From Flavobacteriales bacterium (lineage in GTDB: Bacteria > Bacteroidota > Bacteroidia > UBA10329): a stretch of 64,000 nt of DNA. Every line of letters starts with the position of its first letter. The first letter of the stretch is position 1. Of the stretch, positions 1 through 64,000 are shown piece by piece. The notes beneath the pieces were generated by a model. That model saw nothing but the letters and a program-made list of their open reading frames with translations. It was not told the DNA's origin and made no database searches. The position numbers and the translations under genes were made by a program. The stretch is from NCBI GenBank assembly GCA_021739625.1, contig JAIPBJ010000007.1:1-64000 (forward strand), given 5' to 3'.

Positions 1-2110
1 ACGCCTCCTTGGCCTCGGGCGTGGCAGGGTGGTTCTCGGCCACATCCTTGAAGAGGGGCAGGGCGCGTTCGTCCTCGCTCTGGTTGTAGTAGATAAGGCC
101 TATGTTGAGCTTGGCCTTGCGCATATAGTTGCTGTTAGGGTGCTCAGAAATGGTCCGGTCGAACCACTTGAGGGCCTCTGCGGTATTGTCTGTGAAAAAG
201 TAGGTCTCTCCAATCTCGTATTTGGCATCGGCTGCAAAGCCTGTGTTGGGATAATTGTCCAACATGGATTTGAGGGTCTCGGTCTTACTGGCAGATTTGC
301 CCTGAATTCCATAGCAGACGGCTATCTGGAAGATGGCATAGTCCGCGTCTGTGCCTTTCATTCGAAGCGCGCGGTCATAGAATTCGATGGCAAGGCCAGG
401 ATTGCGCTGCAGGTAGTAGCAGTCGCCCGTGCGGATGTGGGCATCGCTGATCCGTGCGTTGTCCTGCCCTGTCAGTTCTGTGAACCTGCGGAACCACGAT
501 GCCGCCTCGGTGTAGTCCTCGCGGTCGAAATGCAGATAGGCCATGCCATAATACGCCATGCCATATTCTGGCAGACGGATGGCCCCTGGCGATTCAATGA
601 AGGCGAGATAGTATTCTTCAGCGGCCTTGGGCTTTTTCATACGGGCGTATGCCTCCCCTTCCCAGAATTTCGCCCGTGCGCTGATATGCGGATCGATGGG
701 ATATTTTTCTGAAAGAAGGAAATATTGAACCGCCCGCTCGAACTTGAGGTCGTGGAACAGTTCTGTGCCACGGGTGTAGGCCACGCGCTGGTATGTGCGC
801 TGCAGCTCGGGGTCTTTCTTCTTGATGCGATCGATGGCATCCAACGCAGATTCATAGTTGCGGGTCACCAGATATATCTTCAGCAGAAAACTGTAGGACT
901 CGTCAATGCGCTCACTCTGGGGATTCTTGGCGATGTATTCGCTGAAGGCCTGCACCGCCTCGTTGTAGGGGTCGAAACTCAGTTCGTAGGCGAGCTTCGC
1001 AAAATTGAACAGGGCGTCTTCTTTCACCTTCTCATCGAATGAGAGCCGCGAGGCCGAGCGGAACGCATTGCGTGCCTGCATCTTCTGCCCGTCCTTAAGG
1101 TGGCAGTCGCCCATGTGATAGTAGGCCAGCTGGGCCATGGCATCCTGTTCGCGAACAACCTGTTCAAAATAGTTGACCGACTTCTGGCAATCTCCTGCGC
1201 GGTAACAGGCATAGCCCAACTTGTAGCGGTCGTCACGGCTGCCTCCCAGTTCGCTCACGGCAGTTTCCAGATGCTGCACGGCTCTGCCGTAGCGCTCCAG
1301 ATTGTAGTTCGCCTCTCCCAACATGCGGTGCACCTCGCCTGTCTTGTCCTTGGCGAAATCCTTTTTCAGCAAAGACTCACCATAGGCGATGACCTCTTCA
1401 TGTTTCTGCTGTCGGTAGAGGATCTGCAAGATGTAGAACGGGACCGTGTTTCCGAAAAGTGCATCGCCCTCCAGTTCGCGGAAGCCTTGCAGGGCCATCT
1501 CATTATTGTCCTGACGGTAGAGGATATAGGAGTTGTAATAGATGGCGGGCGAGCGGTACTTCCTGCCTCCCTTCATCACATGGGCCAGTTCGGCCTGTGC
1601 TTCGCGATACTGCTCCTGTTGAAAGTGTGCGTAGCCTTTCTTGAAGTAGTATTCCTCCAGATACGCCTCGTCCAGTTCGTGGGGATCAACCTTGGCGAAC
1701 TCGTCCGTCACGGCCTTGAACCGCTTTTTGGTGAAATGGCTGCGGCCCAGATGGAAATGGGCATCCACAGACTTGGGGTGCTCAGGATGGTCTGTTGCGA
1801 AGACCTCCATCAGCAGCTCGCCATCGGGGTTGAACAGTTCCAGACCGTCCAAAGCTGCATAGAACTCGGCATTCTCAATGAAGATGGACGGCAGCTCATC
1901 GGCACGGTGCAGCGAGCGGTCGAACCGGTGCTGCGCCACGGCATACTTCTGTTTCTGCTGATGCTCAAGGGCCACATCATACTCACGCAAGGCTCCGTTG
2001 TCATTGGCCACGCGCTGGGCATTGACATCTGATTTCAAAAATGCACAAAGCGTGACGGCCATCATGGCAGCGGCTTTCAGCAGTATGTAAGGGCTGTGCA
2101 GGGGGTGCAT
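1..2110 (-). CDS. TPR-repeat protein (partial, runs off the window edge)
   Basis: Reverse-strand translation from ATG at 2110 is open to base 1 (MHPLHSPYILLKAAAMMAVTLCAFLKSDVNAQ...), with many TPR-like helices (YYNSYILYRQDNNEMALQGFRELEG; AIFQIAVCYGIQGKSASKTETLKSMLDNYPNT). Not in the ORF track, probably because it has no stop in the window. Confidence 0.85.
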   Translation of the reverse strand, partial: MHPLHSPYILLKAAAMMAVTLCAFLKSDVNAQRVANDNGALREYDVALEHQQKQKYAVAQHRFDRSLHRADELPSIFIENAEFYAALDGLELFNPDGELLMEVFATDHPEHPKSVDAHFHLGRSHFTKKRFKAVTDEFAKVDPHELDEAYLEEYYFKKGYAHFQQEQYREAQAELAHVMKGGRKYRSPAIYYNSYILYRQDNNEMALQGFRELEGDALFGNTVPFYILQILYRQQKHEEVIAYGESLLKKDFAKDKTGEVHRMLGEANYNLERYGRAVQHLETAVSELGGSRDDRYKLGYACYRAGDCQKSVNYFEQVVREQDAMAQLAYYHMGDCHLKDGQKMQARNAFRSASRLSFDEKVKEDALFNFAKLAYELSFDPYNEAVQAFSEYIAKNPQSERIDESYSFLLKIYLVTRNYESALDAIDRIKKKDPELQRTYQRVAYTRGTELFHDLKFERAVQYFLLSEKYPIDPHISARAKFWEGEAYARMKKPKAAEEYYLAFIESPGAIRLPEYGMAYYGMAYLHFDREDYTEAASWFRRFTELTGQDNARISDAHIRTGDCYYLQRNPGLAIEFYDRALRMKGTDADYAIFQIAVCYGIQGKSASKTETLKSMLDNYPNTGFAADAKYEIGETYFFTDNTAEALKWFDRTISEHPNSNYMRKAKLNIGLIYYNQSEDERALPLFKDVAENHPATPEAKEA

Positions 2111-2212
2111 CTTCTTCCGTGCTAAAGTAGAGGGGTGCCGAAGGCCACACCTTTCGTCATTGGTGGACTTATGAACGCGGAAGTGTTCAAATTATTGGGA
2201 ATCCCTATTGTA

Positions 2213-2240
2213 TTCAAGGTTCAATGTTCAACGTTCGAGA
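2213..2240. repeat. heptamer repeat (4 units)
   Basis: TTCAAGG|TTCAATG|TTCAACG|TTCGAGA. Confidence 0.65.
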
Positions 2241-2355
2241 AATTTGACCGTGACGGTGCGACCAAATAAGAGAATGGGTCAGAAAATGCCCCATTCGATA
2301 TTGTGATCTCCTACGCGCCACTCTGAAATCTTGCCTGCTATCTTTGGCCTCCACG

Positions 2356-3060
2356 ATGGAAGAGCAGGAACACGTGATCAAGCTGTCGGATGTACGGGTG
2401 TATGTCCGTGAGAATCTGGTGCTGGACAAGGTCTCGTTCGCAGTGGAGCGAGGAGAATTCATCTATCTCATCGGTCGCACAGGCAGCGGTAAGAGCAGTC
2501 TGATGCGGACCCTCTATGCCGACCTGCCTATGCGCGAAGGCGAGGGTTTTGTGGCGGGTCATGCGCTCAAGGACATCCCTAACAAGGAGGTTCCGTTCCT
2601 GCGCAGAAAGCTGGGTATCGTATTTCAGGATTTTCAATTGCTCACCGACCGCTCGGTGGAGGAGAATCTCAAGTTTGTGATGCGCGCCACGGGCTGGACC
2701 GACAAGCAGAAAATGGACGACCATGTGGACGAGCTTCTTGCGATGGTGCAATTGCCGACCGGATCGCGCAAGAAAATGGCGACACAGCTCTCCGGAGGCG
2801 AGCAGCAGCGCGTGGCGGTGGCCCGTGCACTTGTCAATAGTCCGGAGGTCATCCTTGCTGATGAGCCCACTGGCAATCTTGATCCCGAAACATCAGAGGG
2901 CATTCTTCAGCTCTTCATCGACATCACGGCCAAGGGAACAAGCGTCATTCTGGCCACGCACAACTATTCTTTCTTCGAGAAGCATCCCGCCCGGACACTC
3001 AAATGCGAGAGCGGTTATCTGGTCGACACGCAGCAACGTGTAGGCCCTGAGGACTTCTGA
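2356..3060 (+). CDS. ftsE: FtsE-like ABC transporter ATP-binding protein
   Basis: Walker [10 protein letters not shown], signature [16 protein letters not shown], Walker [22 protein letters not shown] box upstream. Confidence 0.85.
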
Positions 3061-3082
3061 GGTCTGGCTGGCCAAGGCCGGG

Positions 3083-3631
3083 TCATCTAAGGCTGCTCAG
3101 CAGATAGACCACTACAGAGAGCATCATTCCCAGAATCCCGAGAATGACCACCGGGCTGATCCGTGTGAGGGCAGGGGAGGCCGCCTTGTCGGGCCTCACC
3201 GTGAGGATAAAGTCGCTGAAAAGTTGGCGATAGAGCTTCCATAGTCCTGAGTGTTGCTCAGTACTTATGCGTGCATGGGCCAACCAGAGGGCAAAGATGC
3301 TTCCCAGTGCAATGAGGCAGCACAGCAGGGCAAAGACTGTCAGTTCACGGTCATCGGTGCTGCGCCTGCGCTGTTGGGCTGAGAGGCGAGCGAGGGTCTC
3401 GTCATACGAAGCGAATATCTCACCATCGAGCGCAATGAGGGCCGCTTTGACAGAATCGGCCTGCAGAGCCGCAATCGCAGAACTGTCTGAGGCCAGTCTG
3501 TCCAGCTCTTCGTGAAGCGTGGCCCGCGTGTGCAGCAGCAGGTGGCGAGTCCCTATATCGGCCATTGCCGACAGGTTGGCCGCCAGCAGAAACAGAGTGA
3601 GTAGGAAGGCCGAGGAGCGCATTGGAGCCAT
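3083..3631 (-). CDS. hypothetical membrane protein with N-terminal signal and two later TM segments
   Basis: 182-aa ORF with hydrophobic N-terminus and two further hydrophobic segments. Confidence 0.6.
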   Translation of the reverse strand: MAPMRSSAFLLTLFLLAANLSAMADIGTRHLLLHTRATLHEELDRLASDSSAIAALQADSVKAALIALDGEIFASYDETLARLSAQQRRRSTDDRELTVFALLCCLIALGSIFALWLAHARISTEQHSGLWKLYRQLFSDFILTVRPDKAASPALTRISPVVILGILGMMLSVVVYLLSSLR

Positions 3632-3674
3632 AGTGTCCTGACGTGGCGGCCGAGAACGGCAAGATGGGGAAGTG

Positions 3675-3749
3675 TGAGCATTACTGGATTCGAACCAGTG
3701 ACCCCCACCCTGTCAAGGTGGTGCTCTGAACCAACTGAGCTAAATGCCC
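3675..3749 (-). tRNA. tRNA-Val(GAC)
   Basis: Cloverleaf GGGCATT-TAGCTCAGTTGGTTCAGAGC-ACCACCTTGACAGGGTGG-GGGTC-ACTGGTTCGAATCCAGT-AATGCTC; anticodon loop TTGACAG. Confidence 0.93.
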
Positions 3750-3760
3750 ATCTGTGGGTG

Positions 3761-3768
3761 CAAATGTA
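3761..3768 (-). promoter_or_regulatory. Bacteroidota -7 box TACATTTG upstream of tRNA-Val
   Basis: TACATTTG on the minus strand, 11 nt before the tRNA 5' end. Confidence 0.6.
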
Positions 3769-3937
3769 GTTTTCCCGCCCTTGATTCCGATCGGATTTTT
3801 CAATCCGCCTGCTGAAGGCATGAGTTCGATGAATTTCTATGTTCCAGTCACATCATCGACATAAATTGACGAAGGTCAATTCCGCCCATGTCCGTACATT
3901 CGCCCCCAACGGGCGTTTCACCGTAATTCATAAAAGA

Positions 3938-5740
3938 ATGAGAGCATTTCAACCTGTCTGTGCGTTCGTCATCGTATGCATCTCAGGCATCCTTGCGGCT
4001 TCGGCTCAGAACAACGTGGGCGTTGGCACCACGACACCCGACACCAGTGCCATCCTCGATATCTCGGCCCAGGACCGTGGCGTACTTGTGCCACGCACCG
4101 ACACGCTGAGCATCTCTGGCCCGGCCACCGGCCTGCTCATCTATACGCCTACTGACAGTGCGTTCTGGTATTTCGATGGCATCTATTGGCGTTCGGCATT
4201 CGGGCCGCAGAGCCAACTTCCCCTTCAGCTTCCAAACGGCATCTTCGGACAGACCCTGCATTGGGACACTATCACCAACGTGGGCTGGACGGCCAACAGT
4301 TTCCTATGGAACAGCGGGCAGCAGATAGGGGTGAACAACATCACGCCTGACAGCAGTGCCATTGTTGACATCCGTTCGCGAGAAATGGGTTTCCTGCCAC
4401 CCCGCATGACGGAGGCCGAACGTGATGCCATCAACAATCCCGCATCCGGACTCATCGTTTTCAACCTTACCGATAGTACGCTCGACATCTATAACGGAGC
4501 TTGCTGGCTTCCATCTTTCCTTCAGAACTGTGACGATTGCGGCATCACGGCCACACCAAGCAGCACAGCGGGCACCATTGACCGCGTGGTGGCCGACTCG
4601 GTGCAGTTGCAGGTGGCCATCAACCAGTTCAACGGAGTGCCTCAGAACATCGCATTCAACCTGCTGACACAGCTTCCAGCAGGTGTCACGGCCACGTTCA
4701 GTTCAAACCCGACATTCGGCAGCAGCACGGTGGATGTGACTTTCCACGCTACGCCTTTCGCACCTGCCGGCACTTTTCCCATTGTGATCCAGGTGCTCTG
4801 CGGCAGCAGCACCATCAACATCATCTACTCGCTCACCATCCTGCCATGTTATGTGGTGGATGCAATCAACAGCGTTGACAACTACGATCTTAGCGTGGAA
4901 CTTTATATCGCCCATCCTACTGCACCTACCAACCAGCCGGTCTGTGTGGTGAGCAACATCAATCCGGGCGTGCTCATCAGCAGCCCTGACGTGGCGGTTC
5001 CGGCCTACACCACAGGCAACTTGCCAGCGGGTTCTCTGGTGGCGATCGTGAATGCCGGCAACATCATCGGCAAGGGCGGTGATGGGGGCGATGCCTACGA
5101 CCCGGCCCTGGGTTGGACAGGTGCCGGCATCAATGGTGGCACGGCCATCGACCTGACCTTGAGTGCCGACATCGTGAACAACTTCAACATCTTCGGTGGT
5201 GGTGGTGGTGGCAATGCTCTGGCATTTGCCATCAGCACCGGAAATCTGATTCCTCCTCCTGCACCTGCCTTCGGGTTCTTCATTGGATCTGGTGGCGGTG
5301 GTGGTGCCGGTGGCGGTCTTGGTGGCACACAGCCTCCGGGTCTCATCGGTCTGTCGTGGTACACTCAGGGTGGTGATGCCACGAGCGGTCAGTTCGGAGT
5401 GCATGGCATGGGTGGAATCCTCAATTTCCCGATTCCGTTCACCGTAGGTCCTGCACAGGTGCTGCTCAACCCGAATACCATTGGTGGCAATGGCGGTCCT
5501 TACGGCTATCCAGGAACTTCAGGTCTTTTCCAACTCACCATTGATGTGAATGTCATCGTGAATATTCCGTTCATCGGCAATGTGGTCATCCCGGTGGTGT
5601 CCAACCTCAGTATTCCGATCCCGGTCACGCCTCCTGCGGTCGGGCAGGGAGGATATGCCGTGAAACGAAACGGATTTACCACTACAATACCCGACAACCT
5701 TTACAATACATCATTCCTACGGGGTCAGGTTGGGCCGTAG
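3938..5740 (+). CDS. secreted surface protein with two tail-fiber-like 'GVGTTTPDTSAILDIS...GVLVPR' modules and a C-terminal glycine-rich domain
   Basis: Signal peptide MRAFQPVCAFVIVCISGILAASAQ; glycine-rich runs GGGGGGNALAFAI and GSGGGGGAGGGLGG. An upstream in-frame ATG exists at 3839. Confidence 0.8.
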   Translation: MRAFQPVCAFVIVCISGILAASAQNNVGVGTTTPDTSAILDISAQDRGVLVPRTDTLSISGPATGLLIYTPTDSAFWYFDGIYWRSAFGPQSQLPLQLPNGIFGQTLHWDTITNVGWTANSFLWNSGQQIGVNNITPDSSAIVDIRSREMGFLPPRMTEAERDAINNPASGLIVFNLTDSTLDIYNGACWLPSFLQNCDDCGITATPSSTAGTIDRVVADSVQLQVAINQFNGVPQNIAFNLLTQLPAGVTATFSSNPTFGSSTVDVTFHATPFAPAGTFPIVIQVLCGSSTINIIYSLTILPCYVVDAINSVDNYDLSVELYIAHPTAPTNQPVCVVSNINPGVLISSPDVAVPAYTTGNLPAGSLVAIVNAGNIIGKGGDGGDAYDPALGWTGAGINGGTAIDLTLSADIVNNFNIFGGGGGGNALAFAISTGNLIPPPAPAFGFFIGSGGGGGAGGGLGGTQPPGLIGLSWYTQGGDATSGQFGVHGMGGILNFPIPFTVGPAQVLLNPNTIGGNGGPYGYPGTSGLFQLTIDVNVIVNIPFIGNVVIPVVSNLSIPIPVTPPAVGQGGYAVKRNGFTTTIPDNLYNTSFLRGQVGP

Positions 5741-5804
5741 AGATTACTGCGAAATGCATTGAGCTCTCCGCCTTTGGCCGATCGGTTGGTGAATAACGTA
5801 TAAT

Positions 5805-5832
5805 GATTGGCGATTGCAGATTTACGATTTGA
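5805..5832. repeat. heptamer repeat (4 units)
   Basis: GATTGGC|GATTGCA|GATTTAC|GATTTGA, followed by AAACAGATG repeats. Confidence 0.65.
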
Positions 5833-5846
5833 AACAGATGAAACAG

Positions 5847-6422
5847 ATGAAAAAGTTCACACTCTTGCCGTTGATGCTCCTATCAGTGGCTGTGTTCGCT
5901 CAGGGAGCCTTTGAAGGGGTTATTACCATGACCACCACCAATGCCGAAATAAAGGAGACCACCGAGGTGACTTGGTACTTGAAAGGGGAACGCAGTCGCA
6001 TGGACATGCGCTCCACAACACCCGACTACACCACGGAATATGCGCTCATCAGCGATGCAAAAGGCATGGACATGGTGGCGCAGGGCCAGGTGACCCCGGT
6101 CCCGGCCAGCGAGATTCACACATCGAATGCCACCATGACCCTGCTTGAAGAGAGCAAAGGCCAACGTGTGAATGGTTTCGATTGCATCAAGCGCACCTAT
6201 ACGGACGGCACCAATGACATCACCTATTGGCTGGCCACAGGCACAGGCATCGGTTTCAACGACCTGCCCTTGTTCCTTAGAAGGAACATGCCGCGCCTGG
6301 ACCCGGATCAGTTTCCAGTGAAGATGGAGAAGCGCGATGCCGAGGGAAGGGTCCTGATGACGCAGGATGTTGCCAGTGTAAGAACGCAGATCGTGGAGGA
6401 CAGGCTTTTTGAGCGGAGGTAG
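5847..6422 (+). CDS. DUF4412-like secreted protein
   Basis: Signal peptide MKKFTLLPLMLLSVAVFAQG; FEGVITMTTTNAEIKETTEVTWYLKGERSRMDM resembles the DUF4412 family. Confidence 0.65.
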   Translation: MKKFTLLPLMLLSVAVFAQGAFEGVITMTTTNAEIKETTEVTWYLKGERSRMDMRSTTPDYTTEYALISDAKGMDMVAQGQVTPVPASEIHTSNATMTLLEESKGQRVNGFDCIKRTYTDGTNDITYWLATGTGIGFNDLPLFLRRNMPRLDPDQFPVKMEKRDAEGRVLMTQDVASVRTQIVEDRLFERR

Positions 6423-6444
6423 CCGATCATGACCCACCTTGAAG

Positions 6445-6468
6445 AACGGCCTTGCAGGGCCGTTTTTT
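6445..6468 (+). terminator. Rho-independent terminator
   Basis: AACGGCC-TTGCAG-GGCCGTT followed by TTTT. Confidence 0.75.
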
Positions 6469-6502
6469 GTTGAAGTTTGTCTCCATTTCCAATCCAACGA
6501 CC

Positions 6503-7651
6503 ATGAAGAAATTACTGAGCATCCTCAAATGGCCTGTCGCCATCATCGTGCTACTTGTCGGGGTGACCTATTTCACAGGCAATCAGTTCCTGCTCAAAGG
6601 CGTGTGGGCGGCCTATCTGCATGGCAACACCTCGGCCACAATAGGCGATGCGCGGTTCTTTGACACCCGCAAGGTGGAGGCCGGGCAACCAAAGCCGTGG
6701 AAGGTTTCTCAGACTCTCGGGCAATGGCCTCTGAGCCCAGAGCTTCGTCAAACGCTTGAGGAGACGCAGTCTGTGGCATTCCTGATCCTGCAGGGAGGGG
6801 AAATTATTGTAGAGGAATACTGGGACGGATATGGCGAGGCATCGCGCAGCAACTCTTTCAGCGCGGCCAAGAGCATCACCACCATGCTCACGCAGTGCGC
6901 CATACAGGATGGTCTTATAGATAGTTGGGATCAGAAGGCGAAGGACTTTCTTCCAGAACTGAAAGGCGAATTTGCTGATGAACTTACCCTGCGCCACCTG
7001 AGCACCATGACGGCCGGCCTGGATTTCAACGAGCATTATACCAATCCGTTCGACATCACCGCCAAGCTCTATTACGGCTCCGATGCGGAGAAACTGATGC
7101 TGGAGAATGTGCCCGTGATCAGCAAGCCCGGTACTTACGAGTATCAGAGCGGGGCCACGCAGCTGTTGGGCCTTGCGGTGATGAAAGCCACTGGCAGGCC
7201 GCTGGCCGAATATGCCTCCGAGAAACTGTGGAGGCCTCTGGGAGCCATTCATGATGCAGAGTGGCATGTGGATGGCAATGGGAACGAACTGGCCTTCTGC
7301 TGCTTCAATACCAACGCCCGCGACTTCGCCCGCTTCGGGCAGATGATGCTGCAAAAGGGCAACTTCAATGGCAAACAGATATTGGACAGCAGCTTTGTGG
7401 AGATGGCCGTGCAACCCTTTGCAGTTCCGTACTATGGGCACGGCTATTGGATTTATCCTGACGAGGGCACGCAGGTGTTCTACCAGCGCGGCATCCTTGG
7501 GCAGTATATCATCACCATTCCCGAATACGATCTTGTGGTAGTGCGCCTCGGCCATGTACGGCTCGGAACGGACGACCACCATTCCTTGGATTTCAAGGTC
7601 ATGGTCAGAGAGGTGCTTGGGATGATGCGTGGGAGCGTGGAACTGATTTGA
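6503..7651 (+). CDS. beta-lactamase-family serine hydrolase (class C-like)
   Basis: SxxK motif SAAKSITTML; YQSGATQLLGLAVMKATG; C-terminal HGYWIYPD. Confidence 0.82.
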   Translation: MKKLLSILKWPVAIIVLLVGVTYFTGNQFLLKGVWAAYLHGNTSATIGDARFFDTRKVEAGQPKPWKVSQTLGQWPLSPELRQTLEETQSVAFLILQGGEIIVEEYWDGYGEASRSNSFSAAKSITTMLTQCAIQDGLIDSWDQKAKDFLPELKGEFADELTLRHLSTMTAGLDFNEHYTNPFDITAKLYYGSDAEKLMLENVPVISKPGTYEYQSGATQLLGLAVMKATGRPLAEYASEKLWRPLGAIHDAEWHVDGNGNELAFCCFNTNARDFARFGQMMLQKGNFNGKQILDSSFVEMAVQPFAVPYYGHGYWIYPDEGTQVFYQRGILGQYIITIPEYDLVVVRLGHVRLGTDDHHSLDFKVMVREVLGMMRGSVELI

Positions 7652-7727
7652 GCCTGAACGTGGCCGCACCTTTTGTCCATGCCCCGAAATGGCCCGTTAC
7701 AATTGACACTTAATCGATACTTGAATC

Positions 7728-8720
7728 ATGACCAATAGAATCGCTTGCATTTTAGCCTTGCTGTCTGTCGCACTGCTCTCATCGTGCGATGTGGTGCAAC
7801 CGCCCTATTACGGCTGCATCGATCCGTTGGCAGAGAATTTCAATCCTGATGCCACCCACGATGACGGCTCGTGCGTTTTCGACCCATCGCTTTTCAAGGG
7901 CTGCATGGATACGGTGGCCACCAACTATGACCCAGCAGCGGTCGTGGGCGACTGCCATTGCATCTATGTTGGGGTGCGCAAACTGTTGCTCGAGGAGTAT
8001 ACAGGCCATACTTGCGGCAATTGCCCCCGTGCTGCTGCCGAATTGAAATCGCTGATCTGCCAATGGGGCGACCGTGTGGTGCCCATTGCGGTCCATGCAG
8101 GATTCTTCGCCCTGCCACAGCCCGGCAGTAGCATGTATGCCCCTGATTTCCGTACTCCCGAAGGCAATGCATTCAATGAACTCTTCGGCAACAGCGCACA
8201 GGGTCTGCCCAATGGACTTGTGGACCGCAAAAGCATCGGAGGCGGATACCCGCAGGGGCACACGTCATGGGCGGCACAGGTCTCCGCCATCCTCGCGCTT
8301 CCCCCCGATGCGCTCATCGACATCCAGAACACCTATAGCGAGGCATCGCGCACTGTCAATGCCAGCATCGACATATCGGTTGTCAGTGCCTTGGGCGATG
8401 GGCCCTATTTGGTCATTGTATCGCTCACCGAGGACAGCATCATCGGTTGGCAGAAGGACTATGAGCTGAACGACCCCGTCAACGGAGAGAACATAGAGGG
8501 TTATGCGCACATGCACATGCTGCGCAGGAATTTCAATGGCACCTGGGGCGAGCAGGTGGGCGGAGGCGGAAGTCTGGCAGCCGGGCAGGTGGTCAATGTC
8601 TCCTATTCGCTGCAGTTGGACGGGCTTTGGAATGACCGCCAGTGCAACGTGGTGGCCTACCTCTACCGCGAATCGGACAAGCAGGTGATCCAGGCCGAGA
8701 TACGGCCGGTCAGAGAGTGA
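7728..8720 (+). CDS. Omp28-like lipoprotein
   Basis: Lipobox LLSSC; LLLEEYTGHTCGNCPRAAAELKSL...VVPIAVHAGFFA typical of Omp28-related proteins. Confidence 0.75.
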   Translation: MTNRIACILALLSVALLSSCDVVQPPYYGCIDPLAENFNPDATHDDGSCVFDPSLFKGCMDTVATNYDPAAVVGDCHCIYVGVRKLLLEEYTGHTCGNCPRAAAELKSLICQWGDRVVPIAVHAGFFALPQPGSSMYAPDFRTPEGNAFNELFGNSAQGLPNGLVDRKSIGGGYPQGHTSWAAQVSAILALPPDALIDIQNTYSEASRTVNASIDISVVSALGDGPYLVIVSLTEDSIIGWQKDYELNDPVNGENIEGYAHMHMLRRNFNGTWGEQVGGGGSLAAGQVVNVSYSLQLDGLWNDRQCNVVAYLYRESDKQVIQAEIRPVRE

Positions 8721-8829
8721 TGTTGGCGCACGCAATGGGCGGATCGGGGCTCACTTTTCCGGCTTCATCGCATTTTCATGCGGCCCCCTTCGTGGATATG
8801 GACCTTTGCCCTTTCGATTTCCGATCACA

Positions 8830-9510
8830 ATGAGAATACTGGTAGTAGAGGATGAGCCCAAAGTAGCAGCCTTCATCACGCAGGGACTACAGGAGAGCGG
8901 CCACGAGGTGCGCATCGAGTATGATGGGCTGATGGGTAAGAGAACTGCACTGAAGGAGGAGTTCGATGCGATGATTTTCGATATCATCATGCCCGGCATC
9001 AACGGGGTTGAACTGTGCAGGGCGGTGCGCGAGCATGGCATATCCACCCCGGTGCTGCTGCTCACCGCGCTAGGCACCACAGAGGACAAGGTGAACGGGC
9101 TCGATGCCGGAGCGGACGACTATCTGGTGAAGCCATTCGAGTTTCAAGAACTGCTGGCAAGGTTGCGGTCGCTCGGTCGCAGGGGAATTGGCATCGAGGC
9201 CGCGCCCAACACGCTCTCCTATCACGATCTGGAGTTGGACATCAGTCGAAAAATGGCGATCCGCGGTGGCAAGGAGATCCCCCTCACCGCCAAGGAGTTC
9301 GGCCTTTTGGAATATCTCATGCGCAACCGCGAGCGTGTGCTTTCGCGCAGCCAGATCTCGGAAAAGGTTTGGGACATCCATTTCGACACGGGCACCAACG
9401 TTGTCGATGTGTACATGAACCTGCTCCGAAAAAAAATAGACCGTGACCATGCCGATAAGCTCATTCACACGCGGGTGGGCCACGGCTATGTGCTTCAGCT
9501 TGCAAAATGA
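8830..9510 (+). CDS. OmpR-family response regulator
   Basis: MRILVVEDEPKVAAFITQGL...DYLVKPF...winged-helix C-terminus. Confidence 0.92.
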   Translation: MRILVVEDEPKVAAFITQGLQESGHEVRIEYDGLMGKRTALKEEFDAMIFDIIMPGINGVELCRAVREHGISTPVLLLTALGTTEDKVNGLDAGADDYLVKPFEFQELLARLRSLGRRGIGIEAAPNTLSYHDLELDISRKMAIRGGKEIPLTAKEFGLLEYLMRNRERVLSRSQISEKVWDIHFDTGTNVVDVYMNLLRKKIDRDHADKLIHTRVGHGYVLQLAK

Positions 9511-10889
9511 GCATCCGCAACAGGCTTGCGTTTCAATTCGGTCTGCTGGCATCGCTCGTGCTGGGCGTGGCCTCGGTGGCCATCTTCCTGCTTTCTGCGC
9601 AGCATCGGAAGGACGAATTCTCCGAACGTATGCAGGCACAGGGTGAGCGTGCGGCCAAGCTCCTTCTGCAGGTGGATGAGGTGGACGAGCCGCTGCTCCG
9701 CATCATAGACAGCAGCAGCCCATTGACACTCCCGGAAGAGAGGGTGATGATCTATGATCACAATGACAGTCTGATCTACAATTCGGCCAAGGACACACTG
9801 GGCGGTCTGCACTCCGGGGCATTTCTCAACTCGGTGCGCGCAAATGAGAAGGTGCATGCACAGGCGGAGGACATCGAGACGTTCGCCTTCATGTTCATGG
9901 ACAGACACCTGCGTTTCGTAGTGGTGGTCTCCGCTTCGGACATCTTTGGCCGCAGCAAGCTCCGCAACCTTGCACAGGTGCTGCTGCTGGTGGTAGCATT
10001 GGGCATAGGCATCTTCTTCCTTCTGGGCAGGGTCTATGCCGAGCGGGCGCTCCGCCCAATCAAGAAACTGGTCTCACAGATCTCGGGCATCAGCGTAAGC
10101 AATCTTGAAAGCCGTGTGAGCGAGGGTGATGGAAAGGATGAGATCGCCCAGCTGGCGGTGTCTTTCAACGGGATGCTCGCCAAGCTCGAGGCTGCATTCT
10201 CCGCCCAGCGCAACTTCATCGGCAACGCCAGTCACGAGCTGCGCACACCGCTCACGGCAATATCTGGCCAATTGGATGTGATACTGCTGAAAGAACGTGG
10301 ACCGGAGGAATATAGGGCGGCATTGGAGTCTGTCCATTCCGACATCCAACGTCTGAATAGGCTGGCCAATCGCCTGCTGCTGCTGGCGCAGACCGGTACG
10401 GACGCCCCAGAGGCAGGGTTCCATCCGGTGAGGCTCGATGAGGTACTGTGGGAGGCACGTGAGGCTGTGCTGCGCAGCCGGCCAGGAAGTAGAATAGAGG
10501 TGAGATTGGACGAGGGCATCGAGGACATAGAAGCCCTAACTGTCAGGGGAAGCAATCCTCTGCTGCATTCGCTCTTCATCAATCTAATGGAGAATGGTTG
10601 CAAGTATTCCGAGGACAGTCATGTTTCTGTTGATGTGAACATCAGAGGCAGTCATGCCGAATTGCAATTCAGTGATAAAGGCATCGGAATAAGCAACGAG
10701 GATCTGGTACACATCTTCGAACCCTTCTTCAGGTCCAGTTCTACCCGGGGAAGCGATGGACATGGCATAGGCCTGTCACTGGTAAAACGCATCACGGGAC
10801 TGCATCGGGGAACTGTCGCGGTTTGGTCGCAGTTGGGAAAAGGTACGGTTTTCACGGTGCGCCTTCCATTGCTCGCCCTTGAAGGATAG
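9507..10889 (+). CDS. HAMP-domain sensor histidine kinase
   Basis: NASHELRTPLTAI H-box; N, G1 and G2 boxes (GHGIGLSLVKRI); 4-bp overlap with the upstream regulator. Confidence 0.92.
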   Translation: MSIRNRLAFQFGLLASLVLGVASVAIFLLSAQHRKDEFSERMQAQGERAAKLLLQVDEVDEPLLRIIDSSSPLTLPEERVMIYDHNDSLIYNSAKDTLGGLHSGAFLNSVRANEKVHAQAEDIETFAFMFMDRHLRFVVVVSASDIFGRSKLRNLAQVLLLVVALGIGIFFLLGRVYAERALRPIKKLVSQISGISVSNLESRVSEGDGKDEIAQLAVSFNGMLAKLEAAFSAQRNFIGNASHELRTPLTAISGQLDVILLKERGPEEYRAALESVHSDIQRLNRLANRLLLLAQTGTDAPEAGFHPVRLDEVLWEAREAVLRSRPGSRIEVRLDEGIEDIEALTVRGSNPLLHSLFINLMENGCKYSEDSHVSVDVNIRGSHAELQFSDKGIGISNEDLVHIFEPFFRSSSTRGSDGHGIGLSLVKRITGLHRGTVAVWSQLGKGTVFTVRLPLLALEG

Positions 10890-11245
10890 GTGACACCCAA
10901 CCGTATGATGGGCCAATGGCCGGTCCGCACTGCAATAGATCGGAAAGGATAGCCCATGCTGTCGCTATCGGTCGCGCTATTCCCTCTGAATGACAATGCC
11001 GCACCATCATTGTGGTTCTCGATGCGATATATATGGAAGAATGAAAGCGAAAGACCATTGGGCCGTAACGCAGTTCGTGTCTCTAACCTTCGGGATCACA
11101 TCAGATTTGAGCAGATCGAAACAGAAACTAATGAAGTTGTATTAATGTGATTATCATCCGATTGATGGAATCTTTGTCAGAGTTTCAAAAACTTTACCAA
11201 CTTGCCACGCCTTAACGCAGACATAACCTTCTCTTCCATCAACAC

Positions 11246-14092
11246 ATGAAAAGACACCTTACGCTGCTGTTTTTCGTTCTCTCGGCATTGGTCTCGCAGG
11301 CTCAGAACAGGACCATCACCGGCACGGTGAAGGATTCCAAGAGCGGTGAGACGCTCATTGCCGCTTCGGTCATAGTGCAGGGCACCACCACTGGTGTGAT
11401 GACCGATGTCAACGGACGTTACACGATTCTGCTCGACCTGAGCGCCCCGAAAACACTTGAATTCTCATTTCTCGGCTACCAGAAGCAGACGGTCGTTGTC
11501 GATGGGACAGTGCCCGAACTGAACATCGCATTGGAGCTTATCACCATGCGGGGACAGGAAGTGGTCATATCCGGTTCGCGGGTGTCGGAGACCATTCTGG
11601 AGAGCACCGCGACCATTCAGAAGATGAATGTGCGCGATATTCAGGAGGTGGCATCAGGAGATTTTTACAGTGGTCTCGGCAATCTGCAAGGTGTGGATGT
11701 GACCACTTCGAGTCTCGGCTTTCAGGTGGTGAACATGCGGGGTTTCAATTCCACGGCACCGGTTCGCGTGGTTCAATTTGTAGACGGGATGGACAACCAG
11801 GCTCCGGGGCTCAATTTCCCGGTGGGCAACATGGTTGGTGCGAACGACCTCGATCTTGAAAGTGTGGAGATCATCAGCGGACCGGCATCGGCCCTCTATG
11901 GCCCAAGCGCATTTCAGGGAGTGGTGAGCATGAAGACCAAGAATCCTTATGACTATCAAGGACTGTCTGCGCAGATCAAAGGCGGCACACGGAACTACAT
12001 AGACGGTCAATTGCGATTCGCCACCACCATTGGAAAGGAGAAGCGCTTGGGGATCAAGGTCACCGGTCAATACATGCGTGTGGACGACTGGGTGGCCAAC
12101 GATCCTGTGGCCAACCGCTATGGCGATATTGAAACGGATGTGAACCTCTCGAACATCATTGAGCAGCAGCAGACCAACCCTGACCTGACGCAGGAGGAGC
12201 GTGATGACTTTGTTGCGCTGGTGGGTGGATATCTGGGGCTTGTCTCCCCCAACGCGTTCCCAGGCACTATCCATGTGCAGGCCCCGGGCTATATGGAATC
12301 CGACCTTGCCGATACCGATGCGTTCAGCGCCAAGGCCACTGCCGCCATCCATTATCGCTTCAAGAAAGACATTGAGGCCAGCTATACCTACAAGTTCGGC
12401 ATTGGCAAGGGCATCTATCAGGGTTCCAACCGTTACAGCATCAACAACATCCTGTTCCAGCAGCACAAGCTGGAAGTGGGAGGTCGCAACTGGAAGGTGC
12501 GTGCCTACACCACGCTAGAGGATGCTGGCAAATCTTATGATGCGGTATTCACCGGCATCAACATTTCCAAAGAAGGAATTGCTGATTATGTGGGCGAATA
12601 CCTTGGAGCCTATTTCGATACGCTTAGGGTGATGTCGAATGATTTTGACCGACAGGTGAGTGCCGGTGAGGTGGCTCAGGCTCATGTATGGGCACAGTCG
12701 CAGGCCGAGGCCAATGGTTGGATAGCAGCAGGTTCCACCAAGTTCGATTCGTTGCGTCATGCCATCATCAACAACCCCGACCTTAAAGAAGGTTCACTCT
12801 TCACGGATATTTCCAGCCTTCAGCATGTGGAAGGCCAATATCAGTTCGATTGGAAATGGATGGACGTGATGGTGGGGGCCAACTTCCGCAGATACGATCC
12901 GCAGTCGTACGGGACCATTTTCGCAGACACCCTTGTGAACCGTGGCGACACGCTGAGCAATGGCAATGTGGACCGCAGCAAGGAGTTTGTGGATCTTTCG
13001 CAGACCGAGTTCGGTGGATTCCTGCAATTGACCAAACGTCTGTTTGACGATAAGTTCAAGATTCAGGGTTCTGTACGTTTGGATAAGAATCAGAACTTCC
13101 CATTGCAGTTCTCACCGCGGCTGTCGCTCATGTACGATTACAAAGGGCATATCTTCCGTGTGGCGGCCCAGAGCGCATTCCGCAGCCCTACGCTTCAGAA
13201 TCAGTACATCCGTTTGGATGTGGGCCCGCTCATCATCTCAGGCAACCTGAACGGATGGGACAACCTTTATACTTTGGAGTCCGTGACTGCTTTCAACGAC
13301 TATGTTGACAGCGTTCAGGTCAATAACCTCTGGAATGACTCGGTGTATGACGTGGCATCGGGCAAGCTGAAGACCTTCAGTGCCAAACCGATCCGCCCAG
13401 AACAGGTGAAGACCATTGAGGTGGGCTATCGCGGCACATTCTTCAAGCGTCTGTTCGTGGATGCGAACTTCTATTACAACTGGTACACCGATTTCATAGG
13501 AGAGATTAGGGTGGTGCAGCCGTTCAATGCGGTTGCCGGAGAGGAGAGCGGAGTGGATCAGCTTCTTTCCAACACCGATGGCACACCGACACGTCAGATC
13601 TATCAGATTCCGGTGAATGCCGATCAGGAGGTGCGCTCGATGGGTGCCACGCTCGGTCTGGCCTACTACATCGGACAGAAATACACCGTTTCGGTCAACT
13701 ATACGTTCGCCCGTCTCATCGACAGCGATCTTGATGACCCCATCATCCCGGGATTCAACACGCCTGAGCACAAGATCAATGTGGGTCTCAAAGGACGTAA
13801 GGTGTGGAAGGGGCTTGGATTTGCGGCCAACTTCCAGTGGGTGGACGAGTTCCAGTGGCAGAGCACTTTCGGTGACGGCACTGTACCATCCTATCACGTA
13901 CTCGACCTTCAGCTGAGCTATGAGGTTCCCAAGTGGTTCTCCACTTTCCGTGTCGGGGCCTCCAACGTTTACAATCAGCGGAGGATAGAGGCCTATGGAT
14001 CGCCCACCATCGGTGCCATGGTCTATGGCTCGATACTGTTTGACATTAAGGACATCAAGAACACCTTCAAGAAAAAAGAGAAGCAGCTATGA
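11246..14092 (+). CDS. TonB-dependent receptor with N-terminal carboxypeptidase-like domain
   Basis: ITGTVKDSKSGETLIAASVIVQGTTTGVMTDVNGRY; plug region VVNMRGFNSTAPVRVVQFVDGMDNQ. Confidence 0.93.
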   Translation: MKRHLTLLFFVLSALVSQAQNRTITGTVKDSKSGETLIAASVIVQGTTTGVMTDVNGRYTILLDLSAPKTLEFSFLGYQKQTVVVDGTVPELNIALELITMRGQEVVISGSRVSETILESTATIQKMNVRDIQEVASGDFYSGLGNLQGVDVTTSSLGFQVVNMRGFNSTAPVRVVQFVDGMDNQAPGLNFPVGNMVGANDLDLESVEIISGPASALYGPSAFQGVVSMKTKNPYDYQGLSAQIKGGTRNYIDGQLRFATTIGKEKRLGIKVTGQYMRVDDWVANDPVANRYGDIETDVNLSNIIEQQQTNPDLTQEERDDFVALVGGYLGLVSPNAFPGTIHVQAPGYMESDLADTDAFSAKATAAIHYRFKKDIEASYTYKFGIGKGIYQGSNRYSINNILFQQHKLEVGGRNWKVRAYTTLEDAGKSYDAVFTGINISKEGIADYVGEYLGAYFDTLRVMSNDFDRQVSAGEVAQAHVWAQSQAEANGWIAAGSTKFDSLRHAIINNPDLKEGSLFTDISSLQHVEGQYQFDWKWMDVMVGANFRRYDPQSYGTIFADTLVNRGDTLSNGNVDRSKEFVDLSQTEFGGFLQLTKRLFDDKFKIQGSVRLDKNQNFPLQFSPRLSLMYDYKGHIFRVAAQSAFRSPTLQNQYIRLDVGPLIISGNLNGWDNLYTLESVTAFNDYVDSVQVNNLWNDSVYDVASGKLKTFSAKPIRPEQVKTIEVGYRGTFFKRLFVDANFYYNWYTDFIGEIRVVQPFNAVAGEESGVDQLLSNTDGTPTRQIYQIPVNADQEVRSMGATLGLAYYIGQKYTVSVNYTFARLIDSDLDDPIIPGFNTPEHKINVGLKGRKVWKGLGFAANFQWVDEFQWQSTFGDGTVPSYHVLDLQLSYEVPKWFSTFRVGASNVYNQRRIEAYGSPTIGAMVYGSILFDIKDIKNTFKKKEKQL

Positions 14093-17000
14093 AAAAGTAC
14101 ATACTCCCCCTGATACTGTCCGCAGTGGCCTTTCATTCAAATGGTCAGGCCACATTGAATGGACGGATAGACGATCTCACAGAACTTACCACGGTCATCA
14201 CCGAGGAATTTGTGATGCCTGATGGTGTGAAGCTGCAGACGGACATTTACATCCCAGTGCTCCGCGACTGTGTGATCGTGCCAGTCGTGTTGGCGATTCC
14301 TGTGCCTGGAGTGAATCCCATAACCTTCGATCTGACGCTGCTGCCGAGGAACAAACAGCTGCTGCTGTATGATTCAATATACCAGATCTCAGGTGGAGAC
14401 ACGGTGGGCCAGCTCAATCCGAACCCGTATCAGCTGCCCATGATCCTGTCCCGCACCCCGTATGACAAAGGGGATCAGGATGCCGAGGAAGGTGCTGTCA
14501 TAGGTCTGCTGGGCTATGCCTATGCGAAGCAGGACATGCGGGGACGCTACACTTCGGGCGGGGTATATCTGCCGTTGATGAGCGACTCATGGAACAAGAA
14601 CGCCTATCACCCCAACTATAAGCACGTATTGGACAAGACCGCGTTCAATGATGCGCGCAATGGCAACAGGAACGAGGATGGATACTGGACTGTCAAGTAT
14701 GCAGTGGACAGTCTCACACGCAACTTCGACCTTGACGGTGACGGCATTGATGAGACCACAGACAAGCTCATCACCGGACGTGTCGGAATGTTCGGGGCCT
14801 CGGCACTGGGCTACAACCAGTATCAGGCCGCTGCGGCACACCGGATCGATCAGGATGAGCCGGGACTGAAGTGCATACTTCCCATTGTGGCACCTGCCGA
14901 TTTCTATAAGAGCGTGGGTTTCCCTAACGGGGTGCTGCGCGACAGGCTGGTCACCGGTTGGTTGGCCGGTCAGATCTTCTCTGGAACGGACGATGACCTG
15001 ATCCCGATCGACAACGACATGGACAACAACCTTCACAGCTCTGCAGACTACAACCTTCCGCAGAATATTGATGTGAATGGAGAGACCAAGCAATATGGCC
15101 AGAACATGTTCGCTGCTGCCAACCTGAGCATCGATCACTTCCTGAATGTGCGCTATTCCGATGCCAACACTGGCGAAGTACTTCCTGCGGGCTATTATCC
15201 CAACTCACCGGGCCGTGCCGACATGGACGCCAGTCGTGCCATGGTGGACGAGAATGGGGAGTCTGTCTCCAAGGGCAAAAGGGAATTGCTGCCTGATGGA
15301 ACCCTTTCGCTCACTGTGGTAGATGCCGATGATGACGACCCCGATGCGCTCATAGGTTTCGGCCACATCCCAAGGCCGAACCTCAACAAGACCCGTTGGA
15401 CCAACATGGAGGTGCCCGGCTACCATCTGGTGGGCTGGTGGGACATTTTCATTGATGGGCAGGCCGAGAGCTGGAGCAACATGCGCAAGTATCTGAGCCC
15501 CAAGAACAGGAATCTTCAGAAGCTTGTGATTGGGCCATGGGCGCACCAGACCATAGGAAACCGCACCACTGGAGACCGCACCTATCCCGAGAATGTGATC
15601 GATGTGATGGGTATCAACTTCGATGACTTCAATCCTGACAACCTACAGATGGGCAAGGCGCTCAACTCTGAGCTCATCGGCTGGTACCGCTATAATCTGA
15701 ACTATTCCCATGAGTCGTTTCTGGGCGAGCCGAAATTCAGACTGCCCGAGAGCGAAACCCCTGTTGAACTTGCCGACCTCGGTCTGCTTGGGAAACTGAT
15801 GGTGCGCATCCCGTCAGAAGACCTGATCATCCCCTTTGAACAGCTAATCGGAATCCTTAATGGCTCCCGCCCTGTGGAAGGGATGAAGGCCGAAGTGGTG
15901 GCCGTAGGAGGTCTGCTTGACGGTCAGACCTTCGCCATTGACGTGCCTGGCATTGATGTGGGAAGTCTGATTCCCGGAGTAGCAAGCGATGAGATCACTC
16001 CCATCCCATTCAAGGACTTCAGCAGGCCTGAGGTTATTCCCAATGTGCGCATGTATGTGATCGGCCCTAACGACAGCCCGACCGTAGAGAATCAAGCATT
16101 GGGCAACTACTGGCTTGCTGCCGACACCTTCCCTTTGCCCGAAGGTCGCGACTGGGATGCGATACAGCGCACACGTTTCTATATGCACAAGGGTGGAGCG
16201 CTGAACAAGACCGCACCGACAGTCGATGAGGGCTTTACCATGTATGTGCACGACCCGGACGATCCGATCCGCACGGTTGGAGGAGCGAATATGATTGTGC
16301 GCACCCCTGATGGCGAGCGCAACAGCCAAGGCCAGTTCAACCTCAAGGATCCGCGCTACGCGCCCTATACCATCGACCGGCCAGGGGTCATTTCCTTTGA
16401 GTATGAAGTGCTGGAGGACTCCCTTTGCATCGTTGGATTCCCAACGGTCACCTTACATGCCAAGAGCAATGTGGGCGGTGCCAGTGGTGGCCCCACCGAC
16501 ACTGACTTCCATGTCCGCATTGTGGACGTCTATCCTGATGGCCGTGAATATTTCGTTCAGGACGGCTGTGTGAACGCCCGCGCCCGGGACTACGCCAAGA
16601 TGCTGGTGGAGCAGCCGTGGATGGACTCAGAACCACCTTATCCCGGAGACAATATCCCGTTTACTAACATCGAGATCGGACAGGTTTATGAGTACACCTT
16701 CAAAATGTTGCCGGTGGCCTACACCTTCGGTCTTGGCCATAAGGTGAAGGTTCTGATAAGCAGCAGCAATTACAACCGTTTTCAGGTCAATCCGAACGTG
16801 CCTATCAACGATGGGGAGTTCTTCCGCAGAAAGCCGGGTGATGGCCGTGGCTATAAGTTCGGTGGGCCGAATGCCCCGTTCATGATGCCGCGCGTGGCCA
16901 TTCAGCGAATCTGGCATGCCCCTCCCCCTGAAGGGCAGGAGGATCGCTTCGCCACAAGCATCACGTTACCGGTACTTACGAAGATGTACACTGCAGTTCA

Positions 17001-17265
17001 AGAGCCTGAAACGATCGTGGAGGCTGGCAACGGCATGATGGTCTATCCGAATCCTGCCACCGATCAGGTGACGGTGTTCGTGGGAAATGACCATGAGCAA
17101 CTGCTGCGCGTGTTCGACCTCAATGGACGCATGATGATGGAGCAGGGCGGGTTCTCGGACCATCTGGTGATGGACGTGTCGCAACTGGCATCAGGCATCT
17201 ACTTCGTGCAGCTGACCGATCAGCGCACGGGAGAGCGTTCGGTGGAGAAACTGATCCGACAATAG
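14089..17265 (+). CDS. CocE/NonD (X-Pro dipeptidyl-peptidase-like) hydrolase with T9SS sorting domain
   Basis: EEFVMPDGVKLQTDIYIPV...DMRGRYTSGG...GMFGASALGYNQYQAAA; C-terminus VYPNPATDQVTVFV...GIYFVQLTDQRTGERSVEKLIRQ; 4-bp overlap with the receptor gene. Confidence 0.88.
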   Translation: MKKYILPLILSAVAFHSNGQATLNGRIDDLTELTTVITEEFVMPDGVKLQTDIYIPVLRDCVIVPVVLAIPVPGVNPITFDLTLLPRNKQLLLYDSIYQISGGDTVGQLNPNPYQLPMILSRTPYDKGDQDAEEGAVIGLLGYAYAKQDMRGRYTSGGVYLPLMSDSWNKNAYHPNYKHVLDKTAFNDARNGNRNEDGYWTVKYAVDSLTRNFDLDGDGIDETTDKLITGRVGMFGASALGYNQYQAAAAHRIDQDEPGLKCILPIVAPADFYKSVGFPNGVLRDRLVTGWLAGQIFSGTDDDLIPIDNDMDNNLHSSADYNLPQNIDVNGETKQYGQNMFAAANLSIDHFLNVRYSDANTGEVLPAGYYPNSPGRADMDASRAMVDENGESVSKGKRELLPDGTLSLTVVDADDDDPDALIGFGHIPRPNLNKTRWTNMEVPGYHLVGWWDIFIDGQAESWSNMRKYLSPKNRNLQKLVIGPWAHQTIGNRTTGDRTYPENVIDVMGINFDDFNPDNLQMGKALNSELIGWYRYNLNYSHESFLGEPKFRLPESETPVELADLGLLGKLMVRIPSEDLIIPFEQLIGILNGSRPVEGMKAEVVAVGGLLDGQTFAIDVPGIDVGSLIPGVASDEITPIPFKDFSRPEVIPNVRMYVIGPNDSPTVENQALGNYWLAADTFPLPEGRDWDAIQRTRFYMHKGGALNKTAPTVDEGFTMYVHDPDDPIRTVGGANMIVRTPDGERNSQGQFNLKDPRYAPYTIDRPGVISFEYEVLEDSLCIVGFPTVTLHAKSNVGGASGGPTDTDFHVRIVDVYPDGREYFVQDGCVNARARDYAKMLVEQPWMDSEPPYPGDNIPFTNIEIGQVYEYTFKMLPVAYTFGLGHKVKVLISSSNYNRFQVNPNVPINDGEFFRRKPGDGRGYKFGGPNAPFMMPRVAIQRIWHAPPPEGQEDRFATSITLPVLTKMYTAVQEPETIVEAGNGMMVYPNPATDQVTVFVGNDHEQLLRVFDLNGRMMMEQGGFSDHLVMDVSQLASGIYFVQLTDQRTGERSVEKLIRQ

Positions 17266-17286
17266 GCCAAGAACATCCTCATCAGT

Positions 17287-17325
17287 AAAAAGCCGCAATG
17301 GGAGCCATCCCATCGCGGCTTTTTC
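17287..17325 (+). terminator. Rho-independent terminator
   Basis: AAAAGCCGC-AATGGGAGCCATCCCATC-GCGGCTTTTT hairpin. Confidence 0.85.
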
Positions 17326-17342
17326 GTGCCTGCTGCCGAAGG

Positions 17343-17350
17343 TATCTTTG
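17343..17350 (+). promoter_or_regulatory. -7 box TATCTTTG upstream of the thioesterase
   Basis: Exact TAnnTTTG, 15 nt before ATG 17366. Confidence 0.6.
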
Positions 17351-17365
17351 CAACCAAATGAACAG

Positions 17366-17884
17366 ATGATGGCACAGCAGAAGAAGGCCAGTGAGACACT
17401 CACCATCGGCACAGAAATAGTATTGCCCAACGACACCAATTCTTTAGGCAATCTGATGGGCGGAAGACTGCTGCATTGGATGGACGTGCTTGCGGCCGTT
17501 TCGGCCCACCGCCTCTGCAAACGGGTGTCGGTGACAGCAGCGGTGAACAACGTCTCGTTCGGCAAGGCCATTGCTCTGGGCGACATCGTGACCATGAAGG
17601 CCAAGGTGAGCCGCTCGTTCAATTCGAGCATGGAGATATTCATTGATGTCTATGTCGAGGACCGCACCACTTCGGCCCAGATCAAATGCAATGAGGCCAT
17701 CTACACCTTTGTAGCGGTCGATCAGATGGGCAACCCGATACCGGTGCCACAGGTGGTTCCCGAGACCGATGAGGAGAACGAACGCTATGCCAGTGCCCTG
17801 CGCAGAAAACAACTGAGTCTCATCCTTGCGGGCAAGATGAGACCGGATGATGCGACAGAGTTGAGGGCTTTGTTCGGGATATGA
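17366..17884 (+). CDS. acyl-CoA thioesterase (hotdog fold, YciA-like)
   Basis: NDTNSLGNLMGGRLLHWMDVLAAVSAHRLCKRVSVTAAVNNVSFGKAI. Confidence 0.85.
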   Translation: MMAQQKKASETLTIGTEIVLPNDTNSLGNLMGGRLLHWMDVLAAVSAHRLCKRVSVTAAVNNVSFGKAIALGDIVTMKAKVSRSFNSSMEIFIDVYVEDRTTSAQIKCNEAIYTFVAVDQMGNPIPVPQVVPETDEENERYASALRRKQLSLILAGKMRPDDATELRALFGI

Positions 17885-17890
17885 TGGAAT

Positions 17891-19012
17891 TCAATGCAGT
17901 CGAAGCCACTGCGAGAAGAACACATCCTGCAGTTGGTGGTAGCTCGTCTCTTCCCCGGTCTCGTGGCAGATCATGTCACGTTCTACCAGTGCTGTGAGGG
18001 AGCGATTGACAGAACTGGCCGCCCCAAGTCCATGTTTTCGTAGGAATGCGCTTGAATTGAGTGAATATGCCTTGCCTTCTTTAGCTACCGCCTTTAGCAG
18101 TTGCCATTGTGCATCAGTAAGGATGTGGCGATAGTTGTAATAAACGTAGTCGTTCTCGTTCAGGATCTCGGCCAAGGTCTTGTTCACATCATCTGTCGAG
18201 ATCACTTTTCCCTCCCGTGCATAGAGTCTATTGCAGAGCACCTGTACGTAGTATGTGTGAACGTTAGTCAGTTCAAAGATGCGCTGCAATGCCTCGGCAC
18301 CGATTTTTTTACCATCCTTTTGCATCCATCTGGATATGAACTCCCCATAGATCTCTGTGTCGATGGGGCCAAGATGCATGAGTTGCGCGCTCTGGAAGAA
18401 TGGCCTTCCCGCCTCGGTGAACATAGAGACCAACATGCCCATTTCGCTGCCCGAAAAGATGAAACGGAGGTTCTTCATCTGTTGAACATGTGTGCGGAGC
18501 AGTGCCTCAAGATTTTTTTCCGGGTAACGGTTGATCTGTTGGAACTCGTCAATGGCGATGACCATCGGTTGGCCCTGTGCATCAAGGCGGTGAAGAATTT
18601 CCATAAGGGTCGAGCCTGACCGATCATGTTGCAGGTAGAATTCCACCGAGGGCTGACCTGTGAGTCCATCATAGGTGATGCGCGGTCGAAAAGACTCTAC
18701 GAGGTCCCGCAGCCGTCCAGTGACTTTCTGCGGCCATGTGTCTGTCTGTCCTATCAGTTTGGACCCTATTGCATTGACCAGACCATTCGTATCCTGTGTA
18801 GCATAGATATCAATCAGAAAACCACGGATCCCTTCTTTGGCAAGGCGGTGTAGGGCATGATGTATGAGCCCTGTCTTTCCCATCCTACGCTTGGATATGA
18901 GGGTCACGTTGCGACCATTGTGTACCGCCTCGTGGATGGCTGCTGTTTCCTGTTCACGGTCACAGAAGTATTCCGGCCCTTCATACCTGTTTATGTGAAA
19001 CGGATTTTTCAT
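17891..19012 (-). CDS. AAA-family (ATPase_2-like) ATP-binding protein with C-terminal winged-helix-like region
   Basis: MKNPFHINRYEGPEYFCDREQETAAIHEAVHNGRNVTLISKRRMGKTGLIHHAL; Walker B-like MVIAIDEFQQI; sensor-like FIFSGSEMGML. Confidence 0.85.
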   Translation of the reverse strand: MKNPFHINRYEGPEYFCDREQETAAIHEAVHNGRNVTLISKRRMGKTGLIHHALHRLAKEGIRGFLIDIYATQDTNGLVNAIGSKLIGQTDTWPQKVTGRLRDLVESFRPRITYDGLTGQPSVEFYLQHDRSGSTLMEILHRLDAQGQPMVIAIDEFQQINRYPEKNLEALLRTHVQQMKNLRFIFSGSEMGMLVSMFTEAGRPFFQSAQLMHLGPIDTEIYGEFISRWMQKDGKKIGAEALQRIFELTNVHTYYVQVLCNRLYAREGKVISTDDVNKTLAEILNENDYVYYNYRHILTDAQWQLLKAVAKEGKAYSLNSSAFLRKHGLGAASSVNRSLTALVERDMICHETGEETSYHQLQDVFFSQWLRLH

Positions 19013-19016
19013 GCCA

Positions 19017-19024
19017 CAAATGTA
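19017..19024 (-). promoter_or_regulatory. -7 box TACATTTG of the AAA ATPase
   Basis: Exact TAnnTTTG on the minus strand, 4 nt from ATG 19012. Confidence 0.6.
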
Positions 19025-19029
19025 TTGAA

Positions 19030-19066
19030 CATTTTGCGTAACGCATTTTGCGTTACGCAAAATGCG
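19030..19066. promoter_or_regulatory. nested perfect palindromes (candidate operator)
   Basis: CATTTTGCGTAACG-CATTTTG-CGTTACGCAAAATG (14-bp arms) overlapping CGCATTTTGCG-TTA-CGCAAAATGCG (11-bp arms). Confidence 0.8.
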
Positions 19067-19092
19067 CAATAAAGACCCCGTGGTCCACAACC

Positions 19093-19100
19093 TATCTTTG
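19093..19100 (+). promoter_or_regulatory. -7 box TATCTTTG of the Ca/Na antiporter
   Basis: Exact TAnnTTTG, 5 nt from ATG 19106. Confidence 0.6.
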
Positions 19101-19105
19101 ACCCC

Positions 19106-20062
19106 ATGCTGGTCTATCTTCTCTTTGTAATCGGATTCGTGCTGCTGATCAAAGGTGCCGATTGGTTGATTGAAGGAGCGGTGAGCATTGCACAGCGGCT
19201 CAAGGTTCCCGACCTGGTGGTGGGCCTCACCGTGGTGGCCTTTGGCACCTCAGCACCCGAAATGTCGGTCAATATCATCGCATCGGTGAATGACAACAAT
19301 GGTCTGGCCATTGGGAACATCGTGGGCAGCAACATTGCCAACGTTCTCTTCATTCTCGGTCTTTGTGCAGTGATCAGGAATCTCACGGTTCAGCGCAGTA
19401 CCGTGATCGCAGAGATTCCATTCGCCCTTCTGGCCGCAGTCATGGTCGGCTATATGGTCAATGACACGTTGACGGATGTGAATGCTGTGAACCAGATAAG
19501 CCGTGCGGACGGATTCGTGCTGATCGCACTGTTCGCAGTCTTCATTTTCTATACCCTGCGGCTTTCCAAGGCCGATGTGGGTGAAGAGGTGTCACACGTT
19601 CCACAGATGAGTGTGCTCACGGCCGTTGGACTCTTTGTCGTAGGTCTTGCAGGCCTGATCGTGGGTGGGCAGTGGATTGTGGACGGAGCAGTTCACATTG
19701 CCTTGAAACTGGGTTATTCAGAGACTTTCATCGGCCTCACGGTGGTGTCCATCGGAACATCGCTTCCCGAGTTGGCCACCAGCGTGGCAGCAGTGCGCAG
19801 GGGCAACACCGACCTCGCCATCGGCAACGTCATCGGATCCAATATCTTCAACATCTTCTGGGTGCTGGGGCTGTCGGCCGTCATCAGTCCAGTGACCTTC
19901 AACGTGGCCGACAACATCAATATCTACGTGCTTATCGGCACGCACCTGCTGCTTATGCTCGCACTCTTCGTTGGAACACGCCATCAGGTGAACCGCTGGC
20001 AGGGCGTGGTGATGCTGTTGTGCTATGCGGCCTATGTGGCTTATCTGGTGGCGGGCACCTAA
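19106..20062 (+). CDS. calcium/sodium antiporter (YrbG-like, CaCA family)
   Basis: Two repeats: VGLTVVAFGTSAPEMSVNIIAS...IGNIVGSNIANVLFILG and IGLTVVSIGTSLPELATSVAA...IGNVIGSNIFNIFWVLG. Confidence 0.93.
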   Translation: MLVYLLFVIGFVLLIKGADWLIEGAVSIAQRLKVPDLVVGLTVVAFGTSAPEMSVNIIASVNDNNGLAIGNIVGSNIANVLFILGLCAVIRNLTVQRSTVIAEIPFALLAAVMVGYMVNDTLTDVNAVNQISRADGFVLIALFAVFIFYTLRLSKADVGEEVSHVPQMSVLTAVGLFVVGLAGLIVGGQWIVDGAVHIALKLGYSETFIGLTVVSIGTSLPELATSVAAVRRGNTDLAIGNVIGSNIFNIFWVLGLSAVISPVTFNVADNINIYVLIGTHLLLMLALFVGTRHQVNRWQGVVMLLCYAAYVAYLVAGT

Positions 20063-20064
20063 GC

Positions 20065-22818
20065 TCACATCACCACCAGCCGTGTGTGACGGAGACCCCG
20101 GGCATCGTCCATCACACGCACCAGATACGTGCCTTTCGGCCAGTTGCTCACATCAAGAGAAGCGGATGTCCCCGTGGCTTGTCCTTCCATCATCATCCTC
20201 CCATCAATGGACAGCACCGAAATGGACTGTCCGATGGCAAGACCGCTCACTGTGACGAAGGTGCCGGCAGGATTGGGTGTAATGGTCAGTGGCGATGGGC
20301 CGTGACCGGCAATGCCAACGGCAACCGATTCGATGCTCGCGCAGTAGTCCTCCGTCTCGCCCATCGAGAAGCTTCCGCAAACGTCAGGGAGTGTGGTGGA
20401 ACCTGTGGTCTGCACACGCAGGCGGGTGTTGCCTGTCAGCGCATTCATCGGCACGGTGATGTTGCCTGCGACAGGCGCACCGGCCACGCCATTCTGATCG
20501 AACAGCAGTTCAGCGGGTGCGAATGTCCCGTTCTGGTCGGCATCGAGCCAGATGCGCACATGTTGGGGCAATGATGCATTGCCCGATGCTGCTGCGATGA
20601 TGCTCACACTGGCAGTGGCACCCTGAATGAGGCTGATATCGCCCTGTTGCCTGTGGAACGCATAGCCGCCATCATTGCCCGATGTGTTGTTGAAACTTCC
20701 CACGGTCAGGTTCTGCACCCATTCATCGCGTTGGCCGAGCAGGGCCGTTGCGCTATTGCCTCCGTTCAATTGGGCCTTTATGGCATTTCCATCCGCCTGC
20801 GAGACCATGATGACCGGTATGCTCACATTGCCGCCCTGCGCACCCGCACCCATGTCGATCGTACCTGTCGCATTGTTCATGATGATGACGGCCGCAGCCC
20901 CGGCATTCTGGGCGTTCAGGGCCTTTATTCCGAATTCGCATGTTCCACGGTCGATTACCGCTATGTTGCCATTGATGGCAGCGGCATTCACCAAGGTCTG
21001 GCATGCTTGGGTCGGGTTGGCCGACCCGTCATTCGCAAGGACCAGCTGTCCGAAAGCCGTGCCTGCCTGCCAGTCTCCGCCCCACGAACTTGGGGCCTGA
21101 AACTGGTAACTGCCCGCAATGGCAGGTGGCGTGAGCACCGTGAGATCGGGGCCGGGGGCCGTAGCGGTCGCTGCACAGTAGGGCAGCACATCAAAGGTCA
21201 GTATATCGGAAGGCGTGGAAATATCCTCAGCGCAGGTGCTTTCCACGTAGAATTCATACTGTCCACAGTTGTCGAGCCCTTGCAGGGTGATGGCCGTGCC
21301 AGTGGTCTGTTGGGTGAGCCATGTTTCTGTTCCCGTCTCGCGGTAGAAAACGGTATAGTTGACCGCAGAAGGCACATCCTCCCAAACGAGTTGCACTGTG
21401 CCTTCCGACACTTCTTCCTCTGCCAGTTGCAATGGAGCGAGGCAGGTGGGACAGTAGTTGTCCAGTATGTAATTGAGGGAATTCTTCACATTGAGCCTGC
21501 CACCGGTAATGAAATTGCCAATGAGGGCGGGCTTCACGTCCACGCCCGACAGCAGGGCATCGAGCACCATGTCGGCACCCAGATGAGGGTTGGACCGCAC
21601 GGTCTGAGCAAAACCAGTGCAAGGCACCGCGTAGAGCAGGGCGATGGCCCCTGCGGTGAGCGGGCTTGAGAAGGATGTGCCGGTGGTGCTGGTATAGCCA
21701 TTGGTGCCGTCCGTGGTGGTCACGCTGATGCCGGGCGAGGCGAGATCGATGGTGTTGACACCATATCCGCCAGCGAAACCGTCATTCCTGTCAGACCTTC
21801 CCACTCCGACCATGTAGGGCGAACTGCAGGCTGTGGGGATGTCGCCATCCACATCCACATTGAGGTTCGAATTGGTGGTGGCCGCACAGTTCAGTATGCC
21901 ATAAGTGCCGAGGGTATCATAAAAGGCGCACCAGAGCGGAACAGAGGCAGGGTTTCCGCCATCAATTCCCCAAGAGGCGTTGGTCGAGACCACAAAGGCG
22001 CCTTTGGCCCCGTTGGTCGCATCATACAGTTTGCGCTGCGTGAGCGGATAATCATAGCAGGAGATGATGTTGGCCTCGCTGTTCACATTGTAGCCCGAGG
22101 CCACCATGATCTTCACGTTCCAGTTGATGCCGGCCACACCGAGACTGTTGTTCCCTTTTGCCCCGATCATTCCGGCCACATTGGTGCCGTGGCCCCCGGT
22201 GGTCACACTGCCGCTGTTGCTGGCCACATCCCAACCATAGATGTCGTCAATGTAGCCGTTGCCGTCATCGTCAATGCCGTTGCCGGCAATCTCCCCGCTG
22301 TTCTGCCAGCGGTTGCCGATGAGGTCGGGATGGGTCATGTTCACGCCCTCTATGATGGCCACCACTATCTCATCGCCCATGGCGGTGGTGCCCCCGGTGG
22401 TGATGTCCCAGGCCTCATCGGCATCTATGTCGGCATCGGGCGTGCCCCCGCTCTGGCCGGTGTTCACGTGGTGCCACTGACTGCCGAAGGTGGGGTCGTT
22501 GGGTGCTGCGCGCAACCACACGCGGTGGTTGTTCTGCACGATGCTGAAGGCATTGTTGCGCGCCAGCAGTTGGCGTGCCTCATCGTGACCGATGGCCAAT
22601 GTGTCGAAGGTCACAAGCCAGGCACGCATGGTCTCCGACAGTGCGCGTTCCACTTTCAGGCCCATTTCAAACGGATAGTCCGCAATGGCAGCGCGGATGT
22701 CAGTCCCTTCCTTGGTCTGCACGATCAACTCGCCCTTGAAATGGGCCTGCTGTGCATGTGCGGACAATGATGACAGGGCGATATGGGCCAGTAGGAGCAG
22801 GAGTGAGAGGTGTCGCAT
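20065..22818 (-). CDS. secreted S8 subtilisin-like protease with PA domain, Fn3-like region and T9SS sorting domain
   Basis: Asp region IVVAIIEGVNMTHPDL; His GGHGTNVAGMIGA; Ser TGTSFSSPLTAGAIALL; C-terminus LTITPNPAGTFVTVSG...GTYLVRVMDD. Confidence 0.9.
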   Translation of the reverse strand: MRHLSLLLLLAHIALSSLSAHAQQAHFKGELIVQTKEGTDIRAAIADYPFEMGLKVERALSETMRAWLVTFDTLAIGHDEARQLLARNNAFSIVQNNHRVWLRAAPNDPTFGSQWHHVNTGQSGGTPDADIDADEAWDITTGGTTAMGDEIVVAIIEGVNMTHPDLIGNRWQNSGEIAGNGIDDDGNGYIDDIYGWDVASNSGSVTTGGHGTNVAGMIGAKGNNSLGVAGINWNVKIMVASGYNVNSEANIISCYDYPLTQRKLYDATNGAKGAFVVSTNASWGIDGGNPASVPLWCAFYDTLGTYGILNCAATTNSNLNVDVDGDIPTACSSPYMVGVGRSDRNDGFAGGYGVNTIDLASPGISVTTTDGTNGYTSTTGTSFSSPLTAGAIALLYAVPCTGFAQTVRSNPHLGADMVLDALLSGVDVKPALIGNFITGGRLNVKNSLNYILDNYCPTCLAPLQLAEEEVSEGTVQLVWEDVPSAVNYTVFYRETGTETWLTQQTTGTAITLQGLDNCGQYEFYVESTCAEDISTPSDILTFDVLPYCAATATAPGPDLTVLTPPAIAGSYQFQAPSSWGGDWQAGTAFGQLVLANDGSANPTQACQTLVNAAAINGNIAVIDRGTCEFGIKALNAQNAGAAAVIIMNNATGTIDMGAGAQGGNVSIPVIMVSQADGNAIKAQLNGGNSATALLGQRDEWVQNLTVGSFNNTSGNDGGYAFHRQQGDISLIQGATASVSIIAAASGNASLPQHVRIWLDADQNGTFAPAELLFDQNGVAGAPVAGNITVPMNALTGNTRLRVQTTGSTTLPDVCGSFSMGETEDYCASIESVAVGIAGHGPSPLTITPNPAGTFVTVSGLAIGQSISVLSIDGRMMMEGQATGTSASLDVSNWPKGTYLVRVMDDARGLRHTRLVVM

Positions 22819-22910
22819 CGGAATGGTTGAGGGCAGCAAAGTACAGAAGCTGTCCGTTCCAGAACGGAAGATGTGGGACAAGGAGGCCGATGGCCGCAAA
22901 GACCCCATGT

Positions 22911-23945
22911 TCACCCCCACACCTTGGCCCCCTCGGTGCAGTTGGTGCAGATGTCGATCTCAGAACGGGACTTGAACAGTGACCTTCTGAACTGCCCATA
23001 CTTCGCGCCCTGCCAGATGCTGGCGAAGCTCTCCTTCTTAAGGTCGCCCAGCTGGTGCGTGGCATCCTTGTCGAAGCAGCAGGGCACCACCAGCCCGTCC
23101 CAAGTGATGACACAGGCATGCCACAGTTTCCAGCAGTGGTTCAGCATCCTGTTCTTCACGATGACCTTGCCGTCCTTGCCCCGCTTGTAGCGGCTGTACT
23201 TCTCGTTGGTGGGGATGAGCCGGTTCGGGTCGTTCTCATAGTCATAGACCTGCGCGGTCTTGAAACGCACCTCGTCCACGCCTATCTCCTTGCCCAGCCG
23301 CTCCACTTCGTCCAGTTGATGCTCGTTGTGGCGCACCACGAGGAATTGGAAGATGATGTGCGGGGTGGGCGAGTTCAGTTGGCGTTTCCATTTCACCACG
23401 TTGCGCGTGCCTTCCAGCACCTTGTCCAACCGGCCACCGATGCGATAGTTCTCGTAGGTCTCCTGCGTGGTGCCGTCTATCGACACTATGAGGCGGTCGA
23501 GCCCGCTCTCCACGGTGCGTTTGGCATTCTCGTCCTTCAGATAGTGGGCATTGGTGCTGGTGGCGGTGTAGATGCCCCGGTCGCTGGCAAACTTCACCAT
23601 GTCGAGGAAATCGGGGTTGAGGTAGGGTTCTCCTTGGAAATAGAAGATGAGATAGAGCAGGTCGTCCTTCAACTGTTCGACCGTGCTGCGGAAGAAGGAG
23701 TTGTCCAACATGCCCGTGGGCCGCGAGAACTGCCGCAGGCCGCTGGGACATTCGGGGCAGCGCAGGTTGCACGAGGTGGTGGGTTCAAAGCTGATGCTGA
23801 TGGGCACGCCCCATTGCTGTGGTGTGCCTGTCCATTTGCTCCAATAGTAGCTGCTCAGCACCTTGATGGCGTTCCATGCCCTGCGCGCAGTGACCTTGCG
23901 CATGAAGTTCACTCCGTCTTTCAGTCCTCCTCTCAGTTCGAGCAT
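22911..23945 (-). CDS. radical SAM/SPASM protein
   Basis: PTTSCNLRCPECPSG (CxxxCxxC); C-terminal CWKLWHACVITWDGLVVPCCFDKDATHQLGDL...CTNC. Confidence 0.9.
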   Translation of the reverse strand: MLELRGGLKDGVNFMRKVTARRAWNAIKVLSSYYWSKWTGTPQQWGVPISISFEPTTSCNLRCPECPSGLRQFSRPTGMLDNSFFRSTVEQLKDDLLYLIFYFQGEPYLNPDFLDMVKFASDRGIYTATSTNAHYLKDENAKRTVESGLDRLIVSIDGTTQETYENYRIGGRLDKVLEGTRNVVKWKRQLNSPTPHIIFQFLVVRHNEHQLDEVERLGKEIGVDEVRFKTAQVYDYENDPNRLIPTNEKYSRYKRGKDGKVIVKNRMLNHCWKLWHACVITWDGLVVPCCFDKDATHQLGDLKKESFASIWQGAKYGQFRRSLFKSRSEIDICTNCTEGAKVWG

Positions 23946-23962
23946 AGTGGCAAATGGGGAGG

Positions 23963-23970
23963 CAAAGGTA
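23963..23970 (-). promoter_or_regulatory. -7 box TACCTTTG of the radical SAM gene
   Basis: Exact TAnnTTTG on the minus strand, 17 nt from ATG 23945. Confidence 0.55.
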
Positions 23971-24040
23971 GGGGCCACCTGTGGACTGCCCCAGCTTGGC
24001 GATCTCGCCCAGGAGCGTCCCACGACCGCCACCGATGGCC

Positions 24041-24375
24041 TCAGGGTTCCGCTGCCTTCACCACCCGTTGGAAGGAGGTGCGGCCTTGCAGGTCTGTCAC
24101 TTGCAGGAGGTAGATGCCCGTGGGGAGATGGCGCAGATCGAGGGTGTGCGATCGGCCCTGTGCATCTCGGCCATACACCTCTCTGCCAAGCATATCTGAG
24201 AGCCGCACGCTGCCAAGGTGCTGTTGGGCCTCTATGCGAATCATGTCGGTGGCGGGATTTGGGAAGACTGAAAAGCGCAAATCGCCATATTCTTCCGCAC
24301 CATCCTGTATGCTGTCCAAGGCGATGACGGAGACGTCATCCAGATAATAGTAAGACCTTGCTGCATGCATGGAGG
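24041..24375 (-). pseudogene. orphan C-terminal fragment of a T9SS-secreted protein
   Basis: ARSYYYLDDVSVIALDS...LRFSVFPNPATDMIRIEAQQ...LPTGIYLLQVTDLQGRTSFQRVV is a beta-sandwich end plus sorting domain; upstream residues are low-complexity with no signal peptide or catalytic domain. Confidence 0.6.
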
Positions 24376-24577
24376 CCAGGGTCGGCAAGTGGTGCATGGG
24401 GTCGGAGGGCGAAGGTGTTTGTGGGGGGCTTATAGCACTCTTGGTTCTCAGGATATTTTGATGGCAGGGATAGTTTTGTATCGAAAATGACGAGCTTGGA
24501 GCAACCTTACCTCTTGTATCTGAAAGGCGCATGGATACTGGGCCGTGGAAATCATTTGTCATACACCTTGCGCTGGA

Positions 24578-24604
24578 GGGGGGGGTGGAAGACCCCCCCC
24601 CCCC
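24578..24604. repeat. facing homopolymer runs G8...C12
   Basis: GGGGGGGG (24578-24585), TGGAAGA, CCCCCCCCCCCC (24593-24604). Confidence 0.85.
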
Positions 24605-24605
24605 G

Positions 24606-24815
24606 GGTCAAAAACCGCCCGCTCGCGGTTTTTTATCGGGAGCGGGCGGTTTTTCAGTGCGCGTTCGCGGTTTTTTATCGCGTGCTCCCGATTTTTTACC
24701 GCTCGCTCGCGGTCAGGAACCGCGCAGGGGGGGTCCGGAATCGCGAGCGGGCGGTCAGGAACCGCGAGCGCCCGATCTTTTACCGCGCGCTCGCGGTCAG
24801 AAACCGCCCGGTTTC
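24606..24815. repeat. tandem array of ten degenerate 21-bp units
   Basis: Units e.g. GGTTTTTTATCGGGAGCGGGC, GGTTTTTTATCGCGTGCTCCC, GGTCAGGAACCGCGAGCGCCC, GATCTTTTACCGCGCGCTCGC; constant 21-bp register over all ten. Confidence 0.92.
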
Positions 24816-24826
24816 AGGGCACGGGG

Positions 24827-25113
24827 ATCGGAGGAATGGTAGGATCCGGCTTTTCATCCGTGGGAGGCGGGGTATCCTCTGACTCGGACAGTTGAACGAA
24901 ACGCTCCTTCAGTCTGTTGTAGCGCTCATCGGCCCCGGGCATGCCCGCCTTGGCCGCAGCCTCCAGAATCTTGTAATAGATGAGGCACACCGAATATGCC
25001 TCTGCGCCTGCCAGAAACTGTGTGCCGAGCTGGGCATCACCGTGGCCGAACTCTACGACCTGCCGTTGAGCGAGCAGATGCTGAAGGTGCAGGGCCACTG
25101 CGGCCGCAAATAG
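24827..25113 (-). CDS. small hypothetical protein, possibly a fragment
   Basis: Reverse-strand frame reads AGAEAYSVCLIYYKILEAAAKAGMPGADERYNRLKERFVQLSE; N-terminus and start uncertain. Confidence 0.35.
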
Positions 25114-25235
25114 CCCCGGCCAAGGGTGCGGAAGGGCACACCGACCAGACACAGTGACAGTGCCCCATCGGTCTGCCCGCCTCGGCCATGCGTTCGCATC
25201 CGGACCGCTGTTGGACACCCCCGCCCGCCCGTTGC

Positions 25236-25243
25236 TACTTTTG
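25236..25243 (+). promoter_or_regulatory. -7 box TACTTTTG of tyrS
   Basis: Exact TAnnTTTG, 19 nt from ATG. Confidence 0.55.
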
Positions 25244-25262
25244 CCGCCCCAAAGCATCAGCC

Positions 25263-26558
25263 ATGGCCTTCGCCCCCCACCACGACCTTATTGAAGAACT
25301 GAAATGGCGCGGCCTGCTGCACGATGCCATGCCCGGCACGCAGGACCTGCTCAACCGCGAGATGGTTTCAGGCTATGTGGGCTTCGACCCCACGGCCGAA
25401 TCGCTCCACATCGGCAACCTTGTGCCCGTGATGCTGCTCACGCATCTTCAACTGGCAGGCCACAGGCCCATTGCCCTCGTGGGCGGGGCCACAGGCATGA
25501 TAGGTGACCCCAGCGGCAAGTCGGCCGAGCGCAACCTGCTCGATGAGGAGACCCTACAGCGCAACGTGGCAGGGGTAAGGAAGCAACTGCTCAAGTTCCT
25601 CAATTTCACAGATGGGGCCAACAGGGCCGAACTGGTCAACAACTACGACTGGTTCAAGGGCATCTCGTTCCTACAGTTCATGCGCGACATCGGCAAGCAC
25701 ATCACCGTGAGCTACATGATGGCCAAAGATTCTGTGCAGAACCGCTTGGAGACCGGCATCTCGTTCACCGAGTTCAGCTATCAGCTGGTGCAGGGCTACG
25801 ACTTTGTGCATCTGCTCAAGAACCATGGCTGCAAGCTCCAGATGGGCGGATCGGACCAGTGGGGCAACATCGTCACCGGCACCGAACTCATCCGCAGGAT
25901 GGGCGCAGGCGAGGGTTTTGCCCTTGTGGCACCCCTCATCACCAAGACCGATGGCGGCAAATTCGGCAAGAGCGAGCAGGGCAACGTGTGGCTCGACCCG
26001 CAGCGCACCTCGCCCTACCGCTTCTATCAGTTCTGGCTCAATGTGTCGGACGAGGACGCCAAGCGCTACATCCGCATCTTCTCGCTGCTCTCAAGGCCCG
26101 AGATCGAGTCGTTGCAACAGCAGCACGATGGGGCCCCCCACCTGCGCCTCCTGCAAAAGGCATTGGCCGAAGATGTGACCGTGCGCGTGCATTGCCGCGA
26201 GGATCTTGACGCGGCCGTGGCGGCATCCGAGATCCTCTTCGGGCAGGGCACGGAGGACAGTCTGCGTCAACTTTCCGAGTCCGACCTGCTGGCCGTGTTC
26301 GAGGGCGTGCCGCAGTTCCACATTTCAGAGCAGGAACTGAAAGCTGGCATCCCCATCATCGACCTGCTGGCCGAGATGACCACCGTGTTCCCGTCCAAGG
26401 CCGAGGCACGCAAGATGATCCAGGGAAACGGGGTCAGCATCAACAAGACCAAGGTGGCCGCCATCGACCTGATGGTCAACGTTGATCACCTCATCGCTGG
26501 GCGGTACATTCTCGCCCAGAAAGGGAAGAAGAACTACTACCTGCTGATTGTAGGGTGA
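25263..26558 (+). CDS. tyrS: tyrosyl-tRNA synthetase
   Basis: [37 protein letters not shown]-terminal S4-like domain. Confidence 0.96.
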
Positions 26559-26593
26559 GAAATGGAATATGGAAAATAGAAGGTAGAAAATGG
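26559..26593. repeat. degenerate heptamer repeat (5 units)
   Basis: GAAATGG|AATATGG|AAAATAG|AAGGTAG|AAAATGG directly after the tyrS stop. Confidence 0.65.
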
Positions 26594-26675
26594 TCGGGTG
26601 GGGTGGTTGGCATCCGTGTCGCGAACACCATTTTCCATTCAGGACTTTCCTCATATTCTCCCAGTGGCCCCATGC

Positions 26676-26683
26676 TATTTTTG
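26676..26683 (+). promoter_or_regulatory. -7 box TATTTTTG of pgk
   Basis: Exact TAnnTTTG, 5 nt from ATG 26689. Confidence 0.6.
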
Positions 26684-26688
26684 CGGCC

Positions 26689-27879
26689 ATGAGAACAATG
26701 GACAATTATTCCTTTTCGGGCAAGAAGGCCCTGATCCGTGTGGATTTCAACGTGCCGCTCGATGACCATTTCCACATCACGGACGACACCCGCATACGGG
26801 CGGCCATCCCCACCATCCAAAAGATTCTGAAAGATGGTGGATCCGTCATCCTCATGAGCCATCTGGGCCGCCCCAAGAGCGGGCCGGAGGACAAATTCTC
26901 GCTCAAGCACCTCGTGAACCACATAGCCGACCTGCTGGGTGTGCCCGTGCTGTTTGCCACCGATTGCGTGGGCGAGGTGGCCGAAAAGGCGGCTGCCGAC
27001 CTCAAGGCGGGCGAGGTGCTGCTGTTGGAGAACCTGCGCTTTCACAAGGAAGAGGAGAAGGGCGACCGCGATTTCTCCAAGAAGCTTTCGCTCTTGGGCG
27101 ATGTGTATGTGAACGATGCCTTCGGCACCGCCCACCGCGCCCATGCCAGCACCACCGTGGTGGCCGATTTCTTTCCAAACGACAAGATGTTCGGCTACCT
27201 TTTGGCCGCAGAGATCGAAAGCGTTGACCGCGTCCTCAAAAAGGCCGAACGCCCGCTCACCGCAGTGATGGGCGGGGCCAAGGTGTCGAGCAAGATCAGC
27301 ATCATCACCCACCTGTTGGACAAGGTCGATCACATCATCATCGGGGGCGGCATGACCTTCACCTTTGTGAAAGCACAGGGCGGCAAAGTGGGCAGCTCAT
27401 TGGTGGAGGATGATTTCATAGAAACCGCCAAGCAGATCCTCAAGGATGCCGAGGCCAAAGGCGTGAAGATCCATCTTCCTGTTGACTCTGTGGTGGCCGA
27501 CAGGTTCGACAATGCCGCCAACACCAAGACCTGCGACAGCAACGCCATCCCTGACGGATGGATGGGCCTCGATGTAGGGCCCAGGGCCGAAGCTGCCTAT
27601 CACGACCTGCTGATGGACTCCAGGACCATCCTGTGGAATGGCCCGATGGGCGTTTTCGAGATGGAGAAATTCCAGCATGGCACCGAGGCCATCGGCCGGT
27701 CCATTGCCGAGGCCACGGCCAAAGGCGCATTCTCGCTCGTGGGCGGTGGCGACAGCGTGGCGGCCGTCAACCAGTTCGGTCTGGCCCACAAGGTGAGCTA
27801 TGTCTCCACGGGTGGCGGTGCGCTGCTCGAATACATGGAAGGCACCGAGCTTCCGGGCATTGCCGCTATTCGGGGATAA
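26689..27879 (+). CDS. pgk: phosphoglycerate kinase
   Basis: [59 protein letters not shown]. Confidence 0.97.
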
Positions 27880-28432
27880 GGTCGCGCAGCGTTTCCTCGG
27901 TCCTGTCCACTCCGCGTTTCAGGCGATCGACAACCGTGTCCTTGTCCACATCATCAAGAATGGGAAGGAGGAAAGGTGCAAATGCCTGAATAGGGGCGAA
28001 CAGGAACGATTTCTTCACGGCCTCCGATTCCTTTGCCCCGTCCAGCAGAGAGAAACGGTTGAGCAGCATGATCAAAAGACTCAGCATGAGCACTCCGCGT
28101 GCAATGCCGAAGAATGCACCGGCCGCCTTGTCGGCCCAGTTCATGGCGGCCATCTTCGTCATGCCTTCCAGCATCTTGCCGAAAAAATAGACCAGCAACA
28201 TCACCCCGACCAGAATGAGGGCGAATGCTATGATGGGCAGAAATTCGTTGGTGAGCGAGGTGTTCTTATACAGATATTCTGCGAGCAGCGAGGCGAACCT
28301 TGCTGCCAGATAGACCCCGGCCACCAAGGCCAGCAATCGGGTCACCTCCATGATGAGGCCACGTGTGAAACCCTTGTAGGCCATCCACAGCAGTGGAATG
28401 ACAAGCAGCACGTCCAGCCAATGGTCCATCAT
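27866..28432 (-). CDS. CvpA family membrane protein
   Basis: [40 protein letters not shown]; multiple TM helices. Confidence 0.85.
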
Positions 28433-28433
28433 G

Positions 28434-29606
28434 TCAGTATTCGTGGACATAGCCTTTGCTCTCGGCCATCTCCACCAGCGTACGGTTCATCACCCCGAAA
28501 AAGGACTGGCCATAGCGATATACAAGCATCTTATCGCGCATGTTCTTCATGTGCTCCTCGCGCTTGGTGGTGAGCATTTTGATGATGGAGATGTATTCGC
28601 CACGGTTGTAACTCAACTCTGTGACATGGAGCAGCAGCTCCTCATCAGTCATTTGGGCCAGTACGCCCGGAGGGTGCTTTCTACTGATCTTGCTGGGATT
28701 AAGGTCTCCATTCAGGTAAAGGTCCACAAGGTCCCACGATGCGTTCTTGCCCTGATAAAGTGCCGTGGCCTTGAAGAACGTGCGGGCCTCGAACGGATTC
28801 TCGCCCTGAAGCTCCGCATCCTCGTCCAACGACTCCTGTGCATCGCGCCTTTCCACACCGTTCGCACCGTATGGCATATAGGTGGTGTTGATCATCCTGC
28901 ACGCCTCCAGCAGCAGGTCATTGTCATAAGTTTTCTCAAAAACGATCGGGGGCTCCCGCAACGATATGGGGAAATACTTGCCACCGCATGATGTGGCCAG
29001 ATCGCGCCATTCCTCTTGCTCAACACGGTTGTCGTAGGCCATGAAGTAGAGTCCATGGAGGATGATGCCCATCTCATTGGCCTCCTTTATGGCCTTGGTG
29101 CATCCCGGCCCGCTGAACGCCCTGCCATTGCCAATGGCGAATATCACCTTCAGCGCATTGGGATCCTTCGACCATGAGAGCTGGTTGATGGCCACGTCCA
29201 ATGCATGGCCCATGTGGTAGTTGCCGGGCGATGTGATGTCCTTGATCTTGAAGAAGGGGCGGGCTGCGGCATCTATGTCGCGGGTCAGATCGGAGATGAT
29301 GCTGATGTAGTTGTTCTCCTTCTGGAAACTGGGACGGCCCATGCACACGATGCCAAGCCTATAGTTCGAAGTGGGCGAGAGACGCGACATCTCATTCTGC
29401 AGCTCCCAGAACTTGTCGCGCACGGTGGTCAGGATGCCCCCGGTGCTACCGCTGATGTCGATGAGGAGGACGATGTCGATAGGCGGGGCCGAAGGGCCGT
29501 CAGGTTCTGTGCCGTTGGATGAGAACCCACGGGGCATCGACCAAAGGCCCAGTAGGGCCACTGAACACAGGATTCGTGCAGAACGGGCTATGATGGAACC
29601 TGTCAT
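28434..29606 (-). CDS. von Willebrand factor A-like domain protein
   Basis: MIDAS motif DIVLLIDISGSTGGI; N-terminal hydrophobic segment. Confidence 0.8.
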   Translation of the reverse strand: MTGSIIARSARILCSVALLGLWSMPRGFSSNGTEPDGPSAPPIDIVLLIDISGSTGGILTTVRDKFWELQNEMSRLSPTSNYRLGIVCMGRPSFQKENNYISIISDLTRDIDAAARPFFKIKDITSPGNYHMGHALDVAINQLSWSKDPNALKVIFAIGNGRAFSGPGCTKAIKEANEMGIILHGLYFMAYDNRVEQEEWRDLATSCGGKYFPISLREPPIVFEKTYDNDLLLEACRMINTTYMPYGANGVERRDAQESLDEDAELQGENPFEARTFFKATALYQGKNASWDLVDLYLNGDLNPSKISRKHPPGVLAQMTDEELLLHVTELSYNRGEYISIIKMLTTKREEHMKNMRDKMLVYRYGQSFFGVMNRTLVEMAESKGYVHEY

Positions 29607-29643
29607 ATCAGTGTGGCAAAGTTAGCCTATTACGGCCCCTGAC

Positions 29644-29651
29644 TACTTTTG
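29644..29651 (+). promoter_or_regulatory. -7 box TACTTTTG
   Basis: Exact TAnnTTTG, 4 nt from ATG 29656. Confidence 0.6.
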
Positions 29652-29655
29652 TGAC

Positions 29656-30003
29656 ATGTTGGACATCGAATTTCAAAGAGAGTGGCGTGAACTCATTGAC
29701 CGCCTTGAAAAGCGTTTCGGAGAAGGGATGGAACTGGAAACCGTACTGTTCCTCATTGGGGTGCAGGAGCTCGGCCAGGGCCATCGACAATTCAAGAAGC
29801 ACGAGAAGCTCGACCTCATGCACATTGCCATCTGCCGCTTGTTGAGCCGGTACGGTTACTATGAGTTTGAAGGGGTGGACGCTGAAGGATGGCCGCACTA
29901 TCGCGTGTTGGCCAAGCTGCCCAAGCTCAACCCTAAGGAGCAGAGCCAGCTGATGAAAGAGGCGGTTATCGAATACTTCAAGGATGCAGATCTGCTGAAC
30001 TGA
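29656..30003 (+). CDS. small conserved-looking hypothetical protein (115 aa)
   Basis: Coherent ORF with its own TAnnTTTG promoter; LFLIGVQELGQGHRQFKKHEKLDLMHIAICRLLSRYGYYEF. Confidence 0.75.
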   Translation: MLDIEFQREWRELIDRLEKRFGEGMELETVLFLIGVQELGQGHRQFKKHEKLDLMHIAICRLLSRYGYYEFEGVDAEGWPHYRVLAKLPKLNPKEQSQLMKEAVIEYFKDADLLN

Positions 30004-30007
30004 AAGC

Positions 30008-30391
30008 CTACAGCTCGTCCAGATTCAACTCTATCTCTACGGTCTCACCCTGTTCCAGAATGACGAAGTTCTCCAAAGAACTGCGTCCACCATGGGTCAC
30101 ATCATATTTGAGGATGGCCGGATTGGGGTAGGTGAACTCCACCACGCCATCGCTGTTGGTCATAATGATCTCTTCCAACCACAGCGTTCCCACACGCTCA
30201 TCGTTGTAGAAACGCACCTCTGCCTGTACCACCGGCAATACAACGGTGTCCTGAGGGTTCAACTGATTGGGCGAATTCTCCACCACCCTGATGCGCACTA
30301 TGGCATTGGTGTCCTTGGTGCAGGAAGAGACCCCACTGATGATGGCGAGCGCCAGAACGGGAGCGAGAATTCGGGAAATGCGTGTCTTCAT
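30008..30391 (-). CDS. hypothetical lipoprotein
   Basis: MKTRISRILAPVLALAIISGVSSC lipobox. Confidence 0.7.
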   Translation of the reverse strand: MKTRISRILAPVLALAIISGVSSCTKDTNAIVRIRVVENSPNQLNPQDTVVLPVVQAEVRFYNDERVGTLWLEEIIMTNSDGVVEFTYPNPAILKYDVTHGGRSSLENFVILEQGETVEIELNLDEL

Positions 30392-30415
30392 GGCCTTGCA
30401 GTAGGGTTGAAGGTG

Positions 30416-30423
30416 TAAATTTG
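30416..30423 (+). promoter_or_regulatory. -7 box TAAATTTG, possibly for the PPIase
   Basis: Exact TAnnTTTG, 76 nt from ATG 30500. Confidence 0.4.
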
Positions 30424-30499
30424 CCAGTTGTCAAAGGTAGGTATTCCATTTCCTACCGATTTTGAACCTCCAAAAATACAGAACCATAATCAACCTCAG

Positions 30500-31138
30500 A
30501 TGAGAAAGTTACTTGCAACCCTCGCAATGGCCACCTTTGGTCTTGGTGCCATGGCCCAGGACACCTCTGGCCCCATAGTGCTCATCAGTACAGAATATGG
30601 TGACATCAAGGTCCAATTGTACAATGCCACTCCCGGGCATCGCGACAACTTCTTGGAGATTGCCTCGAAAGGACAGTATGACGGAAGCATCTTCCACCGT
30701 GTCATCAACCGCTTCATGATCCAAGGTGGCAGTTCGGAAGGTGCGAGCGCAGACCTTGATGGCAGGCCGACAATCCCGGCAGAGATAGTTCCGGGCCTCT
30801 ATCACAAGAAAGGGGCTTTGGCCGCTGCCCGCACTGGCGATCAGGTCAATCCCGAAAGACGCAGCAGCGGCTCGCAATTCTACATTGTGCAGGGCCAGAC
30901 CTACCCAGAGGAGACCATGAAGATGATGGAAGGTCGCCTGGGACATGGTTACAACGATGCGCAGCGCAAGGTCTATGCAGAAATAGGGGGCACTCCGCAC
31001 CTCGACTATCAATACACTGTTTTCGGTGAGGTGATCGAAGGATTGGACGTAGTGGACAAGATCGCTGGCGTGCAGACCCATCAGGCCGACAGCCCAGTGA
31101 AGCCAGTTTCCATGAAGGTCAAAGTGATCAAGAAATGA
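30500..31138 (+). CDS. cyclophilin-type peptidyl-prolyl cis-trans isomerase
   Basis: STEYGDIKVQLYNATPGHRDNFLEIA...FHRVINRFMIQGG; signal peptide. Confidence 0.92.
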   Translation: MRKLLATLAMATFGLGAMAQDTSGPIVLISTEYGDIKVQLYNATPGHRDNFLEIASKGQYDGSIFHRVINRFMIQGGSSEGASADLDGRPTIPAEIVPGLYHKKGALAAARTGDQVNPERRSSGSQFYIVQGQTYPEETMKMMEGRLGHGYNDAQRKVYAEIGGTPHLDYQYTVFGEVIEGLDVVDKIAGVQTHQADSPVKPVSMKVKVIKK

Positions 31139-31148
31139 TTATTGTTCG

Positions 31149-31169
31149 AATAATCAATAATCAGTAATC
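31149..31169. repeat. heptamer repeat (3 units)
   Basis: AATAATC|AATAATC|AGTAATC between the PPIase stop and the pheS start. Confidence 0.65.
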
Positions 31170-31180
31170 AATCCCTTTCT

Positions 31181-32203
31181 GTGTTAGAACAACTTGAAGC
31201 CTACCGCAGCGAAATAGCGGCCTCCGGACTGAATGACGCGGCCGCATTGGAAGCGTTCCGACTGAAGTATCTTTCCAAGAAAGGTCTACTCGGTCAGTTG
31301 TTCGATGCCTTCCGAACGGTGCCCAACGAGCAGAAGAAGGCTTATGGTCAGCAGCTCAATGCGCTGAAACAGTATGCCGAAGGGCGTTTTGAGGAGGCGC
31401 AGACCATAGTGAACGCCTCATCAGGCGGCCCTGCTCCCGACCTCGATCTTTCTGTTCCGCCCTTCCCTTTGGAGATAGGCACACGCCATCCGGTGTCGAT
31501 GGTGCGCAGAGAGGTGGTCAGCATCTTTCAACGCATCGGCTTCACTGTGGCCGAAGGGCCGGAGATCGAGGATGACCATCACAACTTCTCTGCCCTCAAT
31601 TTCCCGCCAGAGCACCCTGCACGCGACATGCAGGACACGTTCTTTGTGGCCAAGGATCCCGATTTCGCCCTCCGAACACACACGTCATCGGTGCAGGTGA
31701 GGGTGATGGAGAACCAGAAACCGCCCATTCGCATTCTCGCTCCGGGACGCGTGTTCCGCAACGAGGCCGTGTCGGCCCGGGCACACTGCATCTTCCATCA
31801 GATTGAGGGATTGTACATCGACAGGAATGTGTCGTTCGCAGACATGAAGGACACGCTGCTCTATTTCGCCCGCGAGTTCTATGGGCCGGAGACGAAGATC
31901 CGCCTGCGTCCTTCCTACTTCCCATTCACCGAACCGAGTGCCGAGATGGACGTTTATTGGGGTCTGGAGACCGAGGCCGACCACCGCATCACCAAAGGCA
32001 CGGGCTGGTTAGAGGTGCTGGGATGCGGCATGGTCGATCCCAATGTGCTGCGCAACTGTGGCATCGACCCGGAGGTCTATTCCGGTTTCGCATTCGGCAT
32101 GGGGCTTGAACGCACGGCCATGCTCAAATATCAGGTCAAGGACCTGCGGCTGTTCTTCGAGAATGACAAACGGTTCCTCGATCAGTTCAAGGCGGCATAC
32201 TGA
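31181..32203 (+). CDS. pheS: phenylalanyl-tRNA synthetase alpha subunit
   Basis: HPVSMVRREVVSIFQRIGFTVAEGPEIEDDHHNFSALNFPPEHPARDMQDTF; GTG start inferred. Confidence 0.96.
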   Translation: MLEQLEAYRSEIAASGLNDAAALEAFRLKYLSKKGLLGQLFDAFRTVPNEQKKAYGQQLNALKQYAEGRFEEAQTIVNASSGGPAPDLDLSVPPFPLEIGTRHPVSMVRREVVSIFQRIGFTVAEGPEIEDDHHNFSALNFPPEHPARDMQDTFFVAKDPDFALRTHTSSVQVRVMENQKPPIRILAPGRVFRNEAVSARAHCIFHQIEGLYIDRNVSFADMKDTLLYFAREFYGPETKIRLRPSYFPFTEPSAEMDVYWGLETEADHRITKGTGWLEVLGCGMVDPNVLRNCGIDPEVYSGFAFGMGLERTAMLKYQVKDLRLFFENDKRFLDQFKAAY

Positions 32204-32245
32204 TCCTGTCCCGCCACCGATGTGGCGATTCTCGCTTCCAAGTGA

Positions 32246-32253
32246 TAGCTTTG
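32246..32253 (+). promoter_or_regulatory. -7 box TAGCTTTG of the GH5 gene
   Basis: Exact TAnnTTTG, 5 nt from ATG 32259. Confidence 0.6.
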
Positions 32254-32258
32254 AAGGC

Positions 32259-33590
32259 ATGATCAAATTCTTCGTCATAGCCCTACTGCGCGGTCTTCCG
32301 CTTTTTGTCCTTCTTGGGGCCCATCCGTCTCCTGTCAGGTCGCAATCCCTTGCCCAACAGCGTTGCAATGCAATGGAGAAGGGCCTCAATGTTTCCAACT
32401 GGTTGGAGGAATACTGGAATGCCGATTGGCCTGTCGCTCACAAGTACACCAAGCAGCATTTCGAGACCATGCGGGATGCCGGCATCACTTCGGTGCGACT
32501 CCCCATCAATTTCCATGCGGTCATTGGGCAAGAGGCACCTTACACCGTGAATGTGGACCATGCCGTGTTCAGTTGGGTGGACAGTGTGATCCACTGGACG
32601 GATGAACTGGGCATGAAGCTCATCATCGACAACCACCATGGCTGGGAGCTCACCGAGAACAACTGGCGCGCCAAGCTGCCCATGTTCTCCCACCTGTGGT
32701 CGGTGCTTGCGCAGCGATATTCCTACCTCGACCCGGACCGCGTTTTCTTCGAACTGCTCAACGAGCCCTCGCTCGGATTTCAGGATTCGCTCAAGGTCAT
32801 GTACAATGACGCTCTTGACTCCATTCGTCAGCACACGGCCCAGCATACGGTCATCGTCTCTCCGCACTGGGCCGGCACGGCAATGGTCTTCTCAGATTGG
32901 CAGCCCATGGCCGACACCAACCTTATCTATACATGGCATGTGTATGACCCGCTCGATTTCTCACATCAGGGACTTACATGGCACACACCATTCTTCCCAT
33001 CAGGCAACGCATTCCCCCATGCAGAGCCCACATTCATGGAAGGCATCTTCGAAACAGGATGGCAGCGGGTGCTCGATTGGAAAGCCACCCACGGTCTGCC
33101 ATTGCTGATGGGCGAGTTCGGACTGAGCAGTTATTGCGATTCTGCAAGCACGTGCCATTGGTTGGAATATACCATGACCCGCCTCAAGCAGAACCGGATA
33201 CCATGGTTTTACTGGGACTGGCAGTGGGATTTCACCATGTTTCATGGCAATGTGACCGGTGCGGACAGCATCTATCCATGCTTCCGCCACTATCTGGGGC
33301 TATATGGCGATGACACCTTCACCGATGTGGGCGGAATGCGACCCCCATCATCGCCTGCTTTCAGAATCTTTCCGAACCCGGTCGGGACTGATAATGCTTC
33401 CATTTCTGTCGAATGGAATGGCCAACAGGTCGGCAGGGTGAACATTCACGATATGATGGGAAGATTGGTCCGAAGTGATGTGGTCAACGGGGAGAAGATG
33501 TCCATAGAGGCCCCGTTGGGGGCGGGAATCTATCTGGTGGTGCTCCAGACAGAGAATGGATACATGGCGCAGCGGCTGGTGGTCAGATGA
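32259..33590 (+). CDS. glycoside hydrolase family 5 (cellulase-like) with T9SS sorting domain
   Basis: GLNVSNWLEEYW; VRLPINF; VFFELLNEPS; LPLLMGEFGLSSY; C-terminus RIFPNPVGTDNASISVEW...GIYLVVLQTENGYMAQRLVVR. Confidence 0.88.
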   Translation: MIKFFVIALLRGLPLFVLLGAHPSPVRSQSLAQQRCNAMEKGLNVSNWLEEYWNADWPVAHKYTKQHFETMRDAGITSVRLPINFHAVIGQEAPYTVNVDHAVFSWVDSVIHWTDELGMKLIIDNHHGWELTENNWRAKLPMFSHLWSVLAQRYSYLDPDRVFFELLNEPSLGFQDSLKVMYNDALDSIRQHTAQHTVIVSPHWAGTAMVFSDWQPMADTNLIYTWHVYDPLDFSHQGLTWHTPFFPSGNAFPHAEPTFMEGIFETGWQRVLDWKATHGLPLLMGEFGLSSYCDSASTCHWLEYTMTRLKQNRIPWFYWDWQWDFTMFHGNVTGADSIYPCFRHYLGLYGDDTFTDVGGMRPPSSPAFRIFPNPVGTDNASISVEWNGQQVGRVNIHDMMGRLVRSDVVNGEKMSIEAPLGAGIYLVVLQTENGYMAQRLVVR

Positions 33591-33625
33591 TCACATTCGG
33601 CCCATCTGCCCTTTCCATCGCCAAC

Positions 33626-33633
33626 TATCTTTG
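33626..33633 (+). promoter_or_regulatory. -7 box TATCTTTG of the carboxyltransferase gene
   Basis: Exact TAnnTTTG, 37 nt from ATG 33671. Confidence 0.55.
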
Positions 33634-33670
33634 TCCGCCACCCGTCAAGGCTGGCGTATAGGACAACCTC

Positions 33671-35212
33671 ATGAAAGACAGGATAGCACATCTGCACGAG
33701 AAACAGGAAAAGGCCCTGCTGGGGGGCGGTCAGGACCGCATCGACTCGCAGCACGCCAAGGGCAAGATGACCGCACGCGAGCGGCTTCATTTCCTGTTGG
33801 ACGAGGGCAGCTTCGAGGAGATCGGCATGTTCGTCACCCACCGCAGCAACGAGTTCGGCCTCGAAAAACAAAAGTTTCTGGGCGATGGCGTCATTACCGG
33901 ATATGGCACCGTCCATGGACGAACGGTCTATGTCTTCGCACAGGATTTCACCGTGTTCGGTGGCTCCTTGGCCGAGATGCATGCCGAGAAGATCTGCCGC
34001 ATCATGGACCTTGCCATGGAGAATGGAGCACCTGTTATCGGCCTTAACGATTCGGGCGGGGCGCGCATTCAGGAAGGTGTGGTGAGTCTGGGCGGATATG
34101 CCGACATCTTCTATCGCAACACCTTGGCCTCTGGGGTCATTCCACAGCTCTCCGCCATCATGGGCCCATGCGCGGGCGGTGCGGTCTATTCGCCTGCCCT
34201 CACCGATTTCGTCCTGATGGTGCAGGACAGCAGCTATATGTTCGTCACCGGCCCCAACGTGGTGAAGACCGTGACCCACGAGGAGGTGACCAGCGAAGAA
34301 TTGGGCGGGGCCAGCACCCACAGCACCAAAAGCGGAGTGACACACTTTTCCAGTGCCAACGACCTCCAGTGCATTGAACATCTGAAGAAACTGCTGAGCT
34401 ACATGCCTCAGAACTGCGAGGAGGAGGCACCGGTGATCAACTACACTCCGGCCGATGAATCGCGTGCAGCGCTTGACAGCATCATCCCCGACAATCCCAA
34501 TCAGCCTTATGATATCAAGGAGGTGATCGAGACCGTGTGCGATGCAGGCTCATTCTTGGAGGTGCACAAGGATTTTGCCGAGAATATCGTGGTCGGATTC
34601 GCACGGCTCGGTGGCAGGAGCATCGGCATCGTGGCCAACCAGCCGGCCATGCTGGCAGGCGTGCTCGATATCAAGGCATCGCAGAAAGGTGGGCGTTTTG
34701 TGCGCTTCTGCGACTGTTTCAACATTCCGTTGCTCGTGTTCGAGGATGTTCCGGGCTTCCTCCCCGGCACCGATCAGGAGTGGAACGGCATCATCACCAA
34801 CGGGGCCAAGCTGCTCTTTGCTTTCTGCGAGGCCACCGTGCCACGCATCACGGTCATCACCCGCAAGGCTTATGGTGGGGCCTACGATGTGATGAACAGC
34901 AAGCACATCGGTGCCGACATGAACTATGCCTGGCCCACGGCCGAGATTGCCGTGATGGGTGCCAAGGGTGCTGCCGAGATCATTTTCCGCAACGAGATAA
35001 AAAGTGCTCCCGACCCCGAGGCCAAACTCAAAGAGAAGGAGGCCGAGTATGTGCGGCATTTCGCCAATCCCTTCCGCGCAGCCGAGAAGGGCTATGTGGA
35101 CGAGGTCATTCTCCCATCACAGACCCGCGAGAAGCTGATCCGCGCCTTCGGCATGCTGAAGAACAAGGCCCGCACACTGCCAAGAAAAAAGCACGGGAAC
35201 ATTCCGTTGTAA
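33671..35212 (+). CDS. acyl-CoA (propionyl-CoA-type) carboxylase carboxyltransferase subunit
   Basis: [74 protein letters not shown]. Confidence 0.94.
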
Positions 35213-35244
35213 GACTTTTGTGCAGTCGATGCGCGGTGCCGATA

Positions 35245-35568
35245 TCACCAGAGCATCAACAATAGGGCAACAAGAACGGCCACCGTGCCAATGGCAACCA
35301 TCAATCCCATCCGTTCCTTTCTTCTTTGGATCCTGATGTCCCGTGCAAGCTGATCGGCAAGCCTTTGTCGGTCTTCTTCCGAGCATTCTCCGAATTCCAG
35401 TGCCTCATCTCTACCGAACTCCTGAAATGGTTCCTGCTTGAAAATAGGCTTCCGCTCCCTCCTGTTCATCTTCAGGGAGTCGTTCATTGCCTGTGCTGAA
35501 CCACCAAAGGACATGACCATAGATTTTGAGCAATCCAAATATAGCAGCGATTCCGCCAGATGAGACAC
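35245..35568 (-). CDS. small hypothetical protein with C-terminal TM helix
   Basis: Ends MGLMVAIGTVAVLVALLLMLW; start uncertain. Confidence 0.5.
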   Translation of the reverse strand: MSHLAESLLYLDCSKSMVMSFGGSAQAMNDSLKMNRRERKPIFKQEPFQEFGRDEALEFGECSEEDRQRLADQLARDIRIQRRKERMGLMVAIGTVAVLVALLLMLW

Positions 35569-35598
35569 CTGACGGAATCGAGATGCATGGAATACTGT

Positions 35599-37209
35599 TC
35601 AGATCACCTCCACGATGATGGGGCCAAGGGTGTGTTCCACCTCGTCCACGCCAACTGCCCTCACATCTTCAAAAGTGATTCGAAATCCTTTTCGTGCCTT
35701 GTCGAAAGCGTTCTTGAGTTCATTGTCGAATCGGTTGCCGTTGAACTGTTTGCGAACCAAGATATCTCCTTGATTATTCATCATAAGCACATTGAATCGC
35801 TTTATAGTGCAGATACCGTTGTAGGCAAAGCTTGGATCATAGCGAGAGGAAAGTCCCAACTGCGCTTTCAGTTCATTGGCGGTCATGCGGATGGTTCCAT
35901 CCTTTCCGGACAAGGTCAACGCGGGCTTGGGAAGTCTGCTCACTCGGAATTCCATGCTGCCCATGTTGCGGGTGCTGCCATCGTCCATCACCGCGCTCAC
36001 ATTCACCGTGACCGAAGCGGGAGATGAAGGGCTGATCACTGCCAGGTATTCCTGGGCGCCCGCCTTCCGCAATGTGTTGCCGCCTGTGATGGTGGCCCGG
36101 ATGCGCTCCGATGGGATGCCCGGCACCGATATGGACACTGGGTTTTCAACGCCTTTGTAGAACTGGTTCATACTCGTAGCTGAGACCACCAGCGATGGCC
36201 GCGCCACGATGTACTCCGAGCGGAACGGGTAGCTCTGCACCTTGCCCTCAGAGTCGGTCAGGTCCACCATCCCTTCATAGGTGAACACGCCTTCCCGCGA
36301 GGCATCCACCTCATAACGGCCCATGCCGTTGATGCCCGGCACGGTCGAGGTCACACTTGCGAGGTCTGTCCCGTCAGCATTCAGCTTCCCGATGCGGATG
36401 CCCGGTGAGCGGGTGGTGCTATAGGCCGCCACGATGATGTCCGCGCTGTATTTCTCCCCCTGTAGCACATAGCTGCTCTGTGGCAGCACGGTGGCCGCAA
36501 TGGTGTCGAAGAAGAAGTCCTTTCGATTGAAAGAGCGGAACAGCCTGTTGACCACATCCTGTTCCATGGTCGCCACATCGCCCTGCAACTTTGTGAGGAT
36601 GGTGATGGTCGCTGCCAGTGGCGTGTGATAGAACATGTTGGCCTCCCACGTGGACGTGGCATCCTTCATTTTTCTGTCCGAGAGGTCGATGGAGGTGGAA
36701 AGCGATGGGCGGTCGGCCTCGTCCAACAGGCCGCGCATGTTCTCCTGATAGATTTCCAGCCGCTGTTTCAGCGCCACGGCCACGCCCTTGCTGCCCTCTC
36801 CGTCACCCATCATGATGTGGGTGGGCATGTCGTAAGCGTCCTTTTTGTTGACGTTGCGCAGCCCCATGGTGTCGGCCTCCACTATCGGGATACCTTCAGT
36901 TCCGCTCACCAGTGCAGTCTTGATGCTGTCGATGAAAAGGTGAAGGGTTGCTGAAAGCGCTTTGGCCTCCTGTGCCCGCTTCCAATAGTGGCCGACCTTT
37001 TCGGGGTCAATACTCCTGGCCAGGTCGAAATCGCTGTAGAGCGACCCCGTTTTCATTGCCATCGCGGAGTTGGTGATCGTGAGGCTCTCGTCCACGTTGA
37101 CGAACGCGTCCAGCACGTCCTTCGAGATGTTGAGTGCCAATAGGGCGGTGAGAACGAGATACATCATCCCAATCATCTTCTGTCTGGGTGTTTCTTTGCT
37201 GCCTGCCAT
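35599..37209 (-). CDS. gldM: gliding motility/T9SS protein GldM
   Basis: MAGSKETPRQKMIGMMYLVLTALLALNISKDVLDAFVNVDESL is the typical GldM N-terminal TM; length and beta-rich periplasmic part fit. Confidence 0.87.
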   Translation of the reverse strand: MAGSKETPRQKMIGMMYLVLTALLALNISKDVLDAFVNVDESLTITNSAMAMKTGSLYSDFDLARSIDPEKVGHYWKRAQEAKALSATLHLFIDSIKTALVSGTEGIPIVEADTMGLRNVNKKDAYDMPTHIMMGDGEGSKGVAVALKQRLEIYQENMRGLLDEADRPSLSTSIDLSDRKMKDATSTWEANMFYHTPLAATITILTKLQGDVATMEQDVVNRLFRSFNRKDFFFDTIAATVLPQSSYVLQGEKYSADIIVAAYSTTRSPGIRIGKLNADGTDLASVTSTVPGINGMGRYEVDASREGVFTYEGMVDLTDSEGKVQSYPFRSEYIVARPSLVVSATSMNQFYKGVENPVSISVPGIPSERIRATITGGNTLRKAGAQEYLAVISPSSPASVTVNVSAVMDDGSTRNMGSMEFRVSRLPKPALTLSGKDGTIRMTANELKAQLGLSSRYDPSFAYNGICTIKRFNVLMMNNQGDILVRKQFNGNRFDNELKNAFDKARKGFRITFEDVRAVGVDEVEHTLGPIIVEVI

Positions 37210-37243
37210 GATTTCCAGTGTTTTAGGGTAATGGTCTGATGGG

Positions 37244-37262
37244 CCGCACCTCCTTGGTGCGG
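37244..37262. repeat. perfect hairpin
   Basis: CCGCACC-TCCTT-GGTGCGG just upstream of the gldM start. Confidence 0.6.
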
Positions 37263-37399
37263 TTGCCGTTCAGGTCCTTCATCCGGCCGGAATGGGAGTC
37301 CTTCACCTGATAGAATACCAAGCAGGGCAAAAAGGAACAGGCGAACACGGAATTATTCTCCGGTTCACCTGTAAGTGACTGATTGATAAGAAGAAAAAT

Positions 37400-37457
37400 T
37401 GATGTCACCTTGAATGACATCAGTGCTGGGCAGCACAACTCAGGGTGTCAGACCCTG
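37400..37457. repeat. cluster of three perfect dyads (REP-like candidate)
   Basis: TGATGTCA-CCTTGAA-TGACATCA; GTGCTG-GG-CAGCAC; CAGGGT-GTCAG-ACCCTG. Confidence 0.7.
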
Positions 37458-37463
37458 TGGGAT

Positions 37464-37685
37464 TCAGTCCAGCCCAAGAAGGACGAACAGCACGAGAAGG
37501 ATGAGCAGGATGACGAGAAATGCCCGTTTGTCCTTGTAGATCGGTTTCTTATACAGCGGCTTCGTCATGCGCTGGTGATTATAGACCAGTTTGCCGAAGT
37601 CCTTGTAGCGGGAGGTCTCCTCCTCCGAAGGCACCTCGTTGAAGCCCTTGCCGTCCTTTTGCTCTTTGGGTGTATAGTTCTTCAT
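37464..37685 (-). CDS. 73-aa single-TM small membrane protein
   Basis: ATGA overlap with the sigma factor; C-terminal RAFLVILLILLVLFVLLGLD. Confidence 0.7.
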   Translation of the reverse strand: MKNYTPKEQKDGKGFNEVPSEEETSRYKDFGKLVYNHQRMTKPLYKKPIYKDKRAFLVILLILLVLFVLLGLD

Positions 37686-38224
37686 GGCCTGTCTGTCATC
37701 AGTTTACGTAATCGGCCCAGAGCACGGTAGGTGCGGGTCTTGGCGTTGTCGGCAGAAACTTCAAGGATGCCCCCGATGTCTGCGAATGAGTACAGTTCGA
37801 AGAACCGCAGTTCAATGATGGTCTGGTCGTCATCGTCCAGTTTTCCAAGGCAATTGGCCAGCAGGGCTAGCGACTGCTCCTGTCCTTCCATGTCAGGCAG
37901 TTCCTCACGCAGTTGTGAGACGTCCGATTCATTCAATGGTACCATCACATCCCGTTTTGTCCTCCTGAAATAGAGCCGCACCTCGTTGAGCGCGATGCGG
38001 ATGAGCCAGGCCGAGAACGGTGCGCCTGACACCTCATATCGGGGCAGGGCATGAAGTGCCTTCAGGAACACGTTGGAAGCGAGTTCCCCGGTCAGGTCGC
38101 TGTTCCTCACCCGCTTGAAGATGAATCCGAAGACCACATTGAAGTGCGTCTCATAGAGCGGACCGAAAGCCGTGGGGTCGGTCTTTGCCCTTTCGATGAC
38201 CCCGATCTCCTCCTGTGGTGTCAT
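37682..38224 (-). CDS. sigma-70 family (ECF-type) RNA polymerase sigma factor
   Basis: LYETHFNVVFGFIFKRVRN...FSAWLIRIALNEVRLYFRR...LDDDDQTIIELRFFELYSFADIGGILEVSADNAKTRTYRALGRLRKL. Confidence 0.9.
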   Translation of the reverse strand: MTPQEEIGVIERAKTDPTAFGPLYETHFNVVFGFIFKRVRNSDLTGELASNVFLKALHALPRYEVSGAPFSAWLIRIALNEVRLYFRRTKRDVMVPLNESDVSQLREELPDMEGQEQSLALLANCLGKLDDDDQTIIELRFFELYSFADIGGILEVSADNAKTRTYRALGRLRKLMTDRP

Positions 38225-38297
38225 TCTGCTGAATACAGGTCGGTGGAACACAGCCGATCGGCTGGCACAACGAAAGTAGTGATGCGCAAAGGAGCGC

Positions 38298-40097
38298 TCA
38301 GTTCAAATGCGCCTCGCTCATCTCCAGCGTCAGCCTTTCATCGCTCATCAGGCGCTTTACAAGGCCGATGCTCTTCGGCAGCTCATACTCGAAGAAGTAC
38401 TTGAAGGCATACATCTTGCCCTCGTAGAACGCCAGCTCATCGCCCGATTGTCCGGCAGCAAGTTTCTCCTGCACCACGATGGCCTGTTTCAGCCACTGCC
38501 ATGCCACGCAGAGGATGCCCGCGTTCTCCAGATACAAGGTGGCATCTGACAGGAAAACCTCAGGCTCCTGTGTTTGGGCCAGACCCATCAGCTTCATCGT
38601 CACTTCGGAGAACTTCTGGAGCGATGCGCCCAGCTTCTCTGCGTACGGCTTCAGCTTCTCGTCCTGCATCGCCTGCATCACGGTCTGCTGCATCTCTGCC
38701 CCGAAGAGCATCACCGCCTTGCCGCCCTTCATGGTCACCTTGCGGCCCAACAGGTCCATCGCCTGTATGCCGGTCGTTCCCTCGTAAATCGGGTTGATGC
38801 GCGTATCGCGATAGAACTGCTGCAACGGGAAATCCGCACAGTAGCCCACTCCGCCCAGCACCTGTATGCCCTGCGAGGTGCTCAGCAGGCTCATCTCGGC
38901 AGGATAGGTCTTGCACATCGGGGTCAGCACATCCAGCAGCATCTGGTATTTCTCCCGCTCCTCGCCCTCAGTCACACGGATCATGTCCTCATAGTACGAG
39001 CACTGCATCACCAGCGACAGGCAGCCTTCCACAATGCTCTTCTGGAACAGCAGCATGCGTTTCACATCCGCATACTCGATGATGGGCACCATCGGCCCGT
39101 CCTGACCCTTGTTGCTCACGTGGCGGCCCTGCGGACGCTCGTTCGCATACTGCAACGAGGCATAGTAGGCGGCCGAGCTCAGCGCAGTGCTCATCATGCC
39201 CACGCTGATGCGCGCCCCGTTCATCATCTGGAACATGTACTTCAGCCCCTGATGCGGCTCGCCCACCAGCCAGCCGTGGCAGTTGTCGTTCTCGCCCATG
39301 ATGAGGTAGGCGATCGGGCAGCCCTTCATGCCCATCTTGTGCTCAAAGCTGTTGGTCTTCACATCGTTGGCCACCAGCTCCCCGTTCACAGGGCGTTTCT
39401 TCGGGACGACAAAGAGCGAGATGCCCTTGGAACCTGCCGGCCCGCCCGGAATCTTGGCCAGCATCAGATGCACCACGTTGTCCACGCCATCGTGGTCGCC
39501 CGCGCTGATGAAATGCTTCTGCCCCTTGATGCGGTAGCTGCCGTCCCCCGCAGGCGTGGCCGTGGTGGTGATGTCGCCCAGCGAGCTGCCCGCGTGGGGT
39601 TCGGTCAGGGCCATGGTGCCCTGCCATTCGCCAGCATACATCTTGGCGAGATACGTGTCCTTCAGCTCCTGATTGCCGAACGTGCCTATGAGGTCGGCAG
39701 AGCCGCCTGTAAGCCCGAAGTAGGATGCGGCCGAAGTGTTGGCCGCGTGGAAGATGAAGTTCGATGCGCCATAGATGGTGGCGGGCATGCGCTGGCCTCC
39801 GTGCTCGTAGTCCTCTTGGCAGGCGATCCATCCGCTCTCCCCGAACTCGCGCATGATCTTGCGCATGTCGGGATGCACATGCACCGTGTCCTCGCCCATC
39901 TTCGGCTCGTTGTCGTCCATCTCGCGATAGATGGGGTGGAGGAGGGTATCGGCCATCTGCTTGGCAGAATCGATCATCAGGTCGAAACCGTCCTTGGTGT
40001 GGTCGGCATAACGCTGATATGTGGTGAGCTTCTCTACTTGAAAAAGTTCGTGGAGCACGAAGCGCAGGTTGCGCATGCTTACATATTCCTTGGCCAT
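38298..40097 (-). CDS. acyl-CoA dehydrogenase
   Basis: QWQGTMALTEPHAGSSLGDITT-type motif; IKGQKHFISAGDHD; QVLGGVGYCADFPLQQFYRDTRINPIYEGTTGIQAMDLLGRK. Confidence 0.93.
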   Translation of the reverse strand: MAKEYVSMRNLRFVLHELFQVEKLTTYQRYADHTKDGFDLMIDSAKQMADTLLHPIYREMDDNEPKMGEDTVHVHPDMRKIMREFGESGWIACQEDYEHGGQRMPATIYGASNFIFHAANTSAASYFGLTGGSADLIGTFGNQELKDTYLAKMYAGEWQGTMALTEPHAGSSLGDITTTATPAGDGSYRIKGQKHFISAGDHDGVDNVVHLMLAKIPGGPAGSKGISLFVVPKKRPVNGELVANDVKTNSFEHKMGMKGCPIAYLIMGENDNCHGWLVGEPHQGLKYMFQMMNGARISVGMMSTALSSAAYYASLQYANERPQGRHVSNKGQDGPMVPIIEYADVKRMLLFQKSIVEGCLSLVMQCSYYEDMIRVTEGEEREKYQMLLDVLTPMCKTYPAEMSLLSTSQGIQVLGGVGYCADFPLQQFYRDTRINPIYEGTTGIQAMDLLGRKVTMKGGKAVMLFGAEMQQTVMQAMQDEKLKPYAEKLGASLQKFSEVTMKLMGLAQTQEPEVFLSDATLYLENAGILCVAWQWLKQAIVVQEKLAAGQSGDELAFYEGKMYAFKYFFEYELPKSIGLVKRLMSDERLTLEMSEAHLN

Positions 40098-40385
40098 GGG
40101 TGGATTGAAAAGTTAGGGGCACAAAACTAACTGCCGAACAGCGGCATGCAAGTCTCGGATTGTGCGGAAATGGGGTAGGGGGAGGGGGGAATTGGGAAAT
40201 AGAAACTGGTTAAAGGAGAGGAGTTAATGGCTTTTGGGAAAATGGGCAATCCGCCTCAGGAGGATGGCCTATAGGATCTTCATCGGATACGTGTATTCCT
40301 GAAATGTCTTGACAGAACACAAACCACGATATTCGGGCACTCAACCCGGTATCGGTCAGCATCATCGGACATCGTACGACCACCC

Positions 40386-41819
40386 ATGCTCTTCAGTAGT
40401 CTGCTGTTCCTTTTTCTGTTCCTGCCGCTGGTGCTTGCAGCCTATCTGGCGGTGCCCCGCAGCTGGAAGAACGGCCTGCTGCTGTTGGTCAGCATCCTGT
40501 TCTATGCATGGGGCGGGGTCAGCTATACGATTGTGCTGCTCAGTTCCATTCTGTTGAACCACGGATGCGCGGTGATGATCCAACGCAATGACGGAACACC
40601 CTCCAAACGATGGCTGAAAGCGGGGATTCTGCTCAATGTGGTGGTGCTTATCGTATTCAAGTATCTCGATTTCATCATTCGCAACATCAATGCTGCAGGC
40701 GGGCTGTTCGGAGCCCCATTGGCCATTCCGGAGGCGGGAATCCATCTGCCCTTGGGCATCTCGTTCTTCACTTTCCAACAGATGTCGATGCTGTGGGATG
40801 TGTATCGGTCCACCGACCGCCAGCCGCTGCGGCTGACAGAGACGGCCCTCTATGTGGCCCTGTTCCCACAACTTGTGGCCGGACCGATTGTGCGCTATCA
40901 CGACATCATCGACCAGATCAGGAAGCGGGCGGGCAGCATGATTTTGTTCCGTTCCGGGGTTCATCGGTTCGCAATCGGGCTGTTCCGCAAAGTCGTGTTG
41001 GCCAACGGCTGCGCCAGCGTTGCAGATGAGGTGATGGGTTCCGGCATCAGCGACCTCACGACCGGTGCCGCATGGCTGGGCATCGTGGCCTATTCGCTCC
41101 AGATCTATTTCGATTTCTCGGGCTATTCGGACATGGCCATCGGTATGGGACGCATGTTCGGGTTCAATATTTTGGAGAACTTCAACTTCCCATACATCGC
41201 CCGTAGCATTCAGGAGTTCTGGAGACGGTGGCATATTTCGCTGTCCACCTGGTTCAGGGATTACGTCTATATTCCGTTGGGCGGCAACCGGGGCAGCGGC
41301 AGGCGCACGTATCTCAATCTGAGTATCGTATTCCTGCTCACAGGGCTTTGGCACGGGGCCACGTGGAGCTTCGTATTCTGGGGGCTGTTCCATGGGCTGT
41401 TCCTCATGATCGAGCGGTTGGGACTGGGGCGATGGCTGCAACGCGTACCCTACCCTGTTGCTGGGGCCTACACACTTTTGGTGGTGATGGTGGGCTGGGT
41501 GTTCTTCCGCTTGGAGGAATTTCCCGATGCGATGGAATATGTGGGCCGGATGTTCGGTGCGGGCGGAACCGGCAATCTCTCGGCATTGATGTTCCTGAAC
41601 CGGGAGTCGGTGGCCACCCTACTACTGGCCGCGACCGCTGCCACCATGCTTTTCAAGAAAATGGCGGAAGCAGCAGATCGGTGGGAAAGCGGCACAGGCG
41701 CGGTCGGCAAGTGGGTGCTGGAAGTGCTGCGCATCGTCATGGTGGTAGCAGCCCTGTTCTACTGCGCCATTCAGCTCAATGCAGGGTCATACAATCCGTT
41801 CATCTATTTCAGATTCTGA
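40386..41819 (+). CDS. MBOAT-family O-acyltransferase (AlgI-like)
   Basis: LPLGISFFTFQQMSMLWDVYR; SGYSDMAIGMGRMFGFNILENFNFPYIARSIQEFWRRWHISLSTWFRDYVYIPLGGNR. Confidence 0.93.
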   Translation: MLFSSLLFLFLFLPLVLAAYLAVPRSWKNGLLLLVSILFYAWGGVSYTIVLLSSILLNHGCAVMIQRNDGTPSKRWLKAGILLNVVVLIVFKYLDFIIRNINAAGGLFGAPLAIPEAGIHLPLGISFFTFQQMSMLWDVYRSTDRQPLRLTETALYVALFPQLVAGPIVRYHDIIDQIRKRAGSMILFRSGVHRFAIGLFRKVVLANGCASVADEVMGSGISDLTTGAAWLGIVAYSLQIYFDFSGYSDMAIGMGRMFGFNILENFNFPYIARSIQEFWRRWHISLSTWFRDYVYIPLGGNRGSGRRTYLNLSIVFLLTGLWHGATWSFVFWGLFHGLFLMIERLGLGRWLQRVPYPVAGAYTLLVVMVGWVFFRLEEFPDAMEYVGRMFGAGGTGNLSALMFLNRESVATLLLAATAATMLFKKMAEAADRWESGTGAVGKWVLEVLRIVMVVAALFYCAIQLNAGSYNPFIYFRF

Positions 41820-41821
41820 CC

Positions 41822-42958
41822 ATGGAACGCCTCCGGACATCGTTGCTGCCTGTGCTGTTCATGGCCATGCTGCTGACCCCATTGGTCAACAGCATCTTTG
41901 GGATATGGACATTCGACCGTAAGGATGAGAACCGTGCTTTCGCCAAAATGCCCACACTGAATATCGAATACCTCGACCCTTTTCCTGAGGAGTATGAGGA
42001 ATACTACCGCGACAATTTCAGTTTCAGAACACCGCTGCTAAAGCTCTATCATCACTATAAGTTCTTCTTCGCCAAGGTTTCGCCCGACCCGACTAAGACC
42101 GTAATCGGCAAGGACGGATGGTATTTCATGGCCGGGAAGGAAAAGCAGATCATAGAAGGAAAGCTTGACTTCACCCCCGATCAATTGGAGGCTTACAGGA
42201 AGGAGTGGGCCTACCGGCTGCGCCTGATGGATTCGCTTGGCGTGAAAGCCTGCCACTGGATGATTATTCCTATCACTCAGTATGTCTATCCGGAGAAGAT
42301 GGAGTTCAACACGGTCTGGTCCGACCGACCAAGGAGAATTGATGTCCTACACGAATATCTGAACAAGCACTTTCCCGATCTGGTCATCGACCCGCTTCCT
42401 CAGTTGTTGGCCGCCAAGGACAGCATGAAGGTCTATCGGATGTTGGACAACCACTGGAATCACCGGGGGGCCTTGATCGCTTCGCAGGTGCTGATAGGTA
42501 AATTGCGCGAGCAGTTCCCCCAACTGCAGATTCCAGACCCGCGCGATTACGAATGGCGTGACACCGTGCTCAACAACGGCCACCATCGCGCTGTATTGGG
42601 CAACGATGCGCTTTGCGAGGCGGAGCTTCATCCTTTTCCACTGCACGAGCGCAATGTCCCTGCCCCTCTCTATGGTTTTCCACCCGTTCCGGAATTCCCC
42701 TACCCGTGGGAGCATGAGCTGCGCTTTGTGGTGCCTTTGGACACGGTTCTTCCACGCATCGTCATCATCCGCGATTCCTTCACGGGGATGATGATGCCTT
42801 TCCTTAAGGACCATTTTGCCGAGAGCGTGTTCATCTTCGATTCGTGGCACTTTCATGCCAACCCGAAGATCATTGCCCGAGTGCGGCCCGACATCGTCAT
42901 CTATTGCACCATGGAAGCGAACATGGAAGGAGTGATCGGGAACCATAGCGAACCTTGA
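41822..42958 (+). CDS. AlgJ/AlgX-like acetyltransferase partner (SGNH-like)
   Basis: IIGKDGWYFMAGK-type motif (VIGKDGWYFMAG); DNHWNHRGALIA; RIVIIRDSFTGMMMPFL; directly follows the MBOAT gene. Confidence 0.82.
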   Translation: MERLRTSLLPVLFMAMLLTPLVNSIFGIWTFDRKDENRAFAKMPTLNIEYLDPFPEEYEEYYRDNFSFRTPLLKLYHHYKFFFAKVSPDPTKTVIGKDGWYFMAGKEKQIIEGKLDFTPDQLEAYRKEWAYRLRLMDSLGVKACHWMIIPITQYVYPEKMEFNTVWSDRPRRIDVLHEYLNKHFPDLVIDPLPQLLAAKDSMKVYRMLDNHWNHRGALIASQVLIGKLREQFPQLQIPDPRDYEWRDTVLNNGHHRAVLGNDALCEAELHPFPLHERNVPAPLYGFPPVPEFPYPWEHELRFVVPLDTVLPRIVIIRDSFTGMMMPFLKDHFAESVFIFDSWHFHANPKIIARVRPDIVIYCTMEANMEGVIGNHSEP

Positions 42959-43134
42959 TTCCGGAACCACATATAGTTGGCCGCTACGGCCTGGAGTTCG
43001 ATGTTGCGATGTTCCGTCATGTCATCGGTATTAAGGATCGATGTCCGGTCTGTCACCTTCACAACGGGAACATGACCGGATTATGCGCGGCAAATATGAT
43101 GATCATAGAGGAAAGGCCGGTCACCGCCCATGCC

Positions 43135-43418
43135 CCATGGCTTCTATACAGGGGAAACAGACTTCCGCATATACTCCATGGTTTCCATGGAGAGGAAATG
43201 GACTTCTGCGCATGACCTATGGCTTCCATATAGGAGAAACAGACTTCCGCATAAACCCCATGGCTTCCATACAAGGGAAGCAGACTTCCGCATATACTCC
43301 AAGGATTCCATAAAGGGGAAACAGACTTCTGTATATGCCCCATGGTTTCCATACAGGGGAAACGGACTTCCGCAGATGCTCCATGGCTTTCATAGAGGGG
43401 AAACGGATGTCTGAACAG
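43135..43418. repeat. tandem array of seven 41-bp units
   Basis: Consensus CCATGGCTTCCATACAGGGGAAACAGACTTCCGCATATACT; units start at 43135, 43176, 43217, 43258, 43299, 43340, 43381 (last truncated). Confidence 0.93.
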
Positions 43419-43564
43419 ACCATCGCAGCACCATGCAGGCGTGGCGTGTCAAGTGCATCGAACATGTTAACAGATGCAAAGATCATGGCGGCAGGAAATA
43501 AATCGTCACCATTGCCGTTAAATGACCGAACCTCGCCCCGAGAGGGGCCTTAAAGACAGAAGCC

Positions 43565-44542
43565 ATGTTCAAGAAACCCTGGCATTTCCTCATCAACTCA
43601 TTCCTTGTGGCAACACGGTCCAGCCACAAGAAGCTCCTGAGCCTGGCAGTGGACCATCTGGCCCGACTGGTGGCGAACAATGCAGACGCGGTGGTGGCGG
43701 CCATAGCGGCCACCTTCGACCCGGTGCTGCAGGCATACATGGCCACAGAGCAGAACCTAAATGCTGTGCTTGGCGACTATAAGGGCGAGACGCAGACGGT
43801 GAAGCAGCTGTTTCAGGAGCTGAACGAGACCCGGCTGCCCCTGTGGGAGGGGCAGGTGTTCTTCCACTTTCCGAAGGGCAGCGAAAAGGCCACCCAGTTG
43901 TTTCCCAAAGGCAGGGGCGCCTTCCAGGAAGGAACCTATGAACAGCGCATACTGGCCATCAAGACCTTTGGCGACAAGTGTGCGGCCACTGCTGCACTGG
44001 CCCCCTTCTCGGTGCAGGTGCTGGCGTTCCACACCCAGATATCATCGGCCCGGGCCTTGCAGCAGAGTGCTGGCGAAGGGCAGACCGCTCTGCTGCGCAA
44101 CCTGCGTGATGCGGCCCGGAAAATGGTCTGCGATGAGATGTATGGCAACCTCGGTCTGCTGATGCACCACCACCGCACCGACCCTTTGCAGGTGGAGCGA
44201 TACTTCGACCTCGGCCTGTTGCGCCAACCGGCAGATAGCGGTGAGGGCGGTAAGGACACGGAGCTCACCTTCTTCCTGAAGGACACTGTCAAGGGAACGG
44301 TCATCTCCAACGGCACCGCAGTGATGACCCGCGCCTCGGGCCAACAGGAGACGCAGCAGACGCAGACCAACGGCCGGGTGCGGTTCATACTGGAGGGGCT
44401 TACCGACCCGGAAGAGGTGTCATTCGCCTTCTCGGCCCCCAACTACGAGATCCGCCTTGAGCAGGGCACCATTCTACCCGGTGAGGATCAGGAGGGTGAG
44501 ATAGGGCTCAACCCCCTGGCCCCGCCACCTCCCGCTCCCTGA
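43565..44542 (+). CDS. hypothetical protein (325 aa) with proline-rich C-terminal tail
   Basis: Long coherent ORF, terminator downstream; no family recognised. Confidence 0.75.
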   Translation: MFKKPWHFLINSFLVATRSSHKKLLSLAVDHLARLVANNADAVVAAIAATFDPVLQAYMATEQNLNAVLGDYKGETQTVKQLFQELNETRLPLWEGQVFFHFPKGSEKATQLFPKGRGAFQEGTYEQRILAIKTFGDKCAATAALAPFSVQVLAFHTQISSARALQQSAGEGQTALLRNLRDAARKMVCDEMYGNLGLLMHHHRTDPLQVERYFDLGLLRQPADSGEGGKDTELTFFLKDTVKGTVISNGTAVMTRASGQQETQQTQTNGRVRFILEGLTDPEEVSFAFSAPNYEIRLEQGTILPGEDQEGEIGLNPLAPPPPAP

Positions 44543-44564
44543 GGCCAGTGAAAGGTCAATGTGC

Positions 44565-44600
44565 AAAAGGGCCGCACCCGGATGGGGAGCGGCCCTTTGT
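44565..44600 (+). terminator. Rho-independent terminator
   Basis: AAAGGGCCGC-ACCCGGATGGGGA-GCGGCCCTTT. Confidence 0.75.
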
Positions 44601-44668
44601 CCTTCCCCCCCAAAAAAAAGGGGGAGAACCTTGCGGTCCTCCCCCAGTCACCTACCATGAAAAGCGGA

Positions 44669-45262
44669 TCAGTTCGCGCTGCCCTTCAGCGTCACGACAA
44701 ACGTGATGTCGTTGCTGATGGCCTTGTCGCCAAGGTTGTCGAAGAAGCTGTTCGATCCGTAGCGCACATCATACTTGCTGCGGTCCACAGTGATGGTGGC
44801 CGTGGCGGTCACTGTGCCGTTCACCTCCGTCACCGTGGTTGGGAACATCACCTCGTGCGTCTGGCCCTTGATCGTCAGAAGGGCCTTCACGTTGCCCGCT
44901 GCATCGGCATTGGTCACCCCCAGTGAGGCGACAGGATACTTGGCGGTGTCGAAGAAATCGGCCGAGTTCAGGTGCCCCACCAGCTTGTCGTGCATGGCCC
45001 CCTCAAGGTCGGTGTTGTCGATGCTCGTCATGTCGATGGTGAACTTGCCACCGGTGATCACGCCATCCGCGATCTGAAGGCCGCCCTCTTTGAGCTTGAC
45101 AGTACCCTCATGCCCACCACCGATGACCTTGCTGCCCTTCCATTGAATGGTACTGTTGGCCGAATCGATCCTGTAGAAGGTGACACCGACTGGCGATGGA
45201 TTGAAGGCCGAAAGGGCGATGAATGCCACGATTGCCCCGAAAATGTTGATTGACTTTTTCAT
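44669..45262 (-). CDS. YceI family protein
   Basis: FYRIDSANSTIQWKGSKVIGGGHEGTVKLKEGGLQI; signal peptide. Confidence 0.9.
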   Translation of the reverse strand: MKKSINIFGAIVAFIALSAFNPSPVGVTFYRIDSANSTIQWKGSKVIGGGHEGTVKLKEGGLQIADGVITGGKFTIDMTSIDNTDLEGAMHDKLVGHLNSADFFDTAKYPVASLGVTNADAAGNVKALLTIKGQTHEVMFPTTVTEVNGTVTATATITVDRSKYDVRYGSNSFFDNLGDKAISNDITFVVTLKGSAN

Positions 45263-45294
45263 GTGAATGATCTTGTTGGTTTGAAAGAATGGCA

Positions 45295-45302
45295 CAAATG
45301 TA
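45295..45302 (-). promoter_or_regulatory. -7 box TACATTTG of the yceI-like gene
   Basis: Exact TAnnTTTG on the minus strand, 32 nt from ATG. Confidence 0.5.
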
Positions 45303-45343
45303 CGAAACAAATCAGTGTTGCAACATTGAAGCGCTGGGTTTCT

Positions 45344-46513
45344 CTATTCCTGACGCTCCTTCAGCTTTCCCTCAAAGATGTCATAGCGCGCAAAACGGCA
45401 TTCCAACGCGCCATTGAACAATATGGTGCGGCTGGTGGTGCGCAGGCCCACGGCCTTCAAGGCCTCCAGATTGCTGGTGAGGATGAAGCAACTGTAGCCC
45501 TTGTACCTCTGCTTGAACGTGTCCCCGATACGCTGATACAGCGCATCAATGTCCTCCTTGTGCATCCGCTCGCCATAGGGCGGGTTGAGGACAACAGTGC
45601 CCGGCCCGGGAGGCGGGTCCAGCTCGGTGAAGTCGATCACCTCGGTCACAATGTCATCGCCAAGTTCTGCGTGGTGAATGTTCTTGCGCGCCTTGCTGAT
45701 GGCGTTGGCGTGCATGTCGCTGGCGCGGATGTCCACCTTGCGGTCGAGGATGCGCTTCATGCACGCCTCCACGATGCTGTCCATCAGCTCGGCATCGAAG
45801 TTGGCCCAGGTCTCAAATCCATAAGGTTCCTGTCTGAAAATGCCCGGAGGGATCTGCAATGCCTTGATGGCCGCTTCGATGGCGAGGGTTCCGCTGCCGC
45901 ACATGCCGTCTATGAAAGGCGTGTTCGGATCCCAGCCCGAAAGCTCCACCATGCCTGCCGCCAGCACCTCATTCAAAGGGGCCTGCCCGGTGATGGTGCG
46001 ATAGCCGCGCTTGTGCAGCGTGGTTCCGGTGCTGTCCAACGAGATGGTGCAGTCGTGCCCGTTGATGTGGACATTGATGGAAACATCGGGGCTTTCCACG
46101 TCCACGCTCGGCCTTTCGCCCCGTTTCTCGCGGATGCGGTCCACGATGGCATCCTTGCATTTCAAGGCCATGAATCCGCTGTGGGTGAAGGTCTCGGAAT
46201 GCAGCACGGCATGCACCGCGAAGGTGCTGTCGGGCGGCAGGAGGTCCTCCCAAGGATAGGTCACCGCCAAGCGATAGAACACGTCCTCGCTGTTGGCAAT
46301 GAAGTTCTTGATCGGTTTCAGCACTCGGATGGCGAACCGCGATCGGAAGTTGACCTTGTACATGGTGCCGAGGTCACCGTTGAAATGCACCGCCCTGATG
46401 GCCACCTTCACATGATGGCAGCCCATTTCGCGCAGCTCCTGTGCGAGCACATCCTCCAACCCCGCCATGGTGGTGGCGGTCATTGGGAAATCGTTGCGGT
46501 TGTTGGGTTTCAT
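45344..46513 (-). CDS. THUMP-domain class I SAM RNA methyltransferase (RlmL-like)
   Basis: MAGLEDVLAQELREMGCHHVKVAIRAVHFNGDL; DGMCGSGTLAIEAA; GTVVLNPPYGERM. Confidence 0.9.
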   Translation of the reverse strand: MKPNNRNDFPMTATTMAGLEDVLAQELREMGCHHVKVAIRAVHFNGDLGTMYKVNFRSRFAIRVLKPIKNFIANSEDVFYRLAVTYPWEDLLPPDSTFAVHAVLHSETFTHSGFMALKCKDAIVDRIREKRGERPSVDVESPDVSINVHINGHDCTISLDSTGTTLHKRGYRTITGQAPLNEVLAAGMVELSGWDPNTPFIDGMCGSGTLAIEAAIKALQIPPGIFRQEPYGFETWANFDAELMDSIVEACMKRILDRKVDIRASDMHANAISKARKNIHHAELGDDIVTEVIDFTELDPPPGPGTVVLNPPYGERMHKEDIDALYQRIGDTFKQRYKGYSCFILTSNLEALKAVGLRTTSRTILFNGALECRFARYDIFEGKLKERQE

Positions 46514-46520
46514 CGTAACA

Positions 46521-46550
46521 GGAAGATGGAAAACAGGAATGAGGAAAATG
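46521..46550. repeat. degenerate purine-rich ~heptamer repeat
   Basis: AAGATGG|AAAACAG|GAATGAG|GAAAATG. Confidence 0.45.
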
Positions 46551-46598
46551 GGGAAATGGTAGATTGTTCAGGCGGAGTTGCACCGCCCCTCACTTCTC

Positions 46599-46633
46599 AA
46601 TCGCTATTCGTTAATCGCTAATCGTTATTCGTT
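46599..46633. repeat. heptamer repeat (5 units)
   Basis: AATCGCT|ATTCGTT|AATCGCT|AATCGTT|ATTCGTT, abutting the stop codon of the minus-strand flavin reductase. Confidence 0.75.
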
Positions 46634-47525
46634 ACTCCAAAGCAAGCAGCATCATCCACGCTTCTTTGATGCGGCCTTCGGCCAGCAGCATCTGGGCGTT
46701 CTGATGCAATTGTTTCTCCACTTCATGATGGTTCTTATGCTGCCATTTGATGAGTGCGGCCATCTTGGGGTCTGCCCGGAAAGCCTCCAGTTCTTCAAAG
46801 GTGGGCAACTGATGGATTCCGCCCAGCAGGCCAAGGTCGTTGCCCGACAGGATGGAACTTTCACGGATATGTTCGGGCATGGCATCCACCCCTATGCCGT
46901 GTTCGCGTCCCGGTTTCGCAATGCTGAAAATGGCATCGCCCGAAGCGCGGCAATACCAGTCACCGCCCATCCGCGCCACAAGGTCGAGGCGATGCGGGTC
47001 GATGCCTCCTTCTTCGGTCATCACATCCTCGCTGATGTGCATGCGCAGTATCTCGGCCACGATGAGGTTGCCCGCTCCGCCCTCATCGCCCAGTTTTATC
47101 ACCTCCCGCACCTTGCACTCGAATTGCACGGGCGATTCCATCACCCTGAAGGGCCGCACGAGGTCCGATGCAATGGGCGTGAGGCCCGCCTTCCCGAATT
47201 CGTTCACCCCTTCGGGATATTCCGTGCTGGCGAGGTTCATCTGCTGCACAAGGTCGTAATTCACCACATTGATGACCACTTCCTTCACCGCTTCCACGTT
47301 GTCGAGCGTGTGTTTGGTGGTGTTGCCGCGCACCCTCCGCGCTGGGCTGAAAATGGCAATGGGCGGATTGGAGCTGAACACGTTGAAGAAACTGAAGGGG
47401 GCCAGATTGGGCCGTCCTTCCGCATCAATGGTACTGGCAAATGCGATGGGCCGTGGGGCCACTGTGCTCAGCAGCAATCCGTGAAATGCGCCTGTCTCCA
47501 GGTCTTTGGGGTCAATGGAGCGCAT
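46632..47525 (-). CDS. flavin reductase-like (FMN-binding) protein
   Basis: STVAPRPIAFASTIDAEGRPNLAPFSFFNVFSSNPPIAIFSP. Confidence 0.9.
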   Translation of the reverse strand: MRSIDPKDLETGAFHGLLLSTVAPRPIAFASTIDAEGRPNLAPFSFFNVFSSNPPIAIFSPARRVRGNTTKHTLDNVEAVKEVVINVVNYDLVQQMNLASTEYPEGVNEFGKAGLTPIASDLVRPFRVMESPVQFECKVREVIKLGDEGGAGNLIVAEILRMHISEDVMTEEGGIDPHRLDLVARMGGDWYCRASGDAIFSIAKPGREHGIGVDAMPEHIRESSILSGNDLGLLGGIHQLPTFEELEAFRADPKMAALIKWQHKNHHEVEKQLHQNAQMLLAEGRIKEAWMMLLALE

Positions 47526-47637
47526 CGTGTCAGGTTCTGGCAGGTGGATCAGGAGGCGAAGTTACTCTTAGTGGACGGACGGTTCCACAACTCTCATGGC
47601 CAAGGCATCAAGTCCAACCCCAAGGAGAGTATTTCGG

Positions 47638-47658
47638 AAGTCTTCCTTCGGAAGACTT
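47638..47658. repeat. hairpin
   Basis: AAGTCTTCC-TTC-GGAAGACTT perfect 9-bp stem. Confidence 0.6.
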
Positions 47659-47668
47659 TGGTTTTCAA

Positions 47669-47775
47669 CACAAAGGCACACGAAGGGCTTTTTTGCTCCG
47701 CAAAGAGCTCGCTTCGCTTCGGTTCACAAAGGCACACGAAGAATTTTCTTCGTGTGCCTTTGTTTCCTTTGTGGT
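47669..47775. repeat. CACAAAGGCACACGAAG repeat cluster with a 38-bp near-perfect palindrome
   Basis: Direct copies at 47669-47685 and 47725-47741; palindrome ACAAAGGCACACGAAGAA-TT-TTCTTCGTGTGCCTTTGT at 47726-47763. Confidence 0.9.
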
Positions 47776-47880
47776 TAAGAGCATTTGGCTGATAATCAAT
47801 GTGTTTTCGTGGTTGGGAATTTTGATGCATTGGCCCTGCCACCACTCTTCGCCAGACCTGTCTGCGAAACATGATTTGCC

Positions 47881-47888
47881 TACATTTG
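47881..47888 (+). promoter_or_regulatory. -7 box TACATTTG upstream of tRNA-Leu
   Basis: Exact TAnnTTTG, 39 nt before the tRNA. Confidence 0.5.
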
Positions 47889-47927
47889 CGCTCCCCAAAA
47901 AACAGGGGAACGGTTCTTTCCAAAATT

Positions 47928-48009
47928 GCGGATGTGGTGGAATTGGTAGACACGCCAGACTTAGGATCTGGTGCCGTGAGGTGTGTGGGTTCGAGTCCCT
48001 CCATCCGCA
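47928..48009 (+). tRNA. tRNA-Leu(UAG)
   Basis: GCGGATG...CCAGA-CTTAGGA-TCTGG...GGTTCGAGTCC...CATCCGC; long variable arm. Confidence 0.93.
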
Positions 48010-48018
48010 CAAGGACCG

Positions 48019-48052
48019 GAGGGAGCTGCCAATGGCAACTCCCTCTTTTTGT
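48019..48052 (+). terminator. Rho-independent terminator after tRNA-Leu
   Basis: GAGGGAGcTGCCA-ATGGCAaCTCCCTC followed by TTTTT. Confidence 0.75.
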
Positions 48053-48084
48053 ATCATTGGATCTCAATACAAATCAACAGTAGA

Positions 48085-49458
48085 ATGCACATCAGCATAC
48101 ACAACCTGGACGACCTGAATGCCAAGGTGGTCGTCAATCTGGCCCCTTCAGACTACCAGTCCCTGGTAGAGAATAAACTCAAGGAATACGGCCGCAAGGT
48201 GAACATGCCGGGCTTCCGTCCGGGCAAGGTGCCTGCCGGCATGGTCAAGAAGATGTATGGCACTTCGGTGCTCATTGATGAGGTGAACAACCTGCTGAGC
48301 AAGAAGCTGTACGAATACATTCAAGAGGAGAAACTGAACATCCTCGGAAGCCCCCTGCCATCAGAGACCACCAGGCCGAAGGCCGATTGGGAGAGGCCCG
48401 GTGAGATGGAGTTCACCTACGACCTGGGTCTGGCCCCGAAATTCGAGCTGAAGATCGATGCTGCCACCACTTTCACCCAATACATCATCGGCCCCACCGA
48501 AACGGACATCCAAGGTGCATTGGAGAACCTGTCGCGCAGAAACGGGGAGATGAAGGAGGTGGACGTGGTGGGCGAGACCGACCTGGTCAAGTTGCAGTGG
48601 GTGGAACTCAATGCTGACGGCACAGTGAAGGAGGGCGGTGTGATGCACAGTTCCAGTGTGTCGATGGACGCATTGAAGGAAAAGCAGGAGGCCAGGTCAA
48701 AGCTGCTTGGCCTTAAAGCAGGCGATTCGGCAGTAGTGGACCACACCCTGTTCTCCAACAACGACACGGACCGCGCTTCCATGCTCAATGTGAGCAAGGA
48801 TGAACTTCCGGAGGTGAATCCTGATTTCAAGGTGACGGTGGAGAAGATCCAGCGGCTCATCCCTGCCGAAATCAACGAGGAGCTTTTCAAACGCATGTAT
48901 ACCGATGGTTCTGTGACCGACATCGAGGCTTTGAAAGAGAAGATCCGTGAGGATTACCGTGGCTATTTCAGCAAGGAGAGCGACCGCAGGCTGAAGAACG
49001 ATATCGTGCTGCGTCTGCTCAGCGAACTCAACATAGCCCTGCCCGATGCCTTCCTCAAGCGTTGGCTGGTGGTGACCAACGAGGACAAGAAGGTGACCGC
49101 TGAGCAAGTGGAGCAGGAGTATGCCAGCTATGCCAACGGTCTGAAATGGCAGCTCATCGAGAATCGGATCATCCGCGAGCACCAGCTTATGGTGAATGCC
49201 GAGGAGCTGCGGGCCGGGGTGCGCGAGCAGCTGCTTCAGCAGTTTGCAGCCTATGGCATCAATCAGGCAGATGATGCGATGATGGACGACATGGTGGACC
49301 GCTTCCTGAAACGCGAGGATGAGGTGCGCAAGGTGAACGATGAGCTTTATGACCGGAAGGTGCTGGAGCTATTCAAGGAGAAGTTCACTTTGGTCGCCAA
49401 TGAGGTGAGCAGCGAGGAATTCTACGAATCACTGTCGCAGCAGCACATCACAGCGTGA
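48085..49458 (+). CDS. tig: trigger factor
   Basis: MHISIHNLDDLNAKVVVNLAPSDYQSLVENKLKEYGRKVNMPGFRPGKVPAGMVKKMYG; followed by clpP-clpX. Confidence 0.92.
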   Translation: MHISIHNLDDLNAKVVVNLAPSDYQSLVENKLKEYGRKVNMPGFRPGKVPAGMVKKMYGTSVLIDEVNNLLSKKLYEYIQEEKLNILGSPLPSETTRPKADWERPGEMEFTYDLGLAPKFELKIDAATTFTQYIIGPTETDIQGALENLSRRNGEMKEVDVVGETDLVKLQWVELNADGTVKEGGVMHSSSVSMDALKEKQEARSKLLGLKAGDSAVVDHTLFSNNDTDRASMLNVSKDELPEVNPDFKVTVEKIQRLIPAEINEELFKRMYTDGSVTDIEALKEKIREDYRGYFSKESDRRLKNDIVLRLLSELNIALPDAFLKRWLVVTNEDKKVTAEQVEQEYASYANGLKWQLIENRIIREHQLMVNAEELRAGVREQLLQQFAAYGINQADDAMMDDMVDRFLKREDEVRKVNDELYDRKVLELFKEKFTLVANEVSSEEFYESLSQQHITA

Positions 49459-49572
49459 ACAACTTTTGGCCCAGCAGAATGCCGGACGCTGCAATAAATC
49501 GCAACTTTCCGCATTCCTTGTTCTCAACAATTTCAACCATGCCAAACCGCTGATCCGGACATTCGTAATTAC

Positions 49573-49605
49573 TGCGTTCCGCAGTGAGATCGCTTCGCTT
49601 AGTTC
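49573..49605. repeat. ~30-bp motif shared with 47694-47725, inside an ATTCGTAATT-type tract
   Basis: TGCGTTCCGCAGTGAGATCGCTTCGCTTAGTTC compared with GCTCCGCAAAGAGCTCGCTTCGCTTCGGTTC. Confidence 0.6.
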
Positions 49606-49654
49606 GTCTATCCGAACAGATCCGTAATTCGTATCAGCCTAACTATCAAACAAA

Positions 49655-50329
49655 ATGGACATCGCAGACGGTCACGAATTCAGGAAATACGCCATCGGGC
49701 ACAAGGGTATCAGCAGCTCGGTGTTCGACAGTGCGGTCAAGGGCATGACGCCCTACATCATTGAGGAACGGACACTCAACGTGGCACAGATGGACGTGTT
49801 CTCGCGTCTGATGATGGACCGCATCATCTTCCTCGGCACAGGCATTGACGACCAGATCGCCAACATCATCCAGGCCCAGCTCCTATTCCTGGAGAGTGCC
49901 GACAACAAGAAGGACATCCAGATCTATCTGAATTCGCCCGGTGGAGGTGTCTATGCCGGTCTGGGCATCTACGACACGATGCAGTACATACAGCCCGATG
50001 TGGCCACCATCTGCACGGGCATGGCCGCCAGTATGGGCGCGGTGCTGCTCTGTGCCGGGGCAACAGGCAAGCGCACGGCCCTCAAGCACAGCCGCGTGAT
50101 GATCCATCAGCCCATGGGCGGGGCACAGGGACAGGTGTCGGACATCGAGATCACTGCCCGCGAGATCGCAAAGCTGAAGAAGGAGCTCTATGACATCATC
50201 GCTGCCCATTCAAACCAGAGCTACGACAAGGTGTGGGCCGACAGCGACCGCGACTACTGGATGACCGCAGAGGAGGCCAAAGCGTATGGCATGATCGATG
50301 AGGTGCTGGTGCGCCCGTTGAGAAAGTGA
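49655..50329 (+). CDS. clpP: ATP-dependent Clp protease proteolytic subunit
   Basis: IYLNSPGGGVYAGLGIYDTMQYIQPDVATICTGMAASMGAVLLCAGATGKRTALKHSRVMIHQPMGG. Confidence 0.97.
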   Translation: MDIADGHEFRKYAIGHKGISSSVFDSAVKGMTPYIIEERTLNVAQMDVFSRLMMDRIIFLGTGIDDQIANIIQAQLLFLESADNKKDIQIYLNSPGGGVYAGLGIYDTMQYIQPDVATICTGMAASMGAVLLCAGATGKRTALKHSRVMIHQPMGGAQGQVSDIEITAREIAKLKKELYDIIAAHSNQSYDKVWADSDRDYWMTAEEAKAYGMIDEVLVRPLRK

Positions 50330-50447
50330 TTGCAAGTTTGAAGATCGGGAATGGGGAATGATGGGGCCTCGGATTCGGGCCGTCATCATTTCCGATTCTC
50401 CGGATACCCCGGGCGCAGCAAGTTCCTCCGCTCCTAAGAATTGAGAA

Positions 50448-51701
50448 ATGGCTATGAAAGGACATCACGAGAAGGACCATATCAAATGCTCGTTCTGTGG
50501 GCGCGACAAGCAGGATACGGCTGTGCTCATTGCGGGCATCAATGGCCACATCTGCGACCGCTGCATCGCTCAGGCATATCAGATCGTGAACGAGGAGTTC
50601 GCCAATAAGTCCGATCGCAATGTGAGCCGCTCTCTGAATCTCCTGAAACCCATTGAGATCAAGGCTTTCCTCGATGAGTTCGTCATCGGACAGGATCAGG
50701 CCAAAAAAGTGCTTTCAGTGGCTGTTTACAACCACTTCAAGCGTTTGATGCAGAAACCCGAACGGGAAGGTGAGGCCATTGAGGTTGAAAAGTCGAACAT
50801 CATCCTCGTAGGTCGCACCGGGACAGGAAAGACCCTGTTGGCACGCACCATCGCCAAGATGCTCAACGTGCCGTTCTGCATTGCCGATGCCACCGTGCTC
50901 ACCGAGAGCGGCTATGTGGGCGAAGACGTGGAGAGCGTGCTCAGCCGGCTGCTTCAAGCGGCCGACTATGATCAGGAGGCGGCAGAGAAAGGAATCGTGT
51001 TCATTGACGAGATTGACAAGATCGCCCGCAAGGGCGACAATGCCTCAATCACCCGCGATGTGTCGGGAGAAGGGGTTCAGCAAGGACTTCTGAAACTGTT
51101 GGAGGGTGCGGTGGTGAACGTTCCCCCACAGGGAGGCCGCAAGCACCCTGAGCAGAAACTGGTGGGCATAGACACCAAGAACATCCTGTTCATCTGCGGT
51201 GGCGCATTCGATGGCATCGAGAAGATCATCGCCAAGCGCTTGAAACGGCAGACCATCGGCTACAGTTCGCACAAGGACCGTGGCGAGATCGATGAGGAGA
51301 ATCTTCTGCAATACATCACCCCGCAGGACATCAAGGCCTTCGGCATCATTCCAGAGCTCATTGGCCGTCTGCCTGTGACCACACATCTTGACCCCTTGGA
51401 TGCCAAAGCGCTGAAACGCATCCTCACCGAACCGAAGAATGCGTTGGTGAAGCAGTATCAGAAACTGTTCCGCATGGACAGGATCGACCTCACCATTGAA
51501 GCGGACGTACTGGAGTATGTGGTGGACAAGGCGATGGAGTTCGGCCTCGGTGCCCGTGGTCTGCGCTCCATCTGCGAAGCGATCCTGATCGATGCCATGT
51601 TCGAACTGCCGTCCACCGACCAGAAAAGCATCGTCATCACCCGCGATTACGCCATCGAGAAGCTATCGCATAGCACATTGAGCACGCTGAAGGCGGCTTG
51701 A
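50448..51701 (+). CDS. clpX: ATP-dependent Clp protease ATP-binding subunit ClpX
   Basis: Zinc finger CSFCGRDKQDTAVLIAGINGHICDRC; ILVGRTGTGKTLLARTIAK; FGIIPELIGRLPV. Confidence 0.97.
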   Translation: MAMKGHHEKDHIKCSFCGRDKQDTAVLIAGINGHICDRCIAQAYQIVNEEFANKSDRNVSRSLNLLKPIEIKAFLDEFVIGQDQAKKVLSVAVYNHFKRLMQKPEREGEAIEVEKSNIILVGRTGTGKTLLARTIAKMLNVPFCIADATVLTESGYVGEDVESVLSRLLQAADYDQEAAEKGIVFIDEIDKIARKGDNASITRDVSGEGVQQGLLKLLEGAVVNVPPQGGRKHPEQKLVGIDTKNILFICGGAFDGIEKIIAKRLKRQTIGYSSHKDRGEIDEENLLQYITPQDIKAFGIIPELIGRLPVTTHLDPLDAKALKRILTEPKNALVKQYQKLFRMDRIDLTIEADVLEYVVDKAMEFGLGARGLRSICEAILIDAMFELPSTDQKSIVITRDYAIEKLSHSTLSTLKAA

Positions 51702-51745
51702 GGCGGTGAAAGGCCGTGAGGAGCTTCCATCAGGTTGGCAATCCG

Positions 51746-52660
51746 TCACGCCAACCCCTCCTTCTCCCTCAGCTGATCGGATGTCAGTGTGCTTCCATCG
51801 TGGCTCCAGCCGGGCGGCATGACGAGGTAGCGGAGTTTGTCACCGAGGGACGGGGCGCGTTTCACATCCTTCCAGATGTTGCCGAATTCGTGAAAGGCGA
51901 TCTTGAACAGGTTGTAGGTGTTGATGTTGGAGGTGAGTCCATAGCGCGGTTGCTCGGTCTCAAGTGCGAAGGTGCCGAACAGGCGGTCCCAGATGATGAA
52001 AATGCCTGCGTGGTTACGGTCGAGGTAACGGGTGTTGCTGGCGTGATGCACGCGGTGGTGCGAGGGCGTGTTCATGAACCACTCAAGGAAACCGAGCTTG
52101 CCGATGGTCTCGGTATGCACCCAGAACTGATAGATGAGGCTGATGCTTATCATGGTCAGGATCATCACGGGGTGAAAGCCCACGATGGGCAGCCACATCC
52201 AGAAGATGAATTTGTAGAACATCTCCGTCCAGCTCTGCCGCAGTGCCACCGCGAGGTTGTAATTGACAGATGAATGATGGTTGACATGTGCGGCCCACAG
52301 TATCCGCACCTGATGGCTTAGGCGGTGGTGCCAATAGAACGATAGATCGTCTGCAAACAGCAGCAGCACCCAAGCATACCATTTGTCGGGGCCGAGGTCG
52401 AAAATGGCCCATTGATGCAGGAACATCATGATGCCGAAGGCTGCTGTCTTCACGCCCACATCAATGATCAACGAACCGATGCCCATGCCTATGCTGGCCG
52501 CGCTGTCTTTCAGATCCTTGTGAATCCTGCGCCTTTCCCTATGGCCGAGGTATATCTCCAACAGTATCAGACCCAGGAACCCCGGAATGAAATAGACCGT
52601 GGGATCTTCTTCAAGGCCCTTGAGGTCGAGGCTCGCGAATATCTCTGGCAATGATTGCAT
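51746..52660 (-). CDS. sterol desaturase/fatty acid hydroxylase family protein
   Basis: His boxes HHRLSH, HVNHHSS, HRVHHASN. Confidence 0.92.
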   Translation of the reverse strand: MQSLPEIFASLDLKGLEEDPTVYFIPGFLGLILLEIYLGHRERRRIHKDLKDSAASIGMGIGSLIIDVGVKTAAFGIMMFLHQWAIFDLGPDKWYAWVLLLFADDLSFYWHHRLSHQVRILWAAHVNHHSSVNYNLAVALRQSWTEMFYKFIFWMWLPIVGFHPVMILTMISISLIYQFWVHTETIGKLGFLEWFMNTPSHHRVHHASNTRYLDRNHAGIFIIWDRLFGTFALETEQPRYGLTSNINTYNLFKIAFHEFGNIWKDVKRAPSLGDKLRYLVMPPGWSHDGSTLTSDQLREKEGLA

Positions 52661-52667
52661 GTGCGGG

Positions 52668-52675
52668 CAAATTTA
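52668..52675 (-). promoter_or_regulatory. -7 box TAAATTTG of the sterol desaturase
   Basis: Exact TAnnTTTG on the minus strand, 7 nt from ATG 52660. Confidence 0.55.
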
Positions 52676-52723
52676 TACGCGAATGTTGGTGCGCAACTGA
52701 CTGTGAGTGGTCATATAAAGGTT

Positions 52724-53760
52724 TCAATCCCAAGTCACCACAACCTTTCCTGTGCTCTGTCTGGATTCCACAAAGCGGTGCGCCTCTGCCAACTGCGAAG
52801 CTGGGAAGGTGCCTCCTACCACCGGCCTTATCTTGCCTTCATTCCACAGTGCGATGACCGAGCGCATGGCACGGGCCAGCACGTGCGGTCGCTCGTCCGC
52901 CACGTGCAGCATGTTCACACCGATCATCCCTTTTGAATTCATCAGCAGTTGAATGGGGCTGTAGATGCCGAAGTTGGCGGCCATCTTCAGCGTGCTCCAA
53001 AGCTGCAAGGGGCCGCCCACCTGCTCGGCAGCCCCGAAGCCTACGATGCGCCCACCTTTGCCAAGACTGCGGAACCCTGTTGCGAAGCTTTTTCCGCCCA
53101 AAGAGTCGAAAACCACATCAAGTCCGCGTTTGCCCAGTTTTTCGCGGACCACCTTCGCAAATTCGTGGGTGTTGTAGTTGATGGGATGATGCACCCCCTG
53201 CTGGCGCAGCAGTTCCAGCTTCTTCTCAGAACCTGCCGTTCCATACATGGTGCAGCCCTTCAATTTCAGGAGTTGGACCAGCGCGGTTCCGACACCTCCT
53301 GCCGCTGCCTGCACCAGCACATGGTCCTCAGGGAAGATGTTCACACACTCGTATGCCGCATGATAGGCCGTGCAGAACTGTACGGCCAATGCCAAAGCAT
53401 CTCCTGCGGGCATCTCATCGGGAATGGGCTGCACGGCCAGCTCCTCGGCCACAACGTGCGTACTGTAGCCACCGAACCGTGTGAATGCAAGCACACGTGT
53501 CCCGGACGGGTATTCCATGCCATTGAGCGTGGCAGCGTCCATCGTCCTGCCCACGGCCTCATAGCCTGCCACGAAAGGCGGGGGAGGCGCATCCTGATAA
53601 AGTCCCTTGCGTGCCATCACATCCGCGAAGTTGATGCCGAAGGCTTCCACCTCTACGCGCACTTTGCCGCTCTGGAAGGGCGGTACGGTGGATTCGGTCA
53701 ACGCGAACGCCTCTGCTGCGCTGCCATGCTTCACAATGGTGTGCGAAAGTCTTTTTCCCA
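52724..53760 (-). CDS. zinc-type alcohol dehydrogenase-like/quinone oxidoreductase
   Basis: FGINFADVMARKGLYQDAPPPPFVAGYEAVG; VLVQAAAGGVGTALVQLLKL. Confidence 0.92.
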
Positions 53761-53908
53761 TGAATGCGGTGATGTGGGTGTCCAAAGTACGGTGATTACG
53801 GGCGAAGACGGACAACACCTCAGTTTCTGCGAATTGCTGATGTTTGAATGGTGCTCCGTCCGCTTAATTTGGCCCCGCAATCCATGGCCTGCCAACCAGC
53901 ATAGATCC

Positions 53909-54634
53909 TTGCAGGAAACCGTTCCATTTCAAGCTATCAAGCAAGTTGCGCCTCCCTTGCCGGGAGGCCGCAGGTTGGCCATGGCCGACATCCATGGCTG
54001 CGCACTCACCTTCCGTGCCCTGCTCGAAAAGGTGGCACTTACGAAGGAGGACCAGCTTTTCATTCTTGGCGATCTCATCAACCGTGGGCCGCGCAGCAGC
54101 GAAGTGGTCGATCACGTAATGCAGCTCTTGACAGAAGGATATGAGGTGCATGCCCTGCGCGGCAACCACGAGGAGATCCTGCTCCATATCGCCAAGACCG
54201 GGCCGGGCGAACTTCCCCTTCTGCTGCAGCCCCGCAATGCGATGGACATGCTCAATGGCAGGGGAAAAGTGAAAAAGCGTTTCCTGCGCTATTTCCGGAC
54301 ACTGCCCTACTGTTTTGAATTGGACGGGTTCTATCTGGTGCATGCAGGGTTCAATCTGAGGGCGGTCGATCCGCTCACCGACCTCCACGCCATGGTGTGG
54401 CAACGGCCTTTTGTGCTCAAGGACAGCTTGGTGAACGGCCGCAGGGTGGTGCATGGCCATCAGCCTCGCAGCATGGGCCGCATCCGCAAAATGGTGGAGG
54501 GCGGTCTGCCGGCCATCTGCATCGACAATGGCTGCACACACGGCTACATGGGCGAGGGATATGGGGCCTTGGTCTGCCTCGACCTCGACAGCGGAGAACT
54601 GTGGCGCAAGCGCAACATCGACCTGCGGAGGTGA
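53909..54634 (+). CDS. metallophosphoesterase (PPP-type phosphatase)
   Basis: MADIHGC; LGDLINRGPRS; LRGNHEE; HGHQP; TTG start at 53909 inferred. Confidence 0.85.
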   Translation: MQETVPFQAIKQVAPPLPGGRRLAMADIHGCALTFRALLEKVALTKEDQLFILGDLINRGPRSSEVVDHVMQLLTEGYEVHALRGNHEEILLHIAKTGPGELPLLLQPRNAMDMLNGRGKVKKRFLRYFRTLPYCFELDGFYLVHAGFNLRAVDPLTDLHAMVWQRPFVLKDSLVNGRRVVHGHQPRSMGRIRKMVEGGLPAICIDNGCTHGYMGEGYGALVCLDLDSGELWRKRNIDLRR

Positions 54635-54745
54635 TCCGTGCCATTCCCATTTCGGAATAGGACGAAACACCTATTGGGGACGGCCTCCGGAAAATCGGGA
54701 ATGCGATTCCTACAGGTGTTTCATGTATTGTACATTCTGACATAG

Positions 54746-54997
54746 GGCGAAACACCTGTTCGGGACGGCCTTACGAAAAGGGGGACACGCCCCAAATGCG
54801 TTCGGGTACCATCCCGAAAAAGGGGGACACGCCCCGAACGCGTTCGGAGGCCACCCCGAAAACTCGGAGTACGTCCCAAATGCGTTCGGATACCACTCCG
54901 AAAACTCGGAGTACGTCCCAAATGCGTTCGGAGGCCACCCCGGAAACTCGGAGTACGTCCCAAACGCGTTCGGATACCATCCCGAAAATCCGGGTCG
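54746..54997. repeat. tandem array of 42-bp units (five clear, one diverged)
   Basis: Unit CGTCCCAAATGCGTTCGGATACCACTCCGAAAACTCGGAGTA; starts 54746 (diverged), 54788, 54830, 54872, 54914, 54956. Confidence 0.93.
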
Positions 54998-55117
54998 CTG
55001 AAACGACATATTATGGTATCGACCCGAAGGCCTTTTCCCGCTTGGAAAACCATGACCTGTCATTTACGGTGAACCACGTAATGCATCTTTCGCGCCTTCC
55101 TGCAATTTTGACGGGCC

Positions 55118-55324
55118 ATGTCCTTTCGCCCTCCCGATCATACGCTGGCCGCTGCTGCACTCCTGTGCCTGTTCTGTTTTGCTTCGTGCAACAGAGAATG
55201 CTGCGATTGCACGGACAGCGAAATCTACAGGGGCACCTTCTGTGAGGACGAGCTTCCGGCCAATTTCAGCTCTTGGGAAGGATGCCGTACCGCTCTGAAG
55301 GAAGGCGGCTGCAAATGCGACTGA
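55118..55324 (+). CDS. small cysteine-rich lipoprotein
   Basis: MSFRPPDHTLAAAALLCLFCFASCNRECCDCTDSEIYRGTFCEDELPANFSSWEGCRTALKEGGCKCD. Confidence 0.65.
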   Translation: MSFRPPDHTLAAAALLCLFCFASCNRECCDCTDSEIYRGTFCEDELPANFSSWEGCRTALKEGGCKCD

Positions 55325-55333
55325 TGCGCGCGC

Positions 55334-56521
55334 TCAGGACTGACGCAGTTGTTCCATCGCCAGCCAGGCAATAAGCCCGGCCCCTATTTCCAGACTGCGC
55401 TCGTCCACATTGAAAGTGGAGGTGTGCAGGCCACTGGCGATGCCCTGCTCGGCATTGCGAGTGCCCAACCGGTAGAAACAGGCCGGCATCAGTTGGCTGT
55501 AATAGCTGAAATCCTCACCGGTCATGCGCATGTCGAGGTCAACCACGTTCTCGGCCCCCATGTACTGACGGGCAGCTTGCTGTGTGCTCAGTGTCAATGG
55601 CTCATCGTTCACGAGGAACGGATATCCTTTCTCCACACGGAACTCGCATCGGCCGCCCATGCTCTGGGCAATATGCTCGGCAGTCTCCACCATGATGCGG
55701 TGGGCCGTGGCACGCCATTCCTCGTCCATGGTGCGGAACGTGCCTTCCAGTTCCACCTTGTCGGGAATGATGTTGGTGGCCCCGTTGGCGATCATCTTTC
55801 CGAAGGAGAGCACGCTCGGCACGCCCGGTCTGGCCTTTCTGCTCACCACGTGCTGCAGAGCGGTGAGCATGTGGGCTGTGATGAGCACCGGGTCGATGAG
55901 CGTGTGCGGCAGGGCTGCATGGCCTCCCTTGCCAATCACGGTGACGTACAGTTCGTCAGTGCTGGCCATGTACATGCCGGGGCGGAAGCCCACCTTGCCA
56001 ACCTCCAGGTCGGGGAACACGTGCTGCGCAAGGATGGCCGAGGCAGGAGGCGTGTCCAACGCGCCTTCCTTTATCATGAGCGAAGCCCCGCCCGGCAGGC
56101 GCTCTTCGCCCGGTTGGAAGACCAGTTTCACCGTGCCGCTCCATTCCTCCCTCAGCTCGTGAAGAATGCGGGCCGCACCCAGCAGGCATGAGGTGTGTAC
56201 ATCATGCCCACAGGCGTGCATCACCCCTTTGTTGGTGGAGCAATAGGGCACATCGTTCTCCTCGGTGATGGGCAGTGCGTCCAGATCGGCCCTCAGTGCG
56301 ATGACCTTGGATCCGGGATCTTTCCCGTGAATGTGGGCCACAATGCCGGTCTTCACATAGCCTGCCTTGTAGGCGATGCCCCACGCTTCCAGTTTGGAAC
56401 AGACGAAAGCACTGGTCTCCGTTTCTTGGAATGAGAGTTCGGGATGCGCGTGCAGATGCCTTCTCACAGCCACCGTGTCTGTCAGGTATTGCGCGGCCAA
56501 TTGTTTGATGCGGGCGATCAT
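55334..56521 (-). CDS. M20D amidohydrolase (N-acyl-amino-acid hydrolase)
   Basis: RRHLHAHPELSFQETETSAF; MHACGHDVHTSCLLGAARIL; FQPGEE; MTGEDFSYY. Confidence 0.93.
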   Translation of the reverse strand: MIARIKQLAAQYLTDTVAVRRHLHAHPELSFQETETSAFVCSKLEAWGIAYKAGYVKTGIVAHIHGKDPGSKVIALRADLDALPITEENDVPYCSTNKGVMHACGHDVHTSCLLGAARILHELREEWSGTVKLVFQPGEERLPGGASLMIKEGALDTPPASAILAQHVFPDLEVGKVGFRPGMYMASTDELYVTVIGKGGHAALPHTLIDPVLITAHMLTALQHVVSRKARPGVPSVLSFGKMIANGATNIIPDKVELEGTFRTMDEEWRATAHRIMVETAEHIAQSMGGRCEFRVEKGYPFLVNDEPLTLSTQQAARQYMGAENVVDLDMRMTGEDFSYYSQLMPACFYRLGTRNAEQGIASGLHTSTFNVDERSLEIGAGLIAWLAMEQLRQS

Positions 56522-56525
56522 GCGT

Positions 56526-56533
56526 CAAATGTA
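56526..56533 (-). promoter_or_regulatory. -7 box TACATTTG of the M20D gene
   Basis: Exact TAnnTTTG on the minus strand, 4 nt from ATG 56521. Confidence 0.6.
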
Positions 56534-56542
56534 GTGATGGCA

Positions 56543-57409
56543 TCAATCCTTGGTTCCGCCCGTTCTGGTGCCCATGCCTGTGAAGAACAGGGTGACGGCC
56601 GAAATCACCGCCAGTCCTTCAAGAGGGGGCATGGCGTGGTAGGTACGGCCTGTGAATGGATGAACGCGCCAGAATTCCATCGGGTCGGGAAGTCTGTTCA
56701 GCACCAGCCATGTCTGTGGGCAACTGTGCCCGGGAAACAGCACCACCACGCAACCGGCCAGTGCCATGGCGCAGATGGAGACCAGAACGGCAAGCATCAC
56801 CATATCCTTCAAGAACAATGAACGATCGACCTCCATGCGCACACCTACTGTCCACATACCGCAGAGCATCAGCCCACTGCCCAGAACATCCATCAGAACA
56901 TCATTCAGGTCGAGGTACTGGACGCTTTCGGGATAAAGCACCCGGTACTGATACCATTCGTCCAGCATCATCACCGGCAGCGCCAGCAGGATGGTGGCCC
57001 CGGGCCTGCGCGCGAATGGGAAAAGGAGGAAGGCCAGCCCGGCATACAGCGCAGCATGGATCACCTCGATATTCATTTCGAAGAGCAAGGAATAGTGCAG
57101 GACCAGCATCAGCACGATGGCCGAGAGGTAGAAGATCTGCCGTGGCCTTTGAGGGCCGTTTTTCCGGATGAAGAAAACGAGTGCCGTCAAGAATGCAACT
57201 CCCACTGCCACGGTGATGGCCGCGACCACCGCATCATAGACGGGCAGCGTGAGCGCATTCATCGCCCTGATGGACAGCTTGACGAACGTGTCGTGACCGA
57301 ACAGAATGAAGGCCACGTAGGCCGCTGCGAGCACTCCATTCCAGATGCGATGGGTCTCCGACCGATCGACCATCGCATTCAGGATCCGGGCAATGCGTGC
57401 TGTGTCCAT
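56543..57409 (-). CDS. multi-TM membrane protein, possibly VanZ-like
   Basis: DEWYQYRVLYPESVQYLDLNDVLMDVLGSGLML. Confidence 0.6.
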   Translation of the reverse strand: MDTARIARILNAMVDRSETHRIWNGVLAAAYVAFILFGHDTFVKLSIRAMNALTLPVYDAVVAAITVAVGVAFLTALVFFIRKNGPQRPRQIFYLSAIVLMLVLHYSLLFEMNIEVIHAALYAGLAFLLFPFARRPGATILLALPVMMLDEWYQYRVLYPESVQYLDLNDVLMDVLGSGLMLCGMWTVGVRMEVDRSLFLKDMVMLAVLVSICAMALAGCVVVLFPGHSCPQTWLVLNRLPDPMEFWRVHPFTGRTYHAMPPLEGLAVISAVTLFFTGMGTRTGGTKD

Positions 57410-57417
57410 TTATGGGA

Positions 57418-58698
57418 TCACCGTTTTGCCATCAGGGTGAGTTCATCCACCAGCAGGTCGAGTTCGGCCTTGGCGGTGTAGAGGTGCGGACTGATGCGCA
57501 CCCCGTTCACCTGCTCCCATTTCACAGGCGTGGTGTGCAGTCCACGGGTTTCGAAAAGATGACCGACCATCTCCTCGGCCTCCCAGCCCTCGATGCCAAC
57601 GGTTGACATGCCCCCCGCAAAACGGTCTTCATGCGAGGTGTAGAAACGGATGTTCTTCACATCCCTCACCTTGTCCGTCCAATAGGTGCGAAGGTGACGG
57701 AAACGGGCCGAGCGTCTGTCCTGTCCGATGGTATCGTGGAAATCGAGCGCATCGTGGATGGCCATTTCTGCTGCGAACGAGCGCGTGCCCAACGACTCGA
57801 ACTTGCGGATGTCATCGCTCTGCGGCTCGTGGTTTCCGAGCAGTGGCCACACCTTGCCGATCTTCTCCTTTCGGATGAACATCATGCCCGTGCCAAAGGG
57901 TGCGCACAGCCATTTGTGCAGCGAAGTGGCGGCATAGTCGCAGCCGATGTCACGCAGATCGATGGGCAGATGGATGAAAGAATGGGCCGCATCCACCACC
58001 ACTTCGCATCCTTTGGCCTTCGCCATTTCGGTGATGCGTTTCACGGGCATGATCTGCCCTGTCCAGTTGATGACGTGGGTGATGTGGATCACCTTGGTCT
58101 TCGGGGTGATGGCCTCGCGGTAGCGTTCCACGGTGGCATCGTCATCCTCCATCGGCAGGTCGAGCTGCACGTAGTTCAGTTTCAGTCCATCGCGCAGCTC
58201 CCTTTGGCGCCAGGCGTTGAGCATGTGCGGATAGTCGTAGGGAGAAAGCACCACCTCATCGCCTGGGCTCAGGTTCAGCCCGAAGATGATGGTGTTGAGC
58301 CCCTCGGTGGCGTTGCGGTTGATGGCAATCTCCTCGTTGGACACATGCACGAGCTGCGCCAAACGTTCGCGCAGCGGTTCGCGCTCCTGATCAACCTTGC
58401 GCCACATGAAATAGCTGGGGGCGAGGTTGCATCTTCGGTAGCGTTCAATATGACCGTTCTGCACAGGCAGCGGCTGTGGACTCACGCCTCCGTTGTTCAG
58501 GTTGATCACTTTGTCGTCCAGCGTGTAGAGCTGGCGGATGGAATTCCAAAAGGCTTCGTCTGCGGCCATGGATAGCGGATCGGTGTCAGTAGAACAGGCA
58601 CTGAATGAGGTAAGAGGAGCGAGGGCCGAAAGCACAGGTGCCCCCATCAAGGCCATTCCCGACCTTTGGATGAACTGCTTGCGGGTGATCAGGCCCAT
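57418..58698 (-). CDS. class V aminotransferase-fold PLP enzyme with N-terminal export signal
   Basis: NNGGVSPQPLPVQ; NRNATEGLNTIIFG; VVVDAAHSFIHLPIDLRDIGCDYAATSLHKWLCAPFGTGMMFIRKE. Confidence 0.9.
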   Translation of the reverse strand: MGLITRKQFIQRSGMALMGAPVLSALAPLTSFSACSTDTDPLSMAADEAFWNSIRQLYTLDDKVINLNNGGVSPQPLPVQNGHIERYRRCNLAPSYFMWRKVDQEREPLRERLAQLVHVSNEEIAINRNATEGLNTIIFGLNLSPGDEVVLSPYDYPHMLNAWRQRELRDGLKLNYVQLDLPMEDDDATVERYREAITPKTKVIHITHVINWTGQIMPVKRITEMAKAKGCEVVVDAAHSFIHLPIDLRDIGCDYAATSLHKWLCAPFGTGMMFIRKEKIGKVWPLLGNHEPQSDDIRKFESLGTRSFAAEMAIHDALDFHDTIGQDRRSARFRHLRTYWTDKVRDVKNIRFYTSHEDRFAGGMSTVGIEGWEAEEMVGHLFETRGLHTTPVKWEQVNGVRISPHLYTAKAELDLLVDELTLMAKR

Positions 58699-58736
58699 GA
58701 CGTGATATTAGGTGTGGAAGGTGTTCTGTGGGTCGG

Positions 58737-61700
58737 TCACCTCTTCACCACCCTCAGGTGGCTCAGGCCCTTGTTGGTCCCTATCGAAACGACATATATC
58801 CCCGGTGCAAGCCCTTCGGTGGGCACCAGCACCTGCGTGGCACCTGCGGCAGCCGTTTGCTGCACCAGTGCGCCCGTCATCGACAGGATGCGGATGCTAC
58901 GGATGGCTCCGTCAGCTACGATGCGGAAGCCGTCATCGAACGGATTGGGGTAGAGCGACACGCGTCCGTCCATCGGCCCGTCAACGCCCAGCCCTTCAAT
59001 CTCATTTCCCTGAAGCGTGATGTTGTCCAAACGGTTGTTGCCATTGATCTGGTCTGTGTTTCCCTCGAACTGGACCCTGACATGGAAATCGGGATTGTTG
59101 TTCACCGCTGCGATGTCGGTGAATTCAACGGTGATCACCGCATACTGCTCAGCAATGCTGAAGGACGTGGCCGTCAGTCCACTCTGGATGAAGTCAGTGC
59201 CGTTCACCGAGTAGGAGACGTTGTTGTTCAACATGCCGCTGCCCGAGCGGTGTACCACATAGCGGAACACGATGTTGTCATGGCCCGTGGTCGGCATGTT
59301 GAACACGAGTGCCCGTTCGGCCGATGGATTGTGTACACGGGCCGCTTGTCCGGCAGGTTCTGCCAACTGGACATTGAGCAACGACCCCATGGCATAGCTG
59401 TCAATATCGCGGTCGCCAGTGCCCATATAGACCATTTTCGGGTCGGCATCAGCGATCAGTGTGTAGTCTGCATCTATGGCGGTCACATCCCCATCGACAG
59501 TGTTCAGCGTGTTGAAATGCCAATAGTAGAGCAGCGGCCTGTTGTCCGTCTCTGCCGGCTTGTACACCGCGGTGAGGGTGTCGCCCTGCGTGAACGACAG
59601 TGTGATGCCATTGGTGCCCGGCCCGGGCGTTGGGCTGTGGTTCAGAAGTTCCCAATGGTCGAAGGTGAACCCCGCATTGGCCTCGGTGTCAAAGTCGGTC
59701 AGGATGCCGCCATAGACCGTTGTGGTGACCGGAAGTCCGGGCAGCCACATCCCGTTCATCGACACATTTCCTGCCTCCTCTGGTTCGGCTTTCACCACCA
59801 GGTCGAACGGGCCTTCCAGTTCATAGCAGTCGGCCACGCCCTCGGTCACTGACACGCACCGTGCCTCGATGAATCCGCGCATCTGCTGCAGATTGGTCTG
59901 CCAGCCCTGAAGGCTCCCTCCCCAACGGGCCGTGTGCCGTTGCATCTCGGGCGAGATGACGGCCGCCATGCTGTCGAGCACCGTCAGCATGTTGCTGCAA
60001 GAGAACACGGTGTTCATCAGTGCCGCCTGTCTGGTCACATACAGATCGTGGGCCGCCCCGTTCTCGTTGATGAGCTTGCTGATGATGTTCGTGTGGCCCT
60101 GTCCGCCCGGGTCAGGCAGATTCTCCGCGTTGCACGGGTCGGCATCAGGCGAGCTGTCAGGAATGCTCGTATAGTTGATGTAATGCCCGAAACAGGCATC
60201 GAGGTCCCAAAGGATGTATCTCCACCTGCGCATGTCGCCCAGCGGGTCCAGACCTCTCCACCAGCCCGTGTTCCAGTTCAGCCAGTCCTGATTGACGATG
60301 AACGAGTTGAGGATGAAATAGTCCACCAGGCTCTCCAATTCCAATTCAGCGGTGGCGGTCGCGAAATTGGCCGGAACACCCATGTTGTTGTTCTCAATGA
60401 AGTTGCGCAGGGTGGCCCAGTCATCGAGGGCCTGCTGCTCACCGAACTCTGCCCATGTGCCTCCCCAGGTTTTCAGGAACTGCACATACTCGGGGCTGCC
60501 ATTGTATCTGCGTGCCTGACCATAGTAGTATTCCGTGAAATCGTTGTCGTCCACTTTTTCGCGGAGGTCATAGATCCCCCAATAACTGCCATTCATATAC
60601 AGGACACAGAATGCGCTGCTGCGCTCATCCAGATTCAGCCCCCCCAATTGCGAAAGCGTGTGTACATAAGGGTCGCGGATATGCGCCCCACCGTTCTCGA
60701 AAGGATAGTTGTCGCTGGCCCCCGACTTCAGGATCAGCCTTTTGAATTTCGACCTTTCGGTGGTGGTGAAGATCCCGTGGCCGATTTCGTCATTATAGCC
60801 GTACTCGTCCCGTCCGATGAAATCCATGCCGCGCTGTCCATAGGCCCACGAATCGTTGCCGTGCTTGTTGAAATCGCCCACGGCCTCATCGCGCAGCGTG
60901 CCCCCGGCATCGAAGAATTCGAACGAGCCCACCGGTTCGATCTGCGAACCGCCCAGCAGGTCGGGCAGCAGATCTCCGGCCACAGACACCACCGGCACCG
61001 TGTGGTTCACATTGATGAGATACGTGTTCGTCTCGGTGAGACCGGGCAGCACGTTGGCAATGGTTGCGAAGCCACGCGCACGCAGCACAGTGGTGGTGCT
61101 GATGTTCACCGGGGTCGAATACTGGGTGGATGCTGCGGTGGGCTCGGTGCCGTCTGTCGTATAGCGGATGAGGGTGTTGGGTGCATCGGCACTCATGGAC
61201 ACGGTGATCGACCCAGAATAGACCCCGGCCTCCTGCGAGAGCACCGCATGGCCGGCATAGCCTGCGGCCGCCCCGCTGTTGGCAGTGCCACGGGTAGGAT
61301 TGGCAAACACGCCCCAAGTGGCCGCACCGTCCGATGTCCGTCCTCGCGAGTGACCTGACTGTGTGGTGGCCAGCACGTACGATTCCAGCACGTTGCCGAG
61401 CGGATCGGAGAACACGATGCTTTCGGGCCCCAACTGTCCGAGGCGGAAATTGGTGTGGGGCGTGGGCCCGGCCATGGCATCACGGCCCGAACAGACCACC
61501 ACAAGCCTTCCGCCTGCGGGAACCACCCCGCCCGGAAACTGCCACTTGGTCGGGTTGGTCGGCTTGTCGCTCAGATGGTATCCCGTCAGGTCCACTGCCT
61601 GCGATGACGGGTTGTAGAGCTCCACCCAGTCCTCAAAGTTTCCGAAGGCATCGGTCACCGTGCGGTTGCTGCACGAATACTCGTTGATGACCACCTGCGC

Positions 61701-61772
61701 CTCGATGGCGGTCGGCACCAGCAACAGTAGCGTCAGTGCAAGCTTCCGGAGAAATGTATGGGTTCTGGCCAT
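58737..61772 (-). CDS. secreted CotH-kinase-like protein with lamin-tail domain and T9SS sorting domain
   Basis: VVINEYSCSNRTVTDAFGNFEDWVELYNPSSQAVDLTGYHLSD; LYMNGSYWGIYDLREKVDDNDFTEYY; WDLDACFG; C-terminus VSLYPNPFDDGFRIV...GIYVVSIGTNKGLSHLRVVKR. Confidence 0.88.
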   Translation of the reverse strand: MARTHTFLRKLALTLLLLVPTAIEAQVVINEYSCSNRTVTDAFGNFEDWVELYNPSSQAVDLTGYHLSDKPTNPTKWQFPGGVVPAGGRLVVVCSGRDAMAGPTPHTNFRLGQLGPESIVFSDPLGNVLESYVLATTQSGHSRGRTSDGAATWGVFANPTRGTANSGAAAGYAGHAVLSQEAGVYSGSITVSMSADAPNTLIRYTTDGTEPTAASTQYSTPVNISTTTVLRARGFATIANVLPGLTETNTYLINVNHTVPVVSVAGDLLPDLLGGSQIEPVGSFEFFDAGGTLRDEAVGDFNKHGNDSWAYGQRGMDFIGRDEYGYNDEIGHGIFTTTERSKFKRLILKSGASDNYPFENGGAHIRDPYVHTLSQLGGLNLDERSSAFCVLYMNGSYWGIYDLREKVDDNDFTEYYYGQARRYNGSPEYVQFLKTWGGTWAEFGEQQALDDWATLRNFIENNNMGVPANFATATAELELESLVDYFILNSFIVNQDWLNWNTGWWRGLDPLGDMRRWRYILWDLDACFGHYINYTSIPDSSPDADPCNAENLPDPGGQGHTNIISKLINENGAAHDLYVTRQAALMNTVFSCSNMLTVLDSMAAVISPEMQRHTARWGGSLQGWQTNLQQMRGFIEARCVSVTEGVADCYELEGPFDLVVKAEPEEAGNVSMNGMWLPGLPVTTTVYGGILTDFDTEANAGFTFDHWELLNHSPTPGPGTNGITLSFTQGDTLTAVYKPAETDNRPLLYYWHFNTLNTVDGDVTAIDADYTLIADADPKMVYMGTGDRDIDSYAMGSLLNVQLAEPAGQAARVHNPSAERALVFNMPTTGHDNIVFRYVVHRSGSGMLNNNVSYSVNGTDFIQSGLTATSFSIAEQYAVITVEFTDIAAVNNNPDFHVRVQFEGNTDQINGNNRLDNITLQGNEIEGLGVDGPMDGRVSLYPNPFDDGFRIVADGAIRSIRILSMTGALVQQTAAAGATQVLVPTEGLAPGIYVVSIGTNKGLSHLRVVKR

Positions 61773-61856
61773 GGGTTTGGAAGATGTTGTTCCCTGCGGG
61801 GCAATGCGCCCAACAGTAGGGTAAACATATACAACTTTCCCGCGTGGAAAGGCATT

Positions 61857-62624
61857 TCAGCGCCCCTGCCCAGGCTCATCAGCCTCTTTCATCCTCGGGT
61901 TCAGTTCCACCACATCGGCCTTCGACTTCTTGCGCACACGCAGGTTGATCATCTCCACCGAAAGCGAGAAGAACACCGCGAAATAGATGTAGCCCTTGGG
62001 CACCTCCACGTGGAATCCTTGCACCATCAACATGAACCCTATGAGGATGAGGAACGACAGGGCGAGTATCTGCAGCGTGGGATTGTTGTTGATGAAACGG
62101 CTGATCTTCCCCGCAAAGGTCATCATGATGCCGAGGGCGATGATCACCGCAATGATCATCACCAGCACCTCTTTCACCAGACCAACGGCCGTGAGGATGC
62201 TGTCGAACGAGAAGATGATGTCGAGCAGGATGATCTGAAGGATGACACCGCTCACGCTCTTGGCCTTTCCAGCGTGTACTTCCTCTGGCGTCCCTTGCAT
62301 CTTGTGATGAATCTCCATGGTGCTCTTGAAAAGCAGGAAGATGCCCCCTGCCGCAAGGATGATGTCGCGACCGCTCAGCGCAAAGTCCATGACGGTGATG
62401 AGCGGCTGTGTGAACTGGATGATGTAGGAGATGCCCAGCAGCAGCCCGATGCGGAATACCAGTGCGAACAGCAGGCCCAGATTGCGCGCGCGGGCCTGTT
62501 TCTCCTCGGGCAATCGGTTGGAAACGATGGAGATGAAAATGATGTTGTCTATGCCCAGCACCACCTCAAGGAAGGTGAGTGTGAGCAGTGCTATCCAGGT
62601 CTCTGAATGCAGGAAGATCTCCAT
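61857..62624 (-). CDS. TerC family membrane protein
   Basis: ALLTLTFLEVVLGIDNIIFISIVSNRLP; IILLDIIFSFDSILTAVGLV. Confidence 0.94.
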   Translation of the reverse strand: MEIFLHSETWIALLTLTFLEVVLGIDNIIFISIVSNRLPEEKQARARNLGLLFALVFRIGLLLGISYIIQFTQPLITVMDFALSGRDIILAAGGIFLLFKSTMEIHHKMQGTPEEVHAGKAKSVSGVILQIILLDIIFSFDSILTAVGLVKEVLVMIIAVIIALGIMMTFAGKISRFINNNPTLQILALSFLILIGFMLMVQGFHVEVPKGYIYFAVFFSLSVEMINLRVRKKSKADVVELNPRMKEADEPGQGR

Positions 62625-62738
62625 GGTCGGTCATGTCTTAGGACGCACGAAAGTAGAAGCGAATCTGCCTGTCATGACGGAGGTATGGCATCATTGACAG
62701 TTGCACGGCAGTCCATGGGGGCCATGTCCATTGCGGGG

Positions 62739-63707
62739 TCAGAACCCGATCAACGCCACGCCTTTGCGCCATTGCTCCTTGTTCTTGCAGTTGAACCTGA
62801 CGGCAACATGGGCCTCATGGCTCCCTCCGGTCTGGTTTCTCAAGGAACTGACAGTATGGTCGTAACTGTATCCGAGCGAGAACCGCCCAATGGAATAGCC
62901 CGCCATGAAATTCACACTGTCGAAATTGGAGAGGCTGGCTCTGAACCCTGCTCCCAGCCTTACTTTCCAAAGTTCGAACGCAAGCGATGGCAGGAACATT
63001 TCAAAATCCTGTTGCTTCATATAGATGAAGGTGGGGGATATGCTGAGATATTTCGTGATGCGACCTACGTATGTGATATGGGCGGTGGTTTTCAACCACA
63101 GCACTGATGTGCCCGAGAATCCTACGTCTGGTTGAGTAACGTGATGGAATGCTACGCCATAGACCAGATGATGCAGGTTTCTGAAAAGATTCTGTGTCAT
63201 CAGAAGACCCACCTGCATATCGATGATGTCCCGTGTGTCGTTTTGGGGAATGATCTGAGTGTTATAGACGTACCCATAGCGTGGATCGATCATGTCACCG
63301 AACGTGAGTTTGCTCCAATCAATGGTCGATCGTCTCCATCCCATCTCAAATGCTGGGCTTAGCACAAGTTTCTCATTGAACAGCCTGAAAACAGGGGAGT
63401 ATGTGGTACTCAACATGTATTTCTTTAGCGTTCCGGCAGAATTGTCATACTGAAAATTGACAGCAACTCCTCCTCTGAATGGTCTCACAAATTGATCGAA
63501 CGAAGCGTTGACCGTTTGATAATTCCCGTCCTCGTTCGGCCATTGATTCCTGTAGGATGCTGCGAAACGCGTGCATCCATCATACCCGGCAAATGCCGGA
63601 TTCAGATAGATGGGAGTACTCAGATATTGGGTGAAATGCGCATCCTGCGCCCTGCACACAATGGCTGTGACCATCAGAAGCAACAGGAACAGCAGGGTTT
63701 TCACCAT
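62739..63707 (-). CDS. PorP/SprF family T9SS membrane protein
   Basis: QDAHFTQYLSTPIYLNPAFAGYDGCTRFAASYRNQWP. Confidence 0.92.
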   Translation of the reverse strand: MVKTLLFLLLLMVTAIVCRAQDAHFTQYLSTPIYLNPAFAGYDGCTRFAASYRNQWPNEDGNYQTVNASFDQFVRPFRGGVAVNFQYDNSAGTLKKYMLSTTYSPVFRLFNEKLVLSPAFEMGWRRSTIDWSKLTFGDMIDPRYGYVYNTQIIPQNDTRDIIDMQVGLLMTQNLFRNLHHLVYGVAFHHVTQPDVGFSGTSVLWLKTTAHITYVGRITKYLSISPTFIYMKQQDFEMFLPSLAFELWKVRLGAGFRASLSNFDSVNFMAGYSIGRFSLGYSYDHTVSSLRNQTGGSHEAHVAVRFNCKNKEQWRKGVALIGF

Positions 63708-63786
63708 AGAAATTCTTCAAGGATTCCTCACAAATGTAACGGATGAGAACCTGAGTTGCTTCCACAGTCTCCCCCCGCCCGCTCGT

Positions 63787-63794
63787 TATCTTTG
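63787..63794 (+). promoter_or_regulatory. -7 box TATCTTTG of cysS
   Basis: Exact TAnnTTTG, 20 nt from ATG 63815. Confidence 0.55.
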
Positions 63795-63814
63795 GCCCCT
63801 TCATCCCTTAGAAA

Positions 63815-64000
63815 ATGAGTTCAGAACTTCATCTCTACAACACCATCACCCGCAAACGCGAGCGATTCGAACCGATGAACCCGCCCCACGTGGGCATGTA
63901 TGTCTGCGGCCCCACGGTGTATGGCGATGCGCACCTGGGCCACGCCCGCTCAGCCATCACCTTCGATGTAGTATTCCGCTACCTGCGCCATTTGGGCTAC
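63815..64000 (+). CDS. cysS: cysteinyl-tRNA synthetase (partial, 5' end)
   Basis: [57 protein letters not shown]. Confidence 0.93.

Follow-up and report, generated by a model that had tools for sequence, protein, structure and literature searches.

The window analysed here, a stretch of 64,000 nucleotides, lies on contig C125 of a 3.69-Mb draft genome in 179 contigs (G000). Its central feature, array A, is a non-coding tandem array lying between a truncated gene and a probable gene remnant, the ORF with the sorting domain (Table 1). The truncated gene belongs to F1, a small unnamed protein family of about 160 aa. The minus-strand ORF 24814-25257 stops at the edge of array A, and its residues 79-134 align with positions 106-161 of 163 in a 28-member F1 model (E 3.4e-8). 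The remnant is 39% identical to an intact 185-aa F1 paralog of the same genome, which has its own, different 21-bp array behind the gene. The point of truncation coincides with the start, at about 25013, of a duplicated segment that comprises the 3' end of a small HTH gene (HTH_23/HTH_26 on contig C52) and the sequence following it, in front of tyrS. The locus of the C52 copy (L248:1505-1738) also carries 43-bp and 42-bp arrays. The neighbours of array A scanned with Pfam gave radical SAM/SPASM, the sorting domain and tyrS; near the tyrS gene of two other genomes of the same genus there is also a 21-bp array, of differing sequence.

Table 1. Coordinates of array A, its neighbours and related features (positions refer to the window unless a locus is named).
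Feature	Position	Strand	Basis or remark
Short ORF; sole recognised domain C-terminal Por_Secre_tail (secretion sorting)	24041-24562	-	Pfam, E 8.1e-12
G-run/C-run inverted repeat at far edge of array A	24575-24607	.	Sequence
Array A: ten 21-bp units with dyads	24606-24815	-	Directly 3' of F1 remnant on minus strand
Truncated F1 gene: C-terminal third, Pro-rich tail and stop codon (24814-24816)	24814-25023	-	hmmsearch
Duplicated segment	25013-25250	+	94% identity over 238 bp to contig C52 (blastn)
tyrS (tyrosyl-tRNA synthetase), next intact gene	25263-26558	+	Pfam tRNA-synt_1b, 1.1e-76
Array B: 41-bp period (21+20)	43130-43404	.	Same class
Array C: 42-bp period	54787-54988	.	Same class; copies on C104, C65, C73
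7/14-bp arrays	46599-46634; L031:3451-3580; L049:316-505; L194		Separate class
HTH_26 genes with 21n array on 5' side	L015:8368-8710; L019:11692-12065; L062:3946-4370		
Array near tyrS in G006 and G005	L239:1093-1209 (upstream, G006); L242:1200-1472 (downstream, G005)		

Array A consists of ten adjoining 21-bp units in exact register with zero indels. Shifted against itself by 21, 42 and 63 bp, it has identities of 0.63, 0.61 and 0.55, against about 0.15-0.40 (about 0.26) at other shifts. A segmentation unbiased towards 21 returned that value for 9 of 9 spacings, with 25% mismatch to the consensus, and Tandem Repeats Finder recovered the array too. The strict register claimed earlier from the letters alone, in a sequence-only reading of the window, is confirmed by these results. 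Every unit has a GC-rich block of 10 bp and many have, in addition, one of 11 bp of the type GGTNNNNNACC, which gives rise to recurring dyads along the array. The dyad score (0.57) lies above that of arrays with permuted unit columns (0.40 +/- 0.04; 0 of 60 controls reach it), and the RNA fold has z = -6.5 and -7.2 on the two strands relative to dinucleotide shuffles, which bears out the dyads proposed at the unit junctions. Dyads of this kind are expected for hairpins and for the sites of dimeric proteins alike. The G-run/C-run hairpin at the far edge may have an assembly-sensitive length; a comparable G/C hairpin stands before the weak array of L272.

At the DNA level the closest relative of array A is a five-unit partial copy in the same genome (C104:21691-21810). 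No homolog was detected in 39 relatives, phages or plasmids, the viral contigs gave one match that is probably due to chance, and the best Rfam matches were far below gathering thresholds. What places the array is the gene beside it. The sequence-only reading had missed the truncated minus-strand F1 gene abutting array A, and this gene shows what the array belongs to.

F1 has no convincing match in Pfam, NCBIfam, PHROGs or PADLOC, and its best PDB match is weak (NEQ131, E 0.022). Thirteen members compared have few invariant residues, and most of them end in a tail that is rich in proline or polar. The window's own genome contains five members or remnants of F1, each with a 21n or near-21n array behind it. 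Among 39 relatives, a profile search detected F1 in members of the window's genus and of three further families, and a further search in another order gave eleven positive genomes, four of them single-contig. Counting the window and the remnant on C54 there are 32 F1 loci, not all independent, as some are sister-species orthologs. At 25 of them a non-coding array of about 21n begins no more than 100 bp past the F1 stop; the other seven have no array inside this distance. The loci with a nearby array come from the genus of the window and from several further Bacteroidia families, some lie on single-contig genomes, and the linked arrays have roughly 10-15 units of 21 bp.

How often would such an array stand beside any gene? 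Within 100 bp of a gene, 21n arrays were found for 9 of 453 genes of the own genome (all called genes, the count taking in the window's own array; Fisher p = 3e-28), for 3 of 524 in a sample of the genus (7e-34) and for 1 of 655 in a sample of other families (2e-38). In phages, plasmids and viral contigs F1 turned up just once, as a distant gammaproteobacterial homolog that a plasmid of Candidatus Thiodictyon syntrophicum encodes without an array. Array A is one copy of a recurring Bacteroidota module made of an F1 gene and a non-coding 21-bp array: an F1 protein is encoded beside it by the truncated gene, and the non-coding 21n array abuts the F1 stop. The copy in the window is broken, since only the C-terminal third of F1 is left, while its array remains. 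Among F1 paralogs the array sequences differ from copy to copy and the spacing is kept.

The arrays linked to F1 are part of a larger class. In 575 kb of the same genome, autocorrelation picked out about 15 non-coding arrays, whose periods are 21, 22, 41, 42, 62 and 63 bp, and the self-identity of all non-coding bases (62 kb) peaks at 21, 42, 63 and 84 bp (0.27-0.29 against about 0.253), with no other notable peak. Several 42- and 63-bp arrays resolve into 21-bp monomers in register, and some 42-bp arrays seem recently expanded (0.98-1.0 identity). A single ancestral unit for all arrays was considered and rejected, for most pairs are unrelated and just small families exist, such as array A with its partial copy, or array C with its copies on three contigs. 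Related 63/62-bp arrays open two draft contigs (L018:1-596 and L076:1-267), which suggests that arrays of this class break the assembly.

Most 21n arrays of the genome lie away from F1, and a search for one neighbour gene common to all of them found none. They sit in spacers of every gene orientation, divergent and tandem included; array B, for example, lies upstream of an unnamed gene of 325 aa with a Pro-rich tail. All three HTH_26 (Cro/C1-type) genes examined, two in this genome and one in G011, adjoin a 21n array, and on these three loci HTH_26 is a possible second array-linked family. A wider search of the HTH family returned further homologs in the genus and in G011. The sequence-only reading had proposed to look for period-21 arrays in related genomes, and the relatives do contain them. 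The non-coding DNA of E. coli (150 kb) has no 21n arrays, and they are very scarce in a sample of 17 other Bacteroidia families, in which heptamer arrays are more frequent. Non-coding arrays of 7/14 bp, common in other Bacteroidia genomes, are a separate class.

If the sequence of the arrays differs so much from locus to locus, then we can ask: What is conserved between orthologs? Two pairs of orthologous arrays from sister species, A4 and A5, carry this evidence, array A having no counterpart in relatives. The A4 arrays differ by 37 changes in 265 columns and align gap-free; the A5 arrays differ by 36 changes in 328 columns with no internal gaps. Coding DNA identity for the same two pairs is 0.86 and 0.89, level with the arrays, and in both pairs the quality of the alignment drops past the array end. 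Orthologous units are far more alike than units inside one array. Conservation at the coding level and essentially without indels, together with the 21-bp arrays in relatives, upholds the earlier suggestion of a constraint on spacing.

The period itself was analysed in a pooled sample of 31 F1 loci, over 320 bp after the stop. Lag identity is 0.409, 0.388, 0.368, 0.354 and 0.351 at 21, 42, 63, 84 and 105 bp against about 0.26, and there is a half-turn excess of 0.020 at 10-11, 31-32, 52-53 and 73-74 bp (t = 3.4, p = 0.002). The flanks (5' and far 3') lack the half-turn excess, and their 21n excess is about a tenth the size. These peaks support the idea, raised before, of units phased at two turns of the helix. 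Changes between orthologs follow a 21-bp phase in A4 (p = 0.0005) and a 10.5-bp phase in A6 (p = 0.003), and show no phasing in A5; as seven phase periods were tried per alignment, the phased changes are moderate evidence. The 21-bp period, the half-turn peaks and the phased changes together fit B-DNA.

We therefore weighed a DNA element against other explanations. The array might act as RNA: as a string of hairpins, forming a structured 3' UTR of the F1 transcript or a small RNA of its own, it would stabilise the message, be bound by the F1 protein or act in trans. Its position just 3' of the F1 stop suits this reading, as do the strong fold of array A and the paired ortholog changes, some of which are compensatory or keep a G-U pair. 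In 15 of 27 F1 arrays the sense fold beats column-permuted controls; however, the antisense signal is nearly equal (12 of 27), and since many arrays fold no better than these controls, RNA folding is not their common property. Besides, a period of 21.0 bp with sub-peaks at 10.5 bp is closer to B-DNA than to RNA with its 11 bp per turn, and arrays of the class are also found in the spacers of divergent genes and on the 5' side of HTH genes. An RNA function is the chief rival, though a less probable one than the DNA element. A stack of intrinsic or bidirectional transcription terminators is improbable. To the eye, the first dyad of array A (AAAAACCGC..GCGGTTTTTT), an A-tract, a GC stem and a T-tract, resembles a bidirectional terminator, T-runs end the units in the left half of the array, and the array abuts a 3' end, but a terminator scan called 0 sites in array A, where 1.3 were expected in shuffles. 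The T-runs after dyads are chiefly on the strand opposite the F1 remnant, many sister arrays have neither T-tracts nor hairpins, and arrays also occupy divergent and tandem spacers. From the functions listed by the sequence-only reading, a protein-binding array or a structured RNA can be retained, whereas the terminator stack finds no support as a general function.

A neutral minisatellite, functionless and produced by slippage or recombination with an inherent preference for 21 bp, would account for the period common to arrays of unrelated sequence and for the recent-looking expansion of some 42-bp arrays; bacterial minisatellites are common. Yet conservation of ortholog arrays like coding DNA and free of indels, while the adjacent non-coding sequence is not so conserved, counts against a neutral, homogenised satellite. 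The units are conserved individually and without homogenisation, and the linkage to one gene family has a p of about 1e-28, so we consider this origin highly improbable. It is scarcely credible, finally, that array A encodes a heptad-repeat peptide in a plus-strand frame. Three plus frames are indeed open across it, as was reported before, but their openness is incidental: in many sister arrays most or all frames are interrupted by stops, and the coding sequence that can be recognised beside array A is on the minus strand. The tested plus frame has no Pfam match, and class members of 41, 43 and 22 bp disrupt any frame. For the class as a whole, the stops in sister arrays and the frame-breaking periods rule coding out.

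The explanation we favour, with a probability of roughly 45%, is that the array is a helically phased double-stranded DNA element, linked to F1 and putatively bound by protein. With units spaced two helical turns apart, like features would face the same side of the helix, which would let a protein bind cooperatively along the array. Such binding would give a phased nucleoprotein filament resembling iteron or centromere arrays, and the candidate binder would be F1 or a neighbouring HTH protein. That spacing and face are kept while the paralog sequence drifts suggests a locus-specific matching of protein and array. With a little more reserve we propose that F1 and its array may form a new bacterial nucleoprotein (or ribonucleoprotein) system, in which spacing and units would be under selection and the recognised sequence would be re-invented at each locus, each protein matching its own array.

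The plasmid centromeres ParR/parC and TubR/tubC are tandem units of about 20 bp or about 10 bp, phased with the helix and, in known cases, bound cooperatively on one face. Like them, the phased DNA element proposed here has tandem units beside the gene of a small protein. In contrast to them, the F1 loci are on chromosomal contigs, the array is 3' of the gene, the unit sequence is locus-specific, and searches of Pfam, NCBIfam, PHROGs, PADLOC and PDB gave F1 no detectable kinship to known DNA-binding families. An actin- or tubulin-like partner, or a filament-forming NTPase, is absent among the Pfam-scanned neighbours of array A. REP sequences with RAYT transposases are small palindromic intergenic units associated with a gene, and their sequence is common across the genome. 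The units described here are likewise small, palindromic, intergenic and gene-associated (compare the REP survey, PMC3733652). In contrast to REP, the present arrays have just the period in common, and F1 gave no match to a transposase family, RAYT (Y1/HUH) included, in Pfam, NCBIfam and PHROGs.

The closest published repeats are the BrickBuilt and PgRS minisatellites of P. gingivalis, direct repeats of 22, 23 and 41 nt, of which the 23- and 41-nt repeats belong to MITE-like elements that have terminal inverted repeats of IS5 type and one common unit sequence (PMC4596501). They share with the present arrays the phylum Bacteroidota, the intergenic position and units of about 21 and 41 bp. In contrast to these minisatellites, our arrays go with a protein family and vary in sequence from locus to locus; dispersed copies with one unit sequence were not found, array A having a single partial relative, on C104. 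Beggiatoaceae carry arrays of the heptamer TAACTGA, 7-bp units of a single sequence (PMC4679880), and Borg elements carry intergenic repeats of near-perfect units that vary in length (PMC9879509). These, too, are abundant intergenic tandem repeats with a putative regulatory role, but the parts consulted report neither a 21-bp rule nor a linked gene family. The open-access literature yielded no account of a 21-bp array tied to a gene in this way.

Across several Bacteroidia families a protein family with no entry in the searched libraries is tied to a non-coding array defined by helix pitch and not by sequence. F1 and its array are a concrete two-part system that is amenable to experiment. The module could also account for some of the intergenic repeats of 20-22 and 41 bp that have long been noted in Bacteroidota.

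Follow-up and report, generated by a model that had tools for sequence, protein, structure and literature searches.

A 42-bp tandem array in a Flavobacteriales genome as a probable member of an intergenic minisatellite class paced at 21 bp

The tandem array considered here, which lies between two genes in the analysed stretch of 64,000 nucleotides from a Flavobacteriales bacterium (hereafter the window), probably belongs to a class of non-coding intergenic minisatellites, found throughout the genome, that act, if at all, as DNA. What the arrays of this class have in common is spacing, not structure: most have a period of 21, 42, 63, 84 or 105 bp, and this genome-wide preference for multiples of 21 bases points to a spacing rule, not to a peptide or an RNA hairpin. 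They are best read as fast-evolving intergenic minisatellite elements, similar in plan to the BrickBuilt element (see the final section) and having a 21-bp quantum. Bacterial minisatellites are usually regarded as idiosyncratic; one exact period across unrelated arrays, together with rewriting at a fixed length and register, makes the setting of repeat length testable, and could bring to light, in Bacteroidota, a protein that reads spacing or a copying process of fixed step.

Layout and setting of the window array

The features that define the array and its surroundings are as follows.

53981..54634, + strand: calcineurin-like phosphoesterase gene (PF00149), upstream, forming the left border of the gap compared below
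54745-54996: tandem array of the window family, comprising five clear 42-bp units and one diverged unit
54745..54786, + strand: sixth unit, diverged, forming the left edge of the array
54787..54996, + strand: five 42-bp units, each made of two 21-bp halves (unit alignment, TRF)
54991..55026, + strand: array-end element CGGGTCG...CGACCCG, common to the paralogous L002 array (about 87% over 52 bp)
55118..55324, + strand: small Cys-rich protein gene, downstream, forming the right border of the gap

The five clear units proposed in the preliminary description are confirmed by unit starts at 54787, 54829, 54871, 54913 and 54955 (with the diverged unit starting at 54745) and by a TRF period of 42 (score 264), while the alternation of unit types that it described corresponds to an 84-bp higher-order pattern (TRF period 84, score 299) in which a GGAGGCCAC type alternates with a GGATACCAY type. 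No 7-bp sub-periodicity was found within the units. At the left edge, positions 54735-54771 partially repeat 54651-54686.

In a sister species (G006) the metallophosphoesterase gene and the small Cys-rich gene are also adjacent, but the gap between them is about 80 bp and holds no array, as against 484 bp with the array inside in the window genome; the same gene junction is therefore occupied by an array here and free of one in the sister species, whose sequence is too diverged at the junction for the exact array edges to be read. Three further loci of the window family occur in the genome (four in all), each consisting of intergenic, spacer-less, non-coding direct repeats, as in BrickBuilt. 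Some of the arrays occur at dispersed sites and keep a common edge or flank: the arrays of the window family at the site described here and at L002 have the end element in common but not the left flank, and the L029 and L049 arrays have a common 42-bp left edge. The window family has no sequence relatives in 58 other genomes, eight of the genus included. A phage origin was considered and discarded, since neither phages nor viral contigs gave a match.

Coding potential

The preliminary description had also pointed to open frames on all three minus-strand registers and to a 14-residue repeat peptide. The three minus-strand reading frames do exist where it placed them, but none of the six frames, plus strand included, is interrupted within the array, so that open frames are uninformative there. 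That the array encodes a repeat protein of this kind, as the long open frames might suggest, is already largely refuted and hardly credible: mismatches fall on the three codon phases in the proportions 11/9/9 (p = 0.87), and the synonymous fraction is 0.12-0.23 in every frame, none of which favours synonymous change, whereas strong phasing marks the coding arrays of this genome (codon-phase bias with p < 0.01 in 8 of 14). Neither test carries a coding signal, which leaves the peptide unsupported, and together with the six open frames they lead us to reject coding by the window array.

For the class as a whole, a combined codon-phase test over 29 non-coding arrays gave p = 0.001, a mild heterogeneity that we put down, though without proof, to substitutions inherited in common. 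The number of open frames in the class, 82, is above the 58.9 expected from a column-permutation null and below the 123.7 expected from perfect copies, and so decides nothing as to coding.

Dyads, pairing and folding of the window family

Each 42-bp unit carries two dyads, 21 bp apart and centred at the same position in each 21-bp half.

54834..54847: dyad A, a perfect 14-bp palindrome CCGAACGCGTTCGG with no loop, in the unit at 54829
54895..54912: dyad B, ACTCCGA-AAAC-TCGGAGT, in the unit at 54871

Dyad B is the perfect 7-bp hairpin of the preliminary description, found as claimed; dyad A is a second type, absent from its list. Dyad A is imperfect in the remaining window units and has CTGATGCATCAG in its place in paralogous arrays, while the L004 array holds both palindrome types. 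Pairing was analysed over 24 units, related to each other, from four arrays of the window family. For dyad A, 82.7% of cells are paired, against at most 48.2% in slid controls, and two-sided changes affect 12 cells as compared with 5.6 in shuffles (none of 500 reaching the observed figure), although these changes are linked and the units related; for dyads A and B jointly, 69.8% are paired and 19 cells have changes on both sides.

The two-sided changes mostly amount to two linked block types, CTGATGCATCAG as against a C..AAYGCGTTCGG type, and since arm changes come in such blocks few of the compensatory events are independent. The earlier claim of compensatory change thus holds in that both arms change while pairing persists, but not as a series of many independent events. 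Given this linkage and the relatedness of the units, what the comparison establishes is the persistence of dyad symmetry rather than an RNA, and a DNA palindrome or hairpin-templated correction would account for that persistence equally well.

It could nevertheless be that the window array is transcribed, that each unit folds and that the changes are compensatory. An 84-nt stretch of the array folds strongly relative to dinucleotide shuffles (z = -5.8 on the + strand, -4.5 on the - strand), two-sided changes exceed those in shuffles, and a gene ends shortly upstream in the same direction in all four arrays of the family (one of these genes being doubtful). However, sister arrays of the family fold weakly (L003, z = -2.2), dyad A has no loop, and the blocky changes are explained as well at the level of DNA; no promoter-like site was found at the window array, where the lone terminator-like match equals shuffle expectation, and Rfam gave no credible match for it. 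An array of hairpin RNAs, which the preliminary description had favoured, is left unsupported by these results and by the folding of the class at large, and we consider it distinctly improbable. Measured against column-shuffled versions of themselves, the window array (z = -3.1) and the L017 and L048 arrays (z = -3.9 and -4.2) show a fold excess that is absent in most arrays of the class; the class mean is only -0.7 (p = 0.014), strong in some families alone, on which ground a class-wide hairpin was rejected. The dyads belong to the window family, and the class does without them.

A genome-wide class of arrays paced at 21 bp

The class was surveyed in 1.22 of the 3.69 Mb of a fragmented assembly (179 contigs), with genes called by a simple home-made method that misses some, for instance both neighbours of the window array. 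Autocorrelation of the intergenic sequence over lags 10-199 places 42, 21, 84, 126, 63, 168, 105, 147 and 189 at the top, so that the nine strongest lags comprise every multiple of 21 from 21 to 189; the mean match at multiples of 21 relative to other multiples of 3 gives z = 35 against a simple null. Exact multiples of 21 are the periods of 40 of the 75 non-coding arrays in the sample, from which one may extrapolate to about 120 such arrays in the whole genome. Their median length is 236 bp, with 18 of 29 between 202 and 257 bp, the lower limit being partly set by the detection threshold. Periods of 41, 83 and 22 bp also occur, so the quantum is not absolute. Two further arrays of the class, each of unrelated sequence, lie in the window itself.

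43130..43404: second array, period 41 (near 2 x 21)
24589..24811 (24570-24811 when taken more widely): third array, period 21/42, G+C-rich

The first of these keeps a strict register over nearly seven copies and is the clearest exception to multiples of 21. Runs of G and of C stand directly before the second (about 24577-24606).

When 22 arrays were compared as circular profiles, related pairs were few and the units mostly unrelated, and a class-wide sequence motif was rejected accordingly. The orientation of arrays to their flanking genes (9/7/6/6 for tandem-minus, divergent, convergent and tandem-plus) resembles that of all gaps (120/69/39/81), and an orientation-linked terminator or promoter role was rejected on this ground and on the promoter and terminator results given above.

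There are 15 non-coding arrays of period 14, apparently a class of their own, and the one seen (L044:11595-11652) is a low-complexity repeat of a GCAATTA-like 7-mer. At L055:2145-2782 two adjoining 42-bp arrays of different sequence, in a region called coding, may in fact be non-coding and belong to the class.

The period also appears in the sister species G004 and G008: the excess at multiples of 21 has z values, under a simple null, of 7.5 in G004 and 4.7 in G008, as against 2.3 in G005 and 0.1 in G006. It is weaker in a mixed class sample (z 2.7), reaches z 6.3 in a far sample (from few arrays), and is not seen in a 300-kb non-Bacteroidota control (z = -0.2). A single family of 21-bp arrays occupies several dispersed loci (L204, L252-L261) in the distant isolate Emticicia sp. 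CRIBPO, which shows that the period extends beyond the genus of the window genome; variation among these arrays is concentrated in few columns, mostly as transitions, and is common to several loci. The same observations bear on whether the arrays could be artefacts of assembling a fragmented metagenome bin. The number of contigs and the position of several arrays at contig ends might suggest this, but the units are diverged, many arrays lie within long contigs carrying genes of the same genus, and the period recurs in G004, G008 and the Emticicia isolate, which makes such an origin very improbable.

Turnover between fixed flanks and the source of the quantum

One family permits array content to be compared with its surroundings. 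Family A is a dispersed segment with an internal 21-bp array, found at three paralogous loci.

L057:8254-9486: family A segment
L043:11823-13034: family A segment
L138:7204-7700: family A segment

The left flanks are identical at 169-171 of 180 bp (94-95%), sequence on both sides of the array is common to the copies, and conserved anchors enclose exactly 195 bp of array in every copy, without any indel; the arrays nevertheless agree at only 107, 127 or 130 of 189 positions (57-69%), each having its own consensus repeated across its units. Array content has thus changed far more than the flank, in a comparison that rests on this one family: the units were replaced rapidly and concertedly, with no change in length or in the 21-bp register. 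Units may replace one another through recombination or through gene conversion. In two copies the segment runs into a gene for a protein of 226-262 aa with no Pfam or NCBIfam family, and in the third into a different gene.

As to where the quantum comes from, it may be a unit inherited in the lineage, a constraint of two helical turns, or the step of a fixed-step copying process. If a 21-bp unit descended in common through the lineage, odd periods would be indels amplified in higher-order units. The 42-bp unit of the window array may have begun as a dimer of an older 21-bp unit whose halves then diverged. A sequence-independent 21-bp ruler on the intergenic DNA of this lineage is a possibility that we hold only tentatively: many unrelated arrays would be built and rewritten in steps of two helical turns because spacing, but not sequence, is imposed by an enzyme that copies them or a protein that binds them.

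A related proposal, which we regard as unlikely, is that the arrays are functional and helically phased, a DNA-binding, nucleoid or segregation protein reading the two-turn spacing of the units and leaving their sequence free to drift. It is attractive because 21 is the smallest whole-number multiple of 10.5 (the number of bp per helical turn) and because arrays of 31-32 or 52-53 bp were not seen among the 75 non-coding arrays; length and register are also kept while sequence changes in family A, and mismatches in the arrays outnumber indels by about 22 to 1, although gapless detection biases the count in this direction. However, the class has no common motif, no protein is known to bind the arrays, those with periods of 41 and 22 bp lose phase along their length, and within units neither AT nor purine nor AA/TT content gave a 10.5-bp sub-signal (harmonic 2 is 1.02x expectation for AA/TT and 1.09x for A+T). 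Intrinsically curved, phased DNA was rejected on the latter result.

Comparison with described elements

No description of 21-bp-quantised arrays in Bacteroidota was found in the open-access literature. The nearest described element is BrickBuilt of Porphyromonas gingivalis, a minisatellite within a MITE, which forms one family with a 23-nt unit, terminal inverted repeats, a copy number that varies by strain and, on some copies, conserved edge sequences termed 'leader' and 'tail' (PMC4596501). BrickBuilt and the present arrays are alike in plan, both being dispersed, intergenic, spacer-less direct repeats of Bacteroidota that vary within and between copies, with conserved edges on some of these (here one end only of the window and L002 arrays, the left edge of L029 and L049, and both sides of family A). 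They are unlike in period, the window unit being 42 bp and the class quantum 21 bp, and in that many unrelated families are present here.

Dispersed non-coding tandem arrays within one genome are also known as the short and long tandemly repeated repetitive sequences (STRR, LTRR) of cyanobacteria, but those consist of heptamers or units of about 37 bp of defined sequence, whereas here one period runs across unrelated sequences. REP and BIME elements resemble the window-family arrays in being intergenic, dyad-bearing and sometimes tandem, but they have one motif per family, often in inverted pairs, in contrast to the head-to-tail units here, spaced at multiples of 21 bp and with no class-wide dyad. 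Plasmid iterons, finally, are direct repeats about two helical turns apart whose sequence differs between systems, much as in the present arrays; they lie at plasmid replication origins, where they bind a cognate Rep protein, whereas the arrays described here are many, chromosomal and intergenic.
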